28,651 bases of DNA from a virus: the IMG/VR virus record IMGVR_UViG_3300045962_000019, positions 1 through 28,651 of that record. The stretch is one strand, 5' to 3'. Each line of letters begins with the position of its first letter. The stretch's first letter is position 1. The notes under the pieces are model-generated. The model had not been told where the DNA came from. It was given only the letters and a program-made list of their open reading frames with translations, and ran no database searches. Shown piece after piece: positions 1-28,651 of this stretch. Position numbers and translations under genes: made by a program.

Positions 1-378
1 GTCTTCTCTATCTCTATGCCAAACAAGTTCTTCGGTTAACACGTCTTTATCGAATGTTCTAATTCTACTTTCACCGACTACGGTTTCCTCAAATGGGTGT
101 TCATCAGATTTGTTCTCGACTGCGACAGGTACAACGTCCCATTCTTGGGGGTCCATACCGATAGCTTTTATAGTGTCTATAACCATATTGTATACTTGAG
201 GCCAAACCACTCTACGTTCAGAGTATTTCAACATAGGTGATACACCTATCTTTACTCTATTAATTAAAAACCCACCTCTAAGTTCAATATCAATGACTTC
301 CATATTATCAACTTCATCAATATCCATCTTTTTGAGTTGTCGATTTATAATTTTTTCTAAAACTTCTATATCTTCCAT
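1..378 (-). CDS. Unknown protein, cut by the window edge (N-terminal 126 residues)
   Basis: An open frame begins with ATG at 378-376 and runs off the left edge without a stop. The readable part starts MEDIEVLEKIINRQLKKMD and is acidic with a helical N-terminus followed by strand-rich sequence (VEVIDIELRGG-like alternation, then PQEWDVVPVAVENKSDEHPF). I do not recognise a family. Its start codon overlaps the stop of the gene upstream by one base (TAATG), so translation of the two is probably coupled, which supports the start choice. Confidence 0.75.
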   Translation of the reverse strand, partial: MEDIEVLEKIINRQLKKMDIDEVDNMEVIDIELRGGFLINRVKIGVSPMLKYSERRVVWPQVYNMVIDTIKAIGMDPQEWDVVPVAVENKSDEHPFEETVVGESRIRTFDKDVLTEELVWHRDRED

Positions 379-911
379 TACCAAAATCTACCCGGGACAT
401 TCTTCCCAAAATCTTTATGTGCTCTACAAGCCCAATATCCGGCCTTGGTTTTATCTTTTTTCTTATCACACCTATGTCTAGCCGCAAATGACTTTCTAGC
501 TCCGCTATCATTCCAATTAGCACTCATATCGGGTGAACCGTAAGAAACTTTTTTAATTTTACCTGTTGATGGGTTCTTAACATAAACATACCACTTTTTA
601 GGCCCCCCTGTTTTAGGTTTATTTAAACTAACATCTTTACCTTGATACTCGGACTCATTTATCATCGGGACCTCCAAATGGATTTCTTCTCCGTTCGTCA
701 ATTTAACCTTCTTACCTAAATCACTTTCAACTATATCTAATTCCTTCTCATTTAATCTAATTAAATTCCTATTATATAGGTCCCTAACTTCGTTAATCAG
801 TTGGAAGAATTTATTAGAATTTGGTCTGAAAATATTCTCATTTAAAGATATTTTATTTTTTAAATGGTAATCTAAATTATTAGACACCTTTTTATTTTCA
901 GTTAATTTCAT
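378..911 (-). CDS. Unknown phage protein with a C-terminal KSFAARHRC/GYWACR module
   Basis: This is a 177-residue protein. The N-terminal part is lysine/asparagine-rich and contains LNEN, resembling the N-terminal segments of other proteins in this window (17976, 24175). The C-terminal ~75 residues form a compact module: WYVYVKNPSTGKIKKVSYG, then SFAARHRCDKKKDKTKAGYW, then ACR, ending GRFW. From memory the module resembles a family seen in marine phages and giant viruses (similar to DUF5872); I could not check this. Two conserved cysteines and a histidine could bind metal. A TATTTATT motif lies 16 bases upstream of the ATG. It ends in a one-base stop/start overlap with the next gene. Function is unknown; a structural or packaged protein is plausible. 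Confidence 0.85.
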   Translation of the reverse strand: MKLTENKKVSNNLDYHLKNKISLNENIFRPNSNKFFQLINEVRDLYNRNLIRLNEKELDIVESDLGKKVKLTNGEEIHLEVPMINESEYQGKDVSLNKPKTGGPKKWYVYVKNPSTGKIKKVSYGSPDMSANWNDSGARKSFAARHRCDKKKDKTKAGYWACRAHKDFGKNVPGRFW

Positions 912-927
912 AGATTTAATGTTTATT

Positions 928-935
928 AATAAATA
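928..935 (-). promoter_or_regulatory. TATTTATT late-type motif
   Basis: TATTTATT followed by AATAAA on the minus strand, 16 bases before the ATG at 911. It belongs to the TATTTATA class seen before many genes in this window. Confidence 0.4.
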
Positions 936-948
936 GTAGGTTTAAATT

Positions 949-1920
949 TTATAAATTAAGTAGCATATCTATTAATTCTTGTTGTGGGAACATATCAAAC
1001 TTAGTACTTCTACAGTTAGTATGTGACCACAGACCTTTAGTGTTAGTACACATTGACACACTACACTCGTCAAATGCCTTCGCACCTTTCTCCCTTACTA
1101 ATTCAGGTAAACCTTTTCGTATATCAATATTATCTCTATCACCAATATACCTTAATAATTTTTCTAATTCAGAAATTTGTTTATCACTGTACTTATGCCA
1201 ATATTTAAAACCTCTAAATTTTTCATCTAACTCAACCACTTGACTTGGGTGAGCCTCAGTACCCACATAAGTGTAAAATTTACCGGGTGTCCTTTTAATC
1301 CATGTTTTATTACCGTTAATTCTTTTAAAATAACCACCTTCGGTTAAGTACCCAAAGTTATTAACTTCAATACCAACAGAACCTCTATGCATTATATTGT
1401 TACCAATACCTAAATGCCAACCATATCCACCTTCCGGAAACGCTTGTACCGTAACCCCATCAAATTCGTCATTATTATTTGTTATTTTCTGACCACCTAA
1501 CACAAATTCTGTGGCGACTCTACCTCTATTATCTCTCGACCAATTTTTAATTGTATTATAAGGATTGTTCCATCCTGCGGTATGGTGTATGAAAATCCAT
1601 TGTTTTTCTTCATTTGTAGTATAATATTCGTTTTTTGGCATATGTGACTTTTTAATCACTATGTCAAAGTCTTCCGGTACAACCGGTTCTTCCATTTCAT
1701 CTGTAGTAATCATCCCTAACTGATACGCTTTGTCCCACGTATTTTTACCCACAATACCATCAGCAACTAAACCATTAACTCTTTGAAATTCTACTGTTGA
1801 TTTATGTGTTAAATTACCAAAGTCCTCATCAACTTTATAATTATATAATTGTAAATTTTTTAAAAATTCTTGCCAATAAGATACTATTGAACCTTTACTA
1901 CCTTTCTTTATCGTTTCCAT
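949..1920 (-). CDS. N-acetylmuramoyl-L-alanine amidase with N-terminal peptidoglycan-binding domain
   Basis: This 323-residue enzyme cleaves the amide bond between MurNAc and L-alanine in peptidoglycan. Residues ~4-66 form a PG_binding_1 domain (YWQEFLKNL, FGNLTHKSTVEFQRVNGL, DGIVGKNTW). Residues ~108-313 form an Amidase_2 (T7 lysozyme/AmpD-like) domain with HHTAG at 112-116, GWHLG at 168-172, GIEVNN at 183-188 and a C-terminal SHTNCRSTKFD at 299-309. The expected zinc ligands are His112 or 113, His300 and Asp309 (AmpD-like Asp rather than the Cys of T7 lysozyme). No signal peptide is seen, so release would need a holin, or the enzyme could be virion-associated. A TATTTATA motif lies 15 bases upstream. 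It is one of two cell-wall hydrolases here. Confidence 0.93.
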   Translation of the reverse strand: METIKKGSKGSIVSYWQEFLKNLQLYNYKVDEDFGNLTHKSTVEFQRVNGLVADGIVGKNTWDKAYQLGMITTDEMEEPVVPEDFDIVIKKSHMPKNEYYTTNEEKQWIFIHHTAGWNNPYNTIKNWSRDNRGRVATEFVLGGQKITNNNDEFDGVTVQAFPEGGYGWHLGIGNNIMHRGSVGIEVNNFGYLTEGGYFKRINGNKTWIKRTPGKFYTYVGTEAHPSQVVELDEKFRGFKYWHKYSDKQISELEKLLRYIGDRDNIDIRKGLPELVREKGAKAFDECSVSMCTNTKGLWSHTNCRSTKFDMFPQQELIDMLLNL

Positions 1921-1935
1921 AATTTATATTTTTAA

Positions 1936-1943
1936 TATAAATA
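1936..1943 (-). promoter_or_regulatory. TATTTATA late-type motif before the amidase
   Basis: TATTTATA followed by TTAAAA on the minus strand, 15 bases before the amidase ATG. The 107-bp gap to the divergent gene at 2028 holds this motif and its mirror at 2010-2017. Confidence 0.5.
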
Positions 1944-2009
1944 TTTAGTCATTACTTAAAATTAACATTTACATATTACACTTAAAAGATTTATTTTATT
2001 ATACACATA

Positions 2010-2017
2010 TATTTATA
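2010..2017 (+). promoter_or_regulatory. TATTTATA late-type motif
   Basis: TATTTATA followed by ATAAAAAAC, 10 bases before the ATG at 2028. It is divergent to the motif at 1936-1943. Confidence 0.45.
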
Positions 2018-2027
2018 ATAAAAAACT

Positions 2028-2348
2028 ATGATTATAGCAGAAATCACACCTACGGCACAACAAATAAAAACCATCACACCATTTAGTTCGGAAACTATAA
2101 ACCTAACTCATATGAAGGTAGTTTGTTTTAATTACATACCCGGAAGCGATACTAATATTTTCACGGCACAATTCGGAGTACCAATAATTGATAGTAAGGG
2201 AGTAATGACTAATATCACAAGAGGGGGTAGTGAAGGTATTGTATTAACACAAAGTGAATTATCCACATGGGGAGTTAATGATGAAAGTTTATTAAGTATA
2301 GTGGCAAATAAATTGGGTCTGACTATATTAAGCTTCACAAACACATAA
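2028..2348 (+). CDS. Unknown small protein, 106 residues
   Basis: A single-gene transcript: it follows a TATTTATA motif and ends before a strong terminator at 2378. The protein is predicted mostly beta-strand (FNYIPGSDTNIFTAQFGVPI, NITRGGSEGIVL), with no signal peptide or membrane segment and neutral composition. The pattern of a small beta-rich protein under a late-type motif would suit a virion accessory protein, but nothing in the sequence proves this. Confidence 0.75.
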   Translation: MIIAEITPTAQQIKTITPFSSETINLTHMKVVCFNYIPGSDTNIFTAQFGVPIIDSKGVMTNITRGGSEGIVLTQSELSTWGVNDESLLSIVANKLGLTILSFTNT

Positions 2349-2377
2349 TTTGTCTTTTTGACAGTATTTTTTTACTA

Positions 2378-2403
2378 AACCTGACTTTGTGTCAGGTTTT
2401 TTT
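2378..2403 (+). terminator. Rho-independent terminator
   Basis: CCTGAC/GTCAGG stem (extended by AA/TT) with loop TTTGT, followed by seven T. It ends the transcript of the 2028 gene and isolates dnaK. Confidence 0.85.
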
Positions 2404-2428
2404 ATTTGGTATAATTTTGTTAGTATAC

Positions 2429-2457
2429 TTGACGTAATAAAATAAAATACATATACT
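2429..2457 (+). promoter_or_regulatory. sigma70-like promoter of dnaK (TTGACG-N17-TATACT)
   Basis: TTGACG at 2429-2434, 17 bases, then TATACT at 2452-2457, 20 bases before the dnaK ATG. This differs from the TAnnTTTG pattern used elsewhere in the window and resembles the promoters at 8502 and 25309. Confidence 0.5.
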
Positions 2458-2477
2458 TTAACAAAATTAAAAACATT

Positions 2478-4352
2478 ATGGGAAAAATTATTGGAATTGA
2501 TTTAGGCACAACAAACTCTTGTGTATCAGTTATGGAAGGTTCAGAACCTATCGTAATACCTAACTCTGAGGGGAAAAGAACCACCCCTTCTATAGTAGCC
2601 TTTCTTGAAAACGAAGGTGAAAGAAAAATTGGGGACCCGGCTAAACGACAGTCTGTTATGAATCCGGAAAAGACTATTTATTCAATTAAAAGATTTATGG
2701 GTTCGACTTACGACGAATCAAAAAGTGAAATTGGTAAAATGTCTTATAAAATCTCTAAAGGGGATAATAACTCACCTAGAGTTAATATATCGGATAGAAA
2801 ATACTCCCCTCAGGAGATTTCGGCGATGGTACTTCAAAAAATGAAAAAAACCGCTGAAGAATATTTGGGTGAGAGTATTACTGAAGCCGTTATAACGGTT
2901 CCGGCGTACTTCAACGATTCTCAAAGACAAGCAACTAAAGAAGCTGGTGAAATCGCGGGATTGGACGTTAAACGTATAATCAACGAACCAACTGCCGCAG
3001 CATTAGCGTACGGTATGGACAAAAAAGGTAGTGATAAAGTTATTGTGGTATTTGACTGTGGTGGTGGAACTCACGATGTATCAATACTAGATTTAGGTGA
3101 TGGTGTATTTGAGGTACTATCAACAGATGGAGACACACACTTGGGTGGTGACGATTTTGACAATGTCATTATTGACTTCTTAAAATCAGAATACAAAAGT
3201 CAAAATGGTTTTGACTTATCTGATGACCCGGTAGCGATTCAAAGATTACGTGATTCGGCTGAAAAAGCTAAGATTGAACTTTCATCAAGTCCTGAAACTG
3301 AGATTAATTTACCTTACTTAAGTGCTGACTCAACAGGTCCTAAACATTTAGTAACAAAGTTAACAAGAGCGAAATTCGAACAATTAACGGACTCACTAAT
3401 TAAACGAACGATAGAGCCTTGTAAAACCGCCATGAAAAGTGCTAATCTTAAAGTTAGTGATATTGATGAGGTGATTTTAGTCGGTGGTACCACAAGAATT
3501 CCGGCAATTCAAAAAGCGGTAAAAGATTTCTTTGGTAAAGAACCTTCAAAAGGTGTTAATCCGGATGAAGTAGTCGCTTTAGGGGCGGCAATACAGGGTG
3601 GAGTATTAAGTGGTGACATCAACGACGTACTTTTGTTAGATGTTACACCATTATCGTTAGGTATTGAAACTATGGGTGGAGTATTCACAAAGTTAATCGA
3701 ATCTAACACTACAATACCAAGTAAAAAGTCCCAAGTGTTCTCAACAGCGGTTGATAATCAACCAACTGTGGAAATTCATGTTCTACAAGGTGAAAGAGCG
3801 ATGTCGAAAGATAATAAAACGATTGGACGTTTCCACTTAGACGGTCTACCACCTTCTCAAAGGGGTGTACCACAAATCGAAGTAACATTCGATATTGACG
3901 CGAACGGAATTATAAACGTATCGGCAGTGGATAAGGGTACTAATAAAACCCAATCAATTCGTATCGAATCTTCATCAGGTTTATCTAAAGAAGAAATTGA
4001 AAGGATGAAATCGGAAGCTGAAGAAAATGCTGAATCTGACAACAAAATGAAGGAAGAAATCGAAACATTAAATTCCGCAGATAACTTAATTTTCCAAAGT
4101 AAAAAAAGTATGGAGGAAATGAGTGATAAAATATCGGAAGACGAAAAGGAGGAGTTAAATGGTCTGATTGAAAAACTAAAAGATTCTCATTCTAAAAAAG
4201 AAATAGAGAATATTAAAACGTATATGGACGACCTAAATTCCAAATTTCAATCTATAAGTCAAAAGATGTATGAAAACACATCTTCAGATGTACCCGAAGG
4301 TGACGGAATCGATGTGGAAGCATCAGATGTTGAGTTTGAGGAAGTTAAGTAA
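2478..4352 (+). CDS. dnaK: Hsp70 chaperone DnaK
   Basis: A full-length 624-residue DnaK, an ATP-driven chaperone that binds exposed hydrophobic peptide stretches. The nucleotide-binding domain has GIDLGTTNS (6-14), the VPAYFND segment (141-147), [11 protein letters not shown] (169-179), DCGGGTHD (193-200) and GGTTRIP (336-342). The interdomain linker is [13 protein letters not shown] (383-395). The substrate-binding domain has GERAMSKDN and [18 protein letters not shown], and a charged helical lid ends in a typical acidic EFEEVK tail. GGGTHD (instead of the common GGGTFD) with [15 protein letters not shown] is typical of Bacteroidota DnaK, which suggests capture from a host; Cys194 replaces the usual Leu. 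No dnaJ or grpE is nearby, so it would have to use host co-chaperones. It is a single-gene unit with its own promoter and terminator. Confidence 0.97.
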
Positions 4353-4358
4353 TTTTTA

Positions 4359-4387
4359 ATCCGGAATGTAATGTTCCGGATTTTTTT
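4359..4387 (+). terminator. Rho-independent terminator of dnaK
   Basis: ATCCGGAA/TTCCGGAT eight-base stem followed by seven T. Confidence 0.85.
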
Positions 4388-4430
4388 ATTCATTTGGGTT
4401 ACATTAAAAAAATATTTTACATTTTTGTCG

Positions 4431-4438
4431 TATTTATA
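4431..4438 (+). promoter_or_regulatory. TATTTATA late-type motif
   Basis: TATTTATAGTAAA, 19 bases before the ATG at 4458. Confidence 0.5.
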
Positions 4439-4457
4439 GTAAATTAATATTATTATT

Positions 4458-4949
4458 ATGAAGATAAAAATACAAGAAGAAAAGTTTAATAAAATTGTGG
4501 ACCATCTTTTAAACGAAGAAAAAACTTCAAACAAAAAAGAAAGATGTGTATCAACCAATGTCGTATCATTAAATGACATTGTTGGACCACAAGGTGATTA
4601 TGAAAACTATACTTCAGATTTATATAAAAGAAGTGGGGGTGTTAATGGTATTACCGACACTCTAGATATATTAAAAACACTGAGGTTACATCCTGAAATT
4701 AAAGATGGTGGCGAACACTTATCTTACGAGTTAATGAATAATTTAAATAATTTCAGAGGTAGAAATTACTTTGACGAAACAAATAGAAATTGTATTAAAT
4801 CGATGGATAAAGTAATAGAGTTATACCGTGAAAACGAACATGGTGAAGACTTAGTTAAAGATATACAAAAAGTATTAGGGCATATTGACCCATCACCAAG
4901 AGCTAAAGAATACCTTAAAAGGTGTCAAGTTTTAATAAGAGAGAAATAA
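4458..4949 (+). CDS. Unknown protein with the recurring N-terminal segment, 163 residues
   Basis: The N-terminus MKIKIQEEKFNKIVDHLLNE matches the shape of the segment seen on several other proteins here (beta-like MKIxI, then E-x-x-x-x-x-I-x-x-x-L-x-E). The rest is helical and hydrophilic (LDILKTLRLHPEIKDGGEHL; SYELMNNLNNFRGRNYF), with a C-terminal GHIDPSPRAKEYLKRCQVLI. There is no membrane segment. It follows a TATTTATA motif and overlaps the start of the cysteine-rich peptide by one base (TAATG). I infer a late, possibly virion-packaged protein; the function is unknown. Confidence 0.85.
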   Translation: MKIKIQEEKFNKIVDHLLNEEKTSNKKERCVSTNVVSLNDIVGPQGDYENYTSDLYKRSGGVNGITDTLDILKTLRLHPEIKDGGEHLSYELMNNLNNFRGRNYFDETNRNCIKSMDKVIELYRENEHGEDLVKDIQKVLGHIDPSPRAKEYLKRCQVLIREK

Positions 4950-5032
4950 TGATTAATAAAAATTGTACTTGTAACGAAAATTGTCTAACAGAAGAGTGTT
5001 CTTGCACTAACTGTGAATGTCAAATGAAATAA
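4949..5032 (+). CDS. 27-residue cysteine-rich, metallothionein-like peptide
   Basis: ATG at 4949 overlaps the stop of the preceding gene (TAATG). The peptide has seven cysteines in 27 residues, in the pattern CxCxxxC then CxCxxCxC (NCTCNENC, then ECSCTNCEC), with no hydrophobic core. CxC and CxxC clustering at this density is characteristic of metallothioneins and other metal-thiolate peptides; a zinc, copper or cadmium cluster is the inferred role. It is followed by two hairpins, the second a terminator. It is too small for most gene finders, but the coupling and composition make it credible. Confidence 0.65.
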   Translation: MINKNCTCNENCLTEECSCTNCECQMK

Positions 5033-5060
5033 CACCCTTTTTTTTTAGGGGATTTAGGAC

Positions 5061-5079
5061 CGTTACCGTTGGGGTAACG
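5061..5079 (+). other. Hairpin between the cysteine-rich peptide and the terminator
   Basis: CGTTACC/GGTAACG seven-base perfect stem with loop GTTGG. It has no following T run, so it is not itself a terminator. It may be an RNA-processing or stability element. Confidence 0.45.
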
Positions 5080-5085
5080 AATTTA

Positions 5086-5117
5086 AAAGGGATGTGTCGC
5101 TACAATCCCTTTTTTTA
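5086..5117 (+). terminator. Rho-independent terminator
   Basis: AAAGGGAT/ATCCCTTT stem with an 11-base loop, followed by a T run. Confidence 0.75.
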
Positions 5118-5126
5118 TTTACCATA

Positions 5127-5134
5127 TATTTATT
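5127..5134 (+). promoter_or_regulatory. TATTTATT late-type motif
   Basis: TATTTATTATAAAA, 13 bases before the ATG at 5148. Confidence 0.45.
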
Positions 5135-5147
5135 ATAAAACTAAATT

Positions 5148-5453
5148 ATGAAAAAAAATAAAATAAAAACCATGTGGAATGACATTAAATGGGTTTTTAG
5201 AGAATTAGGTAAATTATATAGTTTAGAAAAATCATACTTTTCAAAGAAGAGAGTAGAATCAGGAGTAGCATTTATTATCGGTCAAATAGGTATGATATTT
5301 TTCTTATTTAAAAAATACGAATCATTAAGTATGTCTGATTTCATTATGTGGGCAACTTTAGAATTCGCAATAGCGGGTTACTTAGTTAACCAAATACAGA
5401 AAGAGAAAAAAATAAATTCATTAGACACCGAAACCGATTTATCTGAAGAATAA
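5148..5453 (+). CDS. Small two-helix membrane protein, holin candidate
   Basis: A 101-residue protein. A basic, amphipathic N-terminus (~1-35) is followed by two hydrophobic segments at about 39-53 (GVAFIIGQIGMIFFLF) and 64-81 (SDFIMWATLEFAIAGYLV), then a charged tail KEKKINSLDTETDLSEE. This layout fits small phage holins, but I cannot assign a family. It stands alone behind a TATTTATT motif and ends at a bidirectional terminator. Other possible holins lie at 13821 and 14006. Confidence 0.8.
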   Translation: MKKNKIKTMWNDIKWVFRELGKLYSLEKSYFSKKRVESGVAFIIGQIGMIFFLFKKYESLSMSDFIMWATLEFAIAGYLVNQIQKEKKINSLDTETDLSEE

Positions 5454-5480
5454 AACCCCACCGAATAAGGTAGGGTTTTA
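5453..5480. terminator. Bidirectional terminator between convergent genes
   Basis: AAAACCC(C)ACC/GGT(A)GGGTTTT hairpin with A and T runs on opposite sides. It sits between the plus-strand holin candidate and the minus-strand gene ending at 5498. Confidence 0.75.
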
Positions 5481-5497
5481 ACGAAATAAGTATTTAC

Positions 5498-6121
5498 TTA
5501 ACTAATAGTAGAACCGTCTTTACGGTATATTTCAACAGTCGCAGCTTTACCACGATTGTCTAAATGGTCGTAAACTTCCAACTCCTTACCTTTGTAAAAT
5601 ACTTTAGATATGAAATCCCAATCACCATCAGGTGTACCTATATCTCCGTGTTGAACACAGAAATCTTTTGCCGTTGGTACTTCATCTGATTCAAACATTT
5701 CGTATTCACAAATACCACCTTTGTTTTCGTCAAATATTGTAAGTATGTTATCAACGTTTTCATTCTTACCTTCACCAGGTATCGCTAAATAACCTTCATA
5801 AGGGATGTCATCTGCGGAGTCACCTAACACTTCGTAGATATCTTCCATGTCTGACGGTTCGAAGCTTAAAACTTCATTATCCTTGTCATCTTTAAGTGAA
5901 AACCAAAGACCACTATTGTCCAATCCACGAGATACGTGGTAAAGGTCAGGATTATAAAGGTCATCTACTATACCTTCCATTTCGATATCATGACGAACTT
6001 CCCATAGTTCGTCAGCACCATTGGTTTCCATTAAATCTTGGATAGATTTAACTTGTTCATCTGTTAGTGAGTGACCAGTCGCTTCAACCTCCCACCCATA
6101 CATTTCTAATTTATACTTCAT
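5498..6121 (-). CDS. Unknown acidic protein, 207 residues
   Basis: A strongly acidic soluble protein starting MKYKLEMYGWEVEATGHSLT with a short beta/alpha N-terminal unit (LTDEQVKSIQDLMETNGADE). It has many Asp/Glu pairs and a C-terminal FYKGKELEVYDHLDNRGKA strand region. No family is recognised. It lies 38 bases downstream of the phosphoesterase and no terminator is seen between them, so the two are probably co-transcribed. It could be an anti-host decoy (acidic DNA mimic), but that is speculation from composition only. Confidence 0.85.
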   Translation of the reverse strand: MKYKLEMYGWEVEATGHSLTDEQVKSIQDLMETNGADELWEVRHDIEMEGIVDDLYNPDLYHVSRGLDNSGLWFSLKDDKDNEVLSFEPSDMEDIYEVLGDSADDIPYEGYLAIPGEGKNENVDNILTIFDENKGGICEYEMFESDEVPTAKDFCVQHGDIGTPDGDWDFISKVFYKGKELEVYDHLDNRGKAATVEIYRKDGSTIS

Positions 6122-6159
6122 TGTTGTTTATTTTTTACAATTATAATAAAAAAATTTGA

Positions 6160-6849
6160 TTAAACAAATTCTATTTCGTTAGTTTTTGGGTCCCACTCCA
6201 CAGTCATCGGTTTCTGAGTGAATACATAGTCCTCACCGAGTACCGCAGCGTTGAAGTAATGTGTCCCTTCATGAAACTTATAACCGTACCCACTGTGGAT
6301 GTGCCCACAGACGTGTATCTTCGGTTTAACGACCTTTAGTCTCTCAGCCAACAACTCACATCCTAAGTTTATAGATTGTCCGACAACAGTATCCAAATGA
6401 CCCCATGCGGGTCCATGAGTAACCACAATGTCCATGTTATGTAGAATCTGATTCCACTTCTCATTTAACACCTCACTGTTGCGTGGCAAGTTAAATGCCC
6501 AATTGTTAAATTCCGGTTGCCACGGTGAACCCCATACTTTAACCGAATCTTGGTAAACTTCACCGATTACTTCCAAATCGTCCTGAAGGTAAGTAACATT
6601 AGGGTAGTGACTTATGATATCTTTAGCCAACATTGGGTCGTCCTCAAACATAAAGTCGTGGTTACCCGCAATGACAATCTTATTGGTATAGTTATCCAAA
6701 CCATTGAACCAATCAAAGAATCCGTCTATCTCGTGTTCATAACCTCGTGAAGAAAAGTCACCAGCATGGACCAACAAATCACCACCTGGTAACTGTGAGG
6801 TAACCTGATGATGTTTTGTGTGAGTATCCGATATGAATGTGATTTTCAT
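6160..6849 (-). CDS. Calcineurin-like metallophosphoesterase
   Basis: A binuclear-metal phosphoesterase of about 229 residues, close in look to the MPPED-like family common in Bacteroidota. The motifs in order are SDTHTKH near the N-terminus, HAGDFSS, IAGNHDFMF, VVTHGP and HVCGHIHSGYG. These cover the metal-binding Asp, His and Asn residues of the fold. I chose the ATG at 6849 (MKITFISDTH) over an in-frame ATG at 6876, because TATCTTTG, a Bacteroidota -7 element, lies between them and the family starts at this strand. The substrate cannot be read; cyclic nucleotides or nucleic-acid ends are possible. Confidence 0.92.
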   Translation of the reverse strand: MKITFISDTHTKHHQVTSQLPGGDLLVHAGDFSSRGYEHEIDGFFDWFNGLDNYTNKIVIAGNHDFMFEDDPMLAKDIISHYPNVTYLQDDLEVIGEVYQDSVKVWGSPWQPEFNNWAFNLPRNSEVLNEKWNQILHNMDIVVTHGPAWGHLDTVVGQSINLGCELLAERLKVVKPKIHVCGHIHSGYGYKFHEGTHYFNAAVLGEDYVFTQKPMTVEWDPKTNEIEFV

Positions 6850-6863
6850 CTTGTTATTTTTTT

Positions 6864-6871
6864 CAAAGATA
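6864..6871 (-). promoter_or_regulatory. TATCTTTG -7 element before the phosphoesterase
   Basis: TATCTTTG matches TAnnTTTG and lies 14 bases before the chosen ATG. No clear TTTG -33 box is seen upstream. Confidence 0.45.
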
Positions 6872-6896
6872 AACATAATTTTTTAATTATACTTCA

Positions 6897-7565
6897 TTAT
6901 TGATTTCTATCTGAGTTAAATAAATCTTTCTCTACTAAGTCTTGATTAAACAGTATCTTTTTTTTTGTACGTTTTTTTTTACTTTTACTTTTATTAATGT
7001 CTTTAATAACATCTTTCCTAACTGTTTTTAAATATTTAGCCCTTTTTTCCTGACTAACAAACGGAACCGACCAAAATTGTTTAGTCTTAAACCATCTAGA
7101 GGGTTTCCAACCAAATACGAAGGTATAGACACCCATAACCAATCTTAACTTAACTGAGTTTAGATATAAAGTTAAAACGGGTATTGCCGGTGCCCCATGT
7201 GTGATATATGTTCTAACTTTTTTATCTTTTAAAAATGGTTTAGGGTAAGCATATTTACCAATTATTGGTACAAATTTATATGCAAAACCGGGTGTCATCA
7301 CTTCATCAAAGAATACTTCCATTCGTGGGGTTAATCTAAACCACCAAACAGGTGATACGAAATAAATTCTATCGGACCACGTTACCAAATCCTGATAGCT
7401 ATTTATTAAATTTTTTCTATCTGAAGAATGAAATTCATCCCTATATAGGTCGATAACTTCAATTTGTTCACCTTCAACATTTAAAGTTTCATATATGGTT
7501 TTATATATACCATTATAACAAAAACTATTTTTGTTAGGGTGACCAATAACTATTAAATTCTTCAT
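6897..7565 (-). CDS. NAD(P)H:quinone oxidoreductase-like flavoprotein (Flavodoxin_2 fold)
   Basis: A 222-residue flavodoxin-like protein. The N-terminal strand and loop IVIGHPNKNSFC is the flavin-phosphate binding region. SPVWWFRLTPRMEVFFDEVM, then TPGFAY, is the signature of the NAD(P)H dehydrogenase (quinone)/MdaB group, and THGAPAI is a further active-site loop. The family reduces quinones with two electrons. A lysine-rich tail (SKSKKKRTKKK) and ~25 extra residues extend the C-terminus beyond the usual length and could bind nucleic acid or be unstructured. Its role in a phage is unclear; redox protection of the infected cell is an inference. Confidence 0.88.
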   Translation of the reverse strand: MKNLIVIGHPNKNSFCYNGIYKTIYETLNVEGEQIEVIDLYRDEFHSSDRKNLINSYQDLVTWSDRIYFVSPVWWFRLTPRMEVFFDEVMTPGFAYKFVPIIGKYAYPKPFLKDKKVRTYITHGAPAIPVLTLYLNSVKLRLVMGVYTFVFGWKPSRWFKTKQFWSVPFVSQEKRAKYLKTVRKDVIKDINKSKSKKKRTKKKILFNQDLVEKDLFNSDRNQ

Positions 7566-7629
7566 ATCTTTATTTTATTATAGTTAGAATATTTTATTTA
7601 ATCAAATAAATATTCATTTTTTATTTTAG

Positions 7630-7796
7630 CGGATAGAGGGGGAGTCGAACCCCCAATTAACCAATTCCCACGTTCTTAAGTTGCGTAGGTACCAGGCTCT
7701 ATTCTTGTTTTAAACGGTATTCCCTATGATTGACCGACCTCAGCGAACTGAGTTCCCACATTGCCATAAATTTACTTTTTCACCTGGTGTCTATCC
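7630..7796 (-). ncRNA. tRNA-like RNA with a large insertion in the D-arm position
   Basis: Read on the minus strand, the following elements appear in order. A 7-bp acceptor stem, GGATAGA (7796-7790) with TCTATCC (7637-7631), is perfect. A 6-bp helix ACCAGG (7788-7783)/CCTGGT (7696-7691) closes an 86-nt insert. An anticodon-arm-like helix CCTACG/CGTGGG has an 11-nt loop, CAACTTAAGAA. A short class-II-like variable arm AATT-GGTT-AATT follows, then a canonical T arm GGGGG-TTCGACT-CCCCC. The base after the acceptor is G; no CCA is encoded. The insert has a CTCAG-TTCG-CTGAG hairpin. Standard tmRNA 5' sequence and an ALAA-type tag are absent. It could be a reduced tmRNA-like RNA, a tRNA carrying an intron, or a new tRNA-like RNA. 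Confidence 0.6.
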
Positions 7797-7807
7797 GATA
7801 TAGTTCT

Positions 7808-7849
7808 TATTAGGGGTGGTCGCGTTGCCATCAGGCCACCTAATATTTA
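7808..7849 (-). other. Hairpin just upstream of the tRNA-like RNA
   Basis: On the minus strand ATTAGGTGG pairs with CCACC-CCTAAT (one bulge) around a GC-rich loop containing CTGATGGCAACGCG. It lies 11-12 bases before the 5' end of the tRNA-like RNA and may be part of the same transcript. Confidence 0.45.
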
Positions 7850-7880
7850 ATTGAGTACGATATCAAATACTCAAACAGAA

Positions 7881-8099
7881 CTAAACTATTTTTTTTAATT
7901 TATTCTTAGTAACAAATTTGAATCTATTATATAATCCATTATATTTTTTTAAATTACCTTCTTTAGTGACATTCCATTTATTAATAAATAAAGAAAATAA
8001 TTTATCACAAACTAATAAATGTTCCATTGTTTTAGACGATTGTAATACTTTTAGTACCCAATGAAACTCGTCAATTTCGTTATTTAAAATATTAGTCAT
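7881..8099 (-). CDS. Unknown small protein, 72 residues
   Basis: An all-helical, basic small protein (FHWVLKVLQSSKTMEHLLVC; KLFSLFINKWN), beginning MTNILNNEIDE. A clear Bacteroidota-type promoter lies upstream at 8138-8168, and a tRNA-like RNA follows it on the same strand, so it may lead that transcript. No family is recognised. The pattern of a conserved cysteine after SSKTxEHL is reminiscent of small phage proteins of unknown function. Confidence 0.75.
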   Translation of the reverse strand: MTNILNNEIDEFHWVLKVLQSSKTMEHLLVCDKLFSLFINKWNVTKEGNLKKYNGLYNRFKFVTKNKLKKIV

Positions 8100-8137
8100 A
8101 ATTTATAATTGTCGTTGTTTTTAATTGTTTGATGGTA

Positions 8138-8168
8138 CAAATATACAATAAAAATTAACGTAACCAAA
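8138..8168 (-). promoter_or_regulatory. Bacteroidota-type promoter TTTG-N19-TATATTTG
   Basis: TTTG at 8168-8165, 19 bases, TATATTTG at 8145-8138 on the minus strand, reading into the 72-residue gene and then the tRNA-like RNA. Confidence 0.7.
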
Positions 8169-8193
8169 CTTTTCTATTATATTTTTTAATTTA

Positions 8194-8201
8194 TATTTAT
8201 C
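8194..8201 (+). promoter_or_regulatory. TATTTATC, variant of the late-type motif
   Basis: TATTTATC three bases before the ATG at 8205; one mismatch to TATTTATA. Confidence 0.3.
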
Positions 8202-8204
8202 AAT

Positions 8205-8486
8205 ATGATATATGATTTAGTTTTAGAAGATATCCTCAACAACACCCTTAAAAATGATATCACTCATTTATATGGTAATGATTCCGAAATTAAAGTTAAC
8301 TACTTCAAATATTCAACTAATACCTCGAAATATATAATTGACTGTACTTTAATGATTAGTGAAATAGAAAACAATTACGAAAATCACCCGTATGGTTTAC
8401 ACTTACTTATTGAGGAGTCCTTAAAATGTATTGCCTTTACCGAACCATATATAATTTCTTCATCAGTTAAATTAAATAAAATATAA
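8205..8486 (+). CDS. Unknown small protein, 93 residues
   Basis: A small acidic alpha/beta protein: an N-terminal helix (MIYDLVLEDILNNTLKND), a strand pair (EIKVNYFKYS, KYIIDCTLMISEI) and a C-terminal helix (LHLLIEESLKCIAF). This helix-strand-strand-helix order resembles the small-protein family discussed for 15576, 15890 and 23719, but sequence identity is too low to claim membership. It precedes the FKBP gene, which has its own promoter. Confidence 0.7.
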   Translation: MIYDLVLEDILNNTLKNDITHLYGNDSEIKVNYFKYSTNTSKYIIDCTLMISEIENNYENHPYGLHLLIEESLKCIAFTEPYIISSSVKLNKI

Positions 8487-8501
8487 TTTCACTTATTTTA
8501 A

Positions 8502-8530
8502 TTGACATTACAATTTAAAGTAACTATATT
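8502..8530 (+). promoter_or_regulatory. sigma70-like promoter of the FKBP gene (TTGACA-N17-TATATT)
   Basis: A perfect TTGACA at 8502-8507, 17 bases, then TATATT at 8525-8530. The ATG is 78 bases further on, leaving a long 5' leader. Confidence 0.5.
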
Positions 8531-8608
8531 TTAATCATAAATTAAATATTATTATTTTGACTTTCCATTTAGGAAATAAATCCATATAATTAAAAAAAAA
8601 CAAATATT

Positions 8609-9034
8609 ATGTTAAAAACAAAACAAGGAGACACCGTAAAGGTAAATTACACAGGAAAACTAGAAGATGGTACAGTTTTCGACACATCATTAACTGAAGG
8701 TAGAACACCAATAGAAGCTAAGTTGGGTGAGGGTCAACTAATTAAAGGTTTCGAAAACGCACTATATGATATGTCAGAAGGTGAAAAAAAGGTGGTTGAG
8801 ATTGCACCTGAAGATGCTTATGGAGACGTAAAAGATTTTATGGTTAGTGAAGTACCATTAAATCAATTACCTGAACAAGTTAAAGTTGGTGAAATGTTAC
8901 AAGGTCAAGGACCACAAGGACCTATTAACGTTAAAGTCGTTGAAATTAAAGAGGAGGTTGCTGTGGTAGATGCTAACCATCCATTAGCAGGTAAAAAACT
9001 GATATTCGATTTAGAATTAGTTGGCATAAATTAA
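8609..9034 (+). CDS. FKBP-type peptidyl-prolyl cis-trans isomerase, SlyD-like
   Basis: A 141-residue protein-folding catalyst. The FKBP part has VKVNYTGKLEDGTVFDTS near residues 10-27, GEGQLIKGFENALYDMSEGE at ~41-60 and APEDAYG. An inserted IF-like flap (about residues 75-120: VPLNQLPEQVKVGEMLQGQG, NVKVVEIKEEVAVVDANHPLAGK) then returns to the FKBP strand LIFDLELVGI. This order is that of SlyD/FkpB-type isomerases, which combine proline isomerisation with chaperone activity. The His/Cys-rich SlyD tail is absent. With DnaK and ClpP it makes up a phage-borne protein quality-control set. Confidence 0.94.
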   Translation: MLKTKQGDTVKVNYTGKLEDGTVFDTSLTEGRTPIEAKLGEGQLIKGFENALYDMSEGEKKVVEIAPEDAYGDVKDFMVSEVPLNQLPEQVKVGEMLQGQGPQGPINVKVVEIKEEVAVVDANHPLAGKKLIFDLELVGIN

Positions 9035-9064
9035 ATTTAATCGGCATTGACCATAATAAACAAT

Positions 9065-9097
9065 AAAAAAGGAGATTCAATCGAATCTCCTTTTTTT
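9065..9097. terminator. Bidirectional terminator after the FKBP gene
   Basis: GGAGATTC/GAATCTCC eight-base stem with loop AATC, A run on the left and T run on the right. It separates the FKBP gene from the convergent operon ending at 9122. Confidence 0.85.
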
Positions 9098-9121
9098 ATG
9101 GTCTTTATATTATACTTTTAA

Positions 9122-9421
9122 TTAAAAAAAAGAAGATAATATATAAGCTAATTTATATCCAACAAACGCTCCGACTGCAGTTGGAACAGGGAAAACTATA
9201 AATTTACCTAAACTTGTTACATATTTTGGTCTATTAACTACTCTACCCAAAAAGAAATAATAAATCATGTAACCCAATAGTACTAAAATATCTACCCTCT
9301 CAGCGATAAATACCACTAAAATAGCTCCAAGTAAACCAAACACAAAATTATCAACAACGGCTGAAAATAATTCTTTTGAAGGTGTCTCCCTAAATTCTTT
9401 TTGTATTGTTTTTAAACTCAT
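9122..9421 (-). CDS. Small membrane protein, 99 residues
   Basis: The last gene of the thyA-glyA operon. A soluble N-terminus (~20 residues) is followed by three hydrophobic segments: about 24-41 (VVDNFVFGLLGAILVVFI), 46-59 (ILVLLGYMIYYFFLG) and 73-96 (FIVFPVPTAVGAFVGYKLAYIL). Positive residues (GRVVNRPKY) lie between helices 2 and 3. It somewhat resembles RDD-like small membrane proteins, but I do not recognise it firmly. Confidence 0.8.
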   Translation of the reverse strand: MSLKTIQKEFRETPSKELFSAVVDNFVFGLLGAILVVFIAERVDILVLLGYMIYYFFLGRVVNRPKYVTSLGKFIVFPVPTAVGAFVGYKLAYILSSFF

Positions 9422-9433
9422 CTTTGTTTTGAT

Positions 9434-9559
9434 TTAATAGTCGTATTCGTCATCATTATATCCCACTTTTTTTTCAACGGGTATTTCATCCACACCATCA
9501 ATATATGTGGTTTCATCATCGTTCCATTCATCCGGTTCATTATAAGTAATCATCATCAT
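9434..9559 (-). CDS. Acidic 41-residue protein
   Basis: A short gene that starts with three ATG codons in a row (9559-9551), one base after the stop of the coiled-coil gene, and ends 12 bases before the next start. The product MMMITYNEPDEWNDDETTYI continues to NDDEYDY: about a third acidic, with several tyrosines and no hydrophobic core. The tight spacing within the operon is the main support. Function is unknown. Confidence 0.6.
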   Translation of the reverse strand: MMMITYNEPDEWNDDETTYIDGVDEIPVEKKVGYNDDEYDY

Positions 9560-9560
9560 T

Positions 9561-9728
9561 TTATTTTTTTATTTGTGACATTAAATCTTTATATTTTTTA
9601 TTCCATTTCGAAATTTCTTCTTTATATCCTTTTTTAATTAAATCTTGTTTTTCAAGTTCTAATTTAAGTTCTTTATTTTCTTTCTCAAGAGAATCTATTT
9701 TAATCTCGTATAATCTTCTATGCTCCAT
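9561..9728 (-). CDS. Coiled-coil protein, 55 residues
   Basis: ATG at 9728 begins one base after the glyA stop. The product is an almost continuous charged helix (MEHRRLYEIKIDSLEKENKE, then LKLELEKQDLIKKGYKEEI) with heptad spacing of I/L, predicted to form a coiled coil. No domain is recognised. Tight spacing on both sides supports it as a real operon member. Confidence 0.65.
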   Translation of the reverse strand: MEHRRLYEIKIDSLEKENKELKLELEKQDLIKKGYKEEISKWNKKYKDLMSQIKK

Positions 9729-9729
9729 T

Positions 9730-10872
9730 TTAATTATTTATTATTTTACTTATTTTTCTCGCCAATTCTCTAAACCAATGTTTACCATGTCCTCGTGTTG
9801 TTTCAGCCGCAGTACCTATTCTAATACCACTTGTTTCAATAAAACTTCTTGGGTCATTAGGTATTCCATTCTTATTAACAGTGATACCATTTTCTTCTAA
9901 CATATCCGCAATCACTCTCCCACTGTGTTTTTTACTTGATAAATCAATTAAAATTAAATGTGAGTCCGTACCATCAGTTAAAATTGGTATATTATTATCC
10001 TTAAATACGTCACACATGTGTTTAGCATTTTCTTTTACTTTTAAACAATACTCCTTAAACTCTGATGTATTAGCTTCAATAAAACACTGTGCCTTTGCGG
10101 CTATTATATGCATTAACGGACCACCTTGTGTTCCCGGAAATATAGCACCGTTTATCTTTTTTGTATAATCTGAATTATTCCATATAATTATACCCCCTCT
10201 TGGACCTCTAAGTGTTTTGTGAGTTGTTGAGGTTACCACATCGGCATACTCAATTGGGTTTGGATATTCACCACCCGCAATAAGACCTGAATAATGAGCC
10301 ATATCAACTAATAAAATAGCACCTACTTCATCAGATATTTCCCTAAACTTTTTCCAATCGATTATCCTCGAGTACGCACTTGCCCCCGCTATAACCATTT
10401 TAGGTTTAACCTCTAACGCTTTAGTTCGTATATCATCATAGTTTAAATAACCATTTTCATCCACACCATATGAATGAGCGTTATATACTTTACCTGAAAT
10501 ATTAGGTTTACTTCCATGAGATAAATGACCACCACTTGATAAGTCCATTCCAAGTATTGTATCACCAGGTTTTAGGAACGCTTGAAATACTGCGGTATTT
10601 GCATTTGCCCCACAATGAGGTTGTACATTCGCAAAGTTACAACCGTATAACTTTTTGAGTTCCTCTATCGCAAGATTCTCTACCTCATCCATGTGTTCAC
10701 ATCCATTGTAGTATCTCTTTCCGGGATATCCTTCAGCATATTTATTAGTGAATACCGAACCAGCCAATCCCATAATGGCCTCAGATGCGAAGTTCTCACT
10801 TGCAATTAGTTCAATAGTATTTGATTGCCTATTCTTTTCTTTGTTGAGTATTTCTATAATTCTTTTATCCAT
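9730..10872 (-). CDS. glyA: Serine hydroxymethyltransferase
   Basis: A 380-residue PLP enzyme that converts serine and tetrahydrofolate to glycine and 5,10-methylene-tetrahydrofolate. It has IELIASENFAS (20-30), the YAEGYPGKRYY segment (45-55), CGANANTAV (87-95), DMAHYSGL (190-197) and the PLP-lysine motif STTHKTLRGPRGG with Lys219. It ends with SGIRIGTAAETTRG. It is about 35-40 residues shorter than typical bacterial GlyA (~417), mostly in the C-terminal part, with no frameshift visible. It follows thyA by 38 bases on the same strand; ThyA consumes the methylene-THF this enzyme makes, so the two form a thymidylate-supply pair. Confidence 0.96.
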   Translation of the reverse strand: MDKRIIEILNKEKNRQSNTIELIASENFASEAIMGLAGSVFTNKYAEGYPGKRYYNGCEHMDEVENLAIEELKKLYGCNFANVQPHCGANANTAVFQAFLKPGDTILGMDLSSGGHLSHGSKPNISGKVYNAHSYGVDENGYLNYDDIRTKALEVKPKMVIAGASAYSRIIDWKKFREISDEVGAILLVDMAHYSGLIAGGEYPNPIEYADVVTSTTHKTLRGPRGGIIIWNNSDYTKKINGAIFPGTQGGPLMHIIAAKAQCFIEANTSEFKEYCLKVKENAKHMCDVFKDNNIPILTDGTDSHLILIDLSSKKHSGRVIADMLEENGITVNKNGIPNDPRSFIETSGIRIGTAAETTRGHGKHWFRELARKISKIINN

Positions 10873-10910
10873 TATTAAATCTTTATTATGCTCATAGTTT
10901 ATTTGTTAAG

Positions 10911-11948
10911 TTAATTACTTAATGGAAATTTAATTGTTGGATGGGGCTCATATCCAATAATTTCATAATCAAATTCACCATTTAGTATGTCTACATTAGA
11001 TAACTTTATTTCGGGTAGTTTGAAAGGTTCTCTAACAATTTGCTCTTTAGCACCCTGTATGTGATTTTTGTATAAATGAACATCTCCCAAATTACCTATT
11101 AATTCCCCTGCTATCATATTACATTCATCAGCTATAAGTTGTAGTAAAGTTCCATATGATGCTATGTTAAATGGTAAACCCAATGCGGTATCTACACTTC
11201 GTTGATTCCACATTAAAGAGATTGCTCTATACTTTCCAGGGTTTACAATCTTTTCTTGTCTTGTTGTTGGTCTTGTATAAACTTGAAATCCATAGTGACA
11301 TGGCGGGAGTGTCATCTCTGAAAGTTCTCCAACATTCCACGCGCTGACCATAAGTCTACGTGAATCTGGATTTCTTTTTAATTGAAATATTAGGTTGGCA
11401 ATTTGGTCGAGGCTCATGTCATAGGAACCATCTCGTTCTTGTCTACCATCCCAATCCCGCCACTGTTTACCATAGATTGGACCTAACTCACCCCACTTCT
11501 TAGCAAACTTATCATCGGTTTTGATTTTATTAATAAATTCTTCTTTCGTTAATACACTACTCTTTATTTGGTTTCCTACTGAATCCATTACTTCTTGAAA
11601 TTCGGATATATCATTAGGAACATTTAATGTAGATGTATATTCTTCAACTTTACTTACATAGTTCTTATACGCATCACCATTCCAAATGTTACATCCGTTG
11701 TCTACTAAATACTTAATATTAGTATCTCCTTTTAGAAACCACTTTAACTCAGTCATCATAGTTTTGATAGCCATCTTCTTTGTGGTTAGTAAAGGAAAAC
11801 CATCTGACATATCATGTCTTATCTGTCGACCAAATAATGAGATTGTCCCGGTTCCCGTCCTGTCGGATTTTTCAACTCCGTCATTTAAGATATCCCTTAG
11901 GAGACTTAAGTAATTTTTATCTAATTTATTTATCTCCTCCCCCATCAT
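10911..11948 (-). CDS. thyA: Thymidylate synthase
   Basis: A 345-residue ThyA-type enzyme that methylates dUMP to dTMP with methylene-THF. It contains DRTGTGTISLFG (29-40), FPLLTTKKM (51-59), the ELKWFLKGDTNI region, WNGDAY, GELGPIYGKQWRDW (153-166), catalytic Cys217 in LPPCHYGFQVY, LMWNQRSVDTALGLPFNIA and the C-terminal GDVHLYKNH. It has the ~50-residue insertion (about 95-150) found in longer ThyA forms such as that of Lactobacillus casei. Its start overlaps the end of the preceding gene by 23 bases, indicating translational coupling. It supplies dTTP for replication of this AT-rich genome. Confidence 0.97.
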   Translation of the reverse strand: MMGEEINKLDKNYLSLLRDILNDGVEKSDRTGTGTISLFGRQIRHDMSDGFPLLTTKKMAIKTMMTELKWFLKGDTNIKYLVDNGCNIWNGDAYKNYVSKVEEYTSTLNVPNDISEFQEVMDSVGNQIKSSVLTKEEFINKIKTDDKFAKKWGELGPIYGKQWRDWDGRQERDGSYDMSLDQIANLIFQLKRNPDSRRLMVSAWNVGELSEMTLPPCHYGFQVYTRPTTRQEKIVNPGKYRAISLMWNQRSVDTALGLPFNIASYGTLLQLIADECNMIAGELIGNLGDVHLYKNHIQGAKEQIVREPFKLPEIKLSNVDILNGEFDYEIIGYEPHPTIKFPLSN

Positions 11949-12249
11949 TTAAATTGTTACTACACGTCACTTCCCATCTTGGTTGTCCCGGTCTATGTGG
12001 GTCATATGTCCAATCAGTATATTTTCGAATCACCGTAGGATACTGAGTATCATTAGGCGTTCCAAACGGTAATACGAACTCATTTTTCTCCTTTAAAAGA
12101 ACAATCGTCTCGTGTATCGTAATAAACCCGTCATTCTTTAATCCTTCAATTATTAAAACTTTTCCTTTACCATTATTAATAATGACATCCGCATTTCGGA
12201 TGGATATTTGTTCCAACTCAAGAAGTCTTTCAACTATTTTATCTTTCAT
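11926..12249 (-). CDS. Unknown protein, 107 residues, overlapping thyA
   Basis: A soluble alpha/beta protein starting MKDKIVERLLELEQISIRNA, with a strand-rich middle (GKVLIIEGLKNDGFITIHET) and a C-terminal segment rich in Trp/Pro/Arg (YTDWTYDPHRPGQPRWEVTC) ending in NDGGGDK. No family is recognised. Its last 23 bases are also the first codons of thyA, so its translation probably controls that of thyA. Confidence 0.8.
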   Translation of the reverse strand: MKDKIVERLLELEQISIRNADVIINNGKGKVLIIEGLKNDGFITIHETIVLLKEKNEFVLPFGTPNDTQYPTVIRKYTDWTYDPHRPGQPRWEVTCSNNLNDGGGDK

Positions 12250-12268
12250 AATTTTTTATTTATATGTG

Positions 12269-12688
12269 TTAACCACTTATTTTCCTTTCGTTTATTCTTA
12301 ACCATTTGTTTTCGCTATTTAACTTAAACTCCCCAACAAAATCTTCAATCTTATTCCATTCTTCCGGAGAAATTAAAGATAATGTATCTTTGTTGTCAAA
12401 GTTATATAAAAAATATGATTTTCCAACTATAGGTTCAAAATTAAATTTTGATTCCCAAACCATAATGGAGTCGTTATACTGTTCATATAGTCTTTTAACT
12501 TGGTCAACAATCTCATTTTTTTCTTGGTTAAAGGTATCCATCATTTTTTTAGATGATTTTTCTCTAAACAATGGGACGTTAGGGACCTCAAACACGGCAG
12601 AACCTAAACTAGTTGGGTATTCTAAACTCTTAGAATAATATCCTTTCTCTTTGGACCATACAACTAAATCAGGTTTTTTACCCTCCAT
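12269..12688 (-). CDS. DUF2452-like protein, 139 residues
   Basis: KPDLVVWSKEKGYYSKSLEY at the start, MDTFNQEKNEIVDQVKRLYE helix in the middle, then FEPIVGKSYFLYNFDNKDTL, SLISPEEWN and GEFKLNSENKWLRI. From memory this matches the order of motifs in the DUF2452 family, which is frequent in Bacteroidota; I could not check this by search. The function of the family is unknown. It sits in the thyA operon, four bases after the gene upstream. Confidence 0.8.
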   Translation of the reverse strand: MEGKKPDLVVWSKEKGYYSKSLEYPTSLGSAVFEVPNVPLFREKSSKKMMDTFNQEKNEIVDQVKRLYEQYNDSIMVWESKFNFEPIVGKSYFLYNFDNKDTLSLISPEEWNKIEDFVGEFKLNSENKWLRINERKISG

Positions 12689-12692
12689 ACTA

Positions 12693-12887
12693 TTACCGTT
12701 TTTGGAATGATAAAGATAATTCTACTACGAATAGATGTACTTTAATTCCCCAAGCTGCCGTGTGCCGACCTGGTCTAAGAAAAGTTCTTTTATTATACCA
12801 TACCTTTATAGTAGGAATGATAAAAAAATCTTTCTTACTTATTTTACCTTTCTTCTCTCTGATAAACCATTTACTCATTTCACTCAT
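12693..12887 (-). CDS. Unknown basic small protein, 64 residues
   Basis: The first gene of the thyA-glyA operon. It is basic, with an amphipathic start (SKWFIREKKGKISKKDFFII) and a C-terminal KVHLFVVELSLSFQKR strand. No family is recognised. A weak promoter-like TATATTTC lies about 25 bases upstream. Its support is operon position, since it sits four bases before the DUF2452-like gene. Confidence 0.6.
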   Translation of the reverse strand: MSEMSKWFIREKKGKISKKDFFIIPTIKVWYNKRTFLRPGRHTAAWGIKVHLFVVELSLSFQKR

Positions 12888-12953
12888 TTTATATCTTATG
12901 TTTAATATAAGGAAATATATTTAAAAATTTCATATAAATCAACACAATTTATG

Positions 12954-12985
12954 TTTGTTACTTAGTTTTATTTAAATTATATTTG
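12954..12985 (+). promoter_or_regulatory. Bacteroidota-type promoter of clpP (TTTG-N20-TATATTTG)
   Basis: TTTG at 12954-12957, 20 bases, TATATTTG at 12978-12985, 34 bases before the clpP ATG. Confidence 0.75.
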
Positions 12986-13019
12986 TATTCAAATCAATAA
13001 ACACATAAAAAAATAAATT

Positions 13020-13763
13020 ATGAATTACGGAAAAGAATTCCAAAAATACGCAATGAGTGACCATAAAATTTCTTCATTGGAAATGGACCAATATGGTGAC
13101 TTAGTTAAAGGGTCTATGACACCTTACATTTTAGAAGAGAGAGAAATGAGAGCCACACAATTAGATATATTCTCTAGATTAATGATGGATAGAATTATAT
13201 GGGTTTCAAGTGATGTTAATAGTAAAATGGCTTCGATAATTCAAGCACAACTAATGTTCTTAGATACTACGGACACTCAAGATATAAATTTATATTTAGA
13301 TACTCCGGGTGGTAGTGTACTTTCAGGTCTTGGTATTAGAGATACAATGAACTATGTTAAATCCGACATCTCCACTACTAATGTTGGTATGTGCGCATCT
13401 ATGGGTTCAATATTATTATCTTCAGGTACAAAAGGTAAACGTAATTCTTTAATATTTTCTAAGGTTATGACCCATATGGTTAGTCATGGTACTCAAGGTA
13501 ATATTCAAGACACAAGGATTAACCAAATTGAAGCCGAAAAGTATAACTATATGTTATTTAAAATATTATCTCAAAATTCCGGGAAGAGTTTTGATGAGGT
13601 TTACGAATTATCACGTAATGATAAATGGTTTAACTCAGATGAAGCCAAAAAGTTTGGTTTGATTGATAATGTGATTGGTACTGATAATAACCCAACAATC
13701 ACTGAAATGATGAAAGGTTTTGACTCTTATTACAAAAAAGAGGTGATGAAACGAAACTCATAG
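13020..13763 (+). CDS. clpP: ClpP-like serine protease
   Basis: A 247-residue ClpP, the barrel-forming protease that works with Clp ATPases. The catalytic triad can be read as Ser127 (GMCASMG), His152 (MTHMVSHG) and Asp201 (RNDKWF). The oxyanion/strand segment is LYLDTPGGSVLSGLGIRDTM. The start MNYGKEFQKYAMSDH and the segments MTPYILEERE and DIFSRLMMDRI are close to Bacteroidota ClpP, pointing to capture from such a host. The usual HQPLGG after the catalytic His is changed to HMVSHG, which could alter the handle/substrate region. No Clp ATPase is in the window. It could remodel proteolysis by mixing with host subunits or mature phage proteins (inference). Confidence 0.94.
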   Translation: MNYGKEFQKYAMSDHKISSLEMDQYGDLVKGSMTPYILEEREMRATQLDIFSRLMMDRIIWVSSDVNSKMASIIQAQLMFLDTTDTQDINLYLDTPGGSVLSGLGIRDTMNYVKSDISTTNVGMCASMGSILLSSGTKGKRNSLIFSKVMTHMVSHGTQGNIQDTRINQIEAEKYNYMLFKILSQNSGKSFDEVYELSRNDKWFNSDEAKKFGLIDNVIGTDNNPTITEMMKGFDSYYKKEVMKRNS

Positions 13764-13773
13764 GTGTAAAATA

Positions 13774-13801
13774 AAAAAACCCCCTACTAAGGGGGTTTTT
13801 T
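13774..13801. terminator. Bidirectional terminator after clpP
   Basis: AAAAAACCCCC/GGGGGTTTTTT hairpin with loop TACTAA, between clpP and the convergent gene ending at 13821. Confidence 0.9.
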
Positions 13802-13820
13802 ATTTTTAACTTATTTTAAT

Positions 13821-13994
13821 TTATTTCTCAGTTTTAATTTTAGAGACTATCGACCATATACCACCAACAAGTGTTATAACCCCACCGGTTAGTTCCATAA
13901 TGAATGTCTCGTCCGCAAAACCTTTAGCGACAACTATACCACCAACAAAGGTTAGTACGTGTCTAATAATACCCATTATTTGTTCTTGTTTCAT
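13821..13994 (-). CDS. Small phage holin (Pam3_gp28-like), 57 residues
   Basis: A 57-residue membrane protein: MKQEQIMGIIRHVLTFVGGI, VVAKGFADE, then FIMELTGGVITLVGGIWSIV and a charged SKIKTEK tail. Two glycine-rich hydrophobic segments (~8-23 and ~33-50) separated by a short KGFADE turn match, from memory, the Pam3_gp28-type holins. Holins open the inner membrane to let lysins out at the end of infection. It is 11 bases downstream of the membrane protein at 14006, forming a two-gene transcript under a TATTTATA motif. Confidence 0.75.
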   Translation of the reverse strand: MKQEQIMGIIRHVLTFVGGIVVAKGFADETFIMELTGGVITLVGGIWSIVSKIKTEK

Positions 13995-14005
13995 CCTAAA
14001 GTGTT

Positions 14006-14209
14006 TTATTTTTTGTTTATTTTTTTAGATATGAAATTAACTAATATATCCCAATTTCTAGTTGCAAAAACTCCGAATGAAAACCCTGCAAATATTTTAT
14101 ATCCAAACGACCACAATATTAAACCTAAAAAAAGACCTAATATTCCTTCAACACCGTTAGATATTAACCAACTTTTTATTCCATTAAATAAATTTTTTAA
14201 TTTTCCCAT
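14006..14209 (-). CDS. Small membrane protein next to the holin, 67 residues
   Basis: A basic amphipathic N-terminus (MGKLKNLFNGIKSWLISNG) is followed by one long hydrophobic region ~20-48 (VEGILGLFLGLILWSFGYKI, FAGFSFGVF), then ATRNWDILVNFISKKINKK. It is co-transcribed with the holin-like gene, so it may be a holin partner or antiholin; sequence alone does not prove this. A TATTTATA motif lies 16 bases upstream. Confidence 0.78.
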   Translation of the reverse strand: MGKLKNLFNGIKSWLISNGVEGILGLFLGLILWSFGYKIFAGFSFGVFATRNWDILVNFISKKINKK

Positions 14210-14225
14210 AGTAATAGTTTTTTAA

Positions 14226-14233
14226 TATAAATA
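14226..14233 (-). promoter_or_regulatory. TATTTATA late-type motif before the holin pair
   Basis: TATTTATATTAAAAAAC on the minus strand, 16 bases before the ATG at 14209. Confidence 0.5.
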
Positions 14234-14293
14234 TCTAATTTTTTTAAAAAGCCAAAATAATGGTTGGTGTCACTTATTTACACCCCCTACAAC

Positions 14294-14710
14294 CTATTTG
14301 GGTTTGTTGTATTTATCTCTTACCTTTTGTGAAATTGGTAACGCTTCGTTGTTTTCATCAATCCTAACGAACTTTATATTCGTAGACAGTATAATAGATT
14401 GTTTACCAGAATAAACGTTATGGGCCCTCGCTTCTAACTTTAAGGTGACCGACGTCCTACCAATAGTGTCGACCATTCCGTATATTTTTAGTAGATGTCC
14501 TTCTTTTGCAGGTTTCTTAAACAAACATTCATCAATTAGCACAGTAACCATACGAGGTGTGTCGGCTATTTGCGTGGCTAAAGCGGCGCCGGCAGCGTCA
14601 CACCAAGCTAATAATTTTCCCCCGAATAAGTTTCCGTGGAATCCTAAATCACCCTTCTTAACCGGGTGAGTACTTATCAATGTCATTTTACTATAATCTT
14701 CAGCCCCCAT
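14294..14710 (-). CDS. Hotdog-fold acyl-CoA thioesterase
   Basis: A 138-residue single hotdog domain. GNLFGGKLLAWCDAAGAALA (about 26-45) is the hallmark loop and central helix of the YciA/BFIT-type acyl-CoA thioesterases, with Asp38 in the position of the usual catalytic acid. Strands VTVLIDECLFKKPAKEGHLL and LKLEARAHNVYSGKQSII follow. The family hydrolyses acyl-CoA thioesters. It is the last gene of a six-gene operon, five bases after the EndoG-type nuclease. A host-lipid or CoA-pool role during infection is possible but not shown. Confidence 0.88.
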   Translation of the reverse strand: MGAEDYSKMTLISTHPVKKGDLGFHGNLFGGKLLAWCDAAGAALATQIADTPRMVTVLIDECLFKKPAKEGHLLKIYGMVDTIGRTSVTLKLEARAHNVYSGKQSIILSTNIKFVRIDENNEALPISQKVRDKYNKPK

Positions 14711-14715
14711 ATAAT

Positions 14716-15312
14716 TTAATTCTTTATTTTAAAATGTCCCCAATCTTTACCGGAAACGTCATTATTAGGAAAATAAAATATAATTTCCTTATTGTCAAAT
14801 TTTATAATTTTTTTAAATCCTGAGGGTACTGTAGCCCCACCATTAACAATCTTCAAATCACCCTCAAAACACACTGTAATCTCCACTACCACATTATTAA
14901 ATATTTTCGATAGTCCTACCTCAAAAAGTTCTAACTCTTTCCATGGTCCTCTATTAAGACCTTGATGTTGTAGGACACAATTTAAATATGTAAATGTTTT
15001 TTTAAGTGTTTCTCGGTCACAATTAAACGCAGATGCCGGAGCTAAATGACCTTTATCCCACACATTATCGATATAATCATCGTTATCCGAAGTTTTAACA
15101 CTATCAACCTTACGAAAATCTAACCCATTTCTAGATGATTCACCTAAAGGACATAATATTTTATATCTTAACCATAAAGGTTGTTGTAATTTTTCAGAAT
15201 AAACTACATCAAATAAATCTGTATGAATGGTGTCAGTCACCACCGTATTGGTTTGACCAAATAACGATTGTGAACATAATAATATTATTAATAAATTAAT
15301 CAAGTATTTCAT
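14716..15312 (-). CDS. Secreted DNA/RNA non-specific endonuclease (EndoG/NUC family)
   Basis: A 198-residue protein starting with a signal peptide (MKYLINLLIILLCSQSLFGQ; cleavage probably after SLFG or SLFGQ). The nuclease core has the DRGH-type motif as DKGH (Asp86-His89) in WDKGHLAPASAFN, and the metal-binding Asn with following Arg in LNRGPWKELE (Asn120, Arg121, Glu126 or 128). His89 is the general base and Asn120 the magnesium ligand by family knowledge. Export places it in the periplasm, where it could act on incoming DNA of other phages or on released host nucleic acid (inference). It begins directly at the stop of the preceding gene. Confidence 0.9.
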   Translation of the reverse strand: MKYLINLLIILLCSQSLFGQTNTVVTDTIHTDLFDVVYSEKLQQPLWLRYKILCPLGESSRNGLDFRKVDSVKTSDNDDYIDNVWDKGHLAPASAFNCDRETLKKTFTYLNCVLQHQGLNRGPWKELELFEVGLSKIFNNVVVEITVCFEGDLKIVNGGATVPSGFKKIIKFDNKEIIFYFPNNDVSGKDWGHFKIKN

Positions 15313-15579
15313 TTATCTATATCTATTAAAAGTCCTTCTAAAAAATAAGGTGTTTGGGTTAAAGTCTACGGAACATACTAATAAAGTATCCATAATTGAA
15401 TTTTTTAATTCATTAGACTCAGTTTGAGTCACAACATATTTGTCACTATTGTATTTAGTAAAAATAATATATCCCTTTCGACCATTCACAACTTTAAAGA
15501 GTTGAATTTGTGGGTATTTGTTAAACATCACCTTAGAGTTGAATACATCGTTTAGTATTTCAACTTCGGTTAATATCAT
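15313..15579 (-). CDS. Unknown small protein, 88 residues
   Basis: A basic alpha/beta protein (MILTEVEILNDVFNSKVMFN, IQLFKVVNGRKGYIIFTKYN) with C-terminal FRRTFNRYR. Its ATG overlaps the preceding stop by four bases (ATGA), and its stop abuts the ATG of the nuclease. Because it is translationally coupled to a secreted nuclease, an immunity or chaperone partner is one possibility; no motif supports it. Confidence 0.78.
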   Translation of the reverse strand: MILTEVEILNDVFNSKVMFNKYPQIQLFKVVNGRKGYIIFTKYNSDKYVVTQTESNELKNSIMDTLLVCSVDFNPNTLFFRRTFNRYR

Positions 15580-15887
15580 TTAACCACCATTTTAGAATGT
15601 AATTCTACGGTAAGACCCATTAGATTATATAATTCTAACCATATCTCATTCATAATATCTTCCTGTCTAGATGTTAGATACTGTTTATCCTTATCCACCG
15701 GGAAATATATTACAACAACTGGTTGAGAAAAACCCTTGAGTGGTGTGTCAACATTAATTTCATCAGATAAGTGGTTAGGTGGTAAAATTTTTATATTTGA
15801 TACCTCATCAAACTTAAGATTATCTAATAAACCCTGAGCAATGGATAAAAATTTACCATATTGTTTTTTGTTAACTAACACTTCCAT
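15576..15887 (-). CDS. Small alpha/beta protein, 103 residues (helix-strand-strand-helix-strand family)
   Basis: An N-terminal VNKKQYGKFLSIAQGLLDNL helix is followed by strands (SNIKILPP; PVVVIYFPVD), a helix (RQEDIMNEIWLELYNLMG) and a final strand LTVELHSKMVV. The same element order appears in 15890, 23719 and twice in 16735, with a typical last strand of the type (L/I)xVEx. No catalytic residues stand out. It overlaps the 88-residue gene by four bases. Confidence 0.8.
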   Translation of the reverse strand: MEVLVNKKQYGKFLSIAQGLLDNLKFDEVSNIKILPPNHLSDEINVDTPLKGFSQPVVVIYFPVDKDKQYLTSRQEDIMNEIWLELYNLMGLTVELHSKMVVK

Positions 15888-15889
15888 AT

Positions 15890-16216
15890 TTAAAATTTTT
15901 CTACAGTTGTTTTTATATAATAAAATTCAAGTATAATATCATTACCTTCAAATCCAAATAAATTTTTAATTTCTTCCTGAATACCATATTTCAAATGCAT
16001 TCTAGAATCATTTCTATAAGGTATGGTGTCTTCCTTAAAAATTATTTTAAGTTTAGGTATCGTTCTTTTACTCATTTTCATTTTTCTACCATAACTATCA
16101 GTCCAAGCACCGAGAGTAACAGTATCAAATTCAATATCATCTATATCAGGATAATTAGTATTTAAGTATTTCTCAATACTTCTATTCAATTGGTCTTTGT
16201 TTACGATATAATCCAT
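15890..16216 (-). CDS. Small alpha/beta protein, 108 residues (same architecture)
   Basis: I chose the ATG at 16216 (MDYIVNKDQLNRSIEKYLNT), one base after the upstream stop; an in-frame ATG at 16246 would overlap that gene by 29 bases. The order is helix (QLNRSIEKYLN), strands (DDIEFDTVTLGAWTDSYGRK; IPKLKIIFKED), helix (HLKYGIQEEIKNLFGF) and strand (NDIILEFYYIK). It resembles 15576 and 23719 in layout. Function is unknown. Confidence 0.8.
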   Translation of the reverse strand: MDYIVNKDQLNRSIEKYLNTNYPDIDDIEFDTVTLGAWTDSYGRKMKMSKRTIPKLKIIFKEDTIPYRNDSRMHLKYGIQEEIKNLFGFEGNDIILEFYYIKTTVEKF

Positions 16217-16217
16217 A

Positions 16218-16664
16218 TTATTTATATTGTTTATATTCCCCAACACTTAAATTTGGTTTAATTGTGGTGGTTGTATTGTCAGTCAATAAATAGTGTATCA
16301 GATTAGATTCAGCACGCATATTCTCCGGTAAAAAATCATAAAAAGTGTTTAGTTTATTTTTAATATCATTACTTAAAAAATAATATTTTGAAAAATTTTC
16401 ACTATCTACAAATGACGTTAATGTAGTGGAACGTAACATGTCTTTACCATATCCCTCATAATAATCAACCCAATAGGGTCTTATCTCGGTATTATTTAAT
16501 TTCGCTAACTCGAAAAAATCTATGAATAAATCTATGAACAATATTCCATCGTATTTCTCATAATTTTTAGAAACTTGACCCCCCTTAATAAAATTAAAAG
16601 ATTTAGTTATTGCTTTAATAACTAAGTCAACACCCCTTTCTTGTTCTTTGGTAAGTTTCTTCAT
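16218..16664 (-). CDS. Unknown protein, 148 residues, first gene of the nuclease operon
   Basis: An N-terminal LTKEQERGVDLVIKAITKSF helix resembles the recurring N-terminal segment only loosely. The rest is helical with many aromatic residues (DGILFIDLFIDFFELAKLNN; RPYWVDYYEGYGKD; YYFLSNDIKNKL). It ends with TTTTIKPNLSVGEYKQYK. No family is recognised. It follows a TATTTATA motif by 19 bases and leads a tightly packed run of six genes down to 14294. Confidence 0.8.
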   Translation of the reverse strand: MKKLTKEQERGVDLVIKAITKSFNFIKGGQVSKNYEKYDGILFIDLFIDFFELAKLNNTEIRPYWVDYYEGYGKDMLRSTTLTSFVDSENFSKYYFLSNDIKNKLNTFYDFLPENMRAESNLIHYLLTDNTTTTIKPNLSVGEYKQYK

Positions 16665-16683
16665 TTTAAATTTATTAATCTTT

Positions 16684-16691
16684 TATAAATA
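16684..16691 (-). promoter_or_regulatory. TATTTATA late-type motif before the six-gene operon
   Basis: GATATTTATAAAAG on the minus strand, 19 bases before the ATG at 16664; the likely promoter for the whole run 16664 to 14294. Confidence 0.5.
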
Positions 16692-16723
16692 TCAATTAAT
16701 ATTGTAATTTACTATCATTATTA

Positions 16724-16731
16724 TATTTATA
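16724..16731 (+). promoter_or_regulatory. TATTTATA motif before the duplicated-domain gene
   Basis: TATATTTATAATTATG: the motif ends three bases before the ATG at 16735. Confidence 0.35.
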
Positions 16732-16734
16732 ATT

Positions 16735-17352
16735 ATGAGACTTAGTTTAGACATAATAAAAAAGATTTTAGATACTTCCATATTTGGTCCATCGGACATA
16801 GAATATAGTGTTAAAATCTCAGAATGGAGTTCTAAATGGAATAATTATTCAGATAGAAAATACGTTGATATAACGGTATACGTCGATTTGGAAAAGTTTA
16901 TGCCTGTGGGTAGTAGTTATAACCCAAGTTATGAATCTTTAATATACGAACTTGAAAGTACTATAGACACTATCGGTGGTCTACTAGGGTTATCTGATGG
17001 TCAATTACAATTAAATATTGAGTATATTAATTTTAATTCAATTAATAAAATAATGGACCGAATGACTAATAAACTACGTGGTTATATAAATCACAACTAT
17101 AATGTACCTTTAGATGATTTAACTGAAGTTAGGTACTATTTTTATGGGTCCGAAAGTGAAAACCCTTATGTGAGAATAGAAGTCGATTTATTCGAATTTT
17201 TATCTGACCTCGATGGTGGTAAATTAGATACACACGGAAGACTAATAAATAAATCTTCAGTGGAGGATGATGTGCATGATATATCTAAAAAAATATTCTA
17301 TGATGAGAAATCACTTAGTGACACATACGATTTAGACGTTATCGACTTTTAA
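16735..17352 (+). CDS. Unknown protein with two copies of a small alpha/beta domain, 205 residues
   Basis: The protein appears to be an internal duplication. Copy 1 (~1-100) has helix IIKKILDT, strand KYVDITVYVDLEKFMP, helix ESLIYELESTIDTIGGLLGL and strand LQLNIEYINF. Copy 2 (~101-205) has helix INKIMDRMTNKLRGYINHNY, strand NPYVRIEVDLFEFLSD, helix EDDVHDISKKIF and strand TYDLDVIDF. The single-copy relatives in this window are 15576, 15890 and 23719. Acidic, soluble, function unknown. It is divergent from the nuclease operon. Confidence 0.82.
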   Translation: MRLSLDIIKKILDTSIFGPSDIEYSVKISEWSSKWNNYSDRKYVDITVYVDLEKFMPVGSSYNPSYESLIYELESTIDTIGGLLGLSDGQLQLNIEYINFNSINKIMDRMTNKLRGYINHNYNVPLDDLTEVRYYFYGSESENPYVRIEVDLFEFLSDLDGGKLDTHGRLINKSSVEDDVHDISKKIFYDEKSLSDTYDLDVIDF

Positions 17353-17361
17353 TTCTTACCA

Positions 17362-17913
17362 TTATTTTACCTTAATAACATAATGAATTGGTCTACGAAA
17401 CCCGTCATATTGTTCACACGAATTACCATATAAAACACCATTAACCAATGCTAATGCATGACCCTTAACGATTATAACATATCGACCATCAGGGTATTGT
17501 TCCATAAAAGACTTAACAGTATATCCTGTAGGTTTTTTATATTTGGGGTTAACCAATGTTTTACCCTTAGTATAGGGAGTCTTATATCTCGGGCTAAAAC
17601 CCATAAGAGAAGTTCTCTTACCATTTTTAACAGAACCCATCACACCTTTAAGATATAAACTAGTGTAAGTCCCTTTCCCATCTTTTCTTTTAAATTTTGA
17701 TTTTACCCAAGAGTGTGATGTTTTATATGGTATATCAAATGCGACCATAAAAGCTCTAACAACACAATCATTCTTTTCGTTTTTTGCAATATCGCAAGTA
17801 CTACGAACCATTTCGTTCGTATCTTTAAAAAATTCCCCTTTAATCATCTTAACGGTTTCTAAATCACCGTAGTAATTAGTACTTGTTTTGGTTGTTAGTA
17901 TATCTCTTTTCAT
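17362..17913 (-). CDS. Papain-like (C39/NlpC-like) cysteine protease fold protein
   Basis: A protein of 183 residues. The core shows Cys50 in NDCVVRAFMVAF, followed by a helix and IPYKTSHSWVKSKF, and later His152 in YVIIVKGHALALVNGVLYGN, with Asn164 a possible third residue. This NDCxxRA ... GHAxAxxxG layout is typical of papain-like phage proteins of unknown substrate. I chose the ATG at 17913 because a near-perfect Bacteroidota promoter (17918-17948) ends five bases upstream; an ATG at 17940 would put the promoter inside the gene. The start implies a very short or absent 5' leader. Confidence 0.75.
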   Translation of the reverse strand: MKRDILTTKTSTNYYGDLETVKMIKGEFFKDTNEMVRSTCDIAKNEKNDCVVRAFMVAFDIPYKTSHSWVKSKFKRKDGKGTYTSLYLKGVMGSVKNGKRTSLMGFSPRYKTPYTKGKTLVNPKYKKPTGYTVKSFMEQYPDGRYVIIVKGHALALVNGVLYGNSCEQYDGFRRPIHYVIKVK

Positions 17914-17917
17914 AACA

Positions 17918-17948
17918 CAAATATAACAAAAATACCCCAAACCACAAA
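17918..17948 (-). promoter_or_regulatory. Bacteroidota-type promoter TTTG-N19-TATATTTG
   Basis: TTTG at 17948-17945, 19 bases, TATATTTG at 17925-17918 on the minus strand, only four bases before the codon at 17913. Confidence 0.7.
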
Positions 17949-17975
17949 ACTATAGTAAATAATAATTAAGATTTA

Positions 17976-18599
17976 CTACTTCAAAAATTGTATAGATTCT
18001 CTTTTTCTTCTGTTGGTTAAACCTTTAGAGAATTTACCATTAATCATTGTAGTGTCTGTTGGTAATAATTCGGCAGCTTCTTTGTATTTTTTTTGTTTAA
18101 CTAATTGTATAAAATCAGAATTCCTTAAACCTTGACAACCTGCATTAAAGACTAATGAAACTAACACATCAAACATATTCTGAGTTATCATATGATTATT
18201 TTTAATAGATTTGTCAGTTTTCCATTCAGATAAGAATCTCCTAACACAATTAGCCGATTCAGTTGCATCATTTTGTAAGTATTCTTGAGCCTCTATTTCA
18301 GTTATCGTATCTCCGACTTTGGGTTTTGGTTCTGAAAGTGCTCCTGTGTGACCCCATCCAATTGTAACTCTACCATCACCTAACTTATACGCCTTTAAAA
18401 CCGGTTTACCTTTTTCCTTCAAACTACCTTCTTCTTTTTTTATAGTATCCCAAAAATTCTGAGAAGCCCTTAATTTTGTTCCGTCTACGTATTTTTTATC
18501 AATAACGTATTCATCATTTTCATTTATTTTCTCTTTTCTAACTTTATCGTGCATTTCTAAAATATGACGTTTTTCGTTCTCATTTAATTTAAAACTCAT
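17976..18599 (-). CDS. T4-type lysozyme (GH24 muramidase) with the recurring N-terminal segment
   Basis: A 207-residue enzyme that cuts the glycan strands of peptidoglycan. The GH24 domain starts near residue 45: catalytic Glu57 in IKKEEGSL, then Asp75 in LGDGRVTIGWGHTG with Thr79, and VSLVFNAGCQGLRNSDF and GLTNRRKRE near the end, as in phage lysozymes. The first ~30 residues are not part of the enzyme: FKLNENEKRHILEMH, then DKVRKEKINEN. They match segments on 24175 and others. There is no signal peptide. It is 12 bases downstream of the PD-(D/E)XK-like gene. It could be an endolysin, or, given the N-terminal segment, a virion-packaged entry lysozyme. Confidence 0.92.
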   Translation of the reverse strand: MSFKLNENEKRHILEMHDKVRKEKINENDEYVIDKKYVDGTKLRASQNFWDTIKKEEGSLKEKGKPVLKAYKLGDGRVTIGWGHTGALSEPKPKVGDTITEIEAQEYLQNDATESANCVRRFLSEWKTDKSIKNNHMITQNMFDVLVSLVFNAGCQGLRNSDFIQLVKQKKYKEAAELLPTDTTMINGKFSKGLTNRRKRESIQFLK

Positions 18600-18611
18600 G
18601 TTATGTTATTT

Positions 18612-19469
18612 TTAATATTTATTTATTATTAGTTTTTTACCACTTAATGAAACACACCAATTTTCACACCCGTCAACATTTTTTAACCCAACACAAGTTT
18701 TTGGGTTAGACTTTATTTGAATTGGTATCCATTTACCGTCTTTCTTAATAGCAACATCAATACCCATCATATCTATGAAAGAGTAGTTACCTGTGAAATC
18801 GTATATTTCAGAACCAACATATTCATCTAATAAAAGATTTTTAACATCTTCTTCGGCCATATTACCGTAGTCAGTGGTCGCTTTAATGGTTTCAGACATT
18901 TGTTTCATTATTTTATTAGATTCTGTCTCCACGTTTGGTTTTATAGTGTCAATAAAATCAATAAAAGGACTTATTCCGGTTTTTTCATCGTAATTGAAAA
19001 ATTTACGTACTATTGTGTTAGTATCTAACATGTTATCCTTATCGAATCTTAATTTAGTTATTAAGTAAGCCAAGGCAGAATAGTTGGTGTTTAACTTATT
19101 TAAATATGACCATTCCCCGTCTGAGTCAATTATAACATGTTCTTTAATAAAACGAGACATATTGTGCTCAATATATTTAATTATACCATCACAGTACTTA
19201 AACATATTCATAGCTTCATTAACCATAGATTGACGACTTTTAAAAAAATCCACAGTTTTCTCATATTTCATGGCTCTCACACCCTCTTCGTATTCTGATA
19301 GATATTCTTTAGCGTATTCACTTATTTTACGTGTTGTAAAATTCAATAACGACCTACTTCTTTTTAAGTGAGTTTCTATCGAGTGGCAAAACCTATATTC
19401 AAGACCCATAGGTATCGAATTACATCCGGTCTCACTAATTTTAGATTCTATTAATGATTTTTTATTCAT
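18612..19469 (-). CDS. Putative PD-(D/E)XK nuclease-like protein, 285 residues
   Basis: The first ~190 residues are helical (RSLLNFTTRKISEYAKEYLS; VNEAMNMFKYCDGIIKYIEH). The C-terminal domain has GSEIYDFTGNYSFIDMMGID, VAIKKDGKWIPIQIKSN: Asp238 followed by QIK251-253 fits the D-x(n)-(E/Q)-x-K core of PD-(D/E)XK nucleases, with Gln in place of Glu. Near the C-terminus are two cysteines (DGCENWC). The start MNKKSLIES is repeated in a short open frame at 20846-20932. The call is inference from motifs; catalytic activity is uncertain because of the Gln. A TATTTATA motif lies 12 bases upstream. Confidence 0.7.
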   Translation of the reverse strand: MNKKSLIESKISETGCNSIPMGLEYRFCHSIETHLKRSRSLLNFTTRKISEYAKEYLSEYEEGVRAMKYEKTVDFFKSRQSMVNEAMNMFKYCDGIIKYIEHNMSRFIKEHVIIDSDGEWSYLNKLNTNYSALAYLITKLRFDKDNMLDTNTIVRKFFNYDEKTGISPFIDFIDTIKPNVETESNKIMKQMSETIKATTDYGNMAEEDVKNLLLDEYVGSEIYDFTGNYSFIDMMGIDVAIKKDGKWIPIQIKSNPKTCVGLKNVDGCENWCVSLSGKKLIINKY

Positions 19470-19481
19470 AAAATATTTTAC

Positions 19482-19489
19482 TATAAATA
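19482..19489 (-). promoter_or_regulatory. TATTTATA late-type motif (repeat copy 1)
   Basis: CTATTTATAGTAAAA on the minus strand, 12 bases before the ATG at 19469. Confidence 0.5.
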
Positions 19490-19516
19490 GTTAGTTAAAT
19501 AAAAAACCATTTAAGT

Positions 19517-19547
19517 TGTTTATTTTAAAATTAATGAGTATATTTGT
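19517..19547 (+). promoter_or_regulatory. Bacteroidota-type promoter TTG-N20-TATATTTG (repeat copy 1)
   Basis: TATATTTG around 19540-19547, with TTG 20 bases upstream; it reads into the ATG at 19569. In copy 2 the element is TATGTTTG, a change at an n position of TAnnTTTG. Confidence 0.7.
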
Positions 19548-19568
19548 ACTAATTAATCCAAAACAAAG

Positions 19569-19796
19569 ATGAAAGCACAATTAACTTTTAATTTACCTGA
19601 AGATTCACATGAGTTCGATATGGCAACTCAAGGTTCAAATATGCATTCCGTATTGTGGGAAATGGACCAATGGTTGAGAGCACAATACAAATATATGTCC
19701 GATGAAGAATATAGTGAGGACAAATACGAAACCTATGAGAAGTGTAGAGACCATCTCAGAGAGTTGATGTTTGAGAATGGAGTAAAGTTTGAATAG
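19569..19796 (+). CDS. Unknown small protein, 75 residues
   Basis: MKAQLTFNLPEDSHEFDMAT, then SVLWEMDQWLRAQYKYMSDE and a C-terminal helix (YETYEKCRDHLRELMFENGV). It is acidic and soluble. The pattern FNLPEDxxEFDxAxxGS...WxMDQWLR is, to my memory, a frequent unknown protein in phages of diverse hosts. It is driven by the host-type promoter of the repeated region and is followed at once by a 43-residue gene. Confidence 0.82.
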   Translation: MKAQLTFNLPEDSHEFDMATQGSNMHSVLWEMDQWLRAQYKYMSDEEYSEDKYETYEKCRDHLRELMFENGVKFE

Positions 19797-19804
19797 TGAA
19801 ACGA

Positions 19805-19936
19805 ATGAACGAACAAGAAAATGAAATCTACAACTTGGAGAAACAAAAGTTGGACCTTAAACATTACGAAGATTTATTATATAAAGGTGAGTTTGTTAAA
19901 CCTGTTCGTGTTGAAAGGGTGTATGATGAAGATTAA
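19805..19936 (+). CDS. Small coiled-coil-like protein, 43 residues
   Basis: ATG at 19805, eight bases after the preceding stop (a GTG at 19796 is also in frame and overlaps that stop). Product MNEQENEIYNLEKQKLDLKH, YEDLLYKGEFVKPVRVERVY, DED: a helical heptad stretch, then a short strand. Operon position and codon usage support it; the function is unknown. Confidence 0.6.
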   Translation: MNEQENEIYNLEKQKLDLKHYEDLLYKGEFVKPVRVERVYDED

Positions 19937-19955
19937 CCTATTTATTTTTATAGTC

Positions 19956-20846
19956 TCATTTTAATACCTTATCAATGTCTTTTAAATAGACAGTCCTTTC
20001 ACTATCCACATTTACCAATTGTGTTTCGGGTGTCATATATGAATCTCTAACTTTAATATAATAATCACCGTCGTCAGTTAAATTTATACTATTTAAAAAC
20101 ACCTCAATATGTTCGTCACTCACGTCATTTTTCTGAAGTAGGTCCGTAACCCCACCTTTAGTCAATACTGTTGTAGGGTCTCCTTTATCAATGTCAGGTT
20201 TAGATTGTGTTACCTCATACTTTTCAGAGTATTGGTCTAACACCTTCTTAACGTCCCTGTCATCGTTTTTAAAATTAGGGTCGTTTTTTGCTCTCTCGTT
20301 TCTTTCATAAACATTCTTTAAAAGAACATACAATGGAGTATGTAATAGAATGTATTTTAAATTAACACCAGGTAAGTATTGTAATATTCCTTTACCAATA
20401 TCATCAATTGCAATCTTTTTCCAAGGACCTGTTTTAATTTCTTGTGCAACATACCACAATCTTGCGTCAGTTCCTTTTATGTATTCATTTTCATATGGAT
20501 TTTCGGGAACATCTTTACCGTCTTTACGGTGTAATCCTGATACTATACCAGCATCCCCATTTTCCTTCGCCCATTGTCTTATATTTGGGTGGTCTAATTT
20601 TAATCTTCTTTCTTCACCCTCTCTACCGCCATTATCTTCTGTTCCACTAAAATCATCGGTACTGATAACAACCCATTGATTCGGGTCATTTGCTTCGTAA
20701 TATGGGACTGCCTTCAGGTGTTTTAAGGTATGCGACTTACCTGCTGATGATGTCCCATCTAAAAGAACTATAGATTTATCTTGTTCTTGTTCAACGAGTA
20801 ATCCCATCATTGATTGTATTCTTAATATTTGTTCTTGTAGGTTCAT
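19956..20846 (-). CDS. P-loop kinase (zeta-toxin/CPT-like) with the recurring N-terminal segment
   Basis: A 296-residue protein. Residues ~1-22 (MNLQEQILRIQSMMGLLVEQ) are an added N-terminal segment. Next comes IVLLDGTSSAGKSHTLKHL with the Walker A motif GTSSAGKS (31-38), similar to chloramphenicol phosphotransferase and zeta-toxin kinases, then VVISTDDFSG (41-bp-like switch region with two Asp), KIAIDDIGKGIL and YILLHTPLYVLLKNVYERNE with arginines of a lid. The last ~80 residues are of unknown type. It probably phosphorylates a small molecule or sugar nucleotide. The start overlaps the stop of a 28-codon upstream frame (TAATG). A packaged, ejected kinase is an attractive inference. Confidence 0.8.
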   Translation of the reverse strand: MNLQEQILRIQSMMGLLVEQEQDKSIVLLDGTSSAGKSHTLKHLKAVPYYEANDPNQWVVISTDDFSGTEDNGGREGEERRLKLDHPNIRQWAKENGDAGIVSGLHRKDGKDVPENPYENEYIKGTDARLWYVAQEIKTGPWKKIAIDDIGKGILQYLPGVNLKYILLHTPLYVLLKNVYERNERAKNDPNFKNDDRDVKKVLDQYSEKYEVTQSKPDIDKGDPTTVLTKGGVTDLLQKNDVSDEHIEVFLNSINLTDDGDYYIKVRDSYMTPETQLVNVDSERTVYLKDIDKVLK

Positions 20847-20932
20847 TACGTTAACTTTGTAATAATTTCATCGACATGATTCGTAATGCGTTTCATTCTC
20901 AAAGCGGATTCTATTAATGATTTTTTATTCAT
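20846..20932 (-). CDS. 28-residue leader frame before the kinase gene
   Basis: Starts inside repeat copy 2 with MNKKSLIES, identical to the start of the 285-residue protein at 19469, then diverges to ALRMKRITNHVDEIITKLT and stops at 20848-20846, overlapping the kinase ATG (TAATG). It is either a remnant of a duplicated gene start or a real coupled leader peptide. Its sequence ALRMKRITNHVDEIITKL itself resembles the recurring N-terminal segments. Confidence 0.5.
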   Translation of the reverse strand: MNKKSLIESALRMKRITNHVDEIITKLT

Positions 20933-20944
20933 AAAATATTTTAC

Positions 20945-20952
20945 TATAAATA
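20945..20952 (-). promoter_or_regulatory. TATTTATA late-type motif (repeat copy 2)
   Basis: Same as 19482-19489, 12 bases before the ATG at 20932. Confidence 0.45.
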
Positions 20953-21002
20953 GTTAGTTAAATAAAAAACCATTTAAGTTGTTTATTTTAAAATTAATGA
21001 GT

Positions 21003-21010
21003 ATGTTTGT
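21003..21010 (+). promoter_or_regulatory. Bacteroidota -7 element TATGTTTG (repeat copy 2)
   Basis: TATGTTTG matches TAnnTTTG, with TTG 20 bases upstream, leading to the ATG at 21032. Confidence 0.65.
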
Positions 21011-21031
21011 ACTAATTAACCCAAAACAAAG

Positions 21032-21397
21032 ATGAGTAAAGAAAGAAACATATCAGAAACACCCGAAAGATGGGTGGTGGTAAAAATAGATAATAATCTA
21101 GATACACCATTTTATAAAGTGTTTGCTACTTGGGCAGGAGGATATCTGGATGGTGATAGATGGAAACTAAATAGTGGAATTAAATCAGTTGAATCTGATG
21201 AAGATTCCTATTATTTTGTTGGTCACTCAGGAAGTTGTTACAAGTGTCATAAAAAAGGATATGGTACTGCAACTTCATATGGTGAGGGAGTGTTACATGA
21301 TATGATTGAAAATTCTTATAAGGTAAATGTAACAGTGAGTATATTGTCAGAAGATAACGAATGGGAAGAATTATTAAACCAAAACAAATATGAGTAA
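21032..21397 (+). CDS. Unknown protein, 121 residues, with GHSGSCYKCHKKGYG motif
   Basis: TPERWVVVKIDNN, then YKVFATWAGGYLDGDRWKLN, SGIKSVESDEDSYYFVGHSG and SCYKCHKKGYG. From memory this is a frequent unknown phage protein. The C-x-x-C with two histidines could bind a metal or could form part of a beta-rich fold. It begins in repeat copy 2 and overlaps the next gene by eight bases. Confidence 0.85.
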   Translation: MSKERNISETPERWVVVKIDNNLDTPFYKVFATWAGGYLDGDRWKLNSGIKSVESDEDSYYFVGHSGSCYKCHKKGYGTATSYGEGVLHDMIENSYKVNVTVSILSEDNEWEELLNQNKYE

Positions 21398-21959
21398 AGA
21401 CATAGTAGAAGAGGAAATGTGGGACCACTATAGTGAGTTACCAAATCCGATGTGGTATAAGTATAAAGAAGAAAAAGTTAGTTTATACGAGAGGTATAAG
21501 AATTCTAAAACTCAGGATGAGGAAGAGAAGATAGAAGTAATTAATGAAATCATTTCAACATACCCAAAGATTATAGATTACTTATATAATAGATTGGATA
21601 CTTGCTTTGGGGAACACACAGTATATTTGGTTCATATGAAAGTGAACGGTGAGGATATGTTAAAGGTGGGTTATACAAAGAATGATGTTGTAAGAAGATT
21701 CGGAGAGAAGAGATATGCGGGACAGAATACTTTAGACATTATAGAGGTTGTAAGAGACAATAAACTACAAGCCAAAGGAGCTGTAGACTTCGAGAAGAAG
21801 TTAAAGGATATGATGGTGGGATACCGTACAGAGTCTAACTTAACATTGCCAGGTAAGAATGAGTTTATGGATATTCAATATAAGGATGATATAGTAGAAA
21901 TGTACGATACGTTTTACGAACAATACAAAAACGTAGAAGGACTTAAATCCCCTAACTAA
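21390..21959 (+). CDS. GIY-YIG-type (T5orf172/MUG113-like) nuclease-like protein
   Basis: A 189-residue protein. After a helical N-terminal region (1-70) comes TVYLVHMKVNGEDMLKVGYT (77-96) with NDVVRRFGEKRYAG, IIEVVRDNKLQAKGAVDFEK. The two-stranded VYLV ... KVGYT unit, Arg102 and Glu135 match the layout of the T5orf172/MUG113 branch of the GIY-YIG superfamily. No DNA-binding motif is clear, so it may be a self-standing nuclease acting on host or mobile DNA. The start overlaps the preceding gene by eight bases (ATGAGTAA), showing coupling. Confidence 0.78.
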   Translation: MSKDIVEEEMWDHYSELPNPMWYKYKEEKVSLYERYKNSKTQDEEEKIEVINEIISTYPKIIDYLYNRLDTCFGEHTVYLVHMKVNGEDMLKVGYTKNDVVRRFGEKRYAGQNTLDIIEVVRDNKLQAKGAVDFEKKLKDMMVGYRTESNLTLPGKNEFMDIQYKDDIVEMYDTFYEQYKNVEGLKSPN

Positions 21960-21978
21960 ATATTAAATAGTGTTTTTC

Positions 21979-22170
21979 TCATCCGATTATTAATAGAATT
22001 AAAAGTAAAATAAAAAACCCTATACATGAAATGCCCAATAGTTTATTATTGCGATTAACCTGTATTTCACTTCTACCTTGCCAATCATTGGAATCCCATT
22101 CCTTTGTTCTCCCTTGATTAATCGAATATTTTTTAGACTTATCTTTTAATGTTTCTTCAGTATTTTCCAT
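21979..22170 (-). CDS. Tail-anchored small membrane protein, 63 residues
   Basis: A hydrophilic N-terminal 43 residues (MENTEETLKDKSKKYSINQG, DWQGRSEIQVNRNNK) is followed by one C-terminal hydrophobic segment, LLGISCIGFFILLLILLIIG. This layout predicts a protein anchored in the inner membrane by its C-terminus. No family is recognised. An AATTTATA sequence lies just before the ATG, a weak match to the late-type motif. Confidence 0.75.
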   Translation of the reverse strand: MENTEETLKDKSKKYSINQGRTKEWDSNDWQGRSEIQVNRNNKLLGISCIGFFILLLILLIIG

Positions 22171-22256
22171 AATTTATAAATTTTATTTTTTTCTGTTTCT
22201 AATTGTAAAAAAATTATTAATTGCTAACCATAAGGACACCGTTAAGGATAAGACAC

Positions 22257-22568
22257 CTAAATTATACCTCCAATTATATCTCTATCCTCCAAATGGGTGA
22301 AATCGTTTACGTCAAATTTATGGGGTTTTGTATTAATCAGTATACCTTTTTCTGTGTTAGTAAAACCTTCTACCATAACATTCATTTCATCTCCCCCATG
22401 AATAACATGAGATAACATTTGACCAATCTTAATAAAAGGACCTCCCGATGGGTCTATAAAATCATCTCCGGCTCTAATATATTCAAAATCACCTTCCCAT
22501 AATACATTACCGTCTTTTTGTTTAGTAAAGGTATAAACCCCACCATACCTATTTCTATATTTTAACAT
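22257..22568 (-). CDS. Unknown beta-rich protein, 103 residues
   Basis: YGGVYTFTKQKDGNVLWEGD, FEYIRAGDDFIDPSGGPFIK and GQMLSHVIHGGDEMNVMVEG: a series of strands with Gly/Asp turns and the motif FIDPSGGPFI, which I recall from unknown proteins in phages. No catalytic residues can be named. It follows the gene at 22580 by 11 bases. Confidence 0.8.
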   Translation of the reverse strand: MLKYRNRYGGVYTFTKQKDGNVLWEGDFEYIRAGDDFIDPSGGPFIKIGQMLSHVIHGGDEMNVMVEGFTNTEKGILINTKPHKFDVNDFTHLEDRDIIGGII

Positions 22569-22579
22569 ACCTTTTTACT

Positions 22580-22765
22580 TTAACCTAACATTTCAACTCT
22601 ACTTCGGATAATAGATAATTTCTGTTCTAAAAGTTTAACTTTATCTGTATCTTCCTTAGTTAAATCAAAATTATTCATTTTAATGACACCTATTTCATTA
22701 TTTATTTTATCGTAATCGTACATGTATCTTTCGTATAATCTAGCCTTTTCTTCGTTACTACTCAT
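22580..22765 (-). CDS. Helical coiled-coil protein, 61 residues
   Basis: MSSNEEKARLYERYMYDYDK is followed by a second helix (TDKVKLLEQKLSIIRSRVEM) with heptad-like hydrophobic residues. It is small, charged, soluble and of unknown function. A CATTTATA sequence 15 bases upstream is a one-mismatch version of the late-type motif. Confidence 0.72.
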   Translation of the reverse strand: MSSNEEKARLYERYMYDYDKINNEIGVIKMNNFDLTKEDTDKVKLLEQKLSIIRSRVEMLG

Positions 22766-22780
22766 AATATTTTTTGTTTA

Positions 22781-22788
22781 TATAAATG
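22781..22788 (-). promoter_or_regulatory. CATTTATA, variant of the late-type motif
   Basis: CATTTATATAAAC on the minus strand, 15 bases before the ATG at 22765. Confidence 0.35.
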
Positions 22789-22823
22789 TAGTTATTTTTT
22801 TAAAAATAAAAAGTTAAATACAA

Positions 22824-22850
22824 AAAAAAGAGGATAAATTTATCCTCTTT
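22824..22850 (-). terminator. Terminator after the 22902 gene
   Basis: Perfect palindrome AAAGAGGATAAA/TTTATCCTCTTT followed on the minus strand by eight T. Confidence 0.8.
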
Positions 22851-22901
22851 CTTCATTTTAGAATTTTCATTTCTACATTCCGGTATTTAAAACTATAAAG
22901 A

Positions 22902-23255
22902 TTACATAAACTCATCCTCATCCTCATACTCATCCACATCGTTATCACTTAAATACATATTTAAAATAGTCTCACCATATTCCATTTTAACTACATCATA
23001 TAGGTCATCATAAAAATCGGAATCAATATAATCATCTAATAGTTGTGATAAAAAGTTATCAGCAAACTCAAACTCATCACCATAATCACTAGGTGACATT
23101 TCACCCTGTACTTCAGAAAATTTTTGAGATAAAACTATTTTTTTAGCTAACTCATTAATATCTAACTCTCCGTCGTCGGTATATTGTTCGTCTAACTTAT
23201 ATTTTCCTCTAATATCACGTCTCTCTTGTTCTGTTATTGTAAATTTCATGCCCAT
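22902..23255 (-). CDS. Acidic protein with the recurring N-terminal segment, 117 residues
   Basis: MGMKFTITEQERRDIRGKYK, LDEQ is one of the clearest copies of the N-terminal segment (ITEQExxxIxxxYxLxEQ). The remaining ~90 residues are extremely acidic (YGDEFEFADNFLSQLLDDYI, YEDEDEFM) and helical. The start may be Met1 or Met3. A TATTTATT motif lies 17 bases upstream and a terminator downstream, so it is a single-gene unit. The acidic body could mimic DNA or be a core/scaffold-type protein; this is inference. Confidence 0.82.
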   Translation of the reverse strand: MGMKFTITEQERRDIRGKYKLDEQYTDDGELDINELAKKIVLSQKFSEVQGEMSPSDYGDEFEFADNFLSQLLDDYIDSDFYDDLYDVVKMEYGETILNMYLSDNDVDEYEDEDEFM

Positions 23256-23272
23256 ATCTAAATTGTTTTTAT

Positions 23273-23280
23273 AATAAATA
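23273..23280 (-). promoter_or_regulatory. TATTTATT late-type motif
   Basis: TATATTTATTATAAAAAC on the minus strand, 17 bases before the ATG at 23255. Confidence 0.45.
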
Positions 23281-23298
23281 TAATAAGTTTATAAAAAA

Positions 23299-23634
23299 TT
23301 ATATTTGAACCGTTTTATTCGTATAAACTCTCTTATAGACAGTATTGATATTATCGAGTATCTGATTTGAGGTAATATTATCCTGAGTTAAGTATAAAGT
23401 TAGTTTATCATCCAAATAACTTATTTTAAATTTATTACTTAAATCTTTAGTTATTACAATATACGTCTTACCTGACCAATTTACACCTAAGAATAAACCT
23501 TTTCCCGAACAATTATATAATTCTGTAACATTCCAAGTTCGGTATATGTTTTTATCACTCGTTAATCCTTTAATTATCGAACCAGTGTCGAAATCCTCAT
23601 TAAATAAGTAATCTATTTTTCTTGTGTCTATCAT
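23299..23634 (-). CDS. Unknown beta-rich protein, 111 residues
   Basis: A short acidic N-terminus (MIDTRKIDYLFNEDFDTGSI) is followed by many strands (GLFLGVNWSGKTYIVITKDL; FKISYLDDKLTLYLTQDN) and a C-terminal helix/strand. No family is recognised; VNWSGKT is not a P-loop because the Gly pattern is wrong. It is preceded by a clear Bacteroidota-type promoter, unlike its neighbours with the TATTTATA motif, so it may be expressed at another time. Confidence 0.78.
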   Translation of the reverse strand: MIDTRKIDYLFNEDFDTGSIIKGLTSDKNIYRTWNVTELYNCSGKGLFLGVNWSGKTYIVITKDLSNKFKISYLDDKLTLYLTQDNITSNQILDNINTVYKRVYTNKTVQI

Positions 23635-23659
23635 ATTTTATTTGATTTTAATTATATTA

Positions 23660-23694
23660 CAAATATACTTAATCTATATTAAAAACCAAATAAT
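23660..23694 (-). promoter_or_regulatory. Bacteroidota-type promoter TTTG-N19-TATATTTG
   Basis: TATATTTG at 23667-23660, with TTTG 19 bases upstream on the minus strand, 25 bases before the ATG at 23634. Confidence 0.65.
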
Positions 23695-23718
23695 TTTACT
23701 ATTTTTTAAGTGGTAATG

Positions 23719-24093
23719 TTAATCGAAACGTACCTTTTCATCGTTAACAATCATTTCTCGAACTTCTAAACCGGTTTTTTTCTCAAACCAATCTTTAAAA
23801 ACCGGAATCCAAACATTGTTATATAAACTATTAAGTTCTTCGGAGAAGTGTGTGTCCACTTTTAAGTGATACATGTAGTCATAACCGTCCCATTCACCGT
23901 AATAAGTACAAAATGTACGATTATTATTGTCAAAATCGAATGAACCATACTTATCAACCTCACTATTGAAATATCTACGTGCATCAAGGGGTGAATCTAT
24001 GTTAAACAGATGGAAAGAATCCATATCATAATGTTTATCTAAATATTTGGTTATAATATCCCTAATTTTGGATTCTGTAATGATTATTTTCAT
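23719..24093 (-). CDS. Small alpha/beta protein with the recurring N-terminal segment, 124 residues
   Basis: The first ~22 residues, MKIIITESKIRDIITKYLDK, are a clear copy of the N-terminal segment. The body contains RTFCTYYGEWDGYDYMYHLK strands, a helix (NNVWIPVFKDWFEKKTG) and the last strand LEVREMIVNDEKV, the same order as 15576 and 15890. A TATTTATA motif is three bases before the ATG. Function is unknown; it links the two protein groups discussed in the findings. Confidence 0.8.
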   Translation of the reverse strand: MKIIITESKIRDIITKYLDKHYDMDSFHLFNIDSPLDARRYFNSEVDKYGSFDFDNNNRTFCTYYGEWDGYDYMYHLKVDTHFSEELNSLYNNVWIPVFKDWFEKKTGLEVREMIVNDEKVRFD

Positions 24094-24096
24094 ATA

Positions 24097-24104
24097 TATA
24101 AATA
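24097..24104 (-). promoter_or_regulatory. TATTTATA late-type motif
   Basis: CATATTTATATATATG: the motif ends three bases before the ATG at 24093. Confidence 0.4.
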
Positions 24105-24114
24105 TGTTGTGATT

Positions 24115-24148
24115 AAAAAAACCCTAACAAATTAATGAAAGGGTTTTT
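24115..24148 (-). terminator. Terminator after the 24175 gene
   Basis: AAAAACCCT/AGGGTTTTT hairpin (14-base loop) with a T run on the minus strand. Confidence 0.75.
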
Positions 24149-24174
24149 ATATAAAATAGTTTTTTTTATACCGT

Positions 24175-24495
24175 TTACTTAGTCAAATACGAGTTATTAT
24201 CAGGTTGATTTTTTTTGTAGTAAAATTTATCGTAAAAAGGGAATTTAATTGTCTTATCCCCACACTTACATTCACCTTTATCAAGTAACATTTTCATTTG
24301 TGTAGGTGTAATCGTGATAGATTCTGTTTCCTCGTTTATTGTTTTTTCATTTTCGATAATAAATGTATTAACATCCCCACGTTTTTTATTTAAAAGTTTT
24401 GAGAAATTATCACTATCAATTCTAATTCCACCAACGTGTTGTTCTAAAATTGAATTTTTGTCTTCTTGACTAATATCGTTTAATAAATGTTTCAT
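24175..24495 (-). CDS. Protein with the recurring N-terminal segment and a CxC motif, 106 residues
   Basis: MKHLLNDISQEDKNSILEQH, then VGG: SQEDKNSILEQH lines up with NENEKRHILEMH of the lysozyme. The body is hydrophilic (KLLNKKRGDVNTFIIENEKT; ITITPTQMKMLLDKGECKCG), with Cys-Lys-Cys near residue 77 and a Lys/Tyr-rich end. No family is recognised. Both a TATTTATA motif and a TTGACG-N16-TATAAT pair lie upstream, and a terminator downstream. Confidence 0.8.
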   Translation of the reverse strand: MKHLLNDISQEDKNSILEQHVGGIRIDSDNFSKLLNKKRGDVNTFIIENEKTINEETESITITPTQMKMLLDKGECKCGDKTIKFPFYDKFYYKKNQPDNNSYLTK

Positions 24496-24512
24496 AATTG
24501 AATTGTTTTATA

Positions 24513-24520
24513 TATAAATA
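24513..24520 (-). promoter_or_regulatory. TATTTATA late-type motif
   Basis: TATATTTATATATAAAAC on the minus strand, 17 bases before the ATG at 24495. Confidence 0.5.
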
Positions 24521-24559
24521 TACCATAACTAAAAAAGAACCGAGTAACCGTAAAATTAT

Positions 24560-24587
24560 ATTATAATAACCACTCATTATTCGTCAA
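24560..24587 (-). promoter_or_regulatory. sigma70-like pair TTGACG-N16-TATAAT
   Basis: TTGACG at 24587-24582 and TATAAT at 24565-24560 on the minus strand, reading toward 24495. It lies in a 209-bp gap (24496-24704) where I see no gene. Confidence 0.35.
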
Positions 24588-24704
24588 TTTTATATAATAT
24601 TTCCTTTAAACAATTAATAAGCATATTTATCGTTAGTAAAATGGATAGTCAAATTGAGTACCCATTTTTCGTTTTATACGGATAATTAATTAAAAAAGTA
24701 CGTT

Positions 24705-24917
24705 ATGGAAGATGATAAGAAACAAAAAATAGATATTCTTAATAATCAAATAAACGTTTTAAATAAGGAAAAACAAACGTTACAGGATAACTGTAAACAC
24801 GAAAAAAAAAGGGTTAAGTTTGAAAATGGTACAAATACAATGAAAACATATTGTGAAATATGTGGTAAAGAATTAGGGTACCCAACAAAGGAAGAAGTGG
24901 ATGAGTTTTTAAAGTAA
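24705..24917 (+). CDS. Coiled-coil plus zinc-ribbon-like protein, 70 residues
   Basis: The N-terminal half is a helix with heptad spacing (IDILNNQINVLNKEKQTLQD). The C-terminal half has CKHEKKRVKF and TYCEICGKELGYP: Cys-x-His and Cys-x-x-Cys spaced ~20 apart, as in a small zinc ribbon. It is probably a nucleic-acid or protein-binding adaptor. It ends two bases before the convergent stop of the next gene, with no terminator visible between them. Confidence 0.78.
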   Translation: MEDDKKQKIDILNNQINVLNKEKQTLQDNCKHEKKRVKFENGTNTMKTYCEICGKELGYPTKEEVDEFLK

Positions 24918-24919
24918 TT

Positions 24920-25288
24920 TCACTCTTCCGTCGATTCTAAACTCTGAATATACTTAAATCTTTCAATTTCATCACTAATTGAGTCTTGTTTAGTGTATAA
25001 ATAAAGTTTATTATTAACCACTTCGTAATATAAAATATTATTAACACTATCTAATGAGGTTAAATCAATTTCATAGTGTTTAATTGTGTCTGTTACAACT
25101 ACATTACTCAACTTTTCAAGTTTATCCCCCACAACAATGTATTTTACAGTAAAAATTTCTGTGAGTTTATACGGTGATACAAGTGCAAAACACGTAAAAG
25201 TAATAACTACCACCGAAAATATAGATACAAATACAGGTGATTTAAATTTATCCTTAATTATTTTTAATAAATTTTTAATTTTTAACAT
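24920..25288 (-). CDS. Membrane-anchored protein with periplasmic domain, 122 residues
   Basis: A basic N-terminus (MLKIKNLLKIIKDKFKS) precedes one hydrophobic segment (PVFVSIFSVVVITFTCFALV, ~18-37), then ~85 soluble residues with strands and a helix (NVVVTDTIKHYEIDLTSLDS; LYYEVVNNKLYLYTKQDS). The positive-inside pattern puts the C-terminal part outside. A spanin-type role in lysis is possible but not supported by a specific motif. It has a TTGACA-N17-TATTTT promoter. Confidence 0.78.
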   Translation of the reverse strand: MLKIKNLLKIIKDKFKSPVFVSIFSVVVITFTCFALVSPYKLTEIFTVKYIVVGDKLEKLSNVVVTDTIKHYEIDLTSLDSVNNILYYEVVNNKLYLYTKQDSISDEIERFKYIQSLESTEE

Positions 25289-25308
25289 AATTGATATTAT
25301 TTAGAGTA

Positions 25309-25337
25309 AAAATAACCATAAAATAATTTAATGTCAA
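25309..25337 (-). promoter_or_regulatory. sigma70-like promoter TTGACA-N17-TATTTT
   Basis: TTGACA at 25337-25332 and TATTTT at 25314-25309 on the minus strand, 20 bases before the ATG at 25288; same spacing as the dnaK and FKBP promoters. Confidence 0.45.
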
Positions 25338-25350
25338 CCACATAACCATA

Positions 25351-25380
25351 AAAAAAACCCTCACATATATGTAAGGGTTT
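25351..25380 (-). terminator. Terminator after the CDGSH-like gene
   Basis: AAACCCT(C)ACAT/ATGT(A)AGGGTTT hairpin with a T run on the minus strand, five bases past the stop of the 25386 gene. Confidence 0.75.
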
Positions 25381-25385
25381 TCTTT

Positions 25386-25469
25386 TTACTTAAGGTGTGA
25401 ACCATCACAACAACCATTAGGGTCATTTGTTTGTCCACACCCACATTGTGGTCTGTCAGTCTTTTTCAT
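25386..25469 (-). CDS. 27-residue CDGSH iron-sulfur-like peptide
   Basis: ATG at 25469, stop at 25388-25386. Product MKKTDRPQCGCGQTNDPNGC, CDGSHLK. It contains the CDGSH signature C-x-C-x-x-T...P...C-D-G-S-H: two Cys (9 and 11), Thr, Pro, Cys21 and His25, the three-Cys/one-His set that holds a [2Fe-2S] cluster, with one extra residue (Gly-Cys) before CDGSH. Known CDGSH proteins are larger (~40 residues per motif) and dimeric or tandem. It has its own terminator, and a large hairpin lies upstream. It may act in redox or iron-sulfur signalling, or be a minimal domain that dimerises. Confidence 0.7.
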   Translation of the reverse strand: MKKTDRPQCGCGQTNDPNGCCDGSHLK

Positions 25470-25520
25470 AGCTTTTTTTTTATTATTATAGTTTATTTTT
25501 TTAAATATTATATAGTAAAT

Positions 25521-25577
25521 GCGTGAAAAACCCAACATTAATTGAATATTTTAAGGTTAATGTTGGTTTTTTCATGC
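25521..25577. terminator. Long inverted repeat, probable bidirectional terminator
   Basis: A 21-base stem GCGTGAAAAACCCAACATTA... pairs with its near-perfect complement at 25557-25577 (two mismatches), with a 15-base loop and T/A runs inside the stem. It lies between the 25613 gene stop and the CDGSH gene start. Confidence 0.65.
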
Positions 25578-25612
25578 AAATTTAAAAAGTGAGTTCTTTA
25601 ACGGTTTATTTA

Positions 25613-25948
25613 TTATCCGTTAATAACGGAATTTTTGGATTTATCTAATTGTCTATAAATTTCTGAGATATGTTCACTCATTGAGTTTACTGACTTATCT
25701 ACTCTACTATCAATATGACGATAGAGTTCATTTACACTGTTCTCATTTTGAGTATGTAGTTCACCTACATGGTTATAGAGTTCAGTTCGAGTATTTTCAG
25801 ACTCGTGATACTGATTTTCGATTACTCGATTCAGTTGGTTTATTTCCTCTTTTAAGGACTTTGTTTTCATAATGTTCACAAACGTACCCACAACCATCAT
25901 TAATATAATGACCGCACATACACCTAAAATAAATGATGTTATTTCCAT
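25613..25948 (-). CDS. Membrane-anchored coiled-coil protein, 111 residues
   Basis: An N-terminal hydrophobic segment (ITSFILGVCAVIILMMVVGT, ~3-25) is followed by a long, regular coiled coil with repeating ELY/IY units (ENTRTELYNHVGELHTQNEN; SVNELYRHIDSRVDKS; SEHISEIYRQLDKS). It has the shape of an i-spanin or of a membrane-bound coiled-coil adaptor, but no family is recognised. TTGACA lies 29 bases before the ATG without a clear -10. Confidence 0.8.
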   Translation of the reverse strand: MEITSFILGVCAVIILMMVVGTFVNIMKTKSLKEEINQLNRVIENQYHESENTRTELYNHVGELHTQNENSVNELYRHIDSRVDKSVNSMSEHISEIYRQLDKSKNSVING

Positions 25949-25994
25949 AATTTCTGTTTTTTTAATTTAATTTTTATGTCAAAGAACTCACTTG

Positions 25995-26068
25995 TGGACC
26001 TTGATGGACTCGAACCATCGACCTACGCATTATGAGTGCGGTGCTCTAACCAACTGAGCTAAAAGTCC
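25995..26068 (-). tRNA. tRNA-Met (anticodon CAT)
   Basis: Acceptor GGACTTT pairs with AAGGTCC (one G-T), anticodon loop CTCATAA, T arm GATGG-TTCGAGT-CCATC, discriminator A. No CCA is encoded. A CAT anticodon can also be tRNA-Ile2 if lysidine-modified; the sequence alone does not decide. Confidence 0.93.
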
Positions 26069-26071
26069 TAA

Positions 26072-26148
26072 TGGTGAACCCGGTAGGATTCGAACCTACG
26101 ACCGTCTCCTTAGAAGGGAGATGCTCTATCCATCTGAGCTACGAGTCC
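26072..26148 (-). tRNA. tRNA-Arg (anticodon TCT)
   Basis: Acceptor GGACTCG/CGGGTTC, anticodon loop CTTCTAA, T arm GTAGG-TTCGAAT-CCTAC; CCA is encoded at the 3' end (included in the coordinates). It reads AGA/AGG, in line with an AT-rich genome. Confidence 0.94.
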
Positions 26149-26152
26149 ATTG

Positions 26153-26224
26153 TACTCCGTAGGAGAATCGAACTCCTATTTTTAGGATGAAAACCTAATG
26201 TCCTAACCGTTAGACGAACGGAGC
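26153..26224 (-). tRNA. tRNA-Glu (anticodon TTC)
   Basis: Acceptor GCTCCGT/ACGGAGT, D-arm GTCTAACGGTTAGGAC typical of tRNA-Glu, anticodon loop TTTTCAT, T arm AGGAG-TTCGATT-CTCCT, discriminator A. CCA is not encoded. Confidence 0.94.
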
Positions 26225-26352
26225 AAATAAGAGAGGGTTCGGGTCTTTCAAGGTTTCTGATAAATGATTTGTTTACGCTCTGACTACTCTAAACCCTTTT
26301 TCGTCATTTTAACACCATCATCTATTACAGCTTCACTGTCTCTCTTGTAGTA
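26225..26352 (-). other. Leader of the Glu-Arg-Met tRNA transcript, no gene seen
   Basis: Between the -7 element at 26360-26353 and tRNA-Glu. It has GGGTTTAGAG... and ...GAACCC halves that can pair over a ~60-base span, but no tRNA fold or open frame could be supported. Confidence 0.35.
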
Positions 26353-26360
26353 CAAATATA
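26353..26360 (-). promoter_or_regulatory. Bacteroidota -7 element TATATTTG, tRNA cluster promoter
   Basis: TATATTTG on the minus strand about 130 bases before tRNA-Glu; no clear TTTG -33 box. Confidence 0.5.
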
Positions 26361-26388
26361 CATTATATTTTCTGTAATATAAAGTTAT

Positions 26389-26745
26389 TTAATTATATAA
26401 ACTGGCAATGTGTTCATTTACTCCGTAATCAAGTAGAATGTATTTATTACCATCTATACCCCAATTTTTAGAATTGTGAAGGTCGCAGTTATCGAAATCA
26501 AACTCATGAATTAATGATTTGATTTCTTTTACCTTTGTAAATGGTATTGATGAAACGACATTATATCTCTTCTGACAGACAACACCCATCCACATCCATT
26601 TCAACTCACCCAACAAAGCCACATTATTGTACTTATCCCAAATCTTCTTTTCATTAAGTCCTTGTAAATATCCTTTTCTACTTACCGGAATCTTGATAAC
26701 TACATTCCTTAGAATGAGCACCAATCTTGTTGAGTATTTAATCAT
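26389..26745 (-). CDS. Minimal protein-kinase-like protein, 118 residues
   Basis: I chose the ATG at 26745, 12 bases after tRNA-Leu; an in-frame ATG at 26793 lies inside the tRNA. The motif order is that of protein kinases, compressed: Lys18 in NVVIKIPVS (beta-3 Lys), Glu32 in LNEKKIW (helix C), a hinge-like LKWMWMGVV, catalytic loop CDLHNSKNWG (Asp88, His90, Asn91/94) and YILLDYG (Asp106, a DYG version of DFG). No activation loop or C-lobe helices follow, so it could be a pseudokinase or a small APH-like enzyme. From memory, similar short proteins occur in marine phages. Confidence 0.7.
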   Translation of the reverse strand: MIKYSTRLVLILRNVVIKIPVSRKGYLQGLNEKKIWDKYNNVALLGELKWMWMGVVCQKRYNVVSSIPFTKVKEIKSLIHEFDFDNCDLHNSKNWGIDGNKYILLDYGVNEHIASLYN

Positions 26746-26757
26746 ATCTTTCTTATT

Positions 26758-26846
26758 TGGTACCTCGGGCCGGGGTCGAACCGGCACGGACATTATTGTC
26801 CACAGGATTTTAAGTCCGGCGTGTCTACCAATTCCACCACCGAGGC
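26758..26846 (-). tRNA. tRNA-Leu (anticodon TAA)
   Basis: Acceptor GCCTCGG/CCGAGGT, anticodon loop CTTAAAA, long class-II variable arm (TGGACAATAATGTCC), T arm GCCGG-TTCGACC-CCGGC, discriminator A and encoded CCA (included). It reads TTA, the commonest Leu codon here. Confidence 0.95.
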
Positions 26847-26860
26847 TTAACTTAAAAAAG

Positions 26861-27316
26861 TTAAAGGGCGTTTAGTAATCTACTAAATGATAACCCGATA
26901 CCAAAATGAACACCCTGAGATATATTCAACATCAAAGATATGTCTGTTTGACGATTATCCTGAGTTATTGTTTTCAAAGGGTGAAAACGAATTAGGACGT
27001 TAGGGATTATTCTGTAGTCATCCCCACCGTTAGACCATAATATTGTTCCACCGGCACCAATGTTTAAACCATTTTGAAATAATCCCACGTTTACACCCCA
27101 CGTATCAGGAATAGCGTACCGATAATCGGATGGGGTTAATTCTTCTGAACCTCCCCATATAGTATACAATCCAAACGGACTATATTCCGTAGTTAAATTA
27201 ATATTATCGGTACACAACACAATCGATTTCGTTGATGGAATATATCCAACAGTTGAAGATTGAGAATATCCTTTGATACTCATTAATAAAAGTAGTGCTA
27301 TTATAATCTTTTTCAT
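26861..27316 (-). CDS. Exported protein, possible small outer-membrane barrel, 151 residues
   Basis: I chose the ATG at 27316 (MKKIIIALLLLMSIKGYSQS): a clear signal peptide, cleavage near GYSQ. An in-frame ATG at 27352 would overlap the next gene. The mature part has alternating hydrophobic strands with Gly/aromatic residues (WGVNVGLFQNGLNIGAGGTI; IPNVLIRFHPL; ISLMLNISQGVHFGIGLSFS). It ends SRLLNAL, so the usual terminal Phe of barrels is missing. It may be a surface or superinfection-exclusion protein; the barrel call is inference. Confidence 0.72.
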   Translation of the reverse strand: MKKIIIALLLLMSIKGYSQSSTVGYIPSTKSIVLCTDNINLTTEYSPFGLYTIWGGSEELTPSDYRYAIPDTWGVNVGLFQNGLNIGAGGTILWSNGGDDYRIIPNVLIRFHPLKTITQDNRQTDISLMLNISQGVHFGIGLSFSRLLNAL

Positions 27317-27326
27317 TTTGTTTTTT

Positions 27327-27527
27327 TTAATAAAAAAGAGACATGGCGGCATTTAGACCTTCTTCAGTGGCTAAATGTACAGAATCGACACGAGGATTCA
27401 AAGTATCCGAATTTTCATATTCTTTAAGAGCCGCCTTAATCGCTCCTCGTTTGGTTTTGGCCCACACTGTATTCCAACCACCTTCTTCAAAGGTGAACAT
27501 GTACTGTTTGTTTTTAAATTCCGCCAT
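27327..27527 (-). CDS. Unknown small protein, 66 residues
   Basis: MAEFKNKQYMFTFEEGGWNT, then VWAKTKRGAIKAALKEYENS, then DSVHLATEEGLNAAMSLFY. It is a beta-beta-alpha type small protein; WAKTKRGAIKAALKEY is a motif I remember from unknown phage proteins. A Bacteroidota-type promoter is at 27556-27587. It probably shares its transcript with the exported protein downstream. Confidence 0.82.
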   Translation of the reverse strand: MAEFKNKQYMFTFEEGGWNTVWAKTKRGAIKAALKEYENSDTLNPRVDSVHLATEEGLNAAMSLFY

Positions 27528-27555
27528 AATCGTCTCTTTTTATTTTTGTATACCA

Positions 27556-27587
27556 CAAAGATAATAAGTTATTATCGTATTTCCAAA
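27556..27587 (-). promoter_or_regulatory. Bacteroidota-type promoter TTTG-N20-TATCTTTG
   Basis: TTTG at 27587-27584, 20 bases, TATCTTTG at 27563-27556 on the minus strand, 28 bases before the ATG at 27527. Confidence 0.65.
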
Positions 27588-27590
27588 TCT

Positions 27591-27914
27591 TTACATAAAT
27601 TTAAATTCCTTATCTATTTCATAATAGTGAACACCCATAGAGTAGTATAGAAGTTTGGCCTTATTCTTCTCCTTTAGTTTACCTAATTGAACACTTTTTT
27701 CAGCATCACCCATAATAATCCCAACAACCTTCTTACCCGGAGATGGTTTATATTCGGTAGGTAAACTAACGGTAACCTCAGGTTCTGTCGTGTACTTTAT
27801 AATACTATTAATTAATACGGTTTTTGACCCTGTACGACGAAGTCCATATCTTTTACAGATTTGTTTAATCTCAACCAACGATAATCCCTTTAAATTTTCT
27901 TTTGTGTATTCCAT
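27591..27914 (-). CDS. SAP-domain-like protein, 107 residues
   Basis: The first ~40 residues, LKGLSLVEIKQICKRYGLRR, TGSKTVLINSIIKY, fit a SAP motif (helix-turn-helix pair with LxxxGLxxxGxKxxLIxxI), which binds DNA or RNA. The rest has a KKVVGIIMGDAEKSVQLGKL region and ends YYEIDKEFKFM. No enzymatic motif is seen. A TATATTTG -7 element lies four bases before the ATG. Confidence 0.75.
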   Translation of the reverse strand: MEYTKENLKGLSLVEIKQICKRYGLRRTGSKTVLINSIIKYTTEPEVTVSLPTEYKPSPGKKVVGIIMGDAEKSVQLGKLKEKNKAKLLYYSMGVHYYEIDKEFKFM

Positions 27915-27918
27915 ATTG

Positions 27919-27926
27919 CAAATATA
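27919..27926 (-). promoter_or_regulatory. Bacteroidota -7 element TATATTTG
   Basis: TATATTTG on the minus strand, four bases before the ATG at 27914; the -33 box is not clear. As at 17918 it would give a very short leader. Confidence 0.45.
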
Positions 27927-27954
27927 CTAAATAATTTTTATTATTCCTAAAGTA

Positions 27955-28299
27955 TTAGTTTCCCCATATGTCACTATCTTTAAGTCGTTTTAATTTTTTC
28001 TTATATTCCAACACCTTTTTAGGGGTTATAAAGTTAATCCCGTCATATTTGAAAGAGTGGTTATCGATTAAATCGTCGATATCCTCACCGTACCAATTAT
28101 CAAAAAACTCGATGGGTCCAGTTCTAAACTCACCCTTATTTTCAAACGGCCATTTAGATGGTCTAATTATAACATCTAAATCATTTACGTCTTTAACCAT
28201 ACCATTAATAACTAAAGGTGCGGAACCATATACCGCATAGTCGTCAACATCGATATCGTATGTTTTAAGTATATCTATAAATAAATCAAACTTTCTCAT
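27955..28299 (-). CDS. Minimal nucleotidyltransferase-like protein, 114 residues
   Basis: AVYGSAPLVINGMVKDVNDL, DVII has the Gly-Ser ... Asp-x-Asp core of the polymerase-beta/MNT-like nucleotidyltransferase fold (Gly25-Ser26; Asp40 and Asp42). A strand and helix follow (EFFDNWYGEDIDDLIDNHSF), then the C-terminal VLEYKKKLKRLKDSDIWGN helix seen in AbiEii-like proteins. The family transfers nucleotides to RNA, proteins or small molecules, and includes toxins and antitoxins. At 114 residues it is small, and the third carboxylate is not obvious. Confidence 0.72.
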   Translation of the reverse strand: MRKFDLFIDILKTYDIDVDDYAVYGSAPLVINGMVKDVNDLDVIIRPSKWPFENKGEFRTGPIEFFDNWYGEDIDDLIDNHSFKYDGINFITPKKVLEYKKKLKRLKDSDIWGN

Positions 28300-28335
28300 A
28301 CTATTAAATATAACAATATTAATATTAAGGGAAAT

Positions 28336-28386
28336 AAAAAGGGGGCGGGGGATTTTTCACGAACGGAGTGAGATTTCGGTTCCGAA
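28336..28386. repeat. G-rich tandem repeat, unit 1
   Basis: A-run, GGGGGCGGGGG, ATTTTTCACGAACGGAGTGA, then GATTTCGGTTCCGAA. A similar unit starts 64 bases later. The 250-bp gap 28300-28548 holds these repeats and a promoter, but no gene. Confidence 0.85.
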
Positions 28387-28399
28387 GACAAAACCGACA

Positions 28400-28452
28400 A
28401 AAAAGGGGGCGGGGGGTTTTTCAACGAACGAAGTGAGATTCCGGTTCCGGAA
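28400..28452. repeat. G-rich tandem repeat, unit 2
   Basis: A-run, GGGGGCGGGGGG, TTTTTCAACGAACGAAGTGA, then GATTCCGGTTCCGGAA. It is much richer in G and C than the rest of the window. Confidence 0.85.
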
Positions 28453-28479
28453 AAAAAACGGGATTTTTAGTGTAAAAGA

Positions 28480-28511
28480 TTTGTATTAACAATAATAATA
28501 ATGTATATTTG
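28480..28511 (+). promoter_or_regulatory. Bacteroidota-type promoter TTTG-N20-TATATTTG
   Basis: TTTG at 28480-28483, 20 bases, TATATTTG at 28504-28511, 37 bases before the ATG at 28549. Confidence 0.7.
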
Positions 28512-28548
28512 TAGTCTAATAAGTAAAAACATATATAAATTCACAGTT

Positions 28549-28651
28549 ATGAAAGAACAGGATTTAATAGATTTAGGGTTTGAAAGAGTAGATGTAAGTG
28601 AAGTAGAAAGCGGAGGAAATGCTTTTCACTACTACGCTATAGATTTTAGTA
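28549..28651 (+). CDS. Unknown protein, cut by the window edge (first 34 residues)
   Basis: The start reads MKEQDLIDLGFERVDVSEVE, SGGNAFHYYAIDFS with no stop before the window ends. The pattern DLIDLGFERVDV followed by a paired aromatic strand is reminiscent of small unknown proteins of phages and flavobacteria. The host-type promoter upstream supports the start. Confidence 0.7.
   Translation, partial: MKEQDLIDLGFERVDVSEVESGGNAFHYYAIDFS

Follow-up and report, generated by a model that had tools for sequence, protein, structure and literature searches.

What kind of RNA is encoded at positions 7796-7630 on the minus strand of the window, by which we mean the whole 28,651-base IMG/VR viral contig that was analysed? 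The first-pass annotation, which gave no strand, had described a tRNA-like RNA, here called RNA1, with a large insert where the D arm should be, and had offered three options: a reduced tmRNA, a tRNA interrupted by an intron, or a new class of phage tRNA-like RNA. Every element that it listed was found on the minus strand: a perfect 7-bp acceptor stem (8 bp counting C7797-G7630), a 6-bp helix (P2) closing an 86-nt insert (7782-7697) that has a hairpin of its own, an anticodon-arm-like helix with an 11-nt loop (P4), a variable arm, a T arm, a 3' end with no encoded CCA, and an upstream hairpin, which proved to be part of the conserved unit in seven of eight contigs and to covary. The layout of the window copy is acceptor, one linking base, P2 with the insert, P4, AATTGGTTAATT and T arm.

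RNA1 matches no catalogued RNA family in Rfam. The search that had been proposed as a check, with the tmRNA, group I intron and tRNA models, called no family at the locus. ARAGORN and Rfam found four ordinary tRNAs at 25994-26846 and none at RNA1; the tRNA model RF00005 gave no match there at its gathering threshold (29 bits) and none was listed at E ≤ 10, and the group I intron model gave none at E ≤ 10. At permissive thresholds the sole relevant match was to tmRNA, over the 17 nt of the T arm (13.5 bits, cut-off 47); two plastid cis-regulatory families gave sub-threshold matches to the other strand of the T arm region. No description of RNA1 was found in the literature searched.

Seven related viral contigs were identified, six of them close (L002, which is the same contig as L065, L064, L066, L067, L068 and L069, the last with a 27-nt deletion in the insert) and one distant (L127). 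The close relatives were found by pattern scans and by a search with the neighbouring flavodoxin-like protein. L127, the most divergent, was matched at 118.5 bits (E 9e-34) by covariance model R2, which replaced a model built on an automatic consensus fold (R1) that had lost P2. It retains the architecture, the closing helix and an invariant insert core of about 25 nt, differs in most of the variable parts, and is missing both 5' hairpins. Only eight contigs thus make up the sample, and six of these are closely similar. The features, in the 5' to 3' order of the RNA and with their conservation among the eight, are as follows.

7852-7873, minus strand: 5' hairpin A, TGAGTA...TACTCA, z = -3.2, lying 5' of hairpin B
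7809-7844, minus strand: 5' hairpin B with loop CCTGATGGCAACGCGACCA, the loop invariant in seven contigs; L127 is without it
7790-7796, minus strand: acceptor, 5' strand GGATAGA; covaries (GGATAGA/TCTATCC, GGACAGA/TCTGTCC, GCGTAGA/TCTACGC)
7783-7788, minus strand: P2 at the D-arm position, 5' strand ACCAGG; pairs in 8/8, the first pair alone varying (A-U or G-U)
7757-7782, minus strand: invariant insert core TGAAAAAGTAAATTTATGGCAATGTG, the same in 8/8 except for one A fewer in L069 and L127
7739-7752, minus strand: insert hairpin CTCAG-TTCG-CTGAG, invariant in seven; L127 has a different possible hairpin instead
7715-7736, minus strand: possible second insert hairpin CGGT...ACCG, without covariation support and gone in the L069 deletion
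7686-7703, minus strand: second invariant stretch AATAGAGCCTGGTACCTA (P2 3' strand, junction and start of P4), the same in 8/8
7691-7696, minus strand: P2, 3' strand CCTGGT; pairs in 8/8
7667-7689, minus strand: P4, anticodon-arm-like hairpin CCTACG-CAACTTAAGAA-CGTGGG; stem covaries with CCTAAG/CTTAGG in L127
7655-7666, minus strand: AATTGGTTAATT, a short variable arm or displaced D-loop-like hairpin; its TGGTTAATTG is invariant in 8/8
7638-7654, minus strand: T arm GGGGG-TTCGACT-CCCCC; stem covaries (GGGGG/CCCCC, GAAGG/CCTTC, GAGGG/CCCTC)
7631-7637, minus strand: acceptor, 3' strand TCTATCC, followed by G73 (7630) and C, without encoded CCA

In the searches made, RNA1 is restricted to viral contigs. 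Among 50 viral records there was no other strong match, and sequence similarity searches of INPHARED phages returned nothing but T-arm matches, to tRNA-Ser and similar genes, for the window copy and only weak partial matches for L127; plasmids gave only a 24-nt chance match. A search with R2 through 399 genomes from a single bacterial family, the one to which the Aureitalea genome behind L074 belongs, was made with strict filters and no positive control and found no match. Five pattern matches in bacterial genome contigs lie inside coding sequence and look like chance, and L070 and L128-L140 were set aside as chance pattern matches in genes or as ordinary tRNAs.

Since the folding energy does not stand out (z = -1.1 for the tRNA-like part and 0.0 with flanks), one sequence cannot settle the structure; the relatives settle it. 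In the eight-sequence alignment, which was fitted to the model and so leans toward it, 99.7% of cells were paired versus 28-49% for slid structures, and nine pairs (18 cells) had changed on both sides where slid structures gave at most one such pair. Three of the nine lie in the acceptor, two in the T stem, one in the anticodon-like stem and three in hairpin B, one of these last resting on a doubtful fit of L127. When the seven closer copies were aligned independently with MAFFT, the picture was the same (5 pairs, 12 cells). Hairpin B occurs with the stems ATTAGG/CCTAAT, ATTAAG/CTTAAT and ATTAGA/TCTAAT, and in hairpin A, read by eye, GAGTA/TACTC is replaced by GAGAG/CTCTC in relatives. Judged by these sequence changes, which keep the pairing across related contigs, the fold is real. 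The first-pass annotation had looked to covariation in both the acceptor and the ACCAGG/CCTGGT helix. Compensatory changes bear out the acceptor, as they do the T arm helix; P2 shows no real covariation, since only its first pair varies, and because it is almost invariant its pairing is not proved in this way. A competing GCCA/UGGC pairing exists for P2 and is disfavoured by the window copy, which has ACCA. The insert hairpins, like P2, hardly vary, and covariation says nothing on either.

Invariant in all eight copies are TGAAAA(A)GTAAATTTATGGCAATGTG in the insert, the stretch around the P2 3' strand, the element just before the T arm and the T loop; length changes of 1 and 2 nt sit immediately 5' of that element. 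The insert hairpins are not conserved across the eight. The anticodon-like loop varies in length (11, 10 or 7 nt) and in sequence (the window form above, CAACTAGGAA, CAGCTTAAGAA and CCTAGAA), and RNA1 has neither a canonical D arm nor a 7-nt anticodon loop with a conserved triplet; a decoding or suppressor tRNA was rejected on the variation of this loop. A small ORF in the insert reads MAMWELSSLRSVNHREYRLKQ(E/K) or a variant of it in six contigs and MAMWKLSSLRKQK in L069, where the 27-nt deletion leaves the frame intact; a short in-frame ORF is present in seven copies. In L127 it begins ATG GCA ATG and ends after three codons (MAM-stop). A peptide encoded in the insert was likewise rejected, as the changes mostly alter amino acids and L127 stops early. 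Because L127 has both a different anticodon-like loop and a broken insert ORF, RNA1 is not a tmRNA that encodes a tag, nor is it a tRNA used in decoding, and since the small ORF is not conserved the insert most likely acts as RNA rather than as message. In a search for antisense targets, the longest complementary stretch outside RNA1 in the contigs examined was 13 nt, at one place, and none reached 14 nt.

Other unusual tRNA-like RNAs were noticed in these phages. Directly downstream of the L127 copy of RNA1 lies RNA2 (L127:2545-2688), a tRNA with a structured insert of about 72 nt in the anticodon loop; it has an acceptor, D arm, T arm and A73, scores 47.8 bits to Rfam tRNA, and is tRNA-Trp according to ARAGORN with introns allowed. 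RNA3 is a 77-nt tRNA-like RNA without a D arm, in which a D-stem-like helix closes around the anticodon arm and a D-loop-like AAUUGGUUA stands directly before the T arm, as in RNA1. Its anticodon-like loops, CU(U/G)AUA(C/A), are of the Ile type (UAU or GAU) and could read isoleucine codons, and double changes were seen in 15 of its 19 pairs. The relatives include unannotated copies in two crAss-like phages and one 462-kb phage, and one copy comes from a bacterial genome in the same class as G051, on a contig that looks like a chromosome.

RNA3: L064:6436-6513 (G046:16529-16606); G047:23430-23507; G048:6979-7056; L099
RNA3 relatives: OQ198717 95577-95654; NC_055901 68444-68522; LR756500 118367-118444; L161 about 7613-7690

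An acceptor/T-arm scan also picked out a 101-nt tRNA-like sequence with a long middle at L043:574-674, and large relatives of these phages (L103/L106, L107, L108, L110, L111) carry tmRNAs whose tags do not end in ALAA (for example DYAVAA, DLAVAA, EEVAVA, LAMAA).

How do the competing explanations fare? That RNA1 is a reduced or degenerate tmRNA still working in trans-translation, or else that it acts as a decoy in the tmRNA-SmpB system, would suit the T arm, which is the part that best matches tmRNA, the presence of real tmRNAs in 6 of 51 searched records of related phages, and the insert ORF that stays open in seven copies despite the deletion in L069. But that match covers the T arm only and falls far under the cut-off, an anticodon-arm-like hairpin stands where tmRNA has none, and the L127 frame is broken; the ORFs end in KQE, KQK or KLK with no degradation tag or ALAA-like degron, and A3-U70 (window copy) and G73 (8/8) replace G3-U70 and A73, so that there is no alanine identity. 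We regard this first option as very improbable. The second, a tRNA with a removable D-arm intron whose mature form is perhaps serine-like, is distinctly unlikely. It draws on a 3' end like that of phage tRNA-Ser (G73, with the next covariance model matches mostly tRNA-Ser) and on the insert-bearing tRNA that L127 also carries, but none of the intron families matches, the insert, which falls short of the size of a group I intron, is conserved better than any other part of the molecule, and its removal leaves neither a normal D loop nor a normal anticodon loop; most copies lack a normal D loop or a 7-nt anticodon loop, and the loop sequence is not conserved. The missing CCA is uninformative here, since several ordinary tRNAs of these phages lack it as well.

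Two further explanations start from particular elements. The invariant A-rich stretch and AUG of the insert might mimic a Bacteroidota start site, making RNA1 a chimera that occupies host ribosomes by means of its tRNA-like body; GUAAAUUUAUGGCAAUGUG is indeed invariant in 8/8, unlike the codons that follow. An AUG is nothing unusual in AT-rich sequence, though, the binding is putative, and UUUAU can pair with AUAGA and hide the AUG, which leaves this explanation unlikely. RNA1 might instead descend from, or share a fold with, the D-arm-less tRNA-Ile-like RNA3, with its GG loop just 5' of the T arm, and might still be charged. RNA3 is strongly covarying and the same loop element precedes the T arm in both RNAs, but what they have in common is about 9 nt and a generic T arm (21 bits, E 0.003), and RNA1 has no conserved anticodon; we think such a relationship quite improbable.

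The surroundings of RNA1 bear on how it might be expressed. The contigs form four groups: the window and G001 (L002), which are close; G046-G049; G050 (L069); and L127. Between the window and G047, RNA1 is about 91% identical, the flavodoxin gene about 73% and parts of tRNAs 80-87% (80-89% for the tRNA stretches shared between contigs overall), with one short stretch besides, and they otherwise share little DNA. No gene adjoining RNA1 is shared across the groups, and the only protein matches across groups within 6 kb were an endolysin-like gene about 5-6 kb away and one gene of the second and third groups, which sits at different distances from RNA1. RNA1 thus occurs in unrelated gene contexts, and no conserved gene neighbour or protein partner was found among the relatives. 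A leader of the flavodoxin gene was rejected, as that gene is not beside RNA1 in the G047 group. The L127 contig has genes for a single-strand DNA-binding protein, a primase and helicases; proteins of the window phage include a DnaK-like Hsp70 (2478-4352), an FKBP-type isomerase (8609-9034), a serine hydroxymethyltransferase (9730-10872) and a ClpP-like protease (13020-13763).

In five relatives (G046-G050) an AT-rich promoter-like element, TTTTTTTATGTCAATTATTTTTGGTATATTAGTA or a variant, lies directly upstream of RNA1, and variants also precede several ORFs in these contigs. In the L064 group (four relatives) a strong hairpin followed by a T run stands about 10 nt past the acceptor end (z = -5.3), although a simple terminator scan does not list it. 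By sequence pattern alone, then, some relatives appear to give RNA1 its own promoter and terminator, and the two elements together suggest that RNA1 is transcribed as a unit of its own, in the tRNA-like direction. This arrangement was not found around the window copy.

It is very likely that RNA1 represents a family of non-decoding tRNA-like RNAs, and the option of a new class fits best: the structure covaries, lacks an Rfam match and recurs in eight viral contigs. We consider it probable that RNA1 is a trans-acting phage RNA in which the tRNA body is a scaffold and the inserted domain the functional core. The tRNA outside and a fixed inner domain are kept while decoding and coding are given up, and this is the most economical reading. 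We infer that RNA1 would be transcribed as an independent, non-coding RNA, and that the acceptor and T arm are probably there for processing and stability and to be recognised by proteins that handle tRNA, candidates being RNase P, RNase Z or an exonuclease, and the CCA-adding enzyme. The core would be an asymmetric internal loop with an invariant strand of about 25 nt, closed by the invariant 6-bp helix and joined to the invariant junction. RNA1 would most likely act in trans during infection. Its candidate partner, suggested by the tRNA scaffold, is a protein or RNP involved in handling tRNA or the ribosome, for which it could be a ligand, a scaffold or a decoy; a decoy or scaffold role in particular is possible but doubtful. 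The 3' end is most like that of tRNA-Ser, also the commonest weak model match in the related phages, and descent from a tRNA-Ser gene is therefore plausible. More tentatively, RNA1 may represent a new RNA family with a regulatory or anti-host function in phages, in which a non-decoding tRNA body carries an effector domain of invariant sequence, and Bacteroidota phages may have several rewired tRNA-like RNAs of which it is one (RNA1, RNA2, RNA3). RNA1 would be a conserved phage RNA that has kept the outside of a tRNA, given up decoding and presented an invariant domain to some partner, whose identification might expose a phage weapon directed at host translation, tRNA processing or tRNA-based defence. 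Standard tRNA finders overlook such covarying tRNA-like RNAs of phages.

GOLLD and ROOL RNAs are structured non-coding RNAs, some of them in phages, and are several hundred nt long. In comparison with them (PMC12286853), RNA1 is shorter and has no Rfam match. Its 6-bp D stem and its acceptor and T stem of 13 bp, counting C(-1)-G73, resemble the bacterial 8/5-type tRNA-Sec, but its D 'loop' has about 60-86 nt instead of 4 (PMC7609411), and the UCA anticodon and long variable arm of tRNA-Sec were looked for and are absent. An insert of only about 60-86 nt, unmatched by the intron model, also separates it from group I introns with their conserved P3-P8 core. With tmRNA (RF00023) it shares the T arm and tRNA-like ends around a large insert, but it lacks the conserved tmRNA 5' end, G3-U70, a tag and a large pseudoknot domain of the usual size, and has an anticodon-like hairpin. 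RNA1 departs from tRNA (RF00005) in the insert at the D-arm position in place of a canonical D arm, in an anticodon-like loop of 7-11 nt with no conserved triplet, and in not being called by Rfam or ARAGORN; it is like tRNA, and nearest to tRNA-Ser, in its 7-bp acceptor with G73, 5-bp T stem, UUCGACU loop, junction order and short variable arm, and in 3' ends of GC(A/T)AA as in the tRNA-Ser of the same phages.
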